From: Priestia megaterium NBRC 15308 = ATCC 14581
GTDB lineage: Bacteria > Bacillota > Bacilli > Bacillales > Bacillaceae_H
Reading direction: 5' to 3'
Length of the DNA stretch: 64,000 bases
Assembly (NCBI RefSeq): GCF_000832985.1
Contig: NZ_CP009920.1
Span: forward strand, 2,277,501 to 2,341,500
Part shown: piece by piece, positions 1 to 64,000 of the stretch
Layout of the letters: each line of letters begins with the position of its first letter
Numbering within the stretch: the stretch's first letter is position 1
The notes under the pieces: generated by a model
The model's input: only the letters and a program-made list of their open reading frames with translations
Told to the model about the DNA's origin: nothing
Database searches by the model: none
Program-made: the position numbers and the translations under genes

Positions 1-1821
<1,821 letters not shown>

Positions 1822-1894
1822 AACTTTAAAAGCGTAAGCTTTACTCAGCAAACTGTTACCTAGTTTTGAGAGAACAAAACTTTTTAAAAAAGTC

Positions 1895-1922
1895 TTGCTT
1901 TCTTTATCAAATCATGTATAAT
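1895..1922 (+). promoter_or_regulatory. Putative sigma-A promoter for 5S and tRNA cluster
   Basis: TTGCTT (1895-1900) and TATAAT (1917-1922) are separated by 16 bp, inside the 23S-5S spacer. Predicted initiation at about 1929 falls almost exactly on the 5S 5' end. The AT-rich 18-mer AAAACTTTTTAAAAAAGT (1876-1893) precedes the -35 by one base and recurs in the same position before the 53363 promoter. The second 23S-5S spacer in the window has neither element. Confidence 0.6.
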
Positions 1923-1930
1923 ATAATATG

Positions 1931-2046
1931 TCTGGTGGCGATAGCGAAGAGGTCACACCCGTTCCCATACCGAACACGGAAGTTAAGCTCTTTAGCGCCA
2001 ATGGTAGTTGGGACTTTGTCCCTGTGAGAGTAGGACGTTGCCAGGC
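1931..2046 (+). rRNA. 5S ribosomal RNA
   Basis: The gene has the typical 116-nt length and the core GAGGTCACACCCGTTCCC. Its terminal helix (CTGGTGGC pairing with GTTGCCAGG) differs from that of the second 5S copy at 58483 through paired changes. It probably heads its own transcript with the nine downstream tRNAs. Confidence 0.95.
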
Positions 2047-2055
2047 TATTATTAT

Positions 2056-2130
2056 TCCACAGTAGCTCAGTGGTAGAGCTATCGGCTGTTAACCGATCGG
2101 TCGTAGGTTCGAGTCCTACCTGTGGAGCCA
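2056..2130 (+). tRNA. tRNA-Asn (GTT)
   Basis: Cloverleaf with acceptor TCCACAG/CTGTGGA, anticodon GTT and encoded CCA. An identical gene lies at 52519. Confidence 0.96.
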
Positions 2131-2133
2131 ACT

Positions 2134-2208
2134 GGCCCGTTGGTCAAGCGGTTAAGACACCGCCCTTTCACGGCGGTAACACGGGTTCGAATCCCGTACG
2201 GGTCACCA
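2134..2208 (+). tRNA. tRNA-Glu (TTC)
   Basis: Acceptor GGCCCGT/ACGGGTC, anticodon TTC, encoded CCA. Second copy at 52697. Confidence 0.96.
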
Positions 2209-2231
2209 TTTATTTTTATCTACATAATAGT

Positions 2232-2307
2232 GGAGGATTAGCTCAGCTGGGAGAGCACCTGCCTTACAAGCAGGGGGTCGGCGGTTCGATCCCGTCATCC
2301 TCCACCA
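2232..2307 (+). tRNA. tRNA-Val (TAC)
   Basis: Acceptor GGAGGAT/ATCCTCC, anticodon TAC, encoded CCA. Second copy at 52796. Confidence 0.96.
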
Positions 2308-2311
2308 CCGT

Positions 2312-2387
<76 letters not shown>

Positions 2388-2395
2388 TTTATATC

Positions 2396-2479
2396 GGAGG
2401 GGTAGCGAAGTGGCTAAACGCGGCGGACTGTAAATCCGCTCCTTCGGGTTCGGCAGTTCGAATCTGCCCCCCTCCACCA
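2396..2479 (+). tRNA. tRNA-Tyr (GTA)
   Basis: Class II tRNA with a long variable arm (84 nt), anticodon GTA, encoded CCA. Confidence 0.96.
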
Positions 2480-2485
2480 TTTTAT

Positions 2486-2560
2486 TGGGCTATCGCCAAG
2501 CGGTAAGGCAACGGATTTTGATTCCGTCATGCGTTGGTTCGAATCCAGCTAGCCCAGCCA
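2486..2560 (+). tRNA. tRNA-Gln (TTG)
   Basis: Acceptor TGGGCTA/TAGCCCA, anticodon TTG, encoded CCA. Second copy at 52987. Confidence 0.96.
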
Positions 2561-2564
2561 TAGA

Positions 2565-2637
2565 GAGCCATTAGCTCAGTTGGTAGAGCATCTGACTTTT
2601 AATCAGAGGGTCGAAGGTTCGAGTCCTTCATGGCTCA
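2565..2637 (+). tRNA. tRNA-Lys (TTT), no encoded CCA
   Basis: Acceptor GAGCCAT/ATGGCTC, anticodon TTT, discriminator A. The gene is followed by TTTT, not CCA, so the 3' end must be completed by a CCA-adding enzyme. The copy at 53066 is the same. Confidence 0.96.
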
Positions 2638-2646
2638 TTTTAATAA

Positions 2647-2721
2647 GCGGAAGTAGTTCAGTGGTAGAACACCACCTTGCCAAGGTGGGGGTCGCGAGTT
2701 CGAACCTCGTCTTCCGCTCCA
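2647..2721 (+). tRNA. tRNA-Gly (GCC)
   Basis: Acceptor GCGGAAG/CTTCCGC, anticodon GCC, encoded CCA. Confidence 0.96.
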
Positions 2722-2743
2722 TTTCTATATAAAAAAAGATATT

Positions 2744-2819
2744 GGGGCCTTAGCTCAGCTGGGAGAGCGCCTGCCTTGCACGCAGGAGGTCAGCGGTTCG
2801 ATCCCGCTAGGCTCCACCA
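2744..2819 (+). tRNA. tRNA-Ala (TGC)
   Basis: Acceptor GGGGCCT with 3' partner AGGCTCC, anticodon TGC, encoded CCA. It is the last gene of the cluster and is followed by a terminator. Confidence 0.95.
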
Positions 2820-2834
2820 TACATATAAACGTAC

Positions 2835-2867
2835 AACCTTTAAGCAATTTGCTTAAAGGTTTTTTTA
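2835..2867 (+). terminator. Rho-independent terminator of 5S-tRNA cluster
   Basis: A perfect 11-bp stem (AACCTTTAAGC/GCTTAAAGGTT) with a 5-nt loop is followed by a T tract, 16 nt after tRNA-Ala. Confidence 0.92.
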
Positions 2868-2916
2868 TGTAGTTTTTACAAATTAGAATTGTATATATAT
2901 TCAAAAAAGTGTTGAG

Positions 2917-2946
2917 TTGAGCCATCGCTCATTTAGCCGTTACAAT
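2917..2946 (+). promoter_or_regulatory. Putative sigma-A promoter of rocF
   Basis: TTGAGC (2917-2922) and TACAAT (2941-2946) are spaced 18 bp, 37 bp before the rocF start. I see no -24/-12 sigma-54 (SigL) element here, unlike the B. subtilis roc genes. Confidence 0.45.
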
Positions 2947-2982
2947 AGGAGAGTAGCAACATTTGTGATGGGGGGACATATT

Positions 2983-3882
2983 ATGAATAAGCTTTCAATT
3001 ATTGGAGTACCAATGGATTTAGGTCAAACTCGCCGAGGGGTCGATATGGGGCCAAGTGCGATACGATATGCAGGGGTTATTGAACGCATCGAGAATATTG
3101 GATATAGTGTAGAAGATAAAGGGAATATTGAAATTGCCTTAGCTGAACGAGTACATAGTGATGAAAATACAAACTTAAAGAATTTAAAAGCTGTAGCAGA
3201 TGCTAGCGAGAGGCTTGCTCAGACCGTAAGTGATGTTATTACAAATAAAAGGTTTCCTTTAGTGCTAGGGGGAGATCACAGCATCGCGATCGGAACACTA
3301 GCAGGAGTAAGTCGTCATTATAAAAACTTGGGCGTGATTTGGTATGATGCACACGGAGATTTGAATACAGCAGATACGTCTCCTTCAGGAAATATTCACG
3401 GTATGCCATTGGCGGCAAGTATAGGTATAGGAGACGACGCATTGACTCGAATTGGCGGTTATACACCTAAAGTCAAGCCTGAAAATATTGTGATTATCGG
3501 AGCACGTTCTTTAGATGAAGGAGAAAAAGAGTTAATAAAGGAAAAAGGGATTAAAGTGTATACGATGCATGAGATAGATCGAATGGGTATGACAAAAGTA
3601 ATGGAAGAAACAATTTTATATTTGCGTGAAAAAACAGATGGCGTTCATCTATCACTCGATTTAGATGGATTGGATCCACATGATGCACCTGGAGTAGGAA
3701 CGCCGGTCATCGGTGGAATAAGCTACAGAGAAAGTCATTTAGCTATGGAGATGTTAGCAGAATCTCAGCTAATCACTTCTGCTGAGTTTGTGGAAGTGAA
3801 TCCTATTTTAGATGAACGGAATAAAACCGCTACAGTAGCTGTTGCATTAATGGGCTCACTTTTAGGAGAGAAATTAGTATAA
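2983..3882 (+). CDS. rocF: Arginase
   Basis: Hydrolyses L-arginine to ornithine and urea in arginine catabolism. The 299-aa product is of normal arginase length and carries the binuclear manganese motifs GGDHS, DAHGD (with LNT following) and SLDLDGLDP. The N-terminus aligns with B. subtilis RocF from MNKLSIIGVPMDLG. I chose ATG 2983, behind GGGGGA, over an in-frame upstream ATG at 2917 that lies in the promoter region. It stands alone between a tRNA cluster and sigW, without the other roc genes. A convergent terminator separates it from the Spo0E-like gene. Confidence 0.96.
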   Translation: MNKLSIIGVPMDLGQTRRGVDMGPSAIRYAGVIERIENIGYSVEDKGNIEIALAERVHSDENTNLKNLKAVADASERLAQTVSDVITNKRFPLVLGGDHSIAIGTLAGVSRHYKNLGVIWYDAHGDLNTADTSPSGNIHGMPLAASIGIGDDALTRIGGYTPKVKPENIVIIGARSLDEGEKELIKEKGIKVYTMHEIDRMGMTKVMEETILYLREKTDGVHLSLDLDGLDPHDAPGVGTPVIGGISYRESHLAMEMLAESQLITSAEFVEVNPILDERNKTATVAVALMGSLLGEKLV

Positions 3883-3933
3883 AACATTAGTACCTACCAA
3901 AAGGTACATGAAATATATATCAACATAAAAAAA

Positions 3934-3970
3934 AAGAAGCTCTTAGTTCGGATTCGAGAGCTTCTTTATA
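3934..3970. terminator. Bidirectional terminator
   Basis: A 10-bp stem (AAGAAGCTCT/AGAGCTTCTT) has an A tract on the left and a T-rich stretch on the right. It can end rocF on the plus strand and overlaps the 3' end of the Spo0E-like gene on the minus strand. Confidence 0.75.
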
Positions 3971-4127
3971 TAGAGAAAAACTTTTCATATTCATTTAATA
4001 AACCATCTAGCTCTGAACTGACTCTCACTACTGTTAGTGATGATAAAGGGTTTTCTGCTGCAAGAGTGACCATGTTATTTCTGCATTCTTCAATTCGATT
4101 CAAAAGGTTCTCTTTTGTATGAGTCAA
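3966..4127 (-). CDS. Spo0E-like aspartyl-phosphate phosphatase (small)
   Basis: A 53-aa protein of the Spo0E/YisI/YnzD family, whose members dephosphorylate Spo0A-P and so delay sporulation. The family signature is visible: a leading helix LLNRIEECRNNM followed by VSSELDGLLNEYEKF (the SxxLDxLLNxY motif). I prefer the TTG start at 4127, because AAGAGGAG sits 8 nt upstream. The in-frame ATG at 4151 has no ribosome site before it and would add eight residues that the family does not need. It is divergent from sigW. Which response regulator it acts on cannot be read from sequence. Confidence 0.82.
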   Translation of the reverse strand: MTHTKENLLNRIEECRNNMVTLAAENPLSSLTVVRVSSELDGLLNEYEKFFSI

Positions 4128-4228
4128 GCTTTCCACTCCTCTTATTTTCATCTATACTAATTACATAACCTACGTATGATCTTTTTAAACGTATTTGACA
4201 AATTTTTGTTAAAATAATTAAGCATAAG

Positions 4229-4256
4229 TGAAACTTTATGATAAAGTACACGTATA
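4229..4256 (+). promoter_or_regulatory. Sigma-W autoregulatory promoter
   Basis: TGAAAC (4229-4234), a 16-bp spacer and CGTATA (4251-4256) match the sigma-W consensus TGAAAC-N16-CGTA exactly. It lies 36 bp before the sigW start, as expected for autoregulation. Confidence 0.9.
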
Positions 4257-4291
4257 TATACTATCCCGCAATGGGCGGAGGTAACCGTTAC

Positions 4292-4855
4292 ATGGATTTA
4301 TTATTAAAAAGAAAAATAAAAAAAGTAAAAAAAGGTGACCAGGATGCGTTTGCTGACATAGTAGAATATCACAAGGATAAACTTTTTCACCTATGTTATC
4401 GAATGTTAGGAAACCGGGAAGAAGCGCAAGACGCTGCCCAAGAAGCGTTTATTCGAGCCTATGTAAATATTCATAGCTATGACACGAGTAAAAAGTTTTC
4501 CACCTGGTTATATCGAATTGCTACAAATCTTTGTATTGATCGAATTCGTAAAAAAAAGCCAGACTATTATTTAGATGCAGAAGTAGCCGGGACCGACGGG
4601 TTAAATATGTACTCTCAAATAGCTGCCGATCAGGCCTTACCAGAGGAAGAACTAGAGCAAGTAGAATTGCAAGAATTCATTCAGTCGGAAATATTAAAGC
4701 TACCTGAGAAATATCGAACTGTCATTGTCCTAAAATATATAGATGAGCTGTCTTTAAAAGAAATCAGCGATATTTTAGACCTGCCTCTTGGTACGGTAAA
4801 GACTAGAATTCACAGAGGACGTGAAGCTTTAAGAAATCGACTTCGCCACTTGTAA
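4292..4855 (+). CDS. sigW: ECF sigma factor sigma-W
   Basis: Extracytoplasmic-function sigma factor directing the envelope-stress and antibiotic-resistance regulon. The product is 187 aa, the same as B. subtilis SigW, and blocks such as FSTWLYRIATNL, IRKKKPDYYLDAEVAGT and LPLGTVKTRIHRGREAL (region 4.2 helix-turn-helix) are nearly identical. ATG 4292 follows GGAGG; the in-frame codon at 4238 lies upstream of the -10 element and cannot be the start. It is transcribed from its own sigma-W promoter with rsiW 14 nt downstream, the usual arrangement in which the sigma factor is held at the membrane by RsiW until proteolysis. Confidence 0.97.
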   Translation: MDLLLKRKIKKVKKGDQDAFADIVEYHKDKLFHLCYRMLGNREEAQDAAQEAFIRAYVNIHSYDTSKKFSTWLYRIATNLCIDRIRKKKPDYYLDAEVAGTDGLNMYSQIAADQALPEEELEQVELQEFIQSEILKLPEKYRTVIVLKYIDELSLKEISDILDLPLGTVKTRIHRGREALRNRLRHL

Positions 4856-4869
4856 GGAGTGAACTAAGA

Positions 4870-5475
4870 ATGAAATGTCCAAAAATGTATGTAAATCTCA
4901 TTCATGAGCATTTAGATGGAGATATTACAAAAGAAAATGAACTGTTATTAAAAGAGCATTTGCATCAATGTAAAGGTTGTCAGCAGCATATGCATCAGTT
5001 AAAAAGAACCATTGCATTTGTGCAAAGCACTTCTCATATAGAATTACCTATGAACTTTACAGCAGGTGTTATGGCTGGGTTACCACGTGAGAAGAATCGA
5101 ATTCGAATGAATAGATGGTTTACAAACCACCCGATTCTTAGTGCAGCTGCTGTATTTGTGCTGTTAATGTCCGGCACCGTGTTTTCAGCTTGGGAAACGG
5201 ATGAAGACTTTTCTGTTTCAAAGCAGCCGAACTTGGTCATTCACGATAAAACAGTCGTTGTACCAAAAGGTGAGACCGTCAAAGGTGATATTACTGTGAG
5301 AAATGGCGATATTAAAATTGAAGGAAAAGTAGATGGAAACGTTACTGTTATACATGGTGATAAGTATCTAGCTTCTGCAGGAGAAGTGACAGGCAATATT
5401 GAAGAGTTAGACAAGATTTTTGACTGGGTATGGTATAACGTCAAAACTCATGCCAAACAAGCTGTTGACTTTTAA
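4870..5475 (+). CDS. rsiW: Anti-sigma-W factor
   Basis: A single-pass membrane anti-sigma factor of 201 aa. The cytoplasmic N-terminal ZAS zinc domain shows the HxxxCxxC motif (HLHQCKGC), a transmembrane segment lies near residues 96-115 (LSAAAVFVLLMSG), and an extracytoplasmic tail follows, with short beta repeats (VVPKGETVKGDITVRNGDIK). In this family, site-1 protease PrsW and then RasP cut the protein to release sigma-W. It is co-transcribed with sigW and ended by a strong terminator, so the operon is bicistronic. Confidence 0.95.
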   Translation: MKCPKMYVNLIHEHLDGDITKENELLLKEHLHQCKGCQQHMHQLKRTIAFVQSTSHIELPMNFTAGVMAGLPREKNRIRMNRWFTNHPILSAAAVFVLLMSGTVFSAWETDEDFSVSKQPNLVIHDKTVVVPKGETVKGDITVRNGDIKIEGKVDGNVTVIHGDKYLASAGEVTGNIEELDKIFDWVWYNVKTHAKQAVDF

Positions 5476-5487
5476 TAGTTGAAACAT

Positions 5488-5536
5488 AAAACCGTCCGCT
5501 TATCTTGTTAGAGAGGAACAGTGGACGGTTTTATTT
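5488..5536 (+). terminator. Terminator of sigW-rsiW
   Basis: Stem AAAACCGTCC/GGACGGTTTT with a 25-nt loop, then a T-rich stretch. Confidence 0.85.
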
Positions 5537-5667
5537 ATATAAAAAGAAGGCTACATTATATAGGAACAAGGATTTAAAAATAAGATGTAATTTACAGTGT
5601 AATTTTGTTTTATGGTATAATAAAACGGTTATGTTATCTTTATTACATATATAGAGGAAGTGAGAAG

Positions 5668-6489
5668 ATGCCTATTGGAGACCTGCCAATCCTCTCATAT
5701 TTAGGAAAAATTGTTGATGTTCTCCTGGTATGGTTCGTCATATATAAATTAATTATGGTCATAAGAGGTACAAAAGCAGTACAGCTTTTAAAAGGGATCA
5801 CAGTGATTTTAGTTGTTCGCTTTATAAGTAACTTCCTTGGACTAAATACGCTGCAATGGTTAATGGACCAAGCGTTAACGTATGGGTTTTTAGCTATCAT
5901 TATTATCTTCCAGCCAGAGCTGCGCCGAGCGCTTGAACAACTTGGGAGAGGACGTTTGTTTTCACGCAGTAATTTGCCTGAAGAAGATGAACGTACCGTT
6001 ACGATTGAGGCGATTATAAAAGCAACGCATTATATGGCTAAAAGACGCATAGGTGCATTGATCTCAATCGAAAGAGAGACGGGTATGGGTGATTATATTG
6101 AAACAGGTATACCGCTCAACTCTAATATTTCTTCTGAATTATTAATCAACTTATTTATACCAAATACACCACTTCATGATGGAGCGGTTATTTTACAGCG
6201 GGATCAAGTAGCCGCTGCAGCATGTTACTTACCTTTATCTGAAAGTCCTTTTATTTCAAAAGAATTAGGTACTCGCCATCGTGCTGCTGTAGGAATAAGT
6301 GAAGTAACAGATAGTGTGACTGTCATTGTATCTGAAGAAACTGGAGGCATTTCCGTTACCAAAAATGGTGAATTGTATCGTGAATTGACAATTGATACAT
6401 TGAGAGAAATGCTAGAAAAAGAATTAGTCACAACTTCTAAAGCAACTTCTTCCACTCGTTGGCAATGGAGGTTGAAGAAGAATGGATAA
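5668..6489 (+). CDS. cdaA: Diadenylate cyclase CdaA (c-di-AMP synthase)
   Basis: Membrane-bound DAC-domain enzyme condensing two ATP to cyclic di-AMP, which controls potassium and osmolyte uptake. The product has 273 aa, as in B. subtilis. Three N-terminal membrane helices (to about residue 85) precede the DAC domain, with the catalytic DGA (NTPLHDGAVI) and RHR (GTRHRAAVG) motifs. ATG 5668 follows AGAGGAAGTGAG; the open frame extends upstream to 5605 with no ribosome site. It overlaps cdaR by 8 bp, and glmM follows, the conserved cdaA-cdaR-glmM module in which CdaR and GlmM modulate the cyclase. Confidence 0.97.
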   Translation: MPIGDLPILSYLGKIVDVLLVWFVIYKLIMVIRGTKAVQLLKGITVILVVRFISNFLGLNTLQWLMDQALTYGFLAIIIIFQPELRRALEQLGRGRLFSRSNLPEEDERTVTIEAIIKATHYMAKRRIGALISIERETGMGDYIETGIPLNSNISSELLINLFIPNTPLHDGAVILQRDQVAAAACYLPLSESPFISKELGTRHRAAVGISEVTDSVTVIVSEETGGISVTKNGELYRELTIDTLREMLEKELVTTSKATSSTRWQWRLKKNG

Positions 6490-8044
6490 ATTGATGAATC
6501 GATCGTGGGTTATGAAAATTATCGCGTTGCTGTTAGCCTTCATGTTATATTTATCTGTTAATTTAGATGATGGTGCCAGTTCATCAAATAAGATTCTGAA
6601 CCGAAGCAGTTCTGCCAACACTGGAGTAGAAACATTAACAGATGTTCCGGTTCAAGTATCCTATAATGAGAAGAACAGAATTGTAAGAGGTGTTCCGGAT
6701 ACGGTTATTATGACACTGGAAGGTCCTAAAAATATTTTGGCTCAAACAAAGCTACAAAAAGATTATCAAGCTTATATTGACCTTGATAATTTAAGCTTAG
6801 GGCAGCATAGAGTCAAGGTTCAGTATCGAAATATCTCTGATAATTTAAACGTAGTGGTTAAGCCTGATATTGTAAATGTAACAATTGAAGAACGCGATTC
6901 AAAACAGTTTTCAGTAGAGGCAAGCTATGATAAAAACAAGGTCAAGAATGGATATGAAGCAGGGGAAGCAACCGTTAGTCCAAGAGCCGTCACGGTAACG
7001 GGCGCATCAAGTCAATTGGCTCAAGTTGCTTATGTAAAAGCTATTATTGATTTAGATAATGCTTCAAAAACAGTGACGAAACAAGCAACTGTTGTCGCAC
7101 TAGACAAGAATTTAAATAAATTGAACGTAACAGTTCAACCAGAAACGGTCAATGTAACAATCCCAGTGAGAAATATTAGTAAAAAAGTGCCGGTCGATGT
7201 GATTCAAGAAGGCACGCCAGGCGACGGTGTCAACATTACGAAGCTAGAGCCTAAAACAGATACAGTAAAAATTATCGGTCCATCTGATTCTTTAGAAAAA
7301 ATCGATAAAATTGATAATATTCCAGTCGATGTTACCGGTATTACGAAATCTAAAGATATTAAGGTGAATGTCCCTGTTCCAGACGGAATAGATAGTGTAA
7401 GTCCTAAACAAATTACCGTTCATGTCGAAGTAGACAAACAAGGTGATGAGAAAGACGCAGAAGAAACGGATGCAAGTGTAGCTGAGACTAAGTCATTTAA
7501 GAATTTACCGGTTTCTTTAACTGGTCAATCCTCAAAGTACACGTATGAACTGCTTTCTCCTACTTCAGTAGATGCGGATGTAAAAGGACCAAAATCTGAT
7601 TTAGATAAGTTGACGAAAAGCGGCATTAGCTTGTCAGCGAATGTAGAGAATTTATCTGCCGGGGAGCACACGGTTCCTATTATAATAAATAGTCCCGACT
7701 CCGTTACATCAACTCTATCGACTAAACAGGCAAAAGTTCGTGTAACAGCGAAAAAACAATCAGGGACAAATGATGAGCAAACAGATAAAGAAACAAGTGG
7801 AAGCACGAGCGATAAAGAAACAAAGCCAGACACGGGAACTGGATCAGGAACAAATCCTGGGACGGGAAATTCAGGTGATTCAGGTGATTCAGCTGATAAA
7901 CCAAGCGAAGAGACTGATACACCTGAAGACAATACAGATACACCAACAGATAGTACAGAAACTGGTGACGACAGTAGTAATAATCAAAGTGATGAAAATT
8001 CTACACCCGTAGATGGACAGACAGATAATACATCAGGAAACTAA
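6482..8044 (+). CDS. cdaR: CdaA regulatory protein CdaR (YbbR-domain)
   Basis: A membrane-anchored extracytoplasmic regulator of CdaA, 520 aa. One N-terminal transmembrane helix (residues about 9-25, [18 protein letters not shown]) is followed by four YbbR repeats of 75-85 residues, each with a P-V-x-V core and 'GP...L..I' hairpins. The last 95 or so residues are a Thr/Ser/Asp/Gly-rich tail, presumably a disordered extension into the wall; it is probably the main reason the protein is longer than its B. subtilis counterpart (483 aa as I recall). Overlap with cdaA suggests translational coupling. Confidence 0.94.
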
Positions 8045-8072
8045 ATGTTTTGACATGAAGGAGAGAAAATTA

Positions 8073-9419
8073 ATGGGTAAGTATTTTGGAACAGACGGAG
8101 TACGAGGAGTTGCCAATAGTGAATTAACTCCTGAGCTTGCTTTTAAAATTGGACGCTTAGGTGGTTACGTTCTAACAAAAGATTCAGAGCGACCAAAAGT
8201 ATTAATCGGACGCGATACACGCGTTTCTGGTCATATGTTAGAAGGAGCGCTTGTTGCAGGATTGCTTTCAATTGGAGCAGAAGTTATGCGACTAGGTGTT
8301 ATTTCAACTCCAGGGGTAGCGTATTTAACAAAAGCACTTGGCGCACAAGCAGGAGTCATGATTTCTGCTTCGCATAACCCAGTTCAAGATAACGGAATTA
8401 AATTCTTTGGTCCAGATGGATTTAAACTTTCAGATGCCCAAGAGAATGAAATTGAAGCGTTAATGGATAGTGAAACAGATCAATTACCAAGACCTGTTGG
8501 GGGAGACTTAGGTCAGGTAAATGACTATTTCGAAGGTGGACAAAAATATCTTCAATACTTAAAACAAACGGTTGATGAAGACTTCTCAGGTATTCATGTG
8601 GCATTAGACTGTGCGCACGGGGCAACGTCATCGTTAGCAGCACATTTATTTGCAGATCTAGATGCAGATATCTCTACAATGGGGGCATCTCCAAACGGAT
8701 TAAACATCAATGACGGTGTAGGATCTACACATCCGGAAGCATTAAGTGCCTTCTTAAAAGAAAAAGGAGCGGATGTTGGATTAGCATTTGATGGAGACGG
8801 AGATCGTTTAATCGCAATCGACGAAAAAGGCGAGATTGTAGACGGTGATCAAATTATGTTCATTTGTGCAAAATACTTATATGAACAAGGACGTTTAAAG
8901 AAAAACACGCTTGTTTCTACCGTTATGAGTAACTTAGGCTTCTATAAAGCACTAGAAGCTAGTGGGATTGAAAGTGCACAAACTGGTGTAGGAGACCGTT
9001 ATGTAGTAGAAGAAATGAAAGCTAATCAATATAACCTAGGTGGAGAACAGTCAGGTCATATTATTTTCTTAGATTACAACACAACAGGTGACGGTATGCT
9101 TTCAGCTATTCAGCTTGTAAACATTATGCAAGCAACGAAAAAGCCTTTATCAGAATTAGCAGCTGAAATGAAGAAATATCCTCAGCTTCTTGTAAATGTA
9201 AAAGTAACAGATAAGCATCATGTTACAGATAACGAGAAGGTAAAAGTAGTTATTGAAGAAGTGGAAAAAGAAATGAACGGTAATGGCCGAGTACTTGTAC
9301 GCCCTTCAGGAACAGAGCCGTTAGTACGTGTGATGGTTGAAGCACAAACACAAGAAGAATGTGAAACTTATGTAACGCGTATCGTAGAAGTAGTAAAAGA
9401 AGAAATGGGCTTAGAGTAA
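8073..9419 (+). CDS. glmM: Phosphoglucosamine mutase
   Basis: Converts glucosamine-6-phosphate to glucosamine-1-phosphate on the way to UDP-GlcNAc for peptidoglycan. The 448-aa product starts [12 protein letters not shown], carries the phosphoserine loop ISASHNP (Ser100), the magnesium loop [10 protein letters not shown], and the C-terminal phosphate-binding [15 protein letters not shown] 8073 lies behind AAGGAGAG; the open frame starting at 8013 overlaps cdaR and would add 20 unrelated residues. It is the last gene of cdaA-cdaR-glmM, and its substrate is the product of the next gene, glmS. Confidence 0.97.
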
Positions 9420-9430
9420 TTCATTAATTA

Positions 9431-9475
9431 TATGCATAAGCGGTGACGTTTCAAGCTGCTTATGCATATTTTTAT
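9431..9475 (+). terminator. Terminator of cdaA-cdaR-glmM
   Basis: Perfect 11-bp stem TATGCATAAGC/GCTTATGCATA, 16-nt loop, then TTTTTA. Confidence 0.85.
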
Positions 9476-9544
9476 ATTGTTGAGAAAAATTCTTGGAAAT
9501 TATCTAATGCTAAAGGCTGTTTTTACAGATAGTAAAGAAGATAA

Positions 9545-9574
9545 TTGACGTTTTCTCACTTCTTATTGTAATAT
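9545..9574 (+). promoter_or_regulatory. Putative sigma-A promoter of glmS
   Basis: TTGACG (9545-9550), 18-bp spacer, TATAAT-like TAATAT (9569-9574). It precedes the ribozyme cleavage site by about 60 nt, a short 5' piece as in other glmS leaders. Confidence 0.6.
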
Positions 9575-9633
9575 TAAATCTGTTCGTCTCTTAATTTATG
9601 TAAAGGAGTGAACAATCTAGTTTAAAAGTGAAT

Positions 9634-9800
9634 ACAAAGCGCCTGAACTAAGTAAAGGGACGGAAACGACTTAGTTGACGAGGAGGAGGTTTATCGAAGT
9701 ATCGGCGGATGCCTCCCGGTTGTTGATTATCACGGCCGAAAACTTGATGTGAAAAACAATGAGGTGACTTATTGGACAAAAGCATTGAGATGATAATCAT
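9634..9800 (+). ncRNA. glmS ribozyme/riboswitch
   Basis: The 430-nt gap before glmS holds a glmS self-cleaving ribozyme. Visible conserved pieces are AAAGCGCCTGAACT (predicted cleavage 5' of G9639), GTTGACGAGGAGGAGG, TTATCGAAGTATCGGCGG and ATGCCTCCCGGTTG, which form the P1-P2.1-P2.2 double pseudoknot. P3-P4 pairing extends into the A-rich region to roughly 9800. Glucosamine-6-phosphate acts as cofactor for cleavage, after which the glmS mRNA is degraded. The 3' limit is approximate. Confidence 0.95.
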
Positions 9801-9849
9801 TGATGATGAAAAGAGACTCTCTTTTCATACATGAAGGAGGATTTTATCT

Positions 9850-11652
9850 ATGTGCGGAATTGTAGGATATATTGGAACAGAAGATTCGAAAGAAATTTTA
9901 TTACGTGGTCTTGAAAAGTTAGAATATCGTGGCTATGACTCAGCGGGTATTGCAGTTGTTAACAATGAAGGCGTACACGTATTCAAAGAAAAAGGCCGTA
10001 TTGCAGAATTGCGTCAGGCAGTAGATAACAGTGTTGTAGCACCAGCAGGTATCGGTCATACGCGTTGGGCAACTCATGGTGTACCAAGCCAAGAAAATGC
10101 TCACCCGCATCAAAGTACATCTGGACGCTTCACACTTGTGCATAACGGTGTAATTGAAAACTATGCTATTTTGAAACGTGAATATTTACAAGATGTAACG
10201 TTCAAAAGCGAAACGGATACAGAAGTAATCGTTCAGTTAATTGAAAAAATCGCAGCAGAAGGCTTAGATGTAGAAGAAGCGTTCCGTAAGACAGTAAGCT
10301 TGCTTCATGGTTCTTATGCACTAGCTCTTGTTGATAACGAAGATAAAAATACAATCTATGTAGCTAAAAACAAAAGCCCGCTTCTTGTAGGTGTTGGTGA
10401 AGGATTTAACGTTGTAGCGAGTGATGCTATGGCAATGCTTCAAGTAACAGATCAGTACGTAGAATTAATGGATAAAGAAACAGTAATTGTTACAAAAGAA
10501 GGCGTAACAATTAAAACGCTTGATGGTGAAGTGGTAGAAAGAGCCCCTTATACAGCAGAGCTTGATGCAAGTGATATTGAAAAAGGTACGTACCCTCACT
10601 ATATGTTAAAAGAAATTGACGAGCAGCCTTTAGTTGTTCGTAAAATCATTCAAGAGTATCAAAATGAGAACAATGAACTGCACATTGATGCAGACATTTT
10701 AGAAGCAATGGATGAAGCAGACCGCATCTATATCGTAGCATGTGGAACAAGCTATCATGCAGGCCTAGTAGGTAAACAATTCATTGAAACGTGGGCGAAG
10801 GTTCCAGTAGAAGTGCACGTAGCAAGTGAATTCTCTTACAACATGCCGCTTTTATCTGAAAAGCCATTGTTTATCTTTATTTCTCAAAGTGGAGAAACAG
10901 CTGACAGCCGTGCAGTATTAGTTCAAATTAAAGAACTAGGTTACAAAGCGTTAACAATCACAAACGTTCCGGGATCAACATTATCTCGTGAATCTGATTA
11001 TACGTTATTACTTCATGCAGGTCCGGAAATTGCTGTAGCATCAACAAAAGCTTATACAGCTCAATTAGCAGTGCTATCAATTCTAGCGGCTGTAACAGCA
11101 AAAACACGCGGCATTGAATTAGAATTTGATTTAGTTCAAGAGTTAGCAATCGTAGCAAACACAATGGAAGTACTTTGCGACGACAAAGAAGAAATGGAAA
11201 GCATTGCTCTTCAATTCTTAGCAACAACTCGCAACGCATTCTTTATTGGACGTTCTGTTGATTATTATGTAGGCTTAGAAGGTGCGTTAAAACTAAAAGA
11301 AATCTCTTACATCCAAGCAGAAGGATTTGCTGGAGGAGAGCTTAAGCACGGAACAATCGCTTTAATTGAAAACAATACGCCAATTATTGCATTAGCAACA
11401 CAAGAGCATGTAAACTTAAGCATCCGTGGTAACGTAAAAGAAGTAGTAGCACGTGGAGCTAATCCTTGTATCATTTCAATGAAGGGATTAGAAACAGAAG
11501 AAGATCGCTACGTGATTCCGAAAGTTCATGAAACACTTTCACCACTAGCAGCGGTTATTCCTTTACAATTAATCTCTTACTACGCTGCACTGCACCGCGA
11601 TTGCGATGTAGATAAACCACGTAACTTAGCTAAATCAGTTACTGTAGAATAA
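9850..11652 (+). CDS. glmS: Glutamine-fructose-6-phosphate aminotransferase (isomerizing)
   Basis: Makes glucosamine-6-phosphate from fructose-6-phosphate and glutamine, the first committed step to UDP-GlcNAc. The 600-aa protein has the N-terminal class II glutaminase with catalytic Cys2 (MCGIVGYIG) and GHTRWATHG, then two SIS domains with [17 protein letters not shown] and STKAYTAQ, ending in the conserved KSVTVE. AAGGAGG lies 10 nt before ATG 9850. It is a single-gene unit controlled by the ribozyme leader. Confidence 0.98.
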
Positions 11653-11663
11653 TAAGGTTCTAG

Positions 11664-11694
11664 ACACCCTTCTATTATAGAAGGGTGTTTTTGT
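11664..11694 (+). terminator. Terminator of glmS
   Basis: Perfect stem ACACCCTTCT/AGAAGGGTGT with ATTAT loop and a T tract, 12 nt after the stop codon. Confidence 0.93.
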
Positions 11695-11832
11695 ATGTCT
11701 GAGAAAGAGAACAAACACCGTTTATGCTAGAAGTTTCATTGAGCTAAAAAATATATTTGCTTGCTCCATTTATTTTATATAATGAAATAGGTAAAGGAAC
11801 GAACCTCAGCTATTAAAAAGGAGGTGGAAAGC

Positions 11833-12408
11833 ATTAGTGGATTGGCTCAAAGTATAAAGTACGTGTTGCGAGGCATCTTTTTTGTCTTGTATTTTCCCTT
11901 TTATTTTGTATTTCAAATTTTGTGTAAGCTATGGATATATTTTATCGCTAAGCCCCTCATATGGATAGGAACAAGAATTATTCAACCTGTCATTGATTTC
12001 ATTTGGAGATACATTATACGTTTCTTGTTCGTTTATCCTATTTCTTGGCTATGGAGTGTCCTCATCTATCCTTTTATTCTCTTCGTTTGGAAACGATGTT
12101 TTTTGCCTATAACTAGATTTATATGGAAGTATGTTTTATACCCTGTGTTGTATCTAGTTTGTTATCCTTGTTATCTTTTCTGGAAATATGTTGTGCTGCC
12201 ATTTTACAATGAAATTGTTATTCCTGTGGTTTCATTTTGTCAGCGTATATTCCTCTGTTTCTGGAAAGGAGTTAAGCGGATCGTAATTCATATGATCTAC
12301 TATCCTTTACGGTGGATTTGGATGAGATGTATATACAAACCGCTTAAAAATGTATATACAAAAATCATTCAGCCGGTTATCAAATGGTTTTCTCATTTAT
12401 TTAGTTAA
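11833..12408 (+). CDS. Unidentified Trp/Pro-periodic membrane protein
   Basis: I do not recognise this gene. The roughly 191-aa product is strongly hydrophobic, rich in W, Y, F, I, C and basic residues, with only one or two acidic residues. Prolines recur about every 11-12 residues with a Trp midway, as in PFILFVWKRCFLP, PITRFIWKYVLYP, PLRWIWMRCIYKP and PVIKWF, a degenerate tandem repeat ending in IIQPVIxxxW, which also occurs near the N-terminus. The start is unclear: the GTG at 11824 is part of the AAGGAGGTG ribosome site itself. The in-frame codon at ideal spacing (8 nt) is ATT 11833; TTG 11842 is the next option. It stands alone between two transcription units. Function unknown; membrane location is inferred. 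Confidence 0.72.
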   Translation: MSGLAQSIKYVLRGIFFVLYFPFYFVFQILCKLWIYFIAKPLIWIGTRIIQPVIDFIWRYIIRFLFVYPISWLWSVLIYPFILFVWKRCFLPITRFIWKYVLYPVLYLVCYPCYLFWKYVVLPFYNEIVIPVVSFCQRIFLCFWKGVKRIVIHMIYYPLRWIWMRCIYKPLKNVYTKIIQPVIKWFSHLFS

Positions 12409-12545
12409 TGAAATATACCAAAAGATTGCTTGTCTTTTTTAGGTATTAAACTCGAAAGATAAGAGGGAATTGATGTATAATAAAGACGGATATATCATTG
12501 CCTATTTATTTTATTAGATTCAATTTTGAAAGAGAGTGAAACAAT

Positions 12546-13262
12546 ATGGGCCGTAAGTGGAACAATATTAAAGAAAAGAAAGCGTCAAAAGATGCTAATA
12601 CAAGTCGTATATATGCCAAGTTTGGCCGTGAGATTTATGTGGCTGCGAAACAAGGCGAGCCAGATCCAGAATCAAACCAAGCGTTAAAAGTTGTATTAGA
12701 ACGCGCGAAAACATACAATGTGCCAAAAGCAATTATTGACCGTGCGATTGAAAAAGCAAAAGGCGGATCAGAAGAAAATTACGATAATCTTCGTTACGAA
12801 GGTTTTGGACCAAATGGCTCAATGGTTATCGTAGATGCTCTTACGAATAACGTAAACAGAACAGCTTCAGACGTGCGTGCTGCCTTTGGTAAAAACGGCG
12901 GTAATATGGGAGTAAGCGGATCAGTAGCGTACATGTTTGATCCAACAGCTGTTATTGGTGTAGAAGGTAAGGATGAAGAAGAGACGCTAGAACTGTTAAT
13001 GGAAGCAGATGTAGACGTGCGTGACATTTTAGAGGAAGAAGATTCTGTAATTGTTTATGCTGATCCGGATCAATTCCATGCGGTACAAAAAGCGTTCAAC
13101 GATGCTGGTATTACGGAATTTACAGTAGCTGAGCAAACGATGCTTGCTCAAAATGATGTAACTCTTCCTGAAGATGCACAAGCTCAGTTTGAAAAAATGA
13201 TTGATGCATTAGAGGACCTAGAAGATGTGCAGCAAGTATATCACAACGTTGATTTAGGATAA
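12546..13262 (+). CDS. yeeN: YebC/PmpR-family protein (YeeN type)
   Basis: A 238-aa cytoplasmic protein of the YebC/TACO1 family. Members have been described as transcriptional regulators and, more recently, as ribosome-associated factors easing translation of proline-rich stretches. The N-terminus [18 protein letters not shown] marks the YeeN subtype rather than the canonical YrbC (MAGHSKW). Other family blocks include [20 protein letters not shown] and [29 protein letters not shown] precedes ATG 12546. It is a single gene with its own terminator. The molecular role is not settled by sequence. Confidence 0.92.
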
Positions 13263-13271
13263 TAGTGAAAG

Positions 13272-13306
13272 AGGCAGACCTATCAAAGAGGTCTGTCTTT
13301 TTTTAT
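13272..13306 (+). terminator. Terminator of yeeN
   Basis: Stem GGCAGACCT/AGGTCTGTC (one G-T pair) with 7-nt loop and T tract. Confidence 0.88.
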
Positions 13307-13420
13307 AGGCCGTGTGAAAAGCATCTATTGACCCTTTCCCTTCTTTTGGAATATGGTAAGATAATGAATTAAGAATAGAAAATAGTAGAATTTTATAAGA
13401 GATAAATGGAGGGAAAGCAG

Positions 13421-14740
13421 TTGAAAAAATTAATGGTGGGGATGGCGTTAACAGCTACACTTGCAACGGCTGTAACGCCTGGCTTTGGCTCAATCGGGGG
13501 AAATCAAGAAAAGGCATATGCAGCGACGGTTACATATAAAGTGACGGCAAGCAAGCTAAATGTGAGAAGCGGAGCGGGAACGACTTACGGGATTATCGGC
13601 AGCGTAGTGAAAGGTCAAGCGCTATCTGTGATGAGCAAAAGCGGAAGCTGGTACAAAATTAACTATAACGGCCGCATGGGCTACGTAAGCAGCGATTATG
13701 TACAAGCATCAGGAACAACAACTCCACCAGCAGAAAGCACAACGTACACAGTAACGGCAAGCATGCTGAATGTAAGAAGCGGAGCAGGCACCAATTATGC
13801 ATCCATAGGAAGCGTGACAAAAGGCCAGAAGCTGTCTGTGGTGAGCAAAAGCGGAAGCTGGTACAAAATTAACTATAACGGCCGCATGGGCTACGTAAGC
13901 AGCGATTATGTACAAGCATCAGGAACAACAACTCTACCAGCAGAAAGCACAACGTACACAGTAACGGCAAGCATGCTGAACGTAAGAAGCGGAGCGGGCA
14001 CCAATTATGCATCCATAGGAAGTGTGACAAAAGGCCAGAAGCTGTCTGTGGTGAGCAAAAGCGGAAGCTGGTACAAGATTAACTATAACGGCCGCACAGG
14101 CTATGTAAGCAGTGACTATGTACAGGCTTCAGCTACAGCGTCTCCAAAGCTCGTAGTGGATTCTTTTAAAACGTTAGGTAACGCTCAGCAAGTCATCTTG
14201 GTTACAGCAGATAACTACGATACGAAGTCTGCTAAAATTCAAACGTTTGAAAAAGTTGATGGGAAATGGAAGCAAGTTTTAACTGCGAACGGTGTACTTG
14301 GACAAAAAGGATTCGCTTTATCGAAAAAAGAAGGAGATATGGAATCTCCGACAGGGAAATATACAATTGGCACAGCATTCGGACGCTATGCAAACCCTGG
14401 AACTAAGCTTCCATATCGAAAGATTACAGCAAATGATGTGTGGGTAGACGATTCAAAAAGCTCTCTATATAATACGTGGCAGCAAAAGCCGGCTAATGGC
14501 CGCTGGACGAGCGCTGAGAACATGGACATCCCGGCTTACGACTATGGGTTTGTCATTAATTATAACGAATCTAGAACGCCAGGAAAGGGAAGTGCAATCT
14601 TCTTCCATGTAGGAACAAATTATACCGCAGGATGTACGGCTACTTCTAAAGAACAAGTTGTCTCTATTTTAAAATGGTTAAATCCAGAGAAAAATCCGGT
14701 TATTATTCAATCTCCTGTAAGTGAATTAGATAAATATTAA
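13421..14740 (+). CDS. Secreted SH3-repeat L,D-transpeptidase-like protein
   Basis: A 439-aa exported wall protein. A signal peptide (basic KKLMVGMAL start, hydrophobic core, AYAA cleavage region near residue 40) precedes three bacterial SH3 domains (each TASxLNVRSGAGTxYxxIGSV... GYVSSDYVQAS) and a C-terminal YkuD-like catalytic domain of the COG3786 type. This domain has the putative active-site FFHVG histidine and the TAGCTAT cysteine (Cys405). SH3b domains bind peptidoglycan; the catalytic domain would cross-link or trim it. The start is TTG 13421 behind GGAGGGAAAG; the ATG at 13406 lies before the ribosome site. The SH3 repeats are nearly identical at DNA level with a 210-bp period, so they duplicated recently. 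Confidence 0.86.
   Translation: MKKLMVGMALTATLATAVTPGFGSIGGNQEKAYAATVTYKVTASKLNVRSGAGTTYGIIGSVVKGQALSVMSKSGSWYKINYNGRMGYVSSDYVQASGTTTPPAESTTYTVTASMLNVRSGAGTNYASIGSVTKGQKLSVVSKSGSWYKINYNGRMGYVSSDYVQASGTTTLPAESTTYTVTASMLNVRSGAGTNYASIGSVTKGQKLSVVSKSGSWYKINYNGRTGYVSSDYVQASATASPKLVVDSFKTLGNAQQVILVTADNYDTKSAKIQTFEKVDGKWKQVLTANGVLGQKGFALSKKEGDMESPTGKYTIGTAFGRYANPGTKLPYRKITANDVWVDDSKSSLYNTWQQKPANGRWTSAENMDIPAYDYGFVINYNESRTPGKGSAIFFHVGTNYTAGCTATSKEQVVSILKWLNPEKNPVIIQSPVSELDKY
13641..14120 (+). repeat. 210-bp tandem repeats encoding SH3 domains
   Basis: The segment starting GCGGAAGCTGGTACAAAATT recurs at 13641 and 13851, and the linker CAGAAAGCAC at 13731 and 13941, both exactly 210 bp apart. The repeated unit encodes one SH3b domain plus a GTTTxPAESTTY linker. 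Differences between copies are few, so copy number may vary by recombination or slippage between strains. Confidence 0.9.
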
Positions 14741-14747
14741 GTTAGAA

Positions 14748-14782
14748 AGCAGCTGAACTTTTAAAGTTCAGCTGCTTTTTTA
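14748..14782 (+). terminator. Terminator of the SH3-repeat gene
   Basis: Long stem AAGCAGCTGAACTTT/AAAGTTCAGCTGCTT followed by T residues. Confidence 0.92.
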
Positions 14783-14836
14783 TGTAATTAAAAGCTTTGT
14801 CTGTCTGTGGTACGACAAAGTTAGTTTTCCTATTTA

Positions 14837-14865
14837 TTGAATGAAAGCGTTTAATCTCTTACGAT
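14837..14865 (+). promoter_or_regulatory. mtl operon promoter with overlapping cre site
   Basis: TTGAAT (14837-14842), 17-bp spacer, TACGAT (14860-14865). The spacer contains TGAAAGCGTTTAAT (14842-14855), which matches the CcpA cre consensus TGWAARCGYTWNCW with one mismatch. A cre between -35 and -10 predicts direct carbon catabolite repression by CcpA. MtlR activation is expected from the family but I cannot define its site. Confidence 0.65.
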
Positions 14866-14900
14866 TAAAGTATCATCACGTAGAGAAAGGAAGAGAGCAA

Positions 14901-16793
14901 ATGGCTCAATCTAATATAAAAGTAGCTGTACAAAAGTTTGGGAACTTTCTAAGTTCAATGGTTATGCCAAATATCGGAGCATTTATTGCATGGGGACTTA
15001 TTACTGCTTTATTTATTCCAACAGGCTTTTTTCCAAATGAAAACCTTGCCAAACTAGTGGATCCAATGGTCAAGTATTTGCTTCCGTTGCTAATCGGCTA
15101 CACAGGAGGAAAGCTTGTCCACGATCAGCGAGGAGGCGTTGTAGGTGCTATCGCCACCATGGGCGTCATCGTTGGGTCTGATATTCCGATGTTTCTAGGC
15201 GCTATGATTATGGGGCCGCTTGGCGGTTATATCATCAAGAAGTTTGATCAGTTTATTGAAGGTAAAGTCAAAACAGGATTTGAGATGTTAATTAATAATT
15301 TCTCAGCAGGTATTCTTGGAGGAATTCTAGCAATTCTAGCCTTTTTAGGAGTTAGTCCAGCCGTGGACGGATTTACAGGCGCGCTTGTAGTGGGTGTAGA
15401 TTGGATGGTTGCACATGGCCTTCTTCCACTTACAAGTATTCTAATTGAACCAGCTAAAATTTTATTCTTAAACAATGCTATTAATCACGGTATCTTATCT
15501 CCGATCGGAGCAGAACAAATTCGAACAAATGGACAGTCCATTCTATTGTTATTAGAAACAAACCCTGGTCCGGGGTTAGGAATTCTGTTAGCGTATTGCT
15601 TCTTTGGAAAAGGAACAGCAAAACAGTCAGCGCCGGGAGCGGCCATCATTCATTTTATTGGCGGAATTCACGAAATTTACTTCCCTTACGTTTTAATGCG
15701 TCCGCTTCTAATCATTGCGGCTATTTTAGGCGGAATGAGCGGCGTATTTACATTTGTTCTTTTAGGCGGAGGCTTACAAGCGGTTGCTTCACCAGGAAGT
15801 ATTTTGGCTATTTTAGCTGCTACACCAGGTAATGCAGGCAGCTATGTTGCAAATATCTCCGGTGTTCTCGTTGCAGCCATCGTATCGTTTATTGTAGGTT
15901 CGTTAATTTTAAAAACGGGCAAGCAAACAGAAGATTTGGATGAAGCAGCTCGCAAAATGCAAGAGATGAAAGGCAAGAAGAGCTCTGTAGCAGGAAGCTT
16001 TACAAAACAGCAAGGAGAAGTACCAGCAAGCGTTCAGAAAATTGTTTTTGCCTGTGACGCAGGTATGGGATCGAGTGCGATGGGCGCCTCTCTTCTTCGC
16101 AAGAAAGTTAAACAAGCAAATTTAAATATTTCGGTAACGAATACAGCCATCAGCAATATTCCAAGTGAGGCTCAAATCGTTATTACACAGAAAGAGCTGA
16201 CGCCAAGAGCTCAAAATAAAGTTCCAGATGCGTATCATATCTCGGTTGATAATTTTCTATCTAGTCCGGAATATGACAAACTAATTGATCAACTAAAAAA
16301 TGATCATACTACTTCTAAAGCGGAAGAAGAAAAAAAAGTATCTGCAGAAAATAATACAGATAGTAATGATGGTTTATTAAAAGAAGAAAACGTTTTCTTG
16401 AATCAGCACTTTTCTTCTAAGGAAGAAGCAATTCGATTTGCAGGAAGTGTGTTAGTAAAAGGCGGATATGTAGAAGAAAACTACGTTGAAGCGATGATTG
16501 AGCGCGACAATATGACTTCTACTTATATGGGAAATGACGTGGCGATTCCGCACGGTACGGAAGAAGCGAAAAAGAACGTTTTAAGATCCGGTTTTACAGT
16601 GATTCAAGTGCCAGAAGGCGTTGATTTTGATGGTGAGAAAGTTCGTTTGATTTTTGGAATTGCCGGAAAAGACGGCACCCATTTAGAAATTTTATCTGGT
16701 ATCGCGATTACATGTTCTGATATGGACAATATTGAAAAGATGGTTCATGCCAAATCAGCTAAAGAATTAATGACTATTATTCAACGTAACTAA
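14901..16793 (+). CDS. mtlA: PTS mannitol transporter, EIICBA
   Basis: Takes up mannitol and phosphorylates it to mannitol-1-phosphate. The 630-aa protein joins a membrane EIIC domain (about residues 10-345, with the GGIHEIYFPYVLMRP motif), an EIIB domain with phosphorylated Cys385 (FACDAGMGSS) and an EIIA domain with phosphorylated His551 (VAIPHGTEEA). B. subtilis has EIICB and a separate EIIA (mtlF); here they are fused. The start is ATG 14901 behind GAAAGGAAG; the frame opens at 14841 inside the promoter. It is the first gene of mtlA-mtlR-mtlD. Confidence 0.97.
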   Translation: MAQSNIKVAVQKFGNFLSSMVMPNIGAFIAWGLITALFIPTGFFPNENLAKLVDPMVKYLLPLLIGYTGGKLVHDQRGGVVGAIATMGVIVGSDIPMFLGAMIMGPLGGYIIKKFDQFIEGKVKTGFEMLINNFSAGILGGILAILAFLGVSPAVDGFTGALVVGVDWMVAHGLLPLTSILIEPAKILFLNNAINHGILSPIGAEQIRTNGQSILLLLETNPGPGLGILLAYCFFGKGTAKQSAPGAAIIHFIGGIHEIYFPYVLMRPLLIIAAILGGMSGVFTFVLLGGGLQAVASPGSILAILAATPGNAGSYVANISGVLVAAIVSFIVGSLILKTGKQTEDLDEAARKMQEMKGKKSSVAGSFTKQQGEVPASVQKIVFACDAGMGSSAMGASLLRKKVKQANLNISVTNTAISNIPSEAQIVITQKELTPRAQNKVPDAYHISVDNFLSSPEYDKLIDQLKNDHTTSKAEEEKKVSAENNTDSNDGLLKEENVFLNQHFSSKEEAIRFAGSVLVKGGYVEENYVEAMIERDNMTSTYMGNDVAIPHGTEEAKKNVLRSGFTVIQVPEGVDFDGEKVRLIFGIAGKDGTHLEILSGIAITCSDMDNIEKMVHAKSAKELMTIIQRN

Positions 16794-16853
16794 CGGGATA
16801 GAAAGGCATGAAGATGCCTTTTTATCCTTTGTTTATAAATAAGAAAAGAGTTG

Positions 16854-18944
16854 ATGTTCTTGTTTATTACTTCAAGAGAAAAATCAATCATTGAGTTAAT
16901 TATTAAAACGGCAGGAAAACATACAGCCCTTACACTTGCTACTTTTTTGAATGTAAGTGTAAGAACTGTTCACCGAGATTTGAAGGCAATTGAATCAATA
17001 CTTGAAAAATTTGATTTGAAGCTGATTCGTACACAAGATGAAGGACTAATGATTGAAGGTAAAAATGAACAAATTTTTCGCCTTATTCAAGAGCTGATGA
17101 AGATTAAAACGACGGATCAGTCTCCACAGGAAAGAAAATTAATTCTTTTAATTCTTCTTCTAGAAGAAGGGGATTCATTTAAATTACAAACGCTGGCTAA
17201 AGACTTAGAAGTAAGTATCACTACACTAACTGCTTATTTAGATGAATTAACAGAGTGGTTAACCACATTTGACGTTCTCCTTCATCGAAAGAGAGGGGTG
17301 GGAGTAGAGGTTCAAGCTACTGAAGCCAATAAACGAAAAGCATTAGCTAATTATTTTCTTGTTCACTTTAATGAAGAGTTAATTGAGTGCTTGTTTTTAG
17401 CAGAAAATCAGCAGCATACGGATGAAACGATTTTGCACTATTTTTATCCGGATTATTTGGCAGAAGTAGACAGAATTATACATCAAGCGATTAATCAGCA
17501 TCATTCTAAGCTGGCTGACAGCGATTATATAGGGCTCATTGTTCATATTTGCATTATGATACAGCGAACGAAAAAGCAAATGTATCTAGAAGACGACGGC
17601 GGCCAAATGGAAGAACTGGCGAGTGAAATGTTTTTAATGAAGGATATTTGCCGCGAAATTGAACGGATATTTTCTCTTTCTTTTACAGAAAAAGATATTC
17701 ATTTCTTAGCAGTGCGGCTGCGTGCAGCAAAGTTCCAAACTACTAGAGACGTATATTACGACAGCGTAGTGGTTGGGCAGATTATTAAGAATATGATTGC
17801 TCACGTTTCTGTTCAGCTTAACACCGACTTAACTGGTGATTTTTCCCTTTACCAAGGGCTGCTTGCTCATATGGAACCGGCCATTTTTCGTCTTAAGCAA
17901 AAAATGGAGCTTTTTAATCCATTAACAGAAGAGATTAAGAAAAAGTACCCTGTTTTATTTATGGCTGTGAGAAACAGTATCGATCAAGAGCTACCGGATT
18001 TAGTTTTTCCAGATGATGAAGTAGCATATCTTGTTTTGCATTTTGGTTCAACGCTAGTGCTAAAAGAAGAAGTCATGGAAATTCAGGCGCTGATTGTCTG
18101 TCCAACTGGAATTGGCACCTCGAAAATGTTAGCTAGCCGTATTCGTAAAGAGATTCCGGAGATTAATTCAGTTGTCATTAAATCGGTAAAAGAAATCAAA
18201 GAAGCCGCGCTTGAAGGGTATGACGTAGTGATTTCAACAGTAAGGCTGCCTTTTTTAAATGTCGATTACATTTTAGTCAATCCACTCTTAACGGAAGAGG
18301 ATATTCAATCCGTCCAGAATTTTTTACAGAAAAACATTCAAAAGTTAACCAAAGATAAGGACTACCGTTCGTTCCAATATAAAAATAAGACCGCTTCTAC
18401 AGAAAAACCGTCTTTTGAGGAAACGATGAAGCAAATTAAAGATGTGCATGGAAGTATCGAATCAATTCTTCAAAACCTTAGGATGTATCGATTTTCGGAT
18501 GAAGTGAGTCACGATCAAGTGATTTCGCACGTAGTACGCGCTGCTGAAAAAGAACGTTTAATAACCAATGCCAGCTGCGTTATTCATCAGCTTAAGGAAC
18601 GAGAAAACAAAGGCGGTTTAGGCATTCCGCAAACGAGTATGGCACTGTTCCATTGCCGTGAACATCACGTGAAAGAGCTGATTTTTCAAGTTTCACATTT
18701 AGAACAGCCTTGCACAGTTAAAGGTATGGACGGAACAAACATGCAGGCGCGTAACCTTCTATTAATGCTCGCACCTGAAGAGTTAAGTGAAGCACAGCAA
18801 GAAATTTTAAGTTTAATTAGTACCAGTTTAATTGAAGATCATGAAGCAATGATGATTTTTTCGTCTTCGAACGAAGAGATAATTCGCAAAAAGCTAGAGG
18901 ATACGTTTCATGAGTACCTTCGAAATAATTTGATAAAGGAATGA
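16854..18944 (+). CDS. mtlR: Mannitol operon activator MtlR (PRD regulator)
   Basis: Transcription activator of the mannitol genes, about 696 aa. An N-terminal helix-turn-helix (TLATFLNVSVRTVHRDLKAIE) is followed by two PTS-regulation domains, an EIIB(Gat)-like domain with CPTGIGTSKM, and a C-terminal EIIA(Mtl)-like domain with LGIPQTSMALFHCRE. PRD phosphorylation by PTS proteins couples activity to sugar supply. The start is uncertain between TTG 16851, ATG 16854 and TTG 16860, all just after AAGAAAAGAG. Lying between mtlA and mtlD, it is likely transcribed with them; in B. subtilis mtlR is at a separate locus. Confidence 0.93.
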   Translation: MFLFITSREKSIIELIIKTAGKHTALTLATFLNVSVRTVHRDLKAIESILEKFDLKLIRTQDEGLMIEGKNEQIFRLIQELMKIKTTDQSPQERKLILLILLLEEGDSFKLQTLAKDLEVSITTLTAYLDELTEWLTTFDVLLHRKRGVGVEVQATEANKRKALANYFLVHFNEELIECLFLAENQQHTDETILHYFYPDYLAEVDRIIHQAINQHHSKLADSDYIGLIVHICIMIQRTKKQMYLEDDGGQMEELASEMFLMKDICREIERIFSLSFTEKDIHFLAVRLRAAKFQTTRDVYYDSVVVGQIIKNMIAHVSVQLNTDLTGDFSLYQGLLAHMEPAIFRLKQKMELFNPLTEEIKKKYPVLFMAVRNSIDQELPDLVFPDDEVAYLVLHFGSTLVLKEEVMEIQALIVCPTGIGTSKMLASRIRKEIPEINSVVIKSVKEIKEAALEGYDVVISTVRLPFLNVDYILVNPLLTEEDIQSVQNFLQKNIQKLTKDKDYRSFQYKNKTASTEKPSFEETMKQIKDVHGSIESILQNLRMYRFSDEVSHDQVISHVVRAAEKERLITNASCVIHQLKERENKGGLGIPQTSMALFHCREHHVKELIFQVSHLEQPCTVKGMDGTNMQARNLLLMLAPEELSEAQQEILSLISTSLIEDHEAMMIFSSSNEEIIRKKLEDTFHEYLRNNLIKE

Positions 18945-18949
18945 TTTTT

Positions 18950-20092
18950 GTGAAGCAAGCAGTTCATTTTGGAGCAGGCAATATTGGTCGAGGATTCATT
19001 GGGGCATTGTTTTCTCAAAGCAACTATCACGTCACATTCGTAGATATTGCTGAAAAGGTTATTAATCAGTTAAACGCAGATAAAGGGTATAACGTAATAA
19101 CAGCCGCAGAGCATCCCGAGACATTAGCTGTTCAAAACGTATCTGGTTTAAATAATCTGACACAAGAACAAGCGGTCATTAAAGCGATTAAAGAAGCAAC
19201 GTACATTACGACGGCCATCGGACCGAACGTTCTGCCGCGAATTGCTCCTTTAATTGCTAAAGGTTTGGCTGAACGTGTAAAAGCAAGCGACGAAAATGTA
19301 TATATTATTGCATGTGAAAATCAAATCTCTGCAACAGATTTATTAAAAGGCTATATTTTTGACGCACTGGATGAAGAGACAAAAGCTCATATGATAAATA
19401 AGGTCTTTTTCTTCAATTCAGCTGTAGATCGTATCGTGCCTATTCAACATGACCAAGGTTCGCTTGATGTTTTAGTAGAATCCTATTATGAATGGGTAGT
19501 AGAGGCACCTGAAGATATTCCGTTTGTAGAAGGAATGACGATTGTGCCTGACCTTGCTCCTTTTATTGAAAGAAAGTTATTTACAGTGAATACGGGACAC
19601 GCGGTAATTGCATATTTTGGTTATTTAAAAGGAAAAGAAACAATTGATCAAACGTTAAGAGATTCAGATATTTATGAACAAGTACAGCAAACGCTACAAG
19701 AAACAGGAAACTATCTAATTAAAAGATATGACTTAGATAGAGAGGAACATGAAGCCTATATTACTAAAATCATTGAGCGCTTTAAAAATCCTCATTTAAA
19801 TGATTCAGTTAAAAGGGTAGGAAGAGCGCCAATTCGCAAGCTTGGACCTCAAGATCGTTTGATTCGTCCAGCGCTAGAAGCAAAAAAAGCGGGCCTTTCT
19901 TATACCTACTTAGCAAAGGCTATCGCCGCTGCGCTTTTATTTGACCCGCAAGAAGATAAAGAGGCTATGAAGCTTCAAGCGAATATTCATGAGTATGATA
20001 TTGAGTATGTATTAAAAGAGATTAGTGGGTTAGAGGCAAGTAATGATTTAACAAAAGAAATCATTGCTCAATATAATGCTTTAAAATCGTAA
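18950..20092 (+). CDS. mtlD: Mannitol-1-phosphate 5-dehydrogenase
   Basis: Oxidises mannitol-1-phosphate to fructose-6-phosphate with NAD. The product (about 380 aa) has an N-terminal Rossmann motif VHFGAGNIGRGFIG, the NTGHAVIAYFGYLKG segment and the C-terminal DRLIRPALEAKKAGL region. I prefer GTG 18950, 9 nt after AAAGGA; the in-frame ATG 18941 directly abuts that ribosome site and overlaps the mtlR stop. It closes the mannitol operon and is followed by a terminator. Confidence 0.95.
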   Translation: MKQAVHFGAGNIGRGFIGALFSQSNYHVTFVDIAEKVINQLNADKGYNVITAAEHPETLAVQNVSGLNNLTQEQAVIKAIKEATYITTAIGPNVLPRIAPLIAKGLAERVKASDENVYIIACENQISATDLLKGYIFDALDEETKAHMINKVFFFNSAVDRIVPIQHDQGSLDVLVESYYEWVVEAPEDIPFVEGMTIVPDLAPFIERKLFTVNTGHAVIAYFGYLKGKETIDQTLRDSDIYEQVQQTLQETGNYLIKRYDLDREEHEAYITKIIERFKNPHLNDSVKRVGRAPIRKLGPQDRLIRPALEAKKAGLSYTYLAKAIAAALLFDPQEDKEAMKLQANIHEYDIEYVLKEISGLEASNDLTKEIIAQYNALKS

Positions 20093-20108
20093 ATGAATTT
20101 AGTGCGTG

Positions 20109-20141
20109 TAAACAGTCCATTTTAAATGGGCTGTTTTTCTT
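20109..20141 (+). terminator. Terminator of mtl operon
   Basis: Stem AACAGTCCATTT/AAATGGGCTGTT followed by TTTCTTTT. Confidence 0.88.
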
Positions 20142-20181
20142 TTAGCAGAAAGGGAATGTTTGTGTATAGGAGGGTGATAAA

Positions 20182-20667
20182 ATGGTAGCTATTACGCACG
20201 TTGGATTAGCTGTACCTGATGTAGAAGAAGCCGTGCAGTGGTATGGAAAAGTTTTAGGTTTTAAGCTGATTTCCGGTCCTTATACGTTTAATGCGGAGGA
20301 AGAAAAAGCTGAAAATATGACTCAAGATTTACTGGGGTCTCATATCAAAAAAATGAAAAATGCTCACATGACAGCTGACAACCAGGTAGGCATTGAACTG
20401 TTTGAATTTAATAAGCCGCAAAGGCCTCTTGTATTAAAAGACAGCGATGAGCAGTATCAAAGTTATTTTCACATGTGTTTAATAGCCGAGGACGTGGAAA
20501 AGTTAGCGGATAAAATCGAACAATCAGGTGGTAAAAAGCGAAGCCAAGTATGGAATACAAGACCTGGAAAACCTTATTACTTGGTTTATTGTGAAGATCC
20601 GTTTGGGAATATTATTGAGCTATATTCACACAGTACGGAGCTCATGTATGGGAATAGAGAAGGATAA
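20182..20667 (+). CDS. VOC-superfamily (glyoxalase/bleomycin resistance-like) protein
   Basis: A 161-aa cytoplasmic protein with two beta-alpha-beta-beta-beta modules of the vicinal oxygen chelate fold. Recognisable features are THVGLAVPDVEEAVQWYGKVLGF at the start, FHMCLIAEDVEKLADKIEQSG in the second half, and CEDPFGNIIELYSH at the end. Candidate metal ligands are His6, Glu, the FHM histidine and the IIELYS glutamate. The substrate cannot be inferred; glyoxalase I, dioxygenases and isomerases share this fold. A strong GGAGGGTG ribosome site precedes ATG 20182. It is a single gene. Confidence 0.85.
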   Translation: MVAITHVGLAVPDVEEAVQWYGKVLGFKLISGPYTFNAEEEKAENMTQDLLGSHIKKMKNAHMTADNQVGIELFEFNKPQRPLVLKDSDEQYQSYFHMCLIAEDVEKLADKIEQSGGKKRSQVWNTRPGKPYYLVYCEDPFGNIIELYSHSTELMYGNREG

Positions 20668-20705
20668 AAGCTTATCCAGATTTCTTGGATAAGCTTTTAT
20701 TTTTT
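20667..20705. terminator. Bidirectional terminator
   Basis: Stem AAAAGCTTATCCA/TGGATAAGCTTTT sits between the convergent VOC and L,D-transpeptidase genes, T-rich on both strands. Confidence 0.9.
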
Positions 20706-21238
20706 CATAGCTGTCCGTAGCCGTATACTTTTGCCAGCTCTTCAAAGGTTTTGGATGAATACGTAATAGTTACAGATGTTCCTACTGCCACTTTATTGAA
20801 TAATTCTTCCACATCCGCATTATGCATTCGTACGCAGCCGTGGCTTACATATTTGCCGATGCTATCTTCTGAGTTATTGCCGTGAATAGCGTATGTGTCG
20901 CCGGTTGTGCCGTTTGCATTAAGCCCTAGCCAGCGAGAGCCAAGAGGATTATTAGAAGCGCCTCCTGCAATATGCCCTGTATAGTAAGGGCGATTTTTAA
21001 TTTTGTTAACAATCTTGAAAAAGCCTACCGGCGTATCGCTCCATGTTTTTCCCGTAGCTACTGAATACGTCTTTTCTAACTTTCCATTATGAAAATAAGC
21101 AAGCTGATTTGTTTTTTTATTAATAATTAAATCTCCACTTGCTGCGTTTTCACTTGCATTCGCCGCACTTGCTGTATAAGAAATGCTGATAATAGCTGCG
21201 AGGCATAAAGCAGCTGCTTGCAGTATAATTTTTCTCAC
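20705..21238 (-). CDS. Secreted L,D-transpeptidase (YkuD family)
   Basis: A 177-aa exported enzyme that would form 3-3 cross-links or otherwise modify peptidoglycan. An N-terminal signal peptide (residues 1 to about 28, cleavage near ASAANA) precedes a single YkuD domain. Catalytic residues are seen as YAIHGNN and SHGCVRMHN (Cys135). There is no LysM domain, unlike B. subtilis YkuD. The start codon is GTG, behind GAGGAGA at a rather long spacing. It is monocistronic, convergent with the VOC gene. Confidence 0.93.
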   Translation of the reverse strand: MRKIILQAAALCLAAIISISYTASAANASENAASGDLIINKKTNQLAYFHNGKLEKTYSVATGKTWSDTPVGFFKIVNKIKNRPYYTGHIAGGASNNPLGSRWLGLNANGTTGDTYAIHGNNSEDSIGKYVSHGCVRMHNADVEELFNKVAVGTSVTITYSSKTFEELAKVYGYGQL

Positions 21239-21518
21239 GTTCTAGCCATCTCCTCTATTGTTCGTTTACATATTTAATGAATTACATGCTATTAGTGTAT
21301 AAAAGGAAAATGGACTGAATATGAATCTTTCCTGAATGAAAACTGAAAGTGCATTTTATTTATAAGCGAATATAAAGTAAAAATCTGGGCAGAAATACAA
21401 CTAAAGGTCTGGTATATATCTCATAAAAAAGAAAAAAATGAAAATGCACCTTGTCTGTTTAATTTAGGATGTATTATCATGAAAGTTTGAAATGAAGGGC
21501 AGGAGGTGAAAGAAACAG

Positions 21519-21914
21519 ATGCTTAAAGAATTTAAAGAGTTTGCTTTACGTGGAAACGTATTAGATTTAGCTGTCGGGGTTATTATTGGAGCGGCATTTG
21601 GAAAAATTGTCACGTCTCTTGTAAATGATATTATTATGCCGCTGATTGGTTTGTTGTTAGCAGGGATAGACTTTAAAGATTTATCCTTCACAGTTGGAAA
21701 AGCTACGGTATTATATGGATCTTTTATTCAAACAATTGTTGATTTCTTAATTGTCGCATTCTCGATTTTCTTATTTATTCGTTTCTTTAATCGTTTTAAG
21801 AGAAAAGAAGAAGAGAAAGTAGAGGAAGAAGTGGCTGTTCTGTCAAAAGAAGAAGAGATCTTAACAGAAATTCGTGATTTGCTAAAAGCAGAAGCAGTGA
21901 AAGAGCGTTCATAA
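21519..21914 (+). CDS. mscL: Large-conductance mechanosensitive channel
   Basis: Emergency release valve opening under membrane tension after hypo-osmotic shock. The 131-aa protein has the N-terminal amphipathic segment [22 protein letters not shown]1 with the pore-lining IGAAFGKIV, an extracellular loop, TM2 ([20 protein letters not shown]) and a charged cytoplasmic helix rich in Glu and Lys. GGAGGTG lies 12 nt upstream of ATG. A single gene; the 280-nt gap to the divergent L,D-transpeptidase gene holds no other feature I can support. Confidence 0.97.
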
Positions 21915-21949
21915 CAGCAATTTTTACATACGTATAAAACGGCTAAGAG

Positions 21950-21984
21950 GCCCGTCTTTTTATAAGAAAAGCGGGCTTTTTTTG
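21950..21984 (+). terminator. Terminator of mscL
   Basis: GC-rich stem (AGGCCCGTCTTTTT pairing with AAAAGCGGGCTT, imperfect) followed by T7. Confidence 0.75.
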
Positions 21985-22109
21985 TGTGGAATTTCTCGGG
22001 AAATGTTAGTGGTATGATTATGGGAAAATTAGGCGTGAAAGCGAGAGAGATAGGAATGTTAAAATTATATTAAAAGTGTTAAGATATTGTAAATAGGAGG
22101 CTTAAGGTT

Positions 22110-24179
22110 ATGTTTAAACATTTGTATCGTTCTTTGCCAATGCTGGCAGCGTATGGTCTGCTTAGCGTTTTTTTATACAGTGTTGTTATGTTTAATGTAT
22201 CAAATGACACAAAAATATTGTTTGACTGGGCCCAAATCCATACAGCTGGGTTCGTAGTATTAATAGGGGGATGCTCATTTATCTTATGGGCGCTCACTTT
22301 CTATTTGCTACTTCAATTTAATCAGATAGAGAGAATACAAGGTTCGCAGTGGTATGCCATTTTTACGGCAATTGTGTTTTCAATTGCCGTAGCAGCCGTT
22401 TCTGCTATGGTTTTTGTTATCTATCATATTGATATACATAATCCAGGCAAAACAATAGAGTGGATGCAAGTATATCCCGAACGCTATCTTTTTACGGTAT
22501 TTTTACTTTCGCTGTTAACACTAGCGATCATTATGCTAGTAGGGGAAGCTTATTTAGGAGCTGGAATTACCTTTGTTCTGTATTTTATTTTAGCTCTTGT
22601 AAACTATTATAAAAAAATCTTTCGAAATGAACCGTTGTTCCCGAACGATTTTATTCAGGCCAGTCAGTTAAAAGAAGTTATTCCAATGATTAAAGATTCG
22701 ATTTCAATTCCCATTGTAATAGGAGTTATTGGATCTATTATCGTACTGATCGCTCTTTGGTTTTTCTTGCCGAAAATTAAAATTCGATGGTTTCTTCGAA
22801 TTATTATGATTCTGCCGCTCATCTTTTTAATGAAATCATTTTTATTCTTTGAACACTCGTTTGCTCAAAAATATTATGATCAATATGCTGCGCTGATGCC
22901 GTGGAATCAGCAAAATAATTATTACTATAATGGACCTGTTATTGGCATGATTTCAAATATTAAAACAGATGTACTCCAAGAGCCAGATGACTACTCAGAA
23001 GAAGCTATGGCGAAAGTAGCAAAGCGCATTCAGTCAAAGGAAGAGAAAACACAAGAAAGCAAGGCTGAAGTCAAACCAAACGTCGTGTTTGTGATGAACG
23101 AAACGTTTTGGGATCCAACAAAGCTTAACGTGACATTCTCTGAAGATCCAATGAAAAATACAAGAGAACTTCAAAAGAAATATCCTTCCGGGTGGTCTTT
23201 AAGTCCTTCATTTGGCGGAGAGACAGCTAATGTGGAGTTTGAAGCGCTGACGAGCTACTCTTTGTCTTTCTTTAACCCTGGAGGCCTTCCTTATCAGCAT
23301 GTATTGAGTAAAAAAGAATATCCATCTTTTGTCTCTTATTTAGAAAAACAAGGCTATGCTACAACAGCTATGCATCCAAACAGCGGTATGCTTTATATGA
23401 GGCAAAATGTGTACCCAAATTTGGGATTTGATCAAGTGAAGTTTATTGATCAAATGAAGCATACGCAAAAAGATAACAAAGAATTCGTTTCCGATGAAGC
23501 GGTAGTTGATGAAGTGCTCGATACGCTTCGTCAGTCGAAAAAGCCTGCATTTGTGCATGCTGTAACGATTGCAAATCATCTTCCTTATTCAGCGGATAAG
23601 TATAATGGTCAGGAAACCATTAAAGTAACCGGTAAAGGGTTATCACCGGAAATGCAAAAGGAAATTGAAATTTATGCTGAAGGAATTAAACGTTCAGATG
23701 CTGCTTTAAAACGATTGAACGATGAAATTCAAAAGCTGGACGAGCCGACCATTGTAGTATTTTGGGGAGATCATTTGCCAGCACTTGGACAAAACCTTCA
23801 AGCTTACAAAGAAACGGGTTTTGGAAACGAGAAAACGCAGCAAACATCTCAAAAATTTTATGAGACACCGCTCTTATTTTTATCTAATTACGATACGAAA
23901 ATAGATAAAAATCTCGGTACGATGAGTCCTATTTATATTGCTCCGACGCTTGCTCAATCTCTTGGTTACAAAAGTAATCTGTTCTACGATCAGTTGAATC
24001 AAATGAAAACAGAAGTGCCGGCTTTTCGTTCAAATATGTATATAGATTCAAAAGGAAAGCTAGTGGATGATCCGGCAGCGCTATCTAAAAAAGCTGCAAA
24101 AGACCTTCAAGATTACCATGAAGTTGAGTTTGATACATTATCCGGGAAACAGTACGAAACGCATAAGTTGTATAAATGA
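22110..24179 (+). CDS. LTA synthase-like sulfatase-fold membrane protein
   Basis: A 689-aa polytopic membrane protein with five or six N-terminal helices (about residues 10-260) and a large extracytoplasmic domain of the LtaS/MdoB alkaline-phosphatase superfamily (COG1368). Family signs are VFVMNETFWDP (first metal ligand Glu), FGGETANVEFEALT (predicted nucleophile Thr), AMHPNSGMLYMRQN, HAVTIANHLPYSAD and FWGDHLPALG. It differs in these motifs from true LtaS, and the sulfatase domain begins unusually late (near residue 325). It may transfer glycerol-phosphate or another phospho-group to an envelope glycopolymer, but the substrate is not shown by sequence. Strong AGGAGG start site; single gene. 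Confidence 0.85.
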   Translation: MFKHLYRSLPMLAAYGLLSVFLYSVVMFNVSNDTKILFDWAQIHTAGFVVLIGGCSFILWALTFYLLLQFNQIERIQGSQWYAIFTAIVFSIAVAAVSAMVFVIYHIDIHNPGKTIEWMQVYPERYLFTVFLLSLLTLAIIMLVGEAYLGAGITFVLYFILALVNYYKKIFRNEPLFPNDFIQASQLKEVIPMIKDSISIPIVIGVIGSIIVLIALWFFLPKIKIRWFLRIIMILPLIFLMKSFLFFEHSFAQKYYDQYAALMPWNQQNNYYYNGPVIGMISNIKTDVLQEPDDYSEEAMAKVAKRIQSKEEKTQESKAEVKPNVVFVMNETFWDPTKLNVTFSEDPMKNTRELQKKYPSGWSLSPSFGGETANVEFEALTSYSLSFFNPGGLPYQHVLSKKEYPSFVSYLEKQGYATTAMHPNSGMLYMRQNVYPNLGFDQVKFIDQMKHTQKDNKEFVSDEAVVDEVLDTLRQSKKPAFVHAVTIANHLPYSADKYNGQETIKVTGKGLSPEMQKEIEIYAEGIKRSDAALKRLNDEIQKLDEPTIVVFWGDHLPALGQNLQAYKETGFGNEKTQQTSQKFYETPLLFLSNYDTKIDKNLGTMSPIYIAPTLAQSLGYKSNLFYDQLNQMKTEVPAFRSNMYIDSKGKLVDDPAALSKKAAKDLQDYHEVEFDTLSGKQYETHKLYK

Positions 24180-24182
24180 AAA

Positions 24183-24222
24183 TAAAAACTCCTTTTAAAT
24201 AAAAGGAGTTTTTATTTTTTAA
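24183..24222 (+). terminator. Terminator of LtaS-like gene
   Basis: Stem AAAAACTCCTTTT/AAAAGGAGTTTTT followed by ATTTTTT. Confidence 0.9.
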
Positions 24223-24232
24223 GTGTTTAAGG

Positions 24233-24260
24233 TTGTACTAAAAAATAATTCATGTATAAT
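24233..24260 (+). promoter_or_regulatory. Putative promoter of XRE-potABCD operon
   Basis: TTGTAC (24233-24238), 16-bp spacer, TATAAT (24255-24260). A leader of about 105 nt follows and contains the inverted repeat at 24314-24341. Confidence 0.6.
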
Positions 24261-24313
24261 ATTTTAAGGTTAAAAGTAAACTTTAAGTTAAGTAAAACAA
24301 AACTTGAGCTTGG

Positions 24314-24341
24314 AACAGCATGAACAATCATTCATGCTGTT
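24314..24341 (+). promoter_or_regulatory. Perfect inverted repeat in pot operon leader
   Basis: AACAGCATGAA and TTCATGCTGTT flank a 6-nt loop. No T run follows, so it does not look like a terminator. Possible operator for the downstream XRE/cupin regulator or an mRNA hairpin. Confidence 0.5.
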
Positions 24342-24374
24342 TGCTAATTTTAAATACAGTTGAGGATCGAGAGT

Positions 24375-24917
24375 ATGGAAATAGGAAAGAAAATTAAAAA
24401 TTTACGATTAAAAAAAGGTTTAACACAAGAAGAGCTAGGAGAACGTACTGATTTAAGCAAAGGCTATATTTCACAGCTAGAGCGCGATTTAAGTTCGCCG
24501 TCTTTAGAAACATTTTTTAGTATTTTGGAAGTGCTAGGATGCGAACCGAAAGAATTCTTTGAAATTGATACGCATGTTCAAAAGGTTGTATACAGAGAGG
24601 AAGACTACACGAGTTATTGCGAAGATGAAAAAGGTTACCATATTCAGTGGCTTGTGCATGAGTCAAATGAAAAAGAAATGGAGCCAATTCGTCTTATTCT
24701 TCATGAAAAAGGTGCATTTAAGAGATTTGAGCCTTCTCTTTCAGAAACGTTTGGCTATATTTTGCGCGGGTGTGTGAAGGTGAAGCTTGGAGGCAGAATA
24801 TATGAAGCCAAACAAGGAGAAACCATTTATTTTCAAGCTTCTGAAGAACATCAGATTTTAAATGCTCATGACGGAATAACAGAGTTAATTATTGTGGCGA
24901 CAGAGTCTTATTTATAG
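24375..24917 (+). CDS. XRE-family regulator with cupin domain
   Basis: A 180-aa DNA-binding regulator. The N-terminal helix-turn-helix (IKNLRLKKGLTQEELGERTDLS, KGYISQLERDLSSPSLETF) is joined to a C-terminal small-molecule-binding cupin (GYILRGCVKVKLGGRIYEAK, GETIYFQASEEHQILN). This architecture is that of PuuR-like regulators of polyamine genes. It is the first gene of the spermidine/putrescine transporter operon, 20 nt before potA, so it probably controls that operon in response to polyamines. ATG 24375 is preferred over TTG 24360. Confidence 0.9.
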   Translation: MEIGKKIKNLRLKKGLTQEELGERTDLSKGYISQLERDLSSPSLETFFSILEVLGCEPKEFFEIDTHVQKVVYREEDYTSYCEDEKGYHIQWLVHESNEKEMEPIRLILHEKGAFKRFEPSLSETFGYILRGCVKVKLGGRIYEAKQGETIYFQASEEHQILNAHDGITELIIVATESYL

Positions 24918-24937
24918 AACAAAAGAGGTGAAGTGAA

Positions 24938-26047
24938 ATGACATCTACGAATACAATTATTCAATTTGAAAATGTGACCAAGCAATATGATAATGATTCA
25001 GTTGTATTGGATCATGTAAGCTTTGAAATTGAAAAAGGGAAGTTTTATACCCTCTTAGGTCCATCGGGATGTGGAAAGACAACGATTTTACGATTAATTG
25101 CAGGCTTTACGGAAGCCTCAAGCGGAACGATTTATTTTAATGGGAAAAGAATTAATGATGTCCCGGCTAACAAACGTCAGGTTAATACGGTTTTTCAAGA
25201 CTACGCGCTTTTCCCCCATTTGAATGTGTTTGAAAATGTAGCATTTGGTCTTCGAATCAAGAAGATGAAAAATGCTGATATTACAATAAAAGTTAAAGAA
25301 GCCCTTCGTTTTGTTAACTTAGAAGGATATGAAAACAGAGAAATGAAGGAAATGTCGGGCGGCCAAAGACAGCGCGTAGCCATTGCACGAGCAATTGTAA
25401 ATCAGCCTGAAGTTATTTTGCTGGACGAGCCGCTTTCAGCTCTTGATCTAAAATTGCGTACGGAAATGCAATACGAGTTAAGAGAATTACAGCGCCGTCT
25501 AGGTATTACGTTCATTTTTGTTACGCACGATCAAGAAGAAGCGCTTGCGATGTCCGATGAAATCTTTGTTTTAAATAAAGGAAGAATTCAGCAGAGCGGG
25601 GAACCTACAGATATTTATGATGAGCCAATCAATCGTTTTGTTGCTGATTTTATTGGTGAATCAAATATTGTGCCAGGTAAAATGATTGCTGACTTCTTAG
25701 TGGAGTTTGGCGGCCAGCAATTTGAATGTGTCGATCAAGGGTTAAACCAAAATGAGCAGGTTGAAATTGTGATTCGACCTGAAGATTTAGCCATTACAAG
25801 CTCCGATCAAGGGAAGCTGCAGGTTCGTGTAGATTCACAGCTGTTCAGAGGAGTCCATTATGAAATTTTAGGCTATGACCATGCAGGGAATGAGTGGCTC
25901 GTTCACTCTACGAAAAAGGCAACGGTTGGCGAAGAAATTGGTTTATATTTCGAACCTGAAGCTATTCATGTTATGCGATTTAATGAAACGGAAGAAGAAT
26001 TCGATAAGCGACTCGAAGGTTATGAAGAGGATTACCATGCAAACTAA
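24938..26047 (+). CDS. potA: Spermidine/putrescine ABC transporter ATPase
   Basis: Cytoplasmic ATPase powering polyamine import; 369 aa. Visible motifs are Walker [11 protein letters not shown]-loop [10 protein letters not shown], signature [10 protein letters not shown], Walker B VILLDEP and the switch histidine [12 protein letters not shown]-terminal TOBE/OB regulatory domain (about 245-350) follows. Its 3' end overlaps potB by 11 bp, which implies translational coupling. Confidence 0.96.
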
Positions 26048-26837
26048 ATCAAGAAATATTTACTTAGTCCCGTACGTGTTATGGATTTTGCTTTTTGTAG
26101 TTGCTCCCATTGTATTAGTTGTCTATTATTCTTTTTTTAGCATTGATAATGAGCTGACGCTTGAAAACTATAAGAAATTTTTTACCCCTGTTTATTTACA
26201 GATGACGCTGAGCTCATTTTGGTATGCCTTTTTAATTACGTTATTTTCCTTGGTTTTTTCTTATCCCACAGCTTATTTACTAACGAAGCTTAAGCATAAG
26301 CAGCTTTGGCTTTTACTGATTATTTTACCGACGTGGATTAACCTATTATTAAAAGCTTATGCTTTTTTAGGTATATTTGGCACGTACGGTACGGTTAATA
26401 AATTTACTGAATTTCTGGGACTTGGCACTCATCAAATTTTATTTACTGACTTTAGTTTTGTATTTGTATCGGTGTATATTTTTATCCCCTTTATGATTTT
26501 GCCGATTTTTAACTCTTTAGAAGAACTTAATCCCTCGCTTATCTACGCTTCTCGAGACTTGGGAGCATCTTCATGGGTGACATTTAAGCGCGTGGTATTT
26601 CCGCTAACGCTAGAAGGGGTTAAATCAGGTTGTCAGGCTGTTTTTATTCCAGCACTATCACTCTTTATGATTACGCGTTTAATTGCTGGAAACCGCGTTA
26701 TTACACTGGGAACGGCGATTGAACAACATTTTTTAGTGACGCAGGATTGGGGCATGGGAGCTACAATTGCCGTCTTTTTAATTATTGCGATGGCCGTTAT
26801 GATGCTCATAACGGGCACTGGAAAGAGAGGGGTGTAA
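26037..26837 (+). CDS. potB: Spermidine/putrescine ABC transporter permease PotB
   Basis: Integral membrane permease, 266 aa with six predicted helices. The ABC permease EAA-type loop is seen as [21 protein letters not shown], contacting PotA. The start ATG 26037 ([11 protein letters not shown]) overlaps potA; the open frame extends upstream inside potA, which is not expected to be translated. One nucleotide separates it from potC. Confidence 0.95.
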
Positions 26838-26838
26838 A

Positions 26839-27645
26839 GTGAAGAGAAAGTGGAAGTTCAGCCACCTTTATTTATTTTTTGTCTTTTTCATTTTATACGC
26901 GCCCATTTTCTATTTAATGTATTACTCTTTTAACAGCGGAGGAAACATGCGAGAATTTGAAGGGTTTACGTTAGATTGGTACAAAGAAGTGTTTCAAGAC
27001 ACACGTTTGCTCATTATTGTCTTGAATACCTTAATTATTGCTCTATTGTCTTCGGTTATTTCAACGATTATTGGCGTGATAGGAGCACTTGCTATCGTAT
27101 ACGTGAAGCGTAGACGTGTTCAAAATACGCTGTTAACATTTAATAATGTGTTAATTGTGAGTCCAGATGTTATTATTGGCGCATCTTTTTTAATTCTATT
27201 TACCATTATCGGTGTAAAGCTCGGATTTATATCGGTATTATTAGCACATATTGCATTCAGTGTACCGATTGTGGTCATCATGGTTCTGCCTAAGCTGCAG
27301 GAAATGAGTCCGACACTGCTCGATGCAGCCCGTGATTTGGGAGCAAGCCGCTTTGAAGTACTTTCGAAAGTGGTATTGCCATTTATTCGTCCTGGTATCT
27401 TTGCAGGCTTTTTTATGGCTTTAACTTACTCTTTGGATGACTTTGCCGTTACTTTCTTTGTGACCGGGAACGGTTTTTCCACGCTTTCAGTAGAAATTTA
27501 CTCGTTAGCAAGAAGAGGGGTCTCGCTGAAAATCAATGCTCTTTCTACTCTTATTTTCATGTTTACCGTGCTGATTGTGATTGGTTATTACTTTATCAGT
27601 CAGCGATATAGCAATAAAGTGAAAGGGGTGGCGACTGGAAAATGA
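26839..27645 (+). CDS. potC: Spermidine/putrescine ABC transporter permease PotC
   Basis: Second permease, 268 aa with six predicted helices and the EAA-type loop LDAARDLGASRFEVLSKVVLP. The TYSLDDFAVTFFVTG segment is typical of PotC. GTG start behind GAGAGGGGTG. Its last codons overlap potD by 4 bp (ATGA). Confidence 0.95.
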   Translation: MKRKWKFSHLYLFFVFFILYAPIFYLMYYSFNSGGNMREFEGFTLDWYKEVFQDTRLLIIVLNTLIIALLSSVISTIIGVIGALAIVYVKRRRVQNTLLTFNNVLIVSPDVIIGASFLILFTIIGVKLGFISVLLAHIAFSVPIVVIMVLPKLQEMSPTLLDAARDLGASRFEVLSKVVLPFIRPGIFAGFFMALTYSLDDFAVTFFVTGNGFSTLSVEIYSLARRGVSLKINALSTLIFMFTVLIVIGYYFISQRYSNKVKGVATGK

Positions 27646-28715
27646 AGCAATTAGCAAAGCCGTTTATCTTCATCGTCATCCTTTCTTTCGTTCTTATGTA
27701 TGTGGTTCATCATTTGAACAATGCCGAAGGATACTCTGGAGGAGATACGCTGACTGTCTATAATTGGGGAGATTATATTGATCCTGATTTAGTGAATCAG
27801 TTTGAAAAAGAAACCGGAATTAAAGTCATTTATCAGACCTTTGATTCGAATGAAGCAATGATGACCAAAATTGAACAAGGTGGTACAACATTTGATATTG
27901 CTGTGCCTTCTGAGTACGCGATTAGCAAGATGCGTGAAGAAAATTTACTATTGCCAATTGATCATTCGAAGCTGCCTAATTTAAAATACATTAATCCGCG
28001 TTTTTTAGACTTATCCTTTGATCCTGGCAATAAGTACTCTATTCCTTATTTTTGGGGAACTGTGGGTATTGTGTATAACTCTAATATGATTCATGGCAAG
28101 AAGATAAAAAGTTGGAATGATTTATGGGATCCTAAGCTGAAAAATAAAATTTTACTTGCAGATGGCGCTAGAGAAGTGATGGGAATGGGGCTAAACAGCT
28201 TAAATTATTCATTAAATGATACGAATAAAGCCCATCTTCAAGAAGCAAAAAGAAAGCTTGATACATTAACACCAAATGTTAAAGCCATTGTAGGAGACGA
28301 GATTAAGATGCTCCTAGCAAATGAAGAAGCGGCAGTTGGCGTTGTTTGGTCAGGTGATGCTTCTGAAATTATGAGTGAAAACGATAAGCTGAATTACGTT
28401 GTTCCAGAAGAAGGTTCGAATTTATGGTTCGATAACATGGTTATTCCAAAAACGGCTAAAAACGTAGAAGGTGCACATAAATTCATGAATTTTATGCTAG
28501 ATCCTAAACACGCTGCTCAAAATGCAGAATATGTAGGGTATTCTACACCTAATGAAAAAGCGCTAGATTATTTGCCGAAAGAAGTAGCGGAAGATGAACG
28601 TTTTTATCCGGATGAAGAACTAACCAATAAGCTTGAAGTATATAATAACTTAGGCAAACGAATGCTTGCTTATTATAATGAGTTATTTTTAGAATTTAAA
28701 ATGCACCGTAAATAA
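27642..28715 (+). CDS. potD: Spermidine/putrescine-binding protein PotD, membrane-anchored
   Basis: Extracytoplasmic polyamine-binding component, 357 aa. The mature domain begins with LTVYNWGDYIDPDLVNQFEK and has the family segments GTTFDIAVPSEYAI, YFWGTVGIVYN and VGVVWSGDASEI. The N-terminal hydrophobic stretch (about residues 7-23, FIFIVILSFVLMYVV) lacks a lipobox cysteine, so the protein is probably held by an uncleaved signal anchor instead of a lipid. It is the last gene of the operon. Confidence 0.94.
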   Translation: MKQLAKPFIFIVILSFVLMYVVHHLNNAEGYSGGDTLTVYNWGDYIDPDLVNQFEKETGIKVIYQTFDSNEAMMTKIEQGGTTFDIAVPSEYAISKMREENLLLPIDHSKLPNLKYINPRFLDLSFDPGNKYSIPYFWGTVGIVYNSNMIHGKKIKSWNDLWDPKLKNKILLADGAREVMGMGLNSLNYSLNDTNKAHLQEAKRKLDTLTPNVKAIVGDEIKMLLANEEAAVGVVWSGDASEIMSENDKLNYVVPEEGSNLWFDNMVIPKTAKNVEGAHKFMNFMLDPKHAAQNAEYVGYSTPNEKALDYLPKEVAEDERFYPDEELTNKLEVYNNLGKRMLAYYNELFLEFKMHRK

Positions 28716-28808
28716 AAGGCACTTAATTAGGCCTTTATACTCAAGTTCTTTATTGTTTTTGTAAATTCAGTTGCGTGATAGCAAGAGGAAAGATAAAATA
28801 CAAACGAG

Positions 28809-28849
28809 TAAAGCTAATAACATTTATTTTATGTTATTAGCTTTTTTAT
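28809..28849 (+). terminator. Terminator of pot operon
   Basis: Stem AAAGCTAATAACAT/ATGTTATTAGCTTT, 7-nt loop, then T run. Confidence 0.92.
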
Positions 28850-28933
28850 TTGTAAAACGGGAAAGATAAGAAAAAATTGAATGTTCTATTATTCATCTAG
28901 AATTTATATTTCACATTATATAGGAGAGAAAAA

Positions 28934-30046
28934 GTGAAGCAAAAACAAAAGCAGCATATTCAATCCATTTATTTTTTACGATTATTCGCTATGATGATGG
29001 TTGTGCTCGTACATGTAACAGCAGCTTATGCAACGGTACTGCCATTTGCAAGCGAAGCTTATCAGAAATATCATTTCCTTAACCGAATTGTTCGAATTGA
29101 AGCAGGGATCTTCATTGTGATCACAGGTTTAGTTTTCTTTTATAGTTATATTAACAAGCCGTTAACAAAGACTTTATGGAAAACGTATTATGCTCGAAGA
29201 GTGACATATATTTTAGTTCCCTATGTTATTTGGGCACTTATTTATGAATTTTATTCGTACTATGTGGGAGCAACAGAATTAAATGCAGCTGATATTGTGA
29301 AACGTATTTTACGCGGAGAGTCTTACTATCAGCTTCATTTTATCTTTTTAATTGTACAAGTGTATCTCGTGCTGCCGATTTTTGTATGGCTAGCACAAAA
29401 AGTAACCATTTTTAAAAAATACATGTGGCTGTTTGGTATTATCATTCAGCTTGGTTATTTAATGCTTAACAATAAGTATCATATCACTTCATTTAATTTA
29501 TTTTTAAATACGATGGCTACGTTTTTACTCGGCGGTTGGATTGGTGTTTATTATCGCGAACAAGTGGATAAAAAGTATAGTCGTTCAAATATTGTATTAT
29601 TTCTGGTGACGCTCGGATCGGGAATAGCTATTTCACTGTTAAATTATCACTTATACACAATGAAGACAATTCAAATTTCAGGCTTTACGTATGAGGCTGT
29701 TAATACAATTTATTTGGTGGTGGGAAGTTATTTCTTCTTCCGAATTGCAGAGATATTAGCTGAAAAGCTTTCTATGAAGTCCGTGACGGTTGTTAAAAAT
29801 ATTGCCATGTACTCGTTTGGATTTTACTTGATTCATCCAATGGTTTTAAACTTTGTGGCAAAAGCAGTACCAATACAAGGAAACTACATGTTTCACTTTG
29901 AAATCTTGGCACGCTATATTCTAACATTAGCGGGCTGTTACCTCATCATTTGGGGATGTCATCGTCTTTTACCGTTTGCTAGCTTTTTGTTTGGTAAACT
30001 GCCAAAAGAAGCGGTGTTCATTTACCGACGTCCTGATCATAAATAG
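28934..30046 (+). CDS. Acyltransferase 3 family membrane protein
   Basis: A 370-aa integral membrane protein with about ten helices throughout, of the OatA/Acyl_transf_3 family that O-acetylates cell-surface sugars. Features are YFLRLFAMMMVVLVHVTAAY with the family histidine, YYARRVTYILVPYVIWAL after the second helix, and a late FGFYLIHPMVLNF. The extracellular SGNH esterase domain of OatA is absent, so this is a stand-alone transmembrane acyltransferase. Acceptor unknown. GTG start behind AGGAGAG. Confidence 0.86.
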   Translation: MKQKQKQHIQSIYFLRLFAMMMVVLVHVTAAYATVLPFASEAYQKYHFLNRIVRIEAGIFIVITGLVFFYSYINKPLTKTLWKTYYARRVTYILVPYVIWALIYEFYSYYVGATELNAADIVKRILRGESYYQLHFIFLIVQVYLVLPIFVWLAQKVTIFKKYMWLFGIIIQLGYLMLNNKYHITSFNLFLNTMATFLLGGWIGVYYREQVDKKYSRSNIVLFLVTLGSGIAISLLNYHLYTMKTIQISGFTYEAVNTIYLVVGSYFFFRIAEILAEKLSMKSVTVVKNIAMYSFGFYLIHPMVLNFVAKAVPIQGNYMFHFEILARYILTLAGCYLIIWGCHRLLPFASFLFGKLPKEAVFIYRRPDHK

Positions 30047-30057
30047 CGTTTAGTTAA

Positions 30058-30092
30058 AAGTTATGCCTGCTTGCAGGCATAACTTTTTTTAT
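30058..30092 (+). terminator. Terminator of acyltransferase gene
   Basis: Stem AAGTTATGCCTG/CAGGCATAACTT followed by T5. Confidence 0.92.
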
Positions 30093-30119
30093 AAAGTATA
30101 AGAGATGATAACACGCTAG

Positions 30120-30138
30120 TTTTAAAATATTTTTAAAA
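30120..30138 (+). promoter_or_regulatory. Direct repeats upstream of two-component genes
   Basis: TTTTAAAA occurs at 30120-30127 and 30131-30138, an 11-bp period. This is one helical turn, the spacing typical of OmpR/PhoB-type response regulators. A -10-like GATAAT follows at 30151-30156 without a good -35, fitting an activator-dependent promoter. The same pair precedes the FMN-binding gene at 34528-34546. Confidence 0.55.
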
Positions 30139-30191
30139 GTGACATGCTAAGATAATGCTTACTTAGGTACTCACAAAAGGGGGAATTTGAT

Positions 30192-30869
30192 ATGCGTGTA
30201 CTTGTGGTAGAAGATGATGCTTCATTATTACACGGTATCGTAGAAGGCTTAAAAGAAGAAGGATATGAAGTGGATTGTGCGTCTGAAGGAGATGAAGGTT
30301 TGTTTTTAGCAGAGCAGAATATTTATGATGCCTTGATTTTAGATATTATGCTGCCGGGTATGACAGGGCTTGACATACTAAAAAAGCTAAGAAAACAAAA
30401 GGTGCTGACGAAAGTTATTTTTCTTACTGCAAAAGATAGTGTAGAAGATCGAGTGAAAGGACTTGATTATGGAGCTGATGATTATTTGGTTAAGCCTTTT
30501 GCCATGGCTGAACTTTTTGCAAGGTTAAGAGTGATGCTCAGAGACTTGCAGGCAGAAGAAGGCATGATTTCATATGGTCCCATTTCTATACGAGAAGCCA
30601 ATCATGAAGTTATAATAAATGGGAGTGCCCTAACGTTAACGATTAAAGAATTTCAGCTTTTGGAATACTTTATTCGAAATAAAGAACAAATCCTTATTCG
30701 AGATCAAATTTTTAATCGGGTATGGGGGTTTACATCTGACGTAGGAGTGGGTGTAGTAGATGTCTATGTTCACCATTTAAGAAAGAAGCTTCAGCCTTTT
30801 AATTGTGACGGTTATGTACGTACAGTGAGAGGCGTAGGCTTTATGTTAAAAGGGGAAGAGCATGTTTAA
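30192..30869 (+). CDS. OmpR-family response regulator
   Basis: A 225-aa transcription factor with an N-terminal receiver domain (acidic E7-D8-D9, phospho-acceptor Asp51 in LILDIMLPG, switch T in FLTAKDS, K in LVKPF) and a C-terminal winged helix (LTIKEFQLLEYFIRN, VYVHHLRKKL, VRTVRGVGFML). GGGGGAA ribosome site. It overlaps the kinase gene by 8 bp. The direct repeats before it and before the FMN-binding operon suggest it regulates both. Confidence 0.95.
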   Translation: MRVLVVEDDASLLHGIVEGLKEEGYEVDCASEGDEGLFLAEQNIYDALILDIMLPGMTGLDILKKLRKQKVLTKVIFLTAKDSVEDRVKGLDYGADDYLVKPFAMAELFARLRVMLRDLQAEEGMISYGPISIREANHEVIINGSALTLTIKEFQLLEYFIRNKEQILIRDQIFNRVWGFTSDVGVGVVDVYVHHLRKKLQPFNCDGYVRTVRGVGFMLKGEEHV

Positions 30870-32097
30870 AAAGACGAGAATCAGGCTTGTGTTATTTAAC
30901 ACAATGGTGCTGATGGTTATTTTGAGCATTTTTAGTGTAGTTTTGTATTTTTACATGCAGCATCTTATTTTTTTAAACCCGGACAATCGGCTAAGTGAGA
31001 TGAGCGAGCAGGTTAAAAAAAGAAACTTACATGAGATCCAAGAAAACAATGAGAGAGAAACAGAACGGCGCGTTGCGTTTTTACTTTGGAGCAGTGATAA
31101 AAAACTAATCAAAATTACACCTAAAAAAGGGTTATATACAAACGATATTGACGACTTTAAGCCTGCACTCTCAGAAGGAAAAATCCAAACGTCGCAAGAA
31201 GTAAACGGTCATGCTTATCGAGTGATGAATGTGAAAAACGAAGGATATATAAAAGATCAAGACGTTTCAACAATTCAACTTGTCTTAAACGTAGATCCAG
31301 AAACTCAAACCTTAGAGCACCTTGCTTTTCTTCTTATCATTTCAGCTTTTATTGGACTGCTTCTTTCGCTTGTAGCTGGCTTGTTTTTAGCCAATCGAGC
31401 GCTTGTGCCTATCCAAAAGTCTTGGAACAAACAGGTCGAATTTATTGCAGATGCTTCCCATGAGTTAAGGACGCCTCTTTCCGTGATGCAAACGCATCTC
31501 GAGCTATTGTTTAGACGACCAAATCATACGATTGAGCAAGAAAGCGAAAATATTTATCAAAGCTTAAACGAAGTGAAACGGATGACGAAGCTGGTTGGCA
31601 ACTTACTAACACTGGCTAGATCTGATTCAAGTGCACAGCTGCTAAACAAAACGGTCTTTAATATGGGTGAGCTCGTTGATAAAGTAGCTAATCAGTTTGA
31701 GCCTATATTTGAACTAAAAGAGCTGCACTTCACAAGGGAAATTGAATCGTTAATGTGTGGAGGAGATCAAGAACGACTTCATCAGCTATGTATGATTTTA
31801 TTAGACAACGCTTTTAAGTACACCCCACCTGGAGAAAGTATTCATATTAGTCTAAAGAAACATCACCACTCTATGATGCTAATTGTCAAAGACACAGGCA
31901 TTGGAATTGAAGCGAAAGATCTTCCGTATGTGTTTGATCGTTTTTATCGAAGTGATAAGAACCGAGCCCGTGCCGAAGGAGGGTCAGGATTAGGTCTGGC
32001 GATTGCCAAATGGATTGTACAAGCCCATAACGGAGAAATTAAGGTTTTTAGTCAAAAAAACGTGGGTACGGAATTTTATGTGAAAATTCCGCTATGA
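30862..32097 (+). CDS. Sensor histidine kinase
   Basis: A 411-aa membrane sensor. TM1 lies at about residues 9-32, an extracytoplasmic sensor region of about 120 residues follows (charged, no PAS motif I can recognise), and TM2 at about 153-175. The HisKA phospho-acceptor is His200 in DASHELRTPLSVMQ. ATPase boxes are LLDNAFKYTP (N), VKDTGIGIE (G1), FDRFYRSD (F) and GGSGLGLAI (G2). Signal unknown; the facing redox module suggests a respiratory, flavin or metal cue, which is inference. Confidence 0.94.
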   Translation: MFKKTRIRLVLFNTMVLMVILSIFSVVLYFYMQHLIFLNPDNRLSEMSEQVKKRNLHEIQENNERETERRVAFLLWSSDKKLIKITPKKGLYTNDIDDFKPALSEGKIQTSQEVNGHAYRVMNVKNEGYIKDQDVSTIQLVLNVDPETQTLEHLAFLLIISAFIGLLLSLVAGLFLANRALVPIQKSWNKQVEFIADASHELRTPLSVMQTHLELLFRRPNHTIEQESENIYQSLNEVKRMTKLVGNLLTLARSDSSAQLLNKTVFNMGELVDKVANQFEPIFELKELHFTREIESLMCGGDQERLHQLCMILLDNAFKYTPPGESIHISLKKHHHSMMLIVKDTGIGIEAKDLPYVFDRFYRSDKNRARAEGGSGLGLAIAKWIVQAHNGEIKVFSQKNVGTEFYVKIPL

Positions 32098-32130
32098 AAA
32101 AAGCTGCCTGTCATTAGGCAGCTTTTTTCA
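32096..32130. terminator. Bidirectional terminator
   Basis: Stem AAAAAAGCTGCCT/AGGCAGCTTTTTT between the convergent kinase and RnfD-like genes. Confidence 0.93.
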
Positions 32131-33001
32131 TCACTTTTTTGTTTGCAGCCTTCCATGCTTTCCATGCATTAGCAAGTAACAGGCCAATTAATAAATAGGC
32201 GAGGCCGCCAAAAACTAAGTAATCTACGGCGCTAATTGCCCCCGCAAGCAGCCCAAATTTAATTTGGTCTTTATACTTCGCAGGAGAAGTTGGCGGATCC
32301 GTCACCATAAAGAAGGCTAAAAATAAAGCAGAATTGACAAAAGGAGCTCTTAAAGCATCCGCTACATCACCTACTCCTATTAATGACATAATCGCAAAAA
32401 TAGCAAAATACACGCCTAAAAACGCAAATACTTGAGGGAATTTATTTACTTTGCTTGTCACAAGGTACCCTGTCACAAACACGAATACAATGAGCCAGAC
32501 GGGTAGTAAAGATAAGCTTCCCCACCAGCTTTGGCCGCTTGAAAAGACAATAAGCGAAAAGAGAAGACCAAAAGCGGCAGGGTTAAAAATAGGCTTCTTT
32601 TTTACTTTTACTAAGTGCTTGGATAAAATCGCTACAGCTACGGTGCAAAATGTGACCGAAGGCGGTGTAGATGTGCTAAGCACTAAGGCAATAATTAATC
32701 CAGTAATGATCCCGCCGTCAGGGAGCTGAATTTTCTTTTTATAAGCAAAAGAAAATCCTAAATCTAAGGCGGCCGCCGAGCATATGGCAAGCAGTAGGTG
32801 TCCTAATCCTTGAAAGGCAGAAGAGTTGAATTCACCTAATAAGGTTAAAAGCAGCAGCATAGCCATCACGTATCTTTTAGGTGTTTTAACTAGCTGCGCC
32901 CACCGACTTATTTCTTTTGGTTTGTTTTCATCTACAATAATATAACCTTTTGGTGTACTAATATATTTAACACCGCTTCTTCGTTCAGAACGTGTGGTCA
33001 T
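32114..33001 (-). CDS. RnfD/NqrB-like membrane electron-transfer subunit
   Basis: A 295-aa integral membrane protein with eight to ten helices, related to RnfD/NqrB (and EetB-like proteins). Family segments are PDGGIITGLIIALVLSTSTPP, KKKPIFNPAAFGL and ALFLAFFMVTDPPTSPAKY. The covalent-FMN threonine motif of true RnfD/NqrB (SGAT) is not evident. It probably carries electrons through the membrane to the flavinylated partner protein. It overlaps apbE by 17 bp, with GGAGG inside the apbE end, so translation is coupled. Confidence 0.85.
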   Translation of the reverse strand: MTTRSERRSGVKYISTPKGYIIVDENKPKEISRWAQLVKTPKRYVMAMLLLLTLLGEFNSSAFQGLGHLLLAICSAAALDLGFSFAYKKKIQLPDGGIITGLIIALVLSTSTPPSVTFCTVAVAILSKHLVKVKKKPIFNPAAFGLLFSLIVFSSGQSWWGSLSLLPVWLIVFVFVTGYLVTSKVNKFPQVFAFLGVYFAIFAIMSLIGVGDVADALRAPFVNSALFLAFFMVTDPPTSPAKYKDQIKFGLLAGAISAVDYLVFGGLAYLLIGLLLANAWKAWKAANKKVMKKAA

Positions 33002-33914
33002 AATTCATTAATTCCTCCATATCTGATGTGAAAAAAGGAGTGAAACTAGAGTCGAAGAGTACGCCGCGTATGTCGGCATCATTCAATAAATTTACTCCTT
33101 TTTCCGCTCCTAAAATAAAAGCTGATGTAGATAATGCATCGGCCATCATGGCAGAAGGAGCAATCGCTGTACAACTCATTAGACTGCTTCGAGTGGATGG
33201 AGATAAGGGATTAACCAAATGATGCATGGATGGTTGCGTCTTATTTTTTCTAGCATAATTTCCTGATGTGCAGACAGCCGTATCTGTTACACGTAAAGTC
33301 AGTAATGACTGCGTTTGAATCCGAGGGTGCTGAATCCCGACTTTCCATAACTCTCCGTGTTGATTGAGTCCTTTAACTAGAATGTCTCCTCCGGCATTAA
33401 TCATAAAATGCTGATAAGGAAGGGAGCGGGCAGCCAAATCAATAGCTAATCCTTTGGCAACCGCTCCAAGATCTATAATCATCGGTTTTTGTAAGAGAAC
33501 CGTTTTTTTATGTGTATCCAATACGATATCTTTATAACTTCCAGAATCGACTGCTTCGTCCGTTTGTATGGAATTTCCATATAAGTAATGTTCGTTAAAA
33601 CCTCGGTTTTCTAATTGTTTTCCTACCGTTGGGTCAAAGATTCCATACGTTTCATTTGCTACTAAGACAGCGAAATAAAGGGCTTCAAATAATAGAGGAC
33701 TAACAGAAACGGGTTCTTTGACATGTCTAATTAGTTTCATCACTTCGCTTTTCGCATCAAATCGACTGCACGTCGTTTCAACGGCTTTAAAAATAGTAAA
33801 TGCCTTTGAAATATGGTGAAGGACATTTGCTTCCTCTGATTGCGGAGCAATTACTTGAAGTGAGACGGTTGTTCCCATACATAATACAGAGCGGCTATAC
33901 GTTTTTATGGACAT
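32985..33914 (-). CDS. apbE: FAD:protein FMN transferase
   Basis: ApbE-family flavin transferase, 309 aa, attaching FMN covalently to a Thr of FMN-binding proteins. Seen are MGTTVSLQV at the start, IDLGAVAKGLAID, FMINAGGDILVKG, AVCTSGNYARK and the acidic metal site in MMADALSTSAFILG. No lipobox is visible, so maturation may occur in the cytoplasm or the N-terminus acts as an uncleaved signal. AAGGAGAAACG precedes ATG. Its substrate is most likely the adjacent FMN-binding protein. Confidence 0.94.
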   Translation of the reverse strand: MSIKTYSRSVLCMGTTVSLQVIAPQSEEANVLHHISKAFTIFKAVETTCSRFDAKSEVMKLIRHVKEPVSVSPLLFEALYFAVLVANETYGIFDPTVGKQLENRGFNEHYLYGNSIQTDEAVDSGSYKDIVLDTHKKTVLLQKPMIIDLGAVAKGLAIDLAARSLPYQHFMINAGGDILVKGLNQHGELWKVGIQHPRIQTQSLLTLRVTDTAVCTSGNYARKNKTQPSMHHLVNPLSPSTRSSLMSCTAIAPSAMMADALSTSAFILGAEKGVNLLNDADIRGVLFDSSFTPFFTSDMEELMNYDHTF

Positions 33915-33928
33915 CGTTCGTTTCTCCT

Positions 33929-34441
33929 TTATGCATTCATTGCTTGCTGAAGTGCGTCATCCACGGCATTTTGAAAATCTTCTGTACTAAGTGTTGCTCC
34001 GCTCACGACGTCGACGTCTGAGCTTTGTCTTTGTACGACTTGAGACGGAAGGTCCTCAATGTAACTTTGAGAATAGTGAGTATCTGCTTCTGTAATTTCA
34101 ACTGTATCAATTCGGTCGTTTTTAATGGTCACGGATACGTAGACGGTTCCGATACGGTTGCTTCCTTGGCCAGAATACGTACCATCTTTGTATTTTGTTT
34201 TAGGAGCAGAACTTTCGGTACTTGCTGATGACTGGTTTTTATTAGACGAAGCTATATCTTCTCCCCAGCTGTCATTGACAATCGTTTGATTGTCTGTCTG
34301 ATCTGTCGTTTTTTTCTGATGATGAGCCGGTGTGACTTGAACAGCTTGTGCATCAGATAGAGTGTTTATATAGCCCGTTGCATAAATACTTCCAATGGCT
34401 ACACTGCATGCAGCAATCATCTTCTTGCCCATTTTACTCAT
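33929..34441 (-). CDS. Membrane-anchored FMN-binding protein (flavinylation target)
   Basis: A 170-aa exported protein. An N-terminal anchor (KKMIAACSVAIGSIYATGYI) is followed by a Ser/Thr/Gln-rich linker (about residues 30-80) and one FMN_bind domain (KYKDGTYSGQGSNRIGTVYVSV, DVDVVSGATLST). Thr150 in SGAT is the expected ApbE-linked FMN site. A Cys lies in the anchor but not in a convincing lipobox. First gene of an operon with apbE and the RnfD-like gene; AGGAGG start site. Confidence 0.92.
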   Translation of the reverse strand: MSKMGKKMIAACSVAIGSIYATGYINTLSDAQAVQVTPAHHQKKTTDQTDNQTIVNDSWGEDIASSNKNQSSASTESSAPKTKYKDGTYSGQGSNRIGTVYVSVTIKNDRIDTVEITEADTHYSQSYIEDLPSQVVQRQSSDVDVVSGATLSTEDFQNAVDDALQQAMNA

Positions 34442-34527
34442 GTTTGTTGAACCTCCTGATTTGTACCAGAACTATAGTTTCGATTGTTGATGGTTATCTT
34501 TAGCATAAATAAACTTTACAAATAAAC

Positions 34528-34546
34528 TTTTAAAAAAGATTTAAAA
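34528..34546 (-). promoter_or_regulatory. Direct repeats upstream of FMN-binding operon
   Basis: On the minus strand TTTTAAAT and TTTTAAAA are 11 bp apart, matching the pair before the response regulator in sequence, order and period. A second pair, AAAGTTTATTT repeated at 13 bp, follows towards the gene. The remaining bases of the 293-nt gap to ddl hold no feature I can support. Confidence 0.55.
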
Positions 34547-34734
34547 TCAAGAAAGTTTTTTCAAGAATAAATGAGCCATTGGGAAAGATGATTCTAAATA
34601 ATAAAGGTAGGCGATGGAATTTCTTTCACAAGCCTAGCTATTTTGACATACGTAATAATAGTTAATATTTCTGTTTACTATCTAAACGTGCATGATAAAA
34701 TAGAAAAGATGAATATGTGTTAGGAGGAACATCA

Positions 34735-35817
34735 GTGAAAATTAAGCTTGGCCTTTTATACGGAGGAAAATCCGCTGAACATAAAGTATCTTTACAAACA
34801 GCTCTAGCAGTTTCAAAAGCAATTAATCACGATAAATATGAAGTGCATCCAATTTACATTACAGAAACAGGAAAGTGGATTCGCGGCACACAGCTGACTG
34901 GTCCGCTTGAAACGGTTGCTCAATTAGAAATTCAAGATAATGGAACTGCTATTTCACCAGTTTCATTGAATACGGAAATGTTTGCATTAACAGATTCAAA
35001 AACAGATGATCAGCTAGATGTTATTTTCCCACTTCTTCATGGTCCAAATGGAGAAGATGGTACGGTACAAGGATTATTAGAATTATTGAATATTCCTTAT
35101 GTTGGAAACGGCGTATTAGCTTCAGCAGCTGGTATGGATAAAGTTGTAATGAAGCAGCTGTTTGCACAGGCAGGTCTCCCTCAAGTAGAGTACGTATCAT
35201 TTATCCGCCGCGAGTGGGAAGCAGATCGAACAGCTGCTTATGAAAAAGTAGAAACACTTGGATACCCTTGCTTTGTTAAACCAGCAAATTTAGGTTCAAG
35301 CGTTGGGATTAGCAAATGTGATAACCGCGACGAGTTAGAAGCAGCATTTGTTGAAGCTTTCTTATTCGATCGGAAAATCATTGTAGAAGCAGCAGCAATT
35401 GGTCGTGAAGTTGAAATTGGTGTGTTAGGTAATGATGATGCAGCTTGTTCAGTAGTTGGAGAAATCTTACCTAAAAAAGCGTTTTACGATTACAAAGCCA
35501 AATATGAAGACGGCGATACAGGCCTTATTATTCCAGCTGAAATTACAGAAGAACAGCATCAAGAAATGTCAGCACTAGCAATCAAAGCATTTAAAGCAAT
35601 TGATGGATCTGGTCTTGTACGTGCAGATTTCTTCTTAACATCAGAAGGTAAATTCATTATTAATGAAGTGAATACAATGCCTGGTTTTACACCTTTCAGT
35701 ATGTTCCCGTTATTGTGGAAACACGCAGGTGTTGAATATCCAGATTTAATCGAAAAACTTGTATCACTAGCAATTGAACGTCATACCGAAAAGCAGCAAA
35801 TTAAACACACAATGTAA
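34735..35817 (+). CDS. ddl: D-alanine--D-alanine ligase
   Basis: Joins two D-Ala for the peptidoglycan stem. The 360-aa ATP-grasp protein has [49 protein letters not shown] and [19 protein letters not shown]. The Tyr/Phe specificity loop reads ...[14 protein letters not shown], and nothing points to D-Ala-D-Lac (vancomycin-resistance) activity. GTG 34735 lies behind TTAGGAGGAACATCA; the ATG at 34717 overlaps this site. Followed by murF, which uses its product. Confidence 0.97.
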
Positions 35818-35821
35818 CTCA

Positions 35822-35858
35822 CACAACACTATTCATCATGAATAGTGTTTCTGTGTTT
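35822..35858 (+). terminator. Terminator-like hairpin between ddl and murF
   Basis: Stem ACACTATTCAT/ATGAATAGTGT with further outer pairing (CACA/TGTG). The T run is short and interrupted, so some read-through into murF is likely. Confidence 0.6.
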
Positions 35859-35913
35859 AGTTTCAATTAATGTTATCCATAGTTAACTTTATATCGAGAG
35901 GAGCAAACCAAAA

Positions 35914-37296
35914 ATGATTAAACGTACGCTTACACAGTTAGCTACAATGATTCCAGGAAGTATATTTCATAGTGGAAACGAAGCAGCTGTAATTGAGGGA
36001 GTCTCAATTGATACGAGAACCATTCAGCAAGGTAATTTATATATCCCAATTAAAGGGGAACGTTTTAACGGGCATGCATTTGTTCATAAAGCAATTGAAA
36101 ACGGAGCGCTCGCTACACTGTGGAACAAAGATGAAGAAAATCCACCGACAGACATTAGTGTTATTTTAGTCGATGATACGCTAGAAGCTCTTCAGCAATT
36201 AGCGAAATCCTATCGTCACGAGTTAGATATTAAAGTAGTGGGCATTACAGGAAGTAACGGAAAAACAACAGCAAAAGACATGGTGAAAGCTGTGCTCGAT
36301 ACAACTTACCGCGTTCTGAAAACAGATGGAAACTTTAATAATCATATTGGTATGCCGCTTACTATTTTGCGTTTAGATGAAACTCATGATATTGCAGTTT
36401 TAGAAATGGGCATGAGCAGCCGAGGGGAAATTGAGTTTCTTTCTAATTTAGCGGAGCCTGATGTGGCCATTATTACAAATATCGGAGAATCGCACCTTCA
36501 AGACTTAGGAAGCCGTGATGGAATTGCGGAGGCAAAATTAGAAATTACAAGCGGCTTAGCGCCAACAGGTCAGCTTGTCTATAATGGTGATGAGCCACTT
36601 TTAACGTCGCGCGTTGTTAATCCAGTATTTGAAACGGTGACATTTGGCAGCTCAGAACAAAACGATTTGTATCCAAGTGCTATTTCAGCTGAAGAGTTAG
36701 GCACAACATTCACTGTTTCACGTGAAACAACATATCCATTCTTTATTCCGGTATTAGGTAAACATAATGTTCACAATGCGCTTTCTGCTATTGCGGTAGG
36801 TCATTATTTTGGACTAGACAATGAAACAATCGCTAAGGGATTAAAAGAATTAAAACTAACCAATATGCGTATGGAGCTCGTGAAACGAACAGATGGCCTG
36901 ACCTTCATTAATGACGCATATAACGCAAGCCCAACGTCCGTTAAAGCTGCTATCACGTTGATGCATGATTTAGAAGGCTATAAGCAAAAAATTCTTGTTC
37001 TCGGGGATATGCTTGAATTAGGCGATCAGGAAAAAGAGTTCCACAAAGAAGTGGGAGAGTTTATTCAAGCAGAAAAAATTGATTATGTTCTAACATACGG
37101 CCCCTTATCTGTTGAAATTGAGCAAGGAGCAAAAAATAATTTTGCAGAAGATAAGGTAATGCACTTTGAGGAGAAAGATGAGCTTGTTAAAAAATTAACA
37201 GCGATTACAACAAGAGAAGATGTGGTTTTAGTGAAAGCATCTCGAGGCATGAAGCTTGAGGAAGTTATCTCAAAAATGATGCATAAATTACCGTGA
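35914..37296 (+). CDS. murF: UDP-MurNAc-tripeptide--D-alanyl-D-alanine ligase
   Basis: Adds D-Ala-D-Ala to the UDP-MurNAc tripeptide, the last cytoplasmic stem step. 460 aa with the three Mur-ligase domains: SIDTRTIQQGNLYIPIKG, P-loop VVGITGSNGKTTAKD, LEMGMSSRGEIEFL, and FINDAYNASPTSVKAAI. GAGAGGAGC ribosome site. It follows ddl closely, as in B. subtilis. Confidence 0.97.
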   Translation: MIKRTLTQLATMIPGSIFHSGNEAAVIEGVSIDTRTIQQGNLYIPIKGERFNGHAFVHKAIENGALATLWNKDEENPPTDISVILVDDTLEALQQLAKSYRHELDIKVVGITGSNGKTTAKDMVKAVLDTTYRVLKTDGNFNNHIGMPLTILRLDETHDIAVLEMGMSSRGEIEFLSNLAEPDVAIITNIGESHLQDLGSRDGIAEAKLEITSGLAPTGQLVYNGDEPLLTSRVVNPVFETVTFGSSEQNDLYPSAISAEELGTTFTVSRETTYPFFIPVLGKHNVHNALSAIAVGHYFGLDNETIAKGLKELKLTNMRMELVKRTDGLTFINDAYNASPTSVKAAITLMHDLEGYKQKILVLGDMLELGDQEKEFHKEVGEFIQAEKIDYVLTYGPLSVEIEQGAKNNFAEDKVMHFEEKDELVKKLTAITTREDVVLVKASRGMKLEEVISKMMHKLP

Positions 37297-37323
37297 TATT
37301 AAAAAGAGTATAAGTAAGCTCTA

Positions 37324-37352
37324 TTGCAAACGGAAAGCCATAGTGTTATGAT
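37324..37352 (+). promoter_or_regulatory. Strong sigma-A promoter before cshA
   Basis: TTGCAA (37324-37329), 17-bp spacer, TATGAT (37347-37352). Initiation near 37359 gives a leader of about 134 nt. Confidence 0.7.
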
Positions 37353-37358
37353 GTAGTC

Positions 37359-37450
37359 TGAGTGTCTTGAGGCGCTTATACTCTAAACGTTGAATTTATT
37401 GAAGTAGTCGTTTAGAGCATTTTCCGTTTCCTCGGAGAATGCTTTTTTTT
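37359..37450 (+). ncRNA. Structured leader / possible attenuator before cshA
   Basis: Hairpin CTCTAAACG/CGTTTAGAG (37381-37389, 37409-37417) is followed by a full intrinsic terminator AGCATTTTCCG/CGGAGAATGCT plus T8 (37416-37450), ending 43 nt before the cshA start. The two hairpins share two bases. In transcripts reading through from murF, AGAGTATAAG (37305-37314) can pair instead with CTTATACTCT (37375-37384), which would displace the first hairpin. It could be an attenuator or a short separate RNA. Confidence 0.6.
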
Positions 37451-37492
37451 GTAAAATATAGATAGTCTAAATATAAAAGGAGTTTGAAAAAC

Positions 37493-39004
37493 TTGGCATT
37501 ATTTCAAGATTTAGGATTAAGTCAACAGCTTAATAAAGCTGTGAGTAAAATGGGTTTTGAAGAAGCAACACCAATTCAATCAGAAACTATCCCATTAGCA
37601 CTAGAAGGTCACGATTTGATCGGACAAGCACAAACAGGAACAGGGAAAACAGCGGCATTTGGTATTCCTCTTATTGAAAAAGTTGATGTAAACGTAGATG
37701 CAATTCAAGGGTTAATTATTGCTCCTACTCGTGAACTTGCTGTACAGGTATCTGAAGAACTTTACAAAATTGGTCAAACAAAGCGCGTACGCGTGCTATC
37801 AATTTACGGTGGTCAAGATATCAGTCGTCAAATTCGTGCATTGAAAAAGCACCCTCATATCATCGTAGGGACACCAGGGCGTATGCTAGATCATATTAAT
37901 CGTCGTACACTTCGTCTACAAGATGTTCATACAGTTATTTTAGATGAAGCAGATGAAATGTTAAACATGGGATTCATCGAAGACATTGAAAAAATCTTAT
38001 CAAACGTACCTGAGAACCACCAAACACTTTTATTCTCAGCAACAATGCCTACTCCAATCCGTCGCATTGCTGAAAAATTCATGAACGAACCAAAAGTGGT
38101 AAAAGTACAAGCAAAAGAAGTAACGATGCCAAACATTACGCAGTATTATTTAGAAGTACAAGAAAAGCGTAAATTTGATATCCTTACTCGTCTTTTAGAT
38201 ATGCAATCACCTGAATTAGCTATCATCTTTGGTCGTACAAAGCGCCGTGTAGATGAGTTATCAGAAGCATTAAATATGCGTGGTTATTCTGCACAAGGTA
38301 TCCATGGTGACTTGACGCAATCGAAACGTCTATCTGTACTACGTCAATTTAAAGAAGGTTCTATTGATGTATTAGTTGCAACGGACGTAGCTGCACGCGG
38401 ACTTGATATTTCTGGTGTTACTCATGTATACAACTTTGATATCCCTCAAGATCCAGAGAGCTATGTACACCGTATCGGACGTACAGGACGTGCTGGTAAA
38501 ATGGGTGCTGCTATGACATTTGTAACGCCAAGAGAAACTGGACAGTTACACAATATTGAGCGTACAACAAAACGTAAAATGGAGCGTCTTACTCCTCCAA
38601 CGCTTGATGAAGCAATGGAAGGTCAACAGCGTATTGCAGCTGACAAATTAACAGAATCTGTGACACAAGGCAACTTATCTTACTACAAACAGTTGGCAGA
38701 AGAGTTACTTGAAGAGCACGATTCAGTTTCATTAGTGGCAGCAGCGATCAAATTATTTACAAAAGAACCAAACGAATCACCAATTCAATTAACTGCTGAA
38801 CCACCAGTAATTGCAAAAGGTGATAAAAACAAACGTGGAAATGGCGGAGGTCGTTCACGTTCTAACTCTAAAAACTACTCACAGCAAAATCGTCGTGGAA
38901 ACTCAAAGCGTTTTGGTGACAAGCGTCGCGGTGGAAGCAACGGCAGTGATAATAGAAATCGTAATAGCAGCAGTAATCGTAAAGATTCTCGCAGCAAAGC
39001 GTAA
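37493..39004 (+). CDS. cshA: DEAD-box RNA helicase CshA
   Basis: ATP-dependent RNA helicase of the RNA degradosome and ribosome assembly; 503 aa. Motifs in order: Q motif [18 protein letters not shown], Ia [52 protein letters not shown]. The C-terminal 60 residues are basic, rich in Arg, Asn, Ser and Gly. The start is TTG 37493, 10 nt after AAAAGGAG; the TTG at 37484 abuts the ribosome site. Expressed from its own promoter through a leader with a terminator. Confidence 0.97.
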
Positions 39005-39009
39005 AATAA

Positions 39010-39040
39010 AAACGAGCCTTAACAGGCTCGTTTTTTTATG
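39010..39040 (+). terminator. Terminator of cshA
   Basis: Stem AAACGAGCC/GGCTCGTTT followed by T run. Confidence 0.93.
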
Positions 39041-39098
39041 TGTTAATTGCTATTTTATTGGTGCACACTATGAGTAAAATAAAATGGGGTGTTCACTG

Positions 39099-40070
39099 AT
39101 GTCGACCATTGTTCGGTTAGGTTATGTGGCGATGAGCGTTCATTTGGAAAATAGTTCTCCTTCTCAAACAATGACTTTTGCACAATTTCAGCGTGTGAAA
39201 GACCATGAAGCGGCCATTCGCAAGCTCGAACGTATTGCAATATCCAACTTAGAAAACTGCTTACGTTTATTAAAACATAATGCGTGGAGTGAAATTGAGT
39301 TTTTTCGATTCAGTTCTAAGTTAATTCCATTAGCTAACCATGAGGCGCTAAAAGAATGGAACTACATAGCTCCTTTAAAGGATGCTCTTCAGCGTATTTC
39401 TGTATTTTTGAAAGAACATCCAATGCGAGTAGATTTTCACCCGGATCATTTTGTTGTTTTAAACTCAACGGATAAAGAGGTTTTTAAGCATTCTATTCAA
39501 ACTCTTCGCATGCATCAAAAGTTGCTGAAAGGAATGGATATTCCTCTTCAAAATCGCTGTGTTTTACATGTCGGAGGGGCTTATAATGATAAAGAAAAAG
39601 CATTGGAGCAGTTTATTCATAATTGGGGGCTTGTACCTCAATCCCTTCAGCAAATGATTATGTTAGAAAACGACGATACAACCTTTCATATAAAGGACGT
39701 CTTGTATTTATGTGAAAAACTAAATGTCCCAATCATTTTTGATCTTCATCATCATCAGGCAAACAACGATGAAACTCCATGGCAAGAGCATTGGGACCGT
39801 ATCACTAGAACGTGGGAACAGGAAACGCTTCCTCTAAAAATGCATATATCTAGTCCTAAAAGTGATAAAGAATTTAGAGCCCATGCAGATTATATCGATG
39901 TTCATGGGTTTTACAGCTTTTTAAAAGAAGTAAATGGAACGATACCGCAAATTGATTGCATGATTGAAGCTAAGAAAAAAGATGAAGCGCTCTTTCAGTT
40001 AGTAAGAGACTTGAAGTCTTATGAAGATGTGGAATTTATTAACTCATCCACTTTTTATATTAAATCTTAA
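39099..40070 (+). CDS. uvsE: UV DNA damage endonuclease
   Basis: Light-independent repair endonuclease nicking 5' of UV photoproducts; 323 aa TIM-barrel enzyme of the UvdE family. Seen are VRLGYVAMSV, FFRFSSKLIPL, MRVDFHPDHFVVL, HVGGAYNDKEKAL, MLENDD, PIIFDLHHH and MHISSPK, which supply the metal-binding His, Asp and Glu. ATG 39099 (GGGGTG upstream) is preferred to the 39084 codon. Confidence 0.93.
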   Translation: MSTIVRLGYVAMSVHLENSSPSQTMTFAQFQRVKDHEAAIRKLERIAISNLENCLRLLKHNAWSEIEFFRFSSKLIPLANHEALKEWNYIAPLKDALQRISVFLKEHPMRVDFHPDHFVVLNSTDKEVFKHSIQTLRMHQKLLKGMDIPLQNRCVLHVGGAYNDKEKALEQFIHNWGLVPQSLQQMIMLENDDTTFHIKDVLYLCEKLNVPIIFDLHHHQANNDETPWQEHWDRITRTWEQETLPLKMHISSPKSDKEFRAHADYIDVHGFYSFLKEVNGTIPQIDCMIEAKKKDEALFQLVRDLKSYEDVEFINSSTFYIKS

Positions 40071-40071
40071 A

Positions 40072-40100
40072 GCAGGCCTCATATCTGTGGCTTGTTTTTC
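40072..40100. terminator. Probable convergent terminator uvsE/rhomboid
   Basis: Imperfect stem (AAGCAGGCC pairing with GGCTTGTTT through G-T pairs) followed by TTTT between two convergent genes that are only 8 bp apart. Confidence 0.4.
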
Positions 40101-40681
40101 TGTTTGAACACGAGAAAAGCGAGAAGAAATCCAGCAATACCTCCAACGAAATGAGCTGTGTTGTTGGTTCTTGGCGTTAGCAGACCTGAAAGTAATCCAA
40201 TAATTAAGAAGACGACAATGATTTGCTGGTTACTTTGAGAAAGCATATGCTTTTGTTTTATTACAAGGTAGAGGTAAAACCCGAGCAGCCCGAAAATGGC
40301 ACCGGATGCACCCACATGGCTGTAGAAAGAAGATTGGGTTAGAAATGTAACGATATTTCCAAGAAATCCACACGTAAGGTAGAATAGAAGAAACTTATAA
40401 GAAGAAAGAATACGCTCAGCACCTGGCCCTAACAAGAACAATGAAAATGAGTTAAAAAGAAGGTGTGAAAAGCTTAGATGCAAAAAGATAGGTGTGAAAA
40501 GTCGCCAGTAGTCTCCTTGAGAAATTAAGCTATTCACACCAATAAGCTGATGTATAAAAGATTCTGCAAGGTTTGAGGGAAGAGCGGCAAGTAACCATAG
40601 CGCAATGTGGATGCAGATAAGCGTGAAGGTAACAGGGTAAAAACGTTTAAATTCAGCTGCATTTTCTGTGCGTACGAACAT
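40079..40681 (-). CDS. Rhomboid intramembrane serine protease
   Basis: A 200-aa membrane protease with six predicted helices. The catalytic serine is in HVGASGAIFGLLGF (GASG) and the catalytic histidine in AHFVGGIAGFLLAF; the HLSFSHLLFNSFSLFLLG segment supplies the conserved H...N. Equivalent position to ydcA in B. subtilis, next to acpS. ATG 40681 (AAGGGAG 8 nt upstream) is preferred to GTG 40690, which touches the ribosome site. Substrates unknown. Confidence 0.93.
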   Translation of the reverse strand: MFVRTENAAEFKRFYPVTFTLICIHIALWLLAALPSNLAESFIHQLIGVNSLISQGDYWRLFTPIFLHLSFSHLLFNSFSLFLLGPGAERILSSYKFLLFYLTCGFLGNIVTFLTQSSFYSHVGASGAIFGLLGFYLYLVIKQKHMLSQSNQQIIVVFLIIGLLSGLLTPRTNNTAHFVGGIAGFLLAFLVFKQKNKPQI

Positions 40682-40739
40682 ATTTGTCACTCCCTTTTAT
40701 AAAGGCATTTTTATATACTATTCTGTAAGAGAGGATTAA

Positions 40740-41111
40740 ATGAAAATGATTATAGGAACTGGAATTGATATTACAGAGTTAGAGCGGATTGAAAAAATGG
40801 TGCAGCGTCAAAGCGCTTTTGTTACTCGGATTTTAACAAAAAATGAAAAAGAACGCTATGAAAAGCTATCAAGCCGACGTAAGGTCGAATTTTTAGCAGG
40901 AAGATTTGCTGTGAAGGAAGCATATTCGAAAGCTCTTGGAACAGGAATAGGAAAAGATTTCAGCTTCCAAGATATCGAAATCGTGAATGATGAAAGAGGA
41001 AAGCCCCACATTGTTACAAAACAACCACTGGACGCGTCCGTACACGTATCTATTTCCCACAGTGCGCACTATGCAATTGCTCAAGTAATTATTGAACGCT
41101 TGTCAAGCTAG
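40740..41111 (+). CDS. acpS: Holo-[acyl-carrier-protein] synthase
   Basis: Transfers 4'-phosphopantetheine from CoA to acyl carrier protein. The 123-aa product has [10 protein letters not shown] with the Mg-binding Asp, [15 protein letters not shown], and [18 protein letters not shown] precedes ATG 40740; ATG 40746 is an alternative and would match the usual MI-G-x-GID start. First gene of the acpS-ydcC-alr-ndo neighbourhood. Confidence 0.97.
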
Positions 41112-41223
41112 TCTGCATATTCACTATTTCTTGTTCATATATTCATAGTGTGGATAGGGGAGACAAGATATGTTCTTGCTTCTCCGTTTAGCTGTGAATA
41201 TACGAAATAAAGGAGTTGGGGAA

Positions 41224-42228
41224 ATGCATAAAAAATGGATTGGCTTATTTGTTTGCGCCTTTTTTCTCTTAGCCTTATCAGCATGCGGTGAAAAAAGTCA
41301 GCAGGATGTAACAGATGCATTGGATGCCAAGGTACAAGAAATGGCGGGTTATAAATCAGATGCTAAGATGACATTAAATACAGGGAAAGATGCTCAAGTA
41401 TATGATGTAGAGATTTGGCATAGTAAGCCTATGTATTATCGAGTGAATTTGAAAAATACAAAGAAAGATCAAAGCCAAATGATTTTGCGTAATGATGAAG
41501 GGGTTTTTGTTTTAACGCCTGCCTTAAATAAAAGCTTTCGTTTTCAAAGTGACTGGCCGCAAAATAGCAGTCAAGCTTATTTGTATGAATCCCTTGTCCA
41601 AGATATTGTGAAGGATGAAAAGGCAAGCTTTAAATCAACGGATAAGCATTATATTTTTGAAACAAAAACCAACTATCAAAATAGCACGATGCTTCCTAAA
41701 CAAGAAATTACGCTGAACAAAAGTGACTTAGCGCCTGTTTCGGTTAAAATTATGGATACGGATAATAAAGTGTTAATAAAAGTTGATTTCTCTAAGGTCA
41801 AATTCGATTCTAAGTTTGATAAAGGGGCTTTTGATACAAAAAGAAATATGACAAGTGCAAAGATTGACGTTCCGACATTAGCTCAGCAGAAATCATTTAG
41901 CGTCCTTTATCCTAAGGATGTTCCAAAAGGTACAAAGCTGTCCAAGGAAAAGAAAATTGAGACAGAAAATGGCGAAAGAGTCGTTTTAATGTACAAAGGA
42001 GAAAAGCCGTTTACGCTTGTACAAGAAAAAGCGCAAGTAGCAAAAACAACGACATCTACAGTTACTGCCGGAGAGCCATTTGATTTAGGTTTTACTGTGG
42101 GAGCTTTAACGGATAAAAGTCTATCTTGGACATATAATGGAGTAGACTTTATGCTGGCTTCTGATCAGCTAACACCAGATGAATTGAGTACAGTTGCTAG
42201 ATCTGTGCAAAGTCAGATGGGAAAATAA
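41224..42228 (+). CDS. ydcC: Outer-membrane-lipoprotein-carrier-like lipoprotein (YdcC/GerS family)
   Basis: A 334-aa membrane lipoprotein. Signal peptide with lipobox LSAC (Cys near residue 20) is followed by a LolA/GerS-like beta domain and repeated xVxLxKxxLxPVxVxIxD strands. B. subtilis YdcC occupies the same place and is expressed in sporulating cells; clostridial relatives (GerS) act in germination. GGAGTTGGGGAA precedes ATG 41224; the frame opens upstream at 41170. Confidence 0.9.
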   Translation: MHKKWIGLFVCAFFLLALSACGEKSQQDVTDALDAKVQEMAGYKSDAKMTLNTGKDAQVYDVEIWHSKPMYYRVNLKNTKKDQSQMILRNDEGVFVLTPALNKSFRFQSDWPQNSSQAYLYESLVQDIVKDEKASFKSTDKHYIFETKTNYQNSTMLPKQEITLNKSDLAPVSVKIMDTDNKVLIKVDFSKVKFDSKFDKGAFDTKRNMTSAKIDVPTLAQQKSFSVLYPKDVPKGTKLSKEKKIETENGERVVLMYKGEKPFTLVQEKAQVAKTTTSTVTAGEPFDLGFTVGALTDKSLSWTYNGVDFMLASDQLTPDELSTVARSVQSQMGK

Positions 42229-42237
42229 GAGAAGCTT

Positions 42238-42267
42238 ACAAGCCTGCATATATGTAGGCTTGTTCTT
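42238..42267 (+). terminator. Terminator of ydcC
   Basis: Stem ACAAGCCTGCAT/ATGTAGGCTTGT followed by TCTTGCTT; short T run. Confidence 0.65.
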
Positions 42268-42371
42268 GCTTAATTTGAATAAAGATCGAGATGAAGTTTG
42301 GCTATAGATGTATTATACTAACAGAGGAAAGTACGTTTAGAATGGTTCTGAAAAAAGGAAGTGTCGTAGTA

Positions 42372-43532
42372 ATGGATGCATTTTATAGAGAAACATGGGC
42401 AGAAATTGATGTAGAAGCCATTTTTCAAAATGTGAATCATGTAAGAGAACTAATACCGGGGCATAAAACGTTAATGGCCGTAGTGAAGGCGAATGCGTAC
42501 GGGCATGGAGATAAAGAAGTAGCAGAGATTGCGCTTCAAGCTGGTGCTGATATGCTAGCTGTAGCTTTTTTGGATGAAGCTATTGCTCTTCGGAAAAAAG
42601 GAATAAAGGAATCCATTTTAGTATTAGGCGCCGTGCCTACCCTACACATTCAAACTGCATTGGAGTGGGATGTAACGGTCACTGCTTATAGCAAAGCTTG
42701 GATTGAAGAAGCGGCGTCCATTCTAGGTGAAAACAGTCAGCTGCATATGCATTTAAAAATAGATACAGGCATGGGTCGCTTGGGAGTTAGAACAAAAGAA
42801 GAATTACACGAAACGATGAAGATCATCGCTTCTCATTCGGGATTCGTGCTGGATGGAGTGTTTACACACTTTGCAACAGCAGACGAGCTAAACTCGTCTT
42901 ATTTTGAAGAACAATACACATTCTTTGAAGAAATGGTTCGAATTGTGAAAGAATATAATTTTACACCTCCGATGATTCACTGTGCAAATAGCGCAGCCTT
43001 GCTTCGTCGTCCGAAAGATATCTTTAATGGCGTACGCTTAGGTATCGCTATGTATGGTTTGAGTCCTTCTGAGGAATTAAAAGAAGTCTTGCCAATTCCG
43101 TTAAAACAAGCTTTTTCGCTGCACAGCCGTATTGTGCATGTTAAAAAAGTCAAAAAAGGGAGTCATATCAGTTACGGAGCTACTTATGAAGCTAAAGAAG
43201 ATGAATGGATTGCTACTATTCCAGTAGGATACGCAGACGGCTGGATTCGTAAATTAAGCAATTTTGAAGTATTAGTAGATGGAGTTAAAGTGCCAATTGT
43301 TGGTAGAATCTGCATGGATCAATTGATGATTAAATTACCTAAAATGTATAAAATGGGTACAAAAGTAACATTTATTGGAAAACAAAAAGGTGCTGAAATT
43401 ACAATTGATGAAGTAGCGAAGCATCTTGAAACAATTAATTATGAAATCCCTTGCATGGTTGCAGCAAGGGTTCCGAGGGTTTATACAAGAGATTCGCAGC
43501 ATATTGATGTTAATAATTATATCTTGCGCTGA
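42372..43532 (+). CDS. alr: Alanine racemase
   Basis: PLP enzyme interconverting L- and D-alanine, supplying Ddl. 386 aa with PLP lysine Lys39 (VVKANAYGHG), KIDTGMGRLGVR, GVFTHFATAD, catalytic Tyr268 in HISYGATYEA, and VGRICMDQLMI. ATG 42372 lies behind AAAGGAAGTG; the open frame extends 81 nt further without a better site. Followed by the NdoAI/NdoA pair, as in B. subtilis. Confidence 0.97.
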   Translation: MDAFYRETWAEIDVEAIFQNVNHVRELIPGHKTLMAVVKANAYGHGDKEVAEIALQAGADMLAVAFLDEAIALRKKGIKESILVLGAVPTLHIQTALEWDVTVTAYSKAWIEEAASILGENSQLHMHLKIDTGMGRLGVRTKEELHETMKIIASHSGFVLDGVFTHFATADELNSSYFEEQYTFFEEMVRIVKEYNFTPPMIHCANSAALLRRPKDIFNGVRLGIAMYGLSPSEELKEVLPIPLKQAFSLHSRIVHVKKVKKGSHISYGATYEAKEDEWIATIPVGYADGWIRKLSNFEVLVDGVKVPIVGRICMDQLMIKLPKMYKMGTKVTFIGKQKGAEITIDEVAKHLETINYEIPCMVAARVPRVYTRDSQHIDVNNYILR

Positions 43533-43732
43533 ATATACATCTTCCTGAGTCAACATAAAAAGTCTGCGAATAAAAGACAATAAAATAATAACTTCCATGC
43601 ATAAAAGAGGGTATCAATTGACGATAATAGTGTAGAAATTGACAGAATTAACTTTCCATTAAAGCTAATCAATGTTATGATAAGGAAAGATGAGACTATT
43701 GGTGTGTGTATTGATGTTGGAGGTGTATGTTT

Positions 43733-44014
43733 GTGTCTGAAGCGAGCGCAACTACAGAAATCCTAGTAAGATTACCGAAAAATTTAGTATCGGAGCTCGA
43801 TCTTATGGTTAAACAAGAAAATGGCAACCGAAGTGATTTTATTCACCAAGCAACAAAATTGTACCTTCGTGAGCGAAAAAAACGCCATATTCGCGAATCA
43901 ATGAGACGTGGATATATGGAGATGGCAAAGATAAACTTAAATATTGCTTCCGAGGCTTTTCTAGCAGAGTATGAAGCTGATCATACTGTGGATCGTTTAG
44001 TAAGCGGGGGGTAA
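43733..44014 (+). CDS. ndoAI: Antitoxin NdoAI (EndoAI)
   Basis: A 93-aa ribbon-helix-helix antitoxin that binds and neutralises EndoA and represses the operon. N-terminal [17 protein letters not shown] is the RHH strand and helix; the C-terminal [19 protein letters not shown] is the toxin-binding part and nearly identical to B. subtilis. GTG 43733 is 8 nt after GGAGGT, better than ATG 43727 at 2 nt, and gives the same length as the B. subtilis protein. Confidence 0.95.
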
Positions 44015-44018
44015 TGAC

Positions 44019-44369
44019 TTGGTAGTCAAACGTGGCGACGTTTATTTTGCTGACCTATCTCCTGTTGTTGGCTCAGAACAAGGAGGCGTTCGCCCTGTAC
44101 TTGTCATTCAAAATGATATAGGCAATCGTTTTAGCCCAACTGTTATTGTAGCTGCGATCACTGCTCAAATTCAAAAGGCAAAGTTACCTACGCATGTTGA
44201 AATTGATGCAAAGCGCTATGGATTTGAGCGAGATTCAGTTATTTTACTAGAACAAATTCGTACTATTGATAAACAGAGGCTAACAGACAAGATTACCCAT
44301 TTAGATGATGAAATGATGGACAGAGTGGATGAAGCCTTGCAAATCAGTGTAGGACTTATCGACTTTTAG
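44019..44369 (+). CDS. ndoA: Endoribonuclease EndoA (MazF-type toxin)
   Basis: A 116-aa MazF-family mRNA interferase, cutting single-stranded RNA at UACAU in B. subtilis. Almost identical to the B. subtilis enzyme, with [32 protein letters not shown] and [20 protein letters not shown] start, 4 nt after the antitoxin stop. The position just upstream of rsbR is conserved. Confidence 0.97.
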
Positions 44370-44390
44370 AATTATACTTCCATTTATGCT

Positions 44391-44419
44391 AAGTTGCTCC
44401 TTTATGAGCAACTTTTTTA
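44391..44419 (+). terminator. Terminator of alr-ndoAI-ndoA
   Basis: Stem AAGTTGCTC/GAGCAACTT followed by T run. Confidence 0.92.
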
Positions 44420-44421
44420 AT

Positions 44422-44451
44422 TTGACTAGGAATAATCAGTAAACGTATATT
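44422..44451 (+). promoter_or_regulatory. Putative sigma-A promoter of sigB operon
   Basis: TTGACT (44422-44427), 18-bp spacer, TATATT (44446-44451), 78 bp before rsbR. It fits the vegetative promoter of the eight-gene operon. Confidence 0.55.
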
Positions 44452-44528
44452 GTAATAAGAAACGTTTTAAAAATGATAATATATATAGATAGATATAAAT
44501 GAGTGTATTGACTCACAAGGAGGACCTC

Positions 44529-45365
44529 ATGAATCAAGATTTATTCAATTATATACAAAATCATAAATCAGAAATTTTTGATCGATGGCTAGTGTTAATG
44601 AATGATGTGGAAACAGAGCGGATTAAAAACATTGTATCTGAGCAAGTGTACGTAAATGTAAGCTCTGATTTTGTAAATTTACTTTTGGCAAAAGCATTCC
44701 GTGAACAGGAAAATTTTGCAGAGGAACTAGAGGAAGTAGTAGGACGAGTTGTGAGTTTAGGATGGCCTCTTGCTTATTTGACACAGGGTGTACGTAACTT
44801 GGGTCACGTAGTGGTTGAAGGGTATGTAAACAGTGAACATGTAAAGGCTGACCAAACTCATTCTGAATTATTCTATCGGTTTGACAAGTGGTTAAGCCCT
44901 ATTTATAACAAAATAGTAGAACAATACTCCAACTCGTGGGAAAATACAGTTATGTTACAAAAAGTGGCACTTCAAGAATTGTCTGCTCCATTAATACCGG
45001 TATTTGATAAAATTACCGTAATGCCGCTTGTAGGGACAATTGACACTGATCGCGCAAAGAAAATTATGGAAAACTTACTGCAAGGTGTCGTAAAGCACCG
45101 ATCAGAGGTCGTATTAATAGATATTACCGGAGTACCAGTAGTGGATACGATGGTGGCCCATCATATGATTCAAGCTGCTGAAGCCGTACGTTTGGTTGGA
45201 GCCAAGTGTTTGTTAGTAGGAATTCGTCCGGAAATTGCTCAGACTATTGTGAACTTAGGTATTAACTTAAATGAAATTATTACGAAAAACTCATTAAAAA
45301 AAGGCGTAGAGTTTGCGTTAGAAATGACTGAGCGGAAAATAGTTGATATAGAATCGGAGGAATAA
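44529..45365 (+). CDS. rsbR: Stressosome co-antagonist RsbR
   Basis: Stressosome scaffold and sensor, 278 aa. The N-terminal half is a variable non-haem globin-like domain; the C-terminal STAS domain is highly conserved ([39 protein letters not shown]) with the threonines phosphorylated by RsbT. ATG 44529 is 7 nt after AAGGAGG; the upstream codon 44499 is not supported. Confidence 0.95.
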
Positions 45366-45367
45366 AC

Positions 45368-45724
45368 GTGAGAATACCCATTTTGAAATTGTACGACTAT
45401 TTATTGGTATCCATTCAATGGGAGCTGGATGATCAAACGGCTATTCAATTCCAAGAAGATTTGCTAAGTAAAATTCATCAAACTGGAGCAAAAGGAGTGG
45501 TAATCGATTTAACTTCAATTGATATGATCGATTCATTCATCGCAAAAGTTTTAGGTGACGTGGTTAGCATGTCTAATTTGATGGGGGCTAGAGTAGTATT
45601 AACAGGTATCCAGCCTGCAGTAGCTATTACACTTGTTGAGTTAGGGATTGGCCTAAATGATGTTCTTACTGCACTCGATTTAGAAAAAGGTCTTGAGAAA
45701 CTCCAATCGGAATTGGGGGATTAG
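45368..45724 (+). CDS. rsbS: Stressosome antagonist RsbS
   Basis: Small STAS-domain protein, 118 aa, that holds RsbT in the stressosome. Ser56 in [13 protein letters not shown] is the expected RsbT phosphorylation site (Ser59 in the slightly longer B. subtilis protein). GTG start, two nucleotides after the rsbR stop. Confidence 0.96.
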
Positions 45725-45727
45725 TAT

Positions 45728-46129
45728 ATGGAATTCCAATCCAGCGTAAAAATCGTAACAGAATGGGACATCGTAGCGGCACGCCAATTAGGTAGAAATG
45801 TGTCGAAAGAGCTAGGGTTTGGAACAGTTGACCAAGCTCGTATTACAACCGCCATTTCTGAATTAGCTCGTAATATTTACCTATATGCGGGTAAGGGTCA
45901 AATCTATATTGAGAAATTAAATCGTGGAGGAAAAAACGGTCTTCTTGTCGTAGCAACAGATGAAGGGCCAGGTATCCCCGACGTTCGCAAAGTAATGGAA
46001 GATGGATACTCAACATCGGGTGGACTAGGAGCTGGGCTTCCTGGGGTAAAACGATTGATGGATGAGTTTGACATCGAAACAAATGTCGGAGAAGGTACTG
46101 AGATTAAAGCAGTTAAGTGGCTCCGGTAG
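45728..46129 (+). CDS. rsbT: Serine/threonine kinase RsbT
   Basis: Switch kinase of 133 aa, GHKL fold, that phosphorylates RsbR/RsbS and on release activates RsbU. ATP-binding motifs AISELARNIYLYAGKG (N box) and VATDEGPGIPD (G1), with GGLGAGLPGVKRLMDEF (G2). Confidence 0.96.
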   Translation: MEFQSSVKIVTEWDIVAARQLGRNVSKELGFGTVDQARITTAISELARNIYLYAGKGQIYIEKLNRGGKNGLLVVATDEGPGIPDVRKVMEDGYSTSGGLGAGLPGVKRLMDEFDIETNVGEGTEIKAVKWLR

Positions 46130-46142
46130 GAGGAAATAGATA

Positions 46143-47153
46143 ATGTCTTTTGATAAAGAGATGAGAGATTTATACAAAGATATTTTGGGGAACTATATCC
46201 AAACACAAAATGAACAAATTTTGTATCAAGGACAAAAACTAAGTAGAAAATCTTTAGAGAATGAAATATCGCCAGAAGATATTGTGAGCATTCATAAAGA
46301 AGTGATTGAAGAAATTTATTCTGATATTCCAGAAAAAGTGCTGCATTCTCTGGACTTTTTACTTGAGGTAATGATTAGCTACGGTCTTGCTCTTCGCGAG
46401 CATCAAACATTAAAAAATAAGCAGCGGGAACTTCGTTCTGAAATTGAAGTTGCCGCTAACGTCCAGCAGACGCTGTTGGGGACAAAGGTTCCGGCTAGTT
46501 CAACTTTAGAAATTGGTGCGATTAGCGTACCGGCTAAACAGATGAACGGAGATTATTTTCACTTTGTAGAAGAAGAGCACGGTGGGTTAAGTATTGCCAT
46601 TGCCGATGTGATCGGCAAAGGAATTCCAGCTGCAATGTGTATGTCTATGATCAAATATGCAATGGACAGCTTACCGGACTCAAGAAAAAATCCAAGTTAT
46701 GTATTAGAGAACTTGAATAATATTGTAGAGCGAAACGTAGATCCAAGTATGTTTATTACGATGTTCTACGGAAGCTATAATCCCGAGACAAACTTATTTG
46801 ATTATGCATCTGCAGGGCATGAACCAGGTTTTTATTATGATGCCAAAGCTGATTCATTTGAAGATTTGGAAGCAAAAGGACTCGTGCTAGGAGTTGATCG
46901 CCATGTGAAATATCTTCAGTACGAGCAGCAGCTTTCAAAAGGCGATATGATTGTTCTGTTAACAGATGGCGTAACAGAATGCAGAACTGAAGAAGGATTT
47001 ATTGAAAGATTGGACATCATAAAATTAATTCGAAAATACATGCATTTGTCTCCTCAAGAAATTGTAGAATCTGTATATAAAGAGCTGGAAAAATTACAGC
47101 ATTTTCAATTGAGGGATGACTTTACATTGATTATTTTGAAGAGTTTAGTTTAA
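46143..47153 (+). CDS. rsbU: PP2C phosphatase RsbU
   Basis: Environmental-branch phosphatase that dephosphorylates RsbV; 336 aa. The N-terminal helical domain (1 to about 110) binds RsbT, and the C-terminal PP2C/SpoIIE domain shows MNGDYFHFVEEE, IADVIGKGIPAAMCM, ASAGHEPGFYY and MIVLLTDGVTECR with the metal-binding Asp residues. Confidence 0.96.
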   Translation: MSFDKEMRDLYKDILGNYIQTQNEQILYQGQKLSRKSLENEISPEDIVSIHKEVIEEIYSDIPEKVLHSLDFLLEVMISYGLALREHQTLKNKQRELRSEIEVAANVQQTLLGTKVPASSTLEIGAISVPAKQMNGDYFHFVEEEHGGLSIAIADVIGKGIPAAMCMSMIKYAMDSLPDSRKNPSYVLENLNNIVERNVDPSMFITMFYGSYNPETNLFDYASAGHEPGFYYDAKADSFEDLEAKGLVLGVDRHVKYLQYEQQLSKGDMIVLLTDGVTECRTEEGFIERLDIIKLIRKYMHLSPQEIVESVYKELEKLQHFQLRDDFTLIILKSLV

Positions 47154-47172
47154 GTATTCTAAATAAGGGTAC
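47148..47172 (+). promoter_or_regulatory. Sigma-B-dependent internal promoter
   Basis: GTTTAA (47148-47153), 13-bp spacer, GGGTAC (47167-47172) matches the sigma-B consensus GTTTAA-N12-15-GGGWAW closely. The -35 overlaps the rsbU stop codon. It would give the autocatalytic rsbV-rsbW-sigB-rsbX transcript. Confidence 0.9.
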
Positions 47173-47212
47173 AGAAAAGATAGCACAAAATTAGAGGGGG
47201 TCTACTAATACG

Positions 47213-47545
47213 ATGAATTTAAAAATAGATATACAAAAGGACGGTCAAGCATATCGTATTAAGCTGGCTGGAGAGATTGACGCATATACAGCACCTAAGC
47301 TAAAAGAAAAGTTCATGGAAATTACTGAACATACCGAACCAGAAATTATAGTCGATTTAACCGATGTATCATACATGGATAGTACAGGACTAGGTGTATT
47401 TATTGCATTGTTAAAAGCCAATAAGAAAAATAACGGCTCTTTGAAATTTGTTGGTGTATCAGAGCGCATCAAGCGCTTATTTGATATTACGGGCCTCACA
47501 GACATTTTAAACGTGAATTCACAAGTAGAAGGTGGCGTAAAATGA
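47213..47545 (+). CDS. rsbV: Anti-anti-sigma factor RsbV
   Basis: STAS protein of 110 aa that sequesters RsbW when unphosphorylated. Ser57 in VSYMDSTGLGVFIALL is the RsbW phosphorylation site. Overlaps rsbW by 4 bp. Confidence 0.97.
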   Translation: MNLKIDIQKDGQAYRIKLAGEIDAYTAPKLKEKFMEITEHTEPEIIVDLTDVSYMDSTGLGVFIALLKANKKNNGSLKFVGVSERIKRLFDITGLTDILNVNSQVEGGVK

Positions 47546-48027
47546 AACAGCCTTATGACTTTGTTGAGATGAAGATTCCTGCTAAGCCAGACTACGTAGC
47601 GATTATTCGACTGACGCTGTCTGGTGTAGCGAACCGGATGGGTTTTTCTTATGATGAAATTGAAGATATGAAAATTGCTGTGAGTGAGGCATGTACAAAT
47701 GCCGTACAGCATGCTTACAAGAATGAAGAAAATGGTGAAGTGAGAGTAGGTTTTGGTTTATTTGATGACCGTTTAGAAATCATGGTGGTCGATAAAGGTG
47801 AAAGCTTTAATTTTGAAGAGCTTAAGGAACATATAGGACCTTATGAAACATCAAGAGAAGTTGAATTTCTTCCTGAAGGTGGACTTGGTTTATATTTAAT
47901 TGAAACACTAATGGACGAAGTGAAAATGGTCAATTCAAAAGGTGTAACGCTAATGATGACTAAGTATGTGCAAAGAGAGCAGGTGGAGAGTGATGAAAAC
48001 ACAGTCTCAACCTATGAAATTAACTAA
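47542..48027 (+). CDS. rsbW: Anti-sigma-B factor and serine kinase RsbW
   Basis: 161-aa GHKL kinase that binds sigma-B or phosphorylates RsbV. ATP-site motifs VSEACTNAVQHAYKN, VVDKGESFNFEEL and EGGLGLYLIETLMDEV. Its 3' end overlaps sigB by 35 bp, which helps keep the two products in fixed ratio. Confidence 0.97.
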   Translation: MKQPYDFVEMKIPAKPDYVAIIRLTLSGVANRMGFSYDEIEDMKIAVSEACTNAVQHAYKNEENGEVRVGFGLFDDRLEIMVVDKGESFNFEELKEHIGPYETSREVEFLPEGGLGLYLIETLMDEVKMVNSKGVTLMMTKYVQREQVESDENTVSTYEIN

Positions 48028-48787
48028 AGAACAGGTTCAGGAACGAATTGAGCGCTTTCAAAAAACGCAGGATGAAGAAGCACAAAGTGATCTAGTAGTA
48101 CATTACAAGAACCTTGTTGAATCTATTGCACGTCGCTATTCAAAAGGCAGAAGCTTACATGAAGATATTGTGCAGGTAGGGATGCTAGGACTGTTAGGAG
48201 CTATTAGAAGGTATGATGCTTCATTTGGAAGAAGCTTTGAATCGTTTGCTGTTCCTACAATCATTGGAGAGATTAAGCGATTTTTACGCGATAAAACGTG
48301 GAGTGTTCACGTACCGCGCCGCATCAAAGAATTAGGTCCTAAAATTAAAGCAGCTGTCGAAGAGCTAACAACCCGTTTACAGCGATCTCCTCAAGTGAAA
48401 GAAATTGCTGATCATATCGGAGTGACAGAGGAAGAAATTTTAGAAACGATGGAGATGGGGCAAAGTTATCAAGCATTGTCTGTTGATCATTCCATTGAAG
48501 CAGACTCTGATGGAAGTACTGTTACAATCCTTGATTTAGTAGGTGAACAAGAGTCGGGTTATGAGAAAACTGATCAGCGCTTAGTGTTAGAAAAGATTCT
48601 TCATGTATTAAGCGATAGAGAAAAAGAAGTGATTCGCTATACATTTATTGAAAATCTGAGTCAAAAAGATGCCGGTGAGAAGTTAGGGATTTCTCAAATG
48701 CATGTATCTCGACTGCAAAGAAGAGCTCTTGATAAGCTAAGGACTGCAGCTCGCTCAGATTCTAACGATTCGGAGTATATGTCGTGA
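47993..48787 (+). CDS. sigB: General stress sigma factor sigma-B
   Basis: 264-aa sigma-70 group 3 factor for the general stress regulon. Regions 2 (QVGMLGLLGAIRRYD, FAVPTIIGEIKRFLRD), 3 (VPRRIKELGPKIKAAVEEL) and 4 (LSDREKEVIRYTF, GISQMHVSRLQRRAL) are complete. ATG 47993 follows GGTGGAG. Confidence 0.98.
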   Translation: MKTQSQPMKLTKEQVQERIERFQKTQDEEAQSDLVVHYKNLVESIARRYSKGRSLHEDIVQVGMLGLLGAIRRYDASFGRSFESFAVPTIIGEIKRFLRDKTWSVHVPRRIKELGPKIKAAVEELTTRLQRSPQVKEIADHIGVTEEEILETMEMGQSYQALSVDHSIEADSDGSTVTILDLVGEQESGYEKTDQRLVLEKILHVLSDREKEVIRYTFIENLSQKDAGEKLGISQMHVSRLQRRALDKLRTAARSDSNDSEYMS

Positions 48788-49392
48788 TGACAGTAGACCC
48801 TAATACAAAGTTGATTCAAACTCATATATACCAAGAGCCAAAGCAAGGGAACGTATGTTGTGGAGATAGTTACTATGTCAAAGAAACGGATGACTATTTT
48901 CTATGTGCAGTGGCAGATGGATTAGGAAGCGGTGAACAAGCTAGAGCCGCTTCTGTAGCTGTTACGGATGTAGCGAAAGCTCATCATCATCTAGATGTGG
49001 ATGAGATCATTTCTAAGTGTAACAAAGCTACTCGACATACAAGAGGTGCGGCAGTAGCTATTTTGAAAATTGATAAAAAACATAACGAATTTCATTATAC
49101 AAATGTAGGTAATATCCGCTTTTATCTGTATTCTCCGGAGGGGAAATTAACGTACCCTCTGCCAATTCAAGGTTTTTTATCAGGGAAAATTCAAAAGTTC
49201 CGCACACAAACCTTCCCATATGACTCCGGTTCTAAATTTTTGATTCATACAGATGGCTTAGAATTAAAAGAGATTAAATCTGTTTTTGCTAACTCGATGA
49301 ATGTAGATCAATTGTCGACACGGCTACAGGCAGCAATTCGATCTCATAATGACGATATTACGTATATCGCTGGTCATCTTCCAACTGCATAG
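48784..49392 (+). CDS. rsbX: PP2C phosphatase RsbX
   Basis: Feedback phosphatase of 202 aa that dephosphorylates RsbR and RsbS, resetting the stressosome. PP2C motifs AVADGLGSGEQARAASVAV and LIHTDGLELKEI. Start at GTG 48784 or ATG 48787; either overlaps the sigB stop. Last gene of the operon. Confidence 0.95.
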   Translation: MMTVDPNTKLIQTHIYQEPKQGNVCCGDSYYVKETDDYFLCAVADGLGSGEQARAASVAVTDVAKAHHHLDVDEIISKCNKATRHTRGAAVAILKIDKKHNEFHYTNVGNIRFYLYSPEGKLTYPLPIQGFLSGKIQKFRTQTFPYDSGSKFLIHTDGLELKEIKSVFANSMNVDQLSTRLQAAIRSHNDDITYIAGHLPTA

Positions 49393-49404
49393 CCTTTCTT
49401 TTTA

Positions 49405-49435
49405 GCTCACATGTGTTATTGCATGTGAGTTTTGT
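49405..49435 (+). terminator. Terminator of sigB operon
   Basis: Stem CTCACATG/CATGTGAG followed by TTTTGTT. Confidence 0.8.
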
Positions 49436-49476
49436 TACAATAAAGACAAAGTTTCATTTAGCTAGGAGGATAAGCT

Positions 49477-51651
49477 GTGTCTGTTGCAACGAAATTAGAT
49501 AATCAAATTGTTCAACGTGTAAGTAAAGAGGTGGAGATTTCACAAAAGCAAGTACAAAACGTAATTGCTTTAGTAGAAGACGGTAATACAGTTCCCTTTA
49601 TTGCTCGATATAGAAAAGAACAAACTGGTGCTTTGGATGAAGTCCAAATCCGGAATATTTTAGATTCCTGGAATTACTTAATGAATTTAGAAGAGCGTAA
49701 AGAGGAAGTTCTTCGATTAATTGAAGAGCAAGGGAAATTAACTGAGGAACTGGCTGCTCAAATTCATCAAGCGAAGAAATTGCAACAAGTAGAAGATTTA
49801 TACCGCCCTTTTAAGCAAAAACGACGTACAAAAGCAACTGTAGCAAAAGAAAAAGGTCTTGAACCATTAGCACAGTGGCTACTAAGTCTTCCACGTTCTG
49901 ACGTGAAGAACGAAGCGAAAACATACATAAATGAAGAAGCGGGAGTTCAATCTTCTGAAGAAGCTATTCAGGGAGCCCTAGACATTGTAGCGGAACAAAT
50001 TTCTGACGAAGCATCTTACCGTCAATGGATTCGTACGACTACTGTAAAAGATGGCATAATTGTTACTTCAGTCAAAGATCCGGAAAAAGATGAAAAAAAT
50101 ATCTATGAAATGTACTATGAATATACAGAAGCGGTAAAGCGAATCGTTCCTCATCGTATCTTAGCCATGAATAGAGGAGAAAAAGACGGTATTTTAAAAG
50201 TGAGTATTGATGCGCCTACAGATCGTATTCTTTCATATTTACATAAACAAGTAATCAAAAAAAGGGATTCTTCAGCTGAAAGTTATATCATCTCAGCTAT
50301 AGAAGATGCTTATAAACGCTTAATAGAACCATCTATTGAACGCGAAATCCGTAAAGAGCTATCAGAAAAAGCGGAAGAAAGAGCTATTCACATCTTTTCT
50401 GAAAACTTACGGAAACTTCTTCTCCAACCTCCATTGAAAGGGAAAGTGGTATTAGGAGTAGATCCAGCTTTTCGAACAGGCTGCAAATTAGCTGTAGTAG
50501 ATGAAACAGGCAAGGTATTAAAAATTGATGTTATTTATCCACATCCTCCTGTGAGAAAAGCAGCTGAAGCGCAAAATAAATTAAAGAAAATGTTCGCTGA
50601 ATACCCTATTGAAGTAGTAGCCATTGGAAACGGAACGGCATCTCGCGAAACGGAGCAATTTGTAGCGGGTGTTCTTAAAGAGATTGAAAACCCAGTTTAT
50701 TATTTGATTGTGAATGAAGCGGGAGCAAGCGTATATTCGGCTTCTGATGTGGCTAGAGAGGAATTTCCTGATTTTCAAGTAGAAGAGCGAAGCGCTGTAT
50801 CGATTGCCAGAAGGCTGCAAGATCCGCTGGCTGAACTTGTGAAAATCGATCCTAAGTCGGTAGGAGTAGGGCAGTATCAGCATGATGTGTCTCAAAAGCA
50901 ATTAAATGATTCACTGACTTTTATTGTGGAGACAGTAGTAAATCAGGTAGGAGTAAATGCAAACACGGCTTCTGCTTCGCTTCTACAATACGTTGCTGGT
51001 CTAAATAAGACAGTTGCTCAAAACATTGTAAAATATCGGGATGAAAACGGAAAATTCTCTAACCGAAAACAGTTGAAGAAAATTCCGCGTCTAGGCGCTA
51101 AAACGTATGAGCAGTGTATTGGTTTTTTACGTATTATAGAAGGTGAAGAACCTTTAGACAGAACGGGTATCCATCCTGAAACATATGGAGACGTTAAAAA
51201 GCTTTTAAAGAAAGTTGAAGTGAAAGAGACTGAGCTTGGAACGGAGAAAGTAAAAGAAGCATTAAAACATATTTCTTTACCCGAAATATCAGAAGAACTA
51301 AGGATAGGGGAGCTTACTTTAAAAGACATTATAGAAGCGCTTGTAAGACCGGAAAGAGATCCTCGTGATGAACTGCCAAAACCTTTGCTCCGTCAGGATA
51401 TTTTGAAACTAGAGGATCTTGCCAAAGGTATTCAGCTTGAAGGCACGGTGCGAAACGTCGTAGACTTCGGAGCGTTCATCGATATAGGAGTTAAGCAAGA
51501 CGGTCTAGTCCATATTTCTAAATTAACAAATCGGTACGTTAAGCACCCCCTCGATGTCGTTTCAGTAGGAGATTTGGTGAATGTGTGGGTAGAAGACGTA
51601 GATATGAAAAAAGGAAGAGTCGCACTGACGATGATTCCGCCTCATCAATAA
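49477..51651 (+). CDS. tex: Tex-family S1 RNA-binding protein (YdcI)
   Basis: 724-aa nucleic-acid-binding protein related to Spt6 and to Bordetella Tex. Seen are the N-terminal helical part (VPFIARYRKEQTGALDEVQI), YqgF/RNase H-like domain (VVLGVDPAFRTGCKLAVVD), helix-hairpin-helix region (SVGVGQYQHDVSQKQL, KIPRLGAKTYEQCIGFLRI) and C-terminal S1 domain (LEGTVRNVVDFGAFIDIGV, QDGLVHISKL). GTG start behind AGGAGGATAAGC. Role in transcription or RNA quality control is inferred from relatives. Confidence 0.96.
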   Translation: MSVATKLDNQIVQRVSKEVEISQKQVQNVIALVEDGNTVPFIARYRKEQTGALDEVQIRNILDSWNYLMNLEERKEEVLRLIEEQGKLTEELAAQIHQAKKLQQVEDLYRPFKQKRRTKATVAKEKGLEPLAQWLLSLPRSDVKNEAKTYINEEAGVQSSEEAIQGALDIVAEQISDEASYRQWIRTTTVKDGIIVTSVKDPEKDEKNIYEMYYEYTEAVKRIVPHRILAMNRGEKDGILKVSIDAPTDRILSYLHKQVIKKRDSSAESYIISAIEDAYKRLIEPSIEREIRKELSEKAEERAIHIFSENLRKLLLQPPLKGKVVLGVDPAFRTGCKLAVVDETGKVLKIDVIYPHPPVRKAAEAQNKLKKMFAEYPIEVVAIGNGTASRETEQFVAGVLKEIENPVYYLIVNEAGASVYSASDVAREEFPDFQVEERSAVSIARRLQDPLAELVKIDPKSVGVGQYQHDVSQKQLNDSLTFIVETVVNQVGVNANTASASLLQYVAGLNKTVAQNIVKYRDENGKFSNRKQLKKIPRLGAKTYEQCIGFLRIIEGEEPLDRTGIHPETYGDVKKLLKKVEVKETELGTEKVKEALKHISLPEISEELRIGELTLKDIIEALVRPERDPRDELPKPLLRQDILKLEDLAKGIQLEGTVRNVVDFGAFIDIGVKQDGLVHISKLTNRYVKHPLDVVSVGDLVNVWVEDVDMKKGRVALTMIPPHQ

Positions 51652-51652
51652 T

Positions 51653-51691
51653 AAAATTGCCTTTTCAGATTTTCTGAAAAGGCAATTTTAT
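51653..51691 (+). terminator. Terminator of tex
   Basis: Perfect 17-bp stem beginning AAAATTGCCTTTTCAGA, 3-nt loop, then ATTT. It lies just 3' of cmpA on the other strand and may serve both genes. Confidence 0.8.
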
Positions 51692-51708
51692 TTGTAAAAA
51701 GAAGTGAT

Positions 51709-51825
51709 TTAAGAAGCGGAGTTATTTTTTTGATAAAAAAACCAACATTGATTGAGCAATTTTATTTGTGCACGGTCTTTTTCAGAATAAGCGCGCCTCA
51801 TTTGTTTTTGTAGCCACATTGGCAT
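51709..51825 (-). CDS. cmpA: Cortex morphogenetic protein CmpA
   Basis: A 38-aa sporulation quality-control protein. The product MPMWLQKQMRRAYSEKD... with the core QIKLLNQCWFFYQK matches B. subtilis CmpA (MPxWLxKQM, QIKLLNQCWYFYRK). In B. subtilis it is an adaptor that directs SpoIVA to ClpXP in spores with defective envelopes. AAAAGGAGTG lies 8 nt before ATG. The position between tex (ydcI) and the SprT gene (ydcK), opposite strand, is the same as in B. subtilis. Conserved Cys, Trp and basic residues are intact. Confidence 0.92.
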   Translation of the reverse strand: MPMWLQKQMRRAYSEKDRAQIKLLNQCWFFYQKNNSAS

Positions 51826-51934
51826 AAGGACAATCACTCCTTTTCATTTATGATAAGGTAAATAGTGAGTATGTAATGAAGTGTATGCCCAAAGAGCTAG
51901 TCAGGTGATTTCATACAGTAGAGGAGTATATAAG

Positions 51935-52384
51935 ATGAATGATAAGGATTTACAAATACTTGTAGAAGAAATTTCATTGAAGCTGTTTCACAAACCATTT
52001 CGTCATGAAGCCACTTTTAATTCTCGTTTACGTACAACAGGTGGAAGGTATTTATTACGTACATCTAATATAGAAGTAAACTACAAATACTTTGAACAAT
52101 ATGGCACACAAGAAATAGTAGCAATCATTAAACATGAGCTCTGTCACTATCATTTGCATATTGAGGGGAAAGGGTATAAGCATGGAGATCAAGACTTTAA
52201 AAGCCTAATGAAAGAAGTAGGCGCCCCCCGGTTTTGTCAGGCATTGAAAAAAGAAAGTGATGGAAAGAAAAAAGAGCACATATATGTATGTATGCAGTGT
52301 GAGCAAAAATATGTTCGAAAAAGAAAAGTGAACACGGTTAAATATGTTTGTGGAAAGTGTAAAGGTAAATTAAAAAAAGTGTAG
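51935..52384 (+). CDS. ydcK: SprT-like metalloprotease-fold protein (YdcK)
   Basis: 149-aa protein of the SprT family with zinc site HELCHYH (HExxH) and KHGDQDF, plus a C-terminal zinc ribbon ([16 protein letters not shown]). Bacterial role unknown; eukaryotic Spartan proteases have the same fold. ATG 51935 lies behind GAGGAGTATATAAG; the frame opens at 51881. Confidence 0.92.
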
Positions 52385-52466
52385 AAGATGCTTGACTAAA
52401 ATAGATTGATTATGATAAATTAATAAAGCCGTCTCAAATAAACGGCAAAGAAATTACAAAAACTTA

Positions 52467-52495
52467 TTGACATTACATATAATGTCGATTACAAT
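52467..52495 (+). promoter_or_regulatory. Consensus promoter of second tRNA cluster
   Basis: TTGACA (52467-52472), 17-bp spacer, TACAAT (52490-52495), 23 bp before tRNA-Asn. Confidence 0.85.
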
Positions 52496-52518
52496 GTAAG
52501 AAGTCTGATAAATATTAT

Positions 52519-52593
52519 TCCACAGTAGCTCAGTGGTAGAGCTATCGGCTGTTAACCGATCGGTCGTAGGTTCGAGTCCTACCTGTGGAGCCA
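52519..52593 (+). tRNA. tRNA-Asn (GTT)
   Basis: Identical to the copy at 2056, including the preceding TATTAT. Confidence 0.96.
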
Positions 52594-52596
52594 TAT

Positions 52597-52687
52597 GGAG
52601 AAGTACTCAAGTGGCTGAAGAGGCGCCCCTGCTAAGGGTGTAGGTCGTGTAAGCGGCGCGAGGGTTCAAATCCCTCCTTCTCCGCCA
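52597..52687 (+). tRNA. tRNA-Ser (GCT)
   Basis: Class II tRNA of 91 nt with long variable arm, acceptor GGAGAAG/CTTCTCC, anticodon GCT, encoded CCA. Confidence 0.96.
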
Positions 52688-52696
52688 TTTTATAAT

Positions 52697-52771
52697 GGCC
52701 CGTTGGTCAAGCGGTTAAGACACCGCCCTTTCACGGCGGTAACACGGGTTCGAATCCCGTACGGGTCACCA
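52697..52771 (+). tRNA. tRNA-Glu (TTC)
   Basis: Same sequence as the copy at 2134; encoded CCA. Confidence 0.96.
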
Positions 52772-52795
52772 TTGATTTTTATTTACATATTCTGT

Positions 52796-52871
52796 GGAGG
52801 ATTAGCTCAGCTGGGAGAGCACCTGCCTTACAAGCAGGGGGTCGGCGGTTCGATCCCGTCATCCTCCACCA
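52796..52871 (+). tRNA. tRNA-Val (TAC)
   Basis: Same sequence as the copy at 2232; encoded CCA. Confidence 0.96.
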
Positions 52872-52899
52872 TTTGACTGTTTTATACATAATTTTGGAT

Positions 52900-52975
52900 G
52901 GTCCCGTGGTGTAGCGGTTAACATGCCTGCCTGTCACGCAGGAGATCGCGGGTTCGATTCCCGTCGGGACCGCCA
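52900..52975 (+). tRNA. tRNA-Asp (GTC)
   Basis: Acceptor GGTCCCG/CGGGACC, anticodon GTC, encoded CCA. Identical copy at 58704. Confidence 0.96.
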
Positions 52976-52986
52976 TTTTAAATTAT

Positions 52987-53061
52987 TGGGCTATCGCCAA
53001 GCGGTAAGGCAACGGATTTTGATTCCGTCATGCGTTGGTTCGAATCCAGCTAGCCCAGCCA
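52987..53061 (+). tRNA. tRNA-Gln (TTG)
   Basis: Same as the copy at 2486; encoded CCA. Confidence 0.96.
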
Positions 53062-53065
53062 TAAA

Positions 53066-53138
53066 GAGCCATTAGCTCAGTTGGTAGAGCATCTGACTTT
53101 TAATCAGAGGGTCGAAGGTTCGAGTCCTTCATGGCTCA
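53066..53138 (+). tRNA. tRNA-Lys (TTT), no encoded CCA
   Basis: Same as the copy at 2565, again followed by TTTT in place of CCA. Confidence 0.96.
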
Positions 53139-53150
53139 TTTTCATTTCTT

Positions 53151-53233
53151 GCGGGTGTGGCGGAATTGGCAGACGCGCTAGACTTAGGATCTAGTGTCTT
53201 TACGACGTGGGGGTTCAAGTCCCTTCACCCGCA
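53151..53233 (+). tRNA. tRNA-Leu (TAG), no encoded CCA
   Basis: Class II tRNA, acceptor GCGGGTG/CACCCGC, anticodon TAG, discriminator A followed by TCTT. Confidence 0.95.
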
Positions 53234-53255
53234 TCTTATTCATTTTATGTATTTA

Positions 53256-53341
<86 letters not shown>

Positions 53342-53362
53342 AAAAAACTTTTTAAAAAAGTG

Positions 53363-53391
53363 TTGACATAAGAAAATAGAAATGATATTAT
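53363..53391 (+). promoter_or_regulatory. rrn operon promoter
   Basis: TTGACA (53363-53368), 17-bp spacer, TATTAT (53386-53391), preceded one base upstream by the AT-rich 18-mer AAAACTTTTTAAAAAAGT (53344-53361), probably an UP element. It drives tRNA-Arg, tRNA-Gly and 16S-23S-5S. Confidence 0.85.
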
Positions 53392-53431
53392 AATAAAGTC
53401 GCCAAAACAACGGCGGTAAACATCATAAGAA

Positions 53432-53508
53432 GCGCCCGTAGCTCAATTGGATAGAGCGTTTGACTACGGATCAAAAGGTTAGGGGTTCGACTCCTCTCGG
53501 GCGCGCCA
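53432..53508 (+). tRNA. tRNA-Arg (ACG)
   Basis: Acceptor GCGCCCG/CGGGCGC, anticodon ACG (read as ICG), encoded CCA. It lies in the 16S leader. Confidence 0.96.
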
Positions 53509-53512
53509 TATT

Positions 53513-53586
53513 GCGGGTGTAGTTTAGTGGTAAAACCTCAGCCTTCCAAGCTGATGTCGTGAGTTCGATTCTCATCACCCGCTCCA
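53513..53586 (+). tRNA. tRNA-Gly (TCC)
   Basis: Acceptor GCGGGTG/CACCCGC, anticodon TCC, encoded CCA. It lies in the 16S leader, about 80 nt before the 16S gene. Confidence 0.96.
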
Positions 53587-53666
53587 AATATATTGAACTT
53601 TGAAAACTGAACAAAGCGACAAACGTCAACGTTAATTTTTATTTTTTAAATTGAGCAAGTCAAACA

Positions 53667-55226
<1,560 letters not shown>

Positions 55227-55478
55227 ATTTTTACATGACGTACGTTTTGACACTTTGTTCAGTTTTGAGAGTTCAATCTCTCATTAATAATTGCGCCTGC
55301 GATTACTCGGCGCAAAACTGCACGTAGATATCACAGTGATGTTTATCATGATGTGATTGAAGTCAGTTGTTTTGTTCTTTGAAAACTAGATAACAGTAAT
55401 TGCTGAGGAAAAGTGAAACTTTTCTTTAATCAAACCAATAAATAACACAACAATATGTTGTACCATTTATTCGCTAAT

Positions 55479-58413
<2,935 letters not shown>

Positions 58414-58482
58414 AACTTTAAAAGCGTAAGCTTTACTCAGCAAACTGTTACCTAGTTTTGAGAGAACAATCTCATATAAATG

Positions 58483-58598
58483 TCTAGTGATAATGGCAAA
58501 GAGGTCACACCCGTTCCCATACCGAACACGGAAGTTAAGCTCTTTAGCGCCGATGGTAGTTGGGACTTTGTCCCTGTGAGAGTAGGACATCGCTAGGC
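58483..58598 (+). rRNA. 5S ribosomal RNA
   Basis: 116 nt with the conserved core GAGGTCACACCCGTTCCC. Helix I is CTAGTGAT/ATCGCTAG, different from the copy at 1931 but still paired. It has no promoter of its own in the 70-nt spacer. Confidence 0.95.
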
Positions 58599-58622
58599 AT
58601 TTTTATTTTGCTTTTTTATCAT

Positions 58623-58699
<77 letters not shown>

Positions 58700-58703
58700 A
58701 CAT

Positions 58704-58779
58704 GGTCCCGTGGTGTAGCGGTTAACATGCCTGCCTGTCACGCAGGAGATCGCGGGTTCGATTCCCGTCGGGACCGCCA
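58704..58779 (+). tRNA. tRNA-Asp (GTC)
   Basis: Identical to the copy at 52900; encoded CCA. Confidence 0.96.
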
Positions 58780-58786
58780 TGTTTTA

Positions 58787-58819
58787 GAAACGAAACAATG
58801 TGTTTCGTCTTTTTTATTG
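58787..58819 (+). terminator. Terminator of rrn operon
   Basis: Stem ACGAAACA/TGTTTCGT followed by CTTTTTT. Confidence 0.9.
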
Positions 58820-58850
58820 TTTGAACCATTTTTATATAAAACTTTACCGT

Positions 58851-58879
58851 CCTTAGGAGCAATCCTAAGGAATTTTTTA
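58851..58879 (+). terminator. Second terminator after rrn operon
   Basis: Stem CCTTAGGA/TCCTAAGG with GCAA tetraloop, then AATTTTTT. It forms a tandem pair with the previous one, insulating tsaE from rRNA transcription. Confidence 0.85.
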
Positions 58880-58999
58880 TATACAAAGAAATTTCCTTAT
58901 AGAATTGCGATGTTAAAGATTGTTGGATTTCTTACTGGATATGTATAGTCCACAACGTTTACAATATATATATACAGGTTGAAGTGAGGTTCTGAATGA

Positions 59000-59470
59000 A
59001 TGACAGAGATTAACGAATTTACGTTTATGTCTACGTCTCCTGATGAAACTAATCAGCTGGCTGCTCGTCTAGCAACTTTATTAGAAGCTGGTGACGTGCT
59101 GCTGCTTGAAGGCGATTTGGGAGCTGGAAAGACAACATTCACAAAAAGTTTAGCTAAAGGATTAGGAATTGAACGCAATGTGAATAGCCCGACATTTACG
59201 ATCATTAAAGAATACAAAAGCGGTCGCCTTCCTCTTTATCATATGGATGTGTACCGTCTAGGGGATGAATTTGAAGACCTAGGGTTCGATGAGTATTTTG
59301 AAGGAGATGGCGTGACGGTCGTGGAGTGGGCTCATCTGATTGAAGAGCAGCTTCCTAATGAATATATTCAAATCAATATTTACCATGAAAACGAAACGAC
59401 TCGTAAAATCCTTGTAAAAGCGATAGGGAGTCGGTACGTTGAAATATGTAAGGAGCTTTTTAAAAGATGA
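59000..59470 (+). CDS. tsaE: tRNA t6A synthesis ATPase TsaE
   Basis: 156-aa ATPase of the threonylcarbamoyladenosine (t6A37) machinery. P-loop LEGDLGAGKTTFTKSL, SPTFTIIKEY, and VTVVEWAHLIEEQLP. First of tsaE-tsaB-rimI-tsaD, overlapping tsaB by 4 bp. ATG 59000; GAAGTGAGG upstream. Confidence 0.96.
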   Translation: MTEINEFTFMSTSPDETNQLAARLATLLEAGDVLLLEGDLGAGKTTFTKSLAKGLGIERNVNSPTFTIIKEYKSGRLPLYHMDVYRLGDEFEDLGFDEYFEGDGVTVVEWAHLIEEQLPNEYIQINIYHENETTRKILVKAIGSRYVEICKELFKR

Positions 59471-60165
59471 AAATGTTAGCCATTGATACATCCAATTTTG
59501 TCATGGGTGTTGCTGTCGTTGAAGAAAACAAAGTAATTGGAGAAATTATTACGAATCTAAAAAAGAATCACTCCGTTCGTGTGATGAACGCTGTGGAATC
59601 TTTGTTAAAGGACTGTGATATTGCGCCAAGCGAGCTAGACCGCGTTGTAGTGGCGCACGGTCCTGGGTCTTATACAGGTGTACGCATTGGCGTTACCATT
59701 GCCAAGACACTTGCTTGGACTTTAAATATTCCTTTAATAGGTGTATCTAGCCTTGAGGCACTAGCAGCAAACGGTCGCTATTTTGATGGGTATATTGCTC
59801 CGTTATTTGATGCGCGCCGTCAACAGCTTTATACAGGACTATATGAATGGAATAACGAACGAAGTCTTCTAGAAGTTGAAAGTGATCGACTTGTTATTAA
59901 TAAGGACTGGGCGGAACATTTAAAGTCATACAACAAACCTATTTTATTCATAGGCAATGATCTTCCTATGCATGAAGAGACGTTAAAAGAAGTGCTGGGT
60001 GAACAAGCTGTATTTGCCCATGTTCAGCAGTTTAATCCAAGACCAAGTGAATTGGCTTTCTTAGGAATAAAGAAAGAGCCGCAGTCTGTGCATACTTTTG
60101 TTCCGAACTACATTCGTTTAGCTGAAGCGGAAGCCAACTGGCTTGCTTCACAGCAAAAAGGATAA
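59467..60165 (+). CDS. tsaB: tRNA t6A synthesis protein TsaB
   Basis: 232-aa ASKHA-fold partner of TsaD in the TsaBDE complex. AIDTSNFVMGVAVVEE, VVVAHGPGSYTGVRIGVTIAK and APLFDARRQQLYTGLY are typical. It lacks the metal-binding HxxxH of TsaD, as expected for this scaffold subunit. Confidence 0.96.
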   Translation: MKMLAIDTSNFVMGVAVVEENKVIGEIITNLKKNHSVRVMNAVESLLKDCDIAPSELDRVVVAHGPGSYTGVRIGVTIAKTLAWTLNIPLIGVSSLEALAANGRYFDGYIAPLFDARRQQLYTGLYEWNNERSLLEVESDRLVINKDWAEHLKSYNKPILFIGNDLPMHEETLKEVLGEQAVFAHVQQFNPRPSELAFLGIKKEPQSVHTFVPNYIRLAEAEANWLASQQKG

Positions 60166-60179
60166 AAGAAGGTATAAAC

Positions 60180-60629
60180 ATGAAACTAACAATTAAGTTT
60201 CGCTTAATGGAAGTTAAAGATATTGATCAAGTAGTGAAAATCGAAGAGAAGTCTTTTACGACACCTTGGAGTTCAGAAGCGTTTCAAAATGAGTTAACCA
60301 ATAATCAATTTTCAACTTACATTGTGATGGAAGAAGGAGAAAATATTATTGGGTATTGCGGAACGTGGATTGTTATTGACGAAGCACATGTAACCAACAT
60401 TGCCCTATTGCCAGACTACCGAGGTAAGGGACTCGGTGAATTGCTGCTGCGCAACGTGATGGACGTTCTTCGAAAACTAGGTGCTGCGTCAATGACATTA
60501 GAAGTTAGGGTATCTAATCATATTGCACAATCATTGTATCAAAAGCTAGGTTTTAAACCTGGAGGTATTCGTAAGAATTATTATTCTGATAACAATGAGG
60601 ATGCATTAGTTATGTGGGTGAATTTATGA
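60180..60629 (+). CDS. rimI: Ribosomal protein alanine N-acetyltransferase RimI
   Basis: 149-aa GNAT acetyltransferase; N-acetylates ribosomal protein S18 in E. coli. Acetyl-CoA motif [16 protein letters not shown] and C-terminal [20 protein letters not shown]. Overlaps tsaD by 4 bp (ATGA). Confidence 0.94.
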
Positions 60630-61642
60630 GTGAAAATCAATTAATTTTAGCATTAGAAACAAGCTGTGATGAGACAGCAGCGGCCGTGATTCGAAACGGT
60701 CATGAAATTGTAGCCAATGTGGTGGCATCACAAATAGAAAGCCATAAACGATTTGGCGGTGTCGTACCGGAGATTGCATCTCGTCATCATGTGGAACAAA
60801 TTACGGTAGTAGTTGAAGAAACTTTAAATCAAGCGAACTTGACGTTTGCAGATATTGATGCAATAGCTGTAACGGAAGGACCTGGGCTTGTGGGAGCACT
60901 TCTTATTGGCGTAAATGCAGCCAAAGCGCTAGCATTTGCGCATCAAAAGCCATTAATTGGTGTTCATCATATTGCAGGACATATTTATGCAAATCAGTTA
61001 ATCAAAAAATTAGAATTCCCGCTTTTATCGCTAGTTGTATCTGGAGGGCATACGGAGCTTGTATACATGGAAAGTCACGGTCAGTTTAAAGTAATTGGTG
61101 AAACGAGAGATGATGCAGCAGGAGAAGCCTACGATAAAGTAGCCCGCACGTTAAACCTTCCATATCCAGGTGGACCGCATATTGACCGCCTTGCACATGA
61201 AGGAGAGCCATTAATTGATTTGCCGCGTGCTTGGCTAGAAGAAGGATCCTATGATTTTAGTTTCAGTGGGTTAAAATCAGCAGTTATTAACACTGTCCAC
61301 AACGCGAAGCAAAAAGGTGAAGAAATTCTTCCACAAACGCTTGCTGCTAGCTTTCAAGCGAGTGTTATTGATGTGTTAGTAACTAAAACGGTTAAAGCTG
61401 CAAAGGAATATAACGTTAAGCAAGTGTTAGTAGCAGGAGGAGTTGCTGCTAATAAAGGACTTAGAGCAGCGCTAGAAGAGGCATTTGTACCATTATCAAA
61501 CATTGAGCTTATTATCCCGCCGCTGTCTCTATGCACGGATAATGCCGCAATGATTGGAGCAGCGGCAAGTGTACGATTTGCTCAAGGAAAACGCTCAGAT
61601 ATGTCATTAAACGCAAACCCCGGTTTAGACTTGGAAGAGTAA
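60626..61642 (+). CDS. tsaD: tRNA N6-adenosine threonylcarbamoyltransferase TsaD
   Basis: 338-aa Kae1/Gcp-family enzyme that transfers threonylcarbamoyl to A37 of ANN-decoding tRNAs. [25 protein letters not shown] (metal HxxxH), [23 protein letters not shown] and CTDNAAMIG are intact. ATG 60626; the upstream GTG 60614 lies in rimI. Confidence 0.97.
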
Positions 61643-61680
61643 GAGACGAGTGAGATTTATTTCTCATTCGTCTTTTTTGT
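61643..61680 (+). terminator. Terminator of tsaE-tsaB-rimI-tsaD
   Basis: Stem AGACGAGTGAGA/TCTCATTCGTCT with 6-nt loop and T run. Confidence 0.92.
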
Positions 61681-61693
61681 GGGTAAAAATAAT

Positions 61694-61837
61694 TTATCAA
61701 CAATATTCAATAAATTTAGAATTGCCTGTGGATAATTATGTGGAAAAGTCCGTGTACTCAGTACACGGACATGTTATCAACAAGTTTTAATTATGAAAAT
61801 CAGACAGATATCCACTATTTATTCACATAGTGGATAA
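61694..61837 (+). promoter_or_regulatory. DnaA-box cluster between tsaD and ydiF
   Basis: Six 9-mers match TTATCCACA with at most one mismatch: TTATCAACA (61694 and 61774), TGTGGATAA (61727, exact on the minus strand), TGTGGAAAA (61739), TTATTCACA (61819) and AGTGGATAA (61829). A weaker ATATCCACT lies at 61808. As I recall, the gcp-ydiF intergenic region is a known DnaA-box cluster in B. subtilis; gcp is tsaD. Confidence 0.82.
61748..61770 (-). terminator. Palindrome, possible ydiF terminator
   Basis: GTCCGTGTAC and GTACACGGAC flank TCA, a perfect 10-bp stem. On the minus strand it is followed by TTTTCC, a weak tail, 127 nt after the ydiF stop. It also sits in the middle of the DnaA-box cluster. 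Confidence 0.45.
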
Positions 61838-61896
61838 AGCTTGTTCTAAAGGGCACGAACAAGTAAATAGGGCGAATAAATACGAAAAAATACAGG

Positions 61897-63831
61897 CTAT
61901 TCTTCTAGAAGCAGCTGTAATTCTTCCCACTCTTCCATTAATGTGGATAACTGTGAAGAAATTTTTTCATTTTCACCGTTCAATCTTGATACTTCTTCGT
62001 GGTTTTGATAAATTTCAGGATCACAAAGAAGTTCTTCATTCTCCGCTTGTGCGGCTTCTAATTTGTTTACTTCAGTTTCAATTTCTTCAATTCGGCGCGT
62101 TCGCTGCCTCATCAATTTCTTTTGTTCTTTATCTTGTTTATAGGACTGTTTATCTACTTTTACCGTACGTTCTTCGTTTGCTTTTATATTTTCTAATTCT
62201 TTGATTTCCTCTATTTCTGCTTTCTTTTCGACATAATAGTCATAATCTCCAAGAAATTCTTCTACCCCTTCAGGAGATAGCTCTGCTATTTTGTTTGCAA
62301 TACGATTAATAAAATAACGGTCATGTGAAACAAATAATAGAGTCCCTGGGTAATCAATTAATGCATTCTCGAGTACTTGTTTGCTATCTAAATCAAGATG
62401 GTTAGTAGGTTCATCTAAAATTAAGAAATTAGCTTTTTGAAGCATAAGCTTCGAAAGAGCCAAACGTGCTTTTTCACCACCGCTAAGCGTCGAAACGATT
62501 TTCAGTACATCATCACCTGAAAACAGAAAATTTCCAAGCGCTGTACGAATTTCTTTTTCAGGTTTGGATGGGTAGTCATCCCAAAGCTCATTTAAAACGG
62601 TTTTATTAGAAGTTAAATTAGCTTGCTCTTGGTCGTAATAACCAACCATTACGTTTGAGCCAAAAGAAATGGTTCCAGTCTTGAAGCTTAGTTTATCCAC
62701 AATACCTTTTAATAACGTAGATTTCCCAACTCCATTAGGGCCAACCAATGCAAGGCTTTCACCTTTTTTAATCCGAAGGTTTGCCTCTTGGACGACGTAT
62801 TTGTGTTCATCATATCCGATAGACACGTTTTCGAGATTTAAGACTTCATTTCCGCTTTGACGCTCAATTTCAAACGAAAAACTAGCTGATTTTTCGCCTT
62901 CGTTAGGTCGATTTATTAACTCTATTCGATCGAGCTGTTTCCGTCTGCTTTGCGCACGTTTTGTAGTCGATGCGCGGGCGATATTTCGCTGAATAAAATC
63001 ATTCAGTTTTGCGACTTCATCTTGCTGCTTTTCGTACTGACGCAACTCTTTTTCATATCGCTCTGCTTTTTGTACAAGGTATTTAGAGTAGTTGCCCGTG
63101 TACTTGACCGTTGTTTTTTTTGTGACTTCATACACTTGATTTACGACTTTATCAAGGAAGTAACGATCGTGTGAAACAATTAAAATAGCTCCTTCATACC
63201 CTTGCAGAAACTGTTCCAGCCATGCTAAAGTTTCAATATCTAAGTGGTTGGTAGGCTCATCCAGAATAAGCAAGTCTGGCTTTGTTAAAAGCAGTTTTGC
63301 AAGAGCCAAGCGCGTTTTTTGTCCACCGCTCAAGGAGGAAATAGGGGTGCTATAGTCAAAGTTTGAAAAACGGAAACCGTGAAGAATAGATCGTGTATCC
63401 GCTTCATATTGATAGCCGCCTAAATCTTTGAACGTTACTTGAAGCTGATCGTACTCTTTGGTTAGTTTTTCGTATTGAACTGAATCATTAAAAATGTCTG
63501 GATCGCCCATCTTCGTTTCAAGCGTACGTAATTCTTTTTCCATCTTCTTTAATGGAGCAAAGACCGTCATCATTTCTTCCCATATGGAGAGTGTTGACTC
63601 AAGAACTGTATCTTGTCCCATATAATCAATGGAAACACCTTTAGGTTTAATAATTTCTCCGCTGTCATAAGAAAGCTGCTCAGCAATAATTTTTAATAAA
63701 GTTGATTTACCAGCACCGTTTCGTCCCACTAGGGCAATGCGGTCTTTTGATTGTACTTCTAACTTTATATTCGATAAAATGGGTTCTGCCCCATAGTATT
63801 TTGTAATACCGTTCAATTGTAGAATAATCAT
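61897..63831 (-). CDS. ydiF: ABC-F ATPase YdiF
   Basis: 644-aa soluble protein with two ABC domains and no membrane segment, of the ABC-F translation-factor family. First domain: GRNGAGKSTLLK, SLSGGQKTRLALAKLL, LLILDEPTNHLD. Linker helices (about 240-310, rich in K, R, E, Q) form the P-site tRNA interaction motif. Second domain: GPNGVGKSTLLK, LSGGEKARLALS, FLILDEPTNHLD. A C-terminal coiled coil (about 560-644) follows. Equivalent to B. subtilis YdiF by position. AGGTGAAAAA precedes ATG. Confidence 0.95.
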   Translation of the reverse strand: MIILQLNGITKYYGAEPILSNIKLEVQSKDRIALVGRNGAGKSTLLKIIAEQLSYDSGEIIKPKGVSIDYMGQDTVLESTLSIWEEMMTVFAPLKKMEKELRTLETKMGDPDIFNDSVQYEKLTKEYDQLQVTFKDLGGYQYEADTRSILHGFRFSNFDYSTPISSLSGGQKTRLALAKLLLTKPDLLILDEPTNHLDIETLAWLEQFLQGYEGAILIVSHDRYFLDKVVNQVYEVTKKTTVKYTGNYSKYLVQKAERYEKELRQYEKQQDEVAKLNDFIQRNIARASTTKRAQSRRKQLDRIELINRPNEGEKSASFSFEIERQSGNEVLNLENVSIGYDEHKYVVQEANLRIKKGESLALVGPNGVGKSTLLKGIVDKLSFKTGTISFGSNVMVGYYDQEQANLTSNKTVLNELWDDYPSKPEKEIRTALGNFLFSGDDVLKIVSTLSGGEKARLALSKLMLQKANFLILDEPTNHLDLDSKQVLENALIDYPGTLLFVSHDRYFINRIANKIAELSPEGVEEFLGDYDYYVEKKAEIEEIKELENIKANEERTVKVDKQSYKQDKEQKKLMRQRTRRIEEIETEVNKLEAAQAENEELLCDPEIYQNHEEVSRLNGENEKISSQLSTLMEEWEELQLLLEE

Positions 63832-64000
63832 TTTTTCACCTCTAGTAGTATATCCATAGTGTATTTTAACATATTTTCAACTACAAGTTCTTCCTACAAG
63901 CGTTTGTAATTTGTAGAGGGACAAGGACAAATGATGAAGCGAATGTTTTGATTCATGAAATAAAATGATTTTACCTGCACATTTTATACAGGATACTATG
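63832..64000. other. Intergenic end of window
   Basis: AT-rich region upstream of ydiF. TTTACC and GATACT (63992-63997) with a 16-bp spacer may be a plus-strand promoter for a gene beyond the window. I see no coding sequence here. Confidence 0.4.

Follow-up and report, generated by a model that had tools for sequence, protein, structure and literature searches.

The window (the whole 64,000-nucleotide stretch of DNA analysed here, from the soil bacterium Priestia megaterium) carries on its minus strand genes for an FMN_bind protein, an ApbE flavin transferase and an RnfD-like membrane protein, hereafter the trio, and next to them on the plus strand genes for a response regulator and a sensor histidine kinase (Table 1). 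The first-pass annotation had named the three minus-strand genes, and their coordinates and assignments were borne out by Pfam matches that exceed the curated cut-offs for all three proteins. Since 14 nt separate the FMN_bind and ApbE genes and the RnfD-like gene shares 17 nt with the end of the ApbE gene, all on the same strand, we read the trio as an operon. Genome-wide, there are one FMN_bind match, one PF03116 protein (detected as two stretches of a single frame) and two ApbE proteins. The further statement that no other Rnf or Nqr subunits are present agrees with what was searched: PF02508 (RnfA/RnfE, NqrD/NqrE) has zero matches in the whole genome, so the trio is not an RNF complex (RnfA/E of PF02508 with RnfB and RnfC), and none of RnfB, RnfC, NqrA and NqrF occurs among the nine window neighbours that were scanned with Pfam. 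These nine, the nearest other genes on both sides, comprise polyamine-type transport (by eye), an acyltransferase, a D-Ala-D-Ala ligase, a Mur ligase, a helicase, UvdE and a rhomboid protein.

Table 1. Features of the trio and the adjacent two-component system, with positions in the window.
Feature	Position	Strand	Basis
Promoter element of the response regulator gene: same element as that of the trio, -10-like TAAGAT	30120..30153	+	
OmpR-type response regulator, 225 aa	30192..30869	+	Pfam Response_reg and Trans_reg_C
Sensor histidine kinase, 411 aa; gene converges on the trio, with stop codons 16 nt apart	30862..32097	+	Pfam HisKA and HATPase_c; tree
NqrB/RnfD-fold membrane protein (predicted fold), 295 aa; without covalent-flavin segment or NAD-binding domain	32114..33001	-	Pfam PF03116 (NQR2_RnfD_RnfE) 1.6e-16; model; Foldseek
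GQSWWG loop, residues 156-161, in place of the long covalent-flavin segment of RsxD	32519..32536	-	Alignments
ApbE flavin transferase, 309 aa, without export leader	32985..33914	-	Pfam PF02424 6.5e-56; leader test
FMN_bind protein, 170 aa; N-terminal helix, low-complexity linker, one FMN_bind domain	33929..34441	-	Pfam PF04205 3.9e-10; 21-sequence alignment
SGAT motif, residues 147-150, with FMN expected on Thr150	33992..34003	-	Invariant in 21/21
Cys12 codon, N-terminal helix	34406..34408	-	Invariant in 21/21 orthologs
Trio promoter element: TTTTAAA-N4-TTTTAAA (34529-34546), 10 nt, -10-like TAAAGT	34513..34546	-	

Recurrence of the trio across genomes

A search of 397 genomes of the order with the RnfD-like protein matched 28, 23 of them strongly (E ≤ 1.8e-63, identity at least 41%) and five weakly; four of the weak five carry UnbU-type or similar proteins (G082, G310, G311 and G314), and in the fifth (G124) the frame is broken by stops. 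A scan of named genomes gave 11 loci, seven of them in new genomes (Ectobacillus, Metabacillus, Fictibacillus, Bacillus sp. 03113, a Bacillota MAG, Alicyclobacillaceae and Paenibacillus), and the closest named relative is Priestia aryabhattai, whose RnfD-like protein is 98% identical. Surveyed by gene neighbourhood, as the first-pass annotation had suggested, the RnfD-FMN_bind-ApbE triplet stands together at every one of the 30 ortholog loci, the full set being recognisable throughout and intact-looking at 29, and gene order is kept in 29, the exception being Paenibacillus sp. RC67, where ApbE is separate and divergent. One Priestia genome (G013; L008 and L047) has an in-frame TAG in the RnfD-like gene, with FMN_bind, ApbE and the two-component system intact-looking. 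Among 398 genomes of the phylum, only the source genome and G625, which lies outside the class, pass E ≤ 1e-15; in G625 the trio adjoins genes resembling integrases and a transposase, which suggests transfer as a unit. Because it recurs in 30 genomes and in one distant Bacillota genome, the trio is not a chance arrangement; it is an inherited unit.

Fold, flavin sites and topology

An AlphaFold2 model of the membrane subunit, built from 21 sequences, scored a pLDDT of 85.9 and a pTM of 0.81, and the fold it predicts is that of RnfD/NqrB. Membership of an unrelated transporter family had been named as one outcome that would undo the interpretation; in a Foldseek search, each of the 15 PDB chains at E ≤ 0.001 is RnfD or NqrB. 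A profile search also matches RnfD (1.2e-10) and NqrB chains, and the PF03116 match, which is above its cut-off, agrees with the fold. PF03116 is the sole Pfam match in the 295 residues, which hold no NAD-binding PF00175 domain. FNPA and TDP motifs are common to the trio RnfD-like proteins and Escherichia coli RsxD. The absence of an SGAT motif from this subunit, noted at the outset, goes further than first described, as the whole segment that bears SQAT in RsxD is missing and orthologs show GQSWWG in its place; chance S[GAQ]AT matches lie elsewhere in two of the 21 RnfD-like orthologs (residue 123 in L037 and residue 107 in L042). Loop charges suggest that the GQSWWG loop faces outward, and any flavin in this subunit would be held non-covalently.

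In pairwise identity, RsxD (21%) is not closer to the window protein than UnbU-type proteins are (20-25%), and PF03116 includes biosynthetic-cluster proteins encoded with an UnbV/ASPIC gene (L066). That the protein is instead a transporter-like UnbU relative, and the trio no electron-transfer system at all, nevertheless seems very improbable: RnfD and NqrB are what both the profile and the fold searches match, FMN_bind and apbE genes accompany the trio orthologs in 30/30 loci, and neither the FMN_bind nor the ApbE cluster of the trio has a member in the UnbU-type stretches (L066 and L068-L071). At L066, L068, L069 and L071 the PF03116 protein lies in a biosynthetic cluster, next to an UnbV/ASPIC-type gene.

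In the FMN_bind protein, the predicted attachment motif with Thr150 is present and invariant in all 21 aligned orthologs; an FMN_bind domain with an SGAT-type motif and an ApbE in the same genome, the combination that marks ApbE-flavinylated FMN_bind proteins, are thus both found here, and Thr150 is predicted to be flavinylated. The protein had been called exported, and of this the N-terminal helix stands; its hydrophobicity is weak (best 17-residue Kyte-Doolittle mean 1.54; 1.3-1.99 across 21 orthologs), so that export is a prediction. In the alignment, positive charges precede the helix and a long S/T/Q-rich linker comes after it, which suggests an N-in, C-out topology. E. coli RsxG has no Cys within its first 45 residues, in contrast to Cys12 of the trio protein, and the pattern of conserved Cys, Gly and Tyr may reflect packing of the helix against the membrane subunit. 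Alignments A1 and A2 hold 21 orthologs each and A3 holds 20; L036 and L047-L050 (near-copies or duplicate) and L053, L059, L060, L062 and L064 (genus already represented) were left out of all three, and L041 also of A3.

A linked two-component system and a shared promoter repeat

In 18 of the 30 loci, the genes for a response regulator and a kinase are found no more than 3.5 kb from the trio, five of these pairs being on its strand and 13 on the opposite one, which argues that the linkage has outlasted rearrangement. The other 12 loci have no such kinase in the stretch read; the sensor part of the kinase was used to search 27 genomes, among them ten of these 12, of which six give only relatives of 26-32% identity and four give none. 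In the kinase tree, which holds 16 of the 18 trio-linked kinases (L040 and L047 were omitted as near-copies of L049 and of the window's own), 11 trio-linked kinases form one core clade (95/93), and five paralogous kinases, from loci with efflux-type ABC genes, form a separate one (99/99). Adjacent kinases outside the core clade are either nearer the paralogs (L045 and L057, the latter only 32% identical) or distant (L046, L056 and L065, for which the tree warns of long branches). The kinase model itself scored a pLDDT of 73.9 and a pTM of 0.42.

The regions of eight weaker kinase relatives were read, five of which are in the tree (L152, L155 and L159 were missed by the motif filter). The nearest paralogous two-component system (L153, L154, L156, L157 and L158) adjoins genes that by eye are HlyD/ABC/MacB-type and efflux-like, and L153, L154, L155 and L158 also encode a protein with a methionine sulfoxide reductase A-like start.

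The same composite element, TTTTAAA-N4-TTTTAAA followed after 10 nt by TANNNT, stands in the window ahead of the FMN_bind gene and again ahead of the regulator gene. At the FMN_bind promoter it is found with 0-1 mismatches in 13 of 30 genomes and with at least three in the other 17, compared with 0-1 mismatches in 3/396 control genes. The 13 low-mismatch genomes are the 11 with core-clade kinases together with L040 and L047; at the regulator promoter, 0-1 mismatches were found in nine of 18 genomes, all nine among these 13 core genomes, and the remaining four of the 13 have at least two. Where the core kinase is absent, the spacing is frequently retained between different heptamers (for example, TTTTCAG in L055), and when repeat identity alone is scored, at an 11-bp period before TANNNT, at least 5/7 positions agree in 23/30 trio promoters versus 19/298 control genes; the trio promoters below 5/7 are those of L043, L044, L058, L059, L060, L064 and L065. 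We caution that these promoter counts are somewhat inflated by near-copies within Priestia and that the data in which the repeat was scored are also those in which it was discovered.

The window holds three exact repeat matches (one site counted on both strands) where 0.02 would be expected. Across the genome there are five exact matches at four places versus four for a reversed-pattern control, which could be taken to mean that the common repeat is an AT-rich coincidence and the adjacent two-component system unrelated to the trio. Since the repeat is not rarer genome-wide than its reversed control, it is place and conservation that carry the weight, and the excess in the window, the fixed distance to the -10-like hexamer kept in many genera and the match with one kinase clade together leave very little room for coincidence. 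We therefore consider it very likely that the two-component pair controls the trio, and this regulatory link is the best-supported of the new points. Two exact copies outside the module lie inside ORFs that by eye resemble a recombinase and an ATP-grasp-type protein, and a search for a wider regulon with the composite element at up to two mismatches (53 genome matches versus 31 for the reversed control) was too noisy to give further targets.

Flavin loading, electron partners and a proposed mechanism

An export leader was called in none of the 29 readable trio ApbEs but in 28 of 30 sampled Bacillota ApbEs, the latter being the best-scoring 30 of the 48 matches listed from 61 genomes and hence biased to high scorers. 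Trio ApbEs start, where readable, 7-33 residues ahead of the conserved M-G/D-T, with no hydrophobic stretch. The 29 are the 31 trio rows minus L041 and L050 (one genome, with an ApbE frame lacking the N terminus), and of the two sampled Bacillota ApbEs without a leader call, L123 genuinely lacks one, and L118, lying at a contig end, was unreadable. In the genome of L041 and L050, Gottfriedia endophytica (G395), the ApbE frame is short (252 aa; L041:5042-6011) and a separate 63-aa frame lies upstream. The second ApbE of the source genome (L072:7273-9232; same contig, about 2955270-2957230) is also leaderless; its neighbours are a membrane protein of the Ferric_reduct family (PF01794) and a low-complexity protein that matches no Pfam family.

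A leaderless trio ApbE implies that FMN is attached before export, that the FMN_bind domain is not exported or that ApbE leaves the cell by another way. An ApbE that works outside the cytosol depends on exported FAD. Were the domain not exported, the weak helix would tether it to the inner face of the membrane, where cytosolic ApbE would load it as part of an inner-face flavoprotein complex; the leaderless ApbE and the weakly hydrophobic helix are consistent with such an arrangement, and passages of PMC12052999 describe a cytosolic ApbE with a soluble target in Klebsiella. We nevertheless consider an inner-face complex unlikely because the charges before the helix and the S/T/Q-rich linker suggest the opposite topology, and the FMN_bind domain is extracytosolic in NQR and Rnf as described in parts of PMC8238504. 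Loading in the cytosol before export would make FAD export, or any other Nqr/Rnf subunit, unnecessary. It is the boldest of the new points, and a leaderless ApbE beside a target that appears to be exported is an oddity that counts against even the explanation that we favour.

The initial interpretation of a flavin-based transmembrane electron-transfer module with a single covalent flavin is still the best reading of the trio; its EET-like part, in which an NADH dehydrogenase feeds electrons outwards, gained no support, as no NADH dehydrogenase with a transmembrane helix, nor any redox partner, was found among the nine Pfam-scanned window neighbours. No donor or acceptor gene recurs near the trio across loci. 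Ten neighbours in other loci were Pfam-scanned, and these include a single pyridine-nucleotide reductase, a Pyr_redox_2 protein (L057:8938-9924; ferredoxin-NADP reductase-like by eye) that starts 2 nt past the RnfD-like gene. This arrangement, and the PF00175 domain fused to the membrane protein of the Nqr/Rnf-like class as passages of PMC8238504 define it, would fit the same module if its RnfD-like protein received electrons from a docked NAD(P)H or ferredoxin/flavodoxin reductase, soluble and cytosolic, that stands in for the fused domain; we regard this as doubtful, given that such a gene was seen at one locus among those with scanned neighbours and at none of the nine window neighbours. 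A DUF2231-type membrane protein (cluster c10, of which one member, in L058, was Pfam-tested) lies near the trio in seven of 30 loci (L045, L046, L056, L058, L060, L064 and L065). It was rejected as the missing donor and is not essential, since the source genome has no DUF2231; in lineages that carry it, it is a possible redox partner. Other neighbours (YetF/DUF421, an AI-2E-type transporter, NUDIX, YkuD, SpoIIP, MFS and chemotaxis proteins) were likewise discarded, not being common across lineages, and no redox partner recurs among them.

Flavinylated electron-transfer systems, those of the Nqr/Rnf-like class included, are already known (PMC8238504, eLife 2021; PMC10979944, 2024 preprint, = PMC11334425). 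In the passages of these reports that describe the class, it combines an NqrB/RnfD-like membrane protein, an NqrC/RnfG-like FMN_bind protein and ApbE in the absence of other Rnf/Nqr subunits, as the trio does, and is defined by a C-terminal cytosolic NAD-binding PF00175 domain fused in the same protein (PMC8238504); its membrane subunit, like ours, has lost the covalent flavin site, and a model puts the partner's FMN near a non-covalent flavin (PMC10979944). As far as those passages go, the trio differs in having no fused PF00175, a leaderless ApbE and a two-component system of its own. With NQR and RNF complexes the trio shares its predicted membrane-subunit fold and an FMN_bind subunit with SGAT, but the genome has no RnfA/E-NqrD/E and the second covalent flavin is missing. 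Like Listeria-type EET (PplA, FmnB, Ndh2 and EetAB), it pairs an FMN_bind protein with ApbE; unlike it, it has no NADH dehydrogenase neighbour among the nine scanned, a leaderless ApbE and an RnfD-like subunit instead, and the PplA profile match is weak (1.2e-5; 24.7 bits versus a cut-off of 325). The Klebsiella ApbE also has no signal peptide, but the target given for it in the relevant passages of PMC12052999 is a soluble cytosolic fumarate reductase, whereas the trio target looks exported. Our literature searches, which did not extend to supplements where the trio may be listed, returned no account of it together with a two-component system of its own and an ApbE that lacks a leader.

We thus propose, with about even confidence, that the five genes at 30192-34441 form a self-contained inducible redox module, an inducible and pared-down flavoprotein system of the Nqr/Rnf-like kind. 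In this proposal, the sensor kinase would detect a signal at the outer face of the membrane and activate the response regulator, which would bind the direct repeat of 11-bp period at the -35 region and turn on its own gene and the trio. Cytosolic ApbE would load FMN onto Thr150 before or during export of the FMN_bind protein. Electrons would then cross the membrane in the RnfD-like subunit, through a flavin held there non-covalently that links an inner partner to the covalent FMN, much as in an NQR stripped of its NADH half and left with the quinone half. Quinone is the electron-exchange partner of NqrB, and menaquinol would be the likeliest inner partner, with the FMN_bind protein handing electrons on to an acceptor in the cell envelope. 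We infer the donor, the acceptor, the direction of flow and activation rather than repression. A more specific form of the proposal is put forward only tentatively. In it, the dedicated two-component system and its own operator would control a membrane flavoprotein coupled to quinone; leaderless ApbE would attach the one covalent FMN while the protein is still in the cytosol, and the two would be exported together.

If correct, cytosolic loading of an apparently exported target would be at odds with the common assumption that flavinylation of exported proteins takes place outside, and systems of this type could escape surveys in which both a fused NAD domain and a signal peptide are required. 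The module would rank with the smallest Nqr/Rnf-kind units for flavin-based electron transfer at the membrane, and it occurs in tractable spore-forming aerobes; its dedicated sensor and promoter element would make the function of such systems directly testable through the inducing signal.
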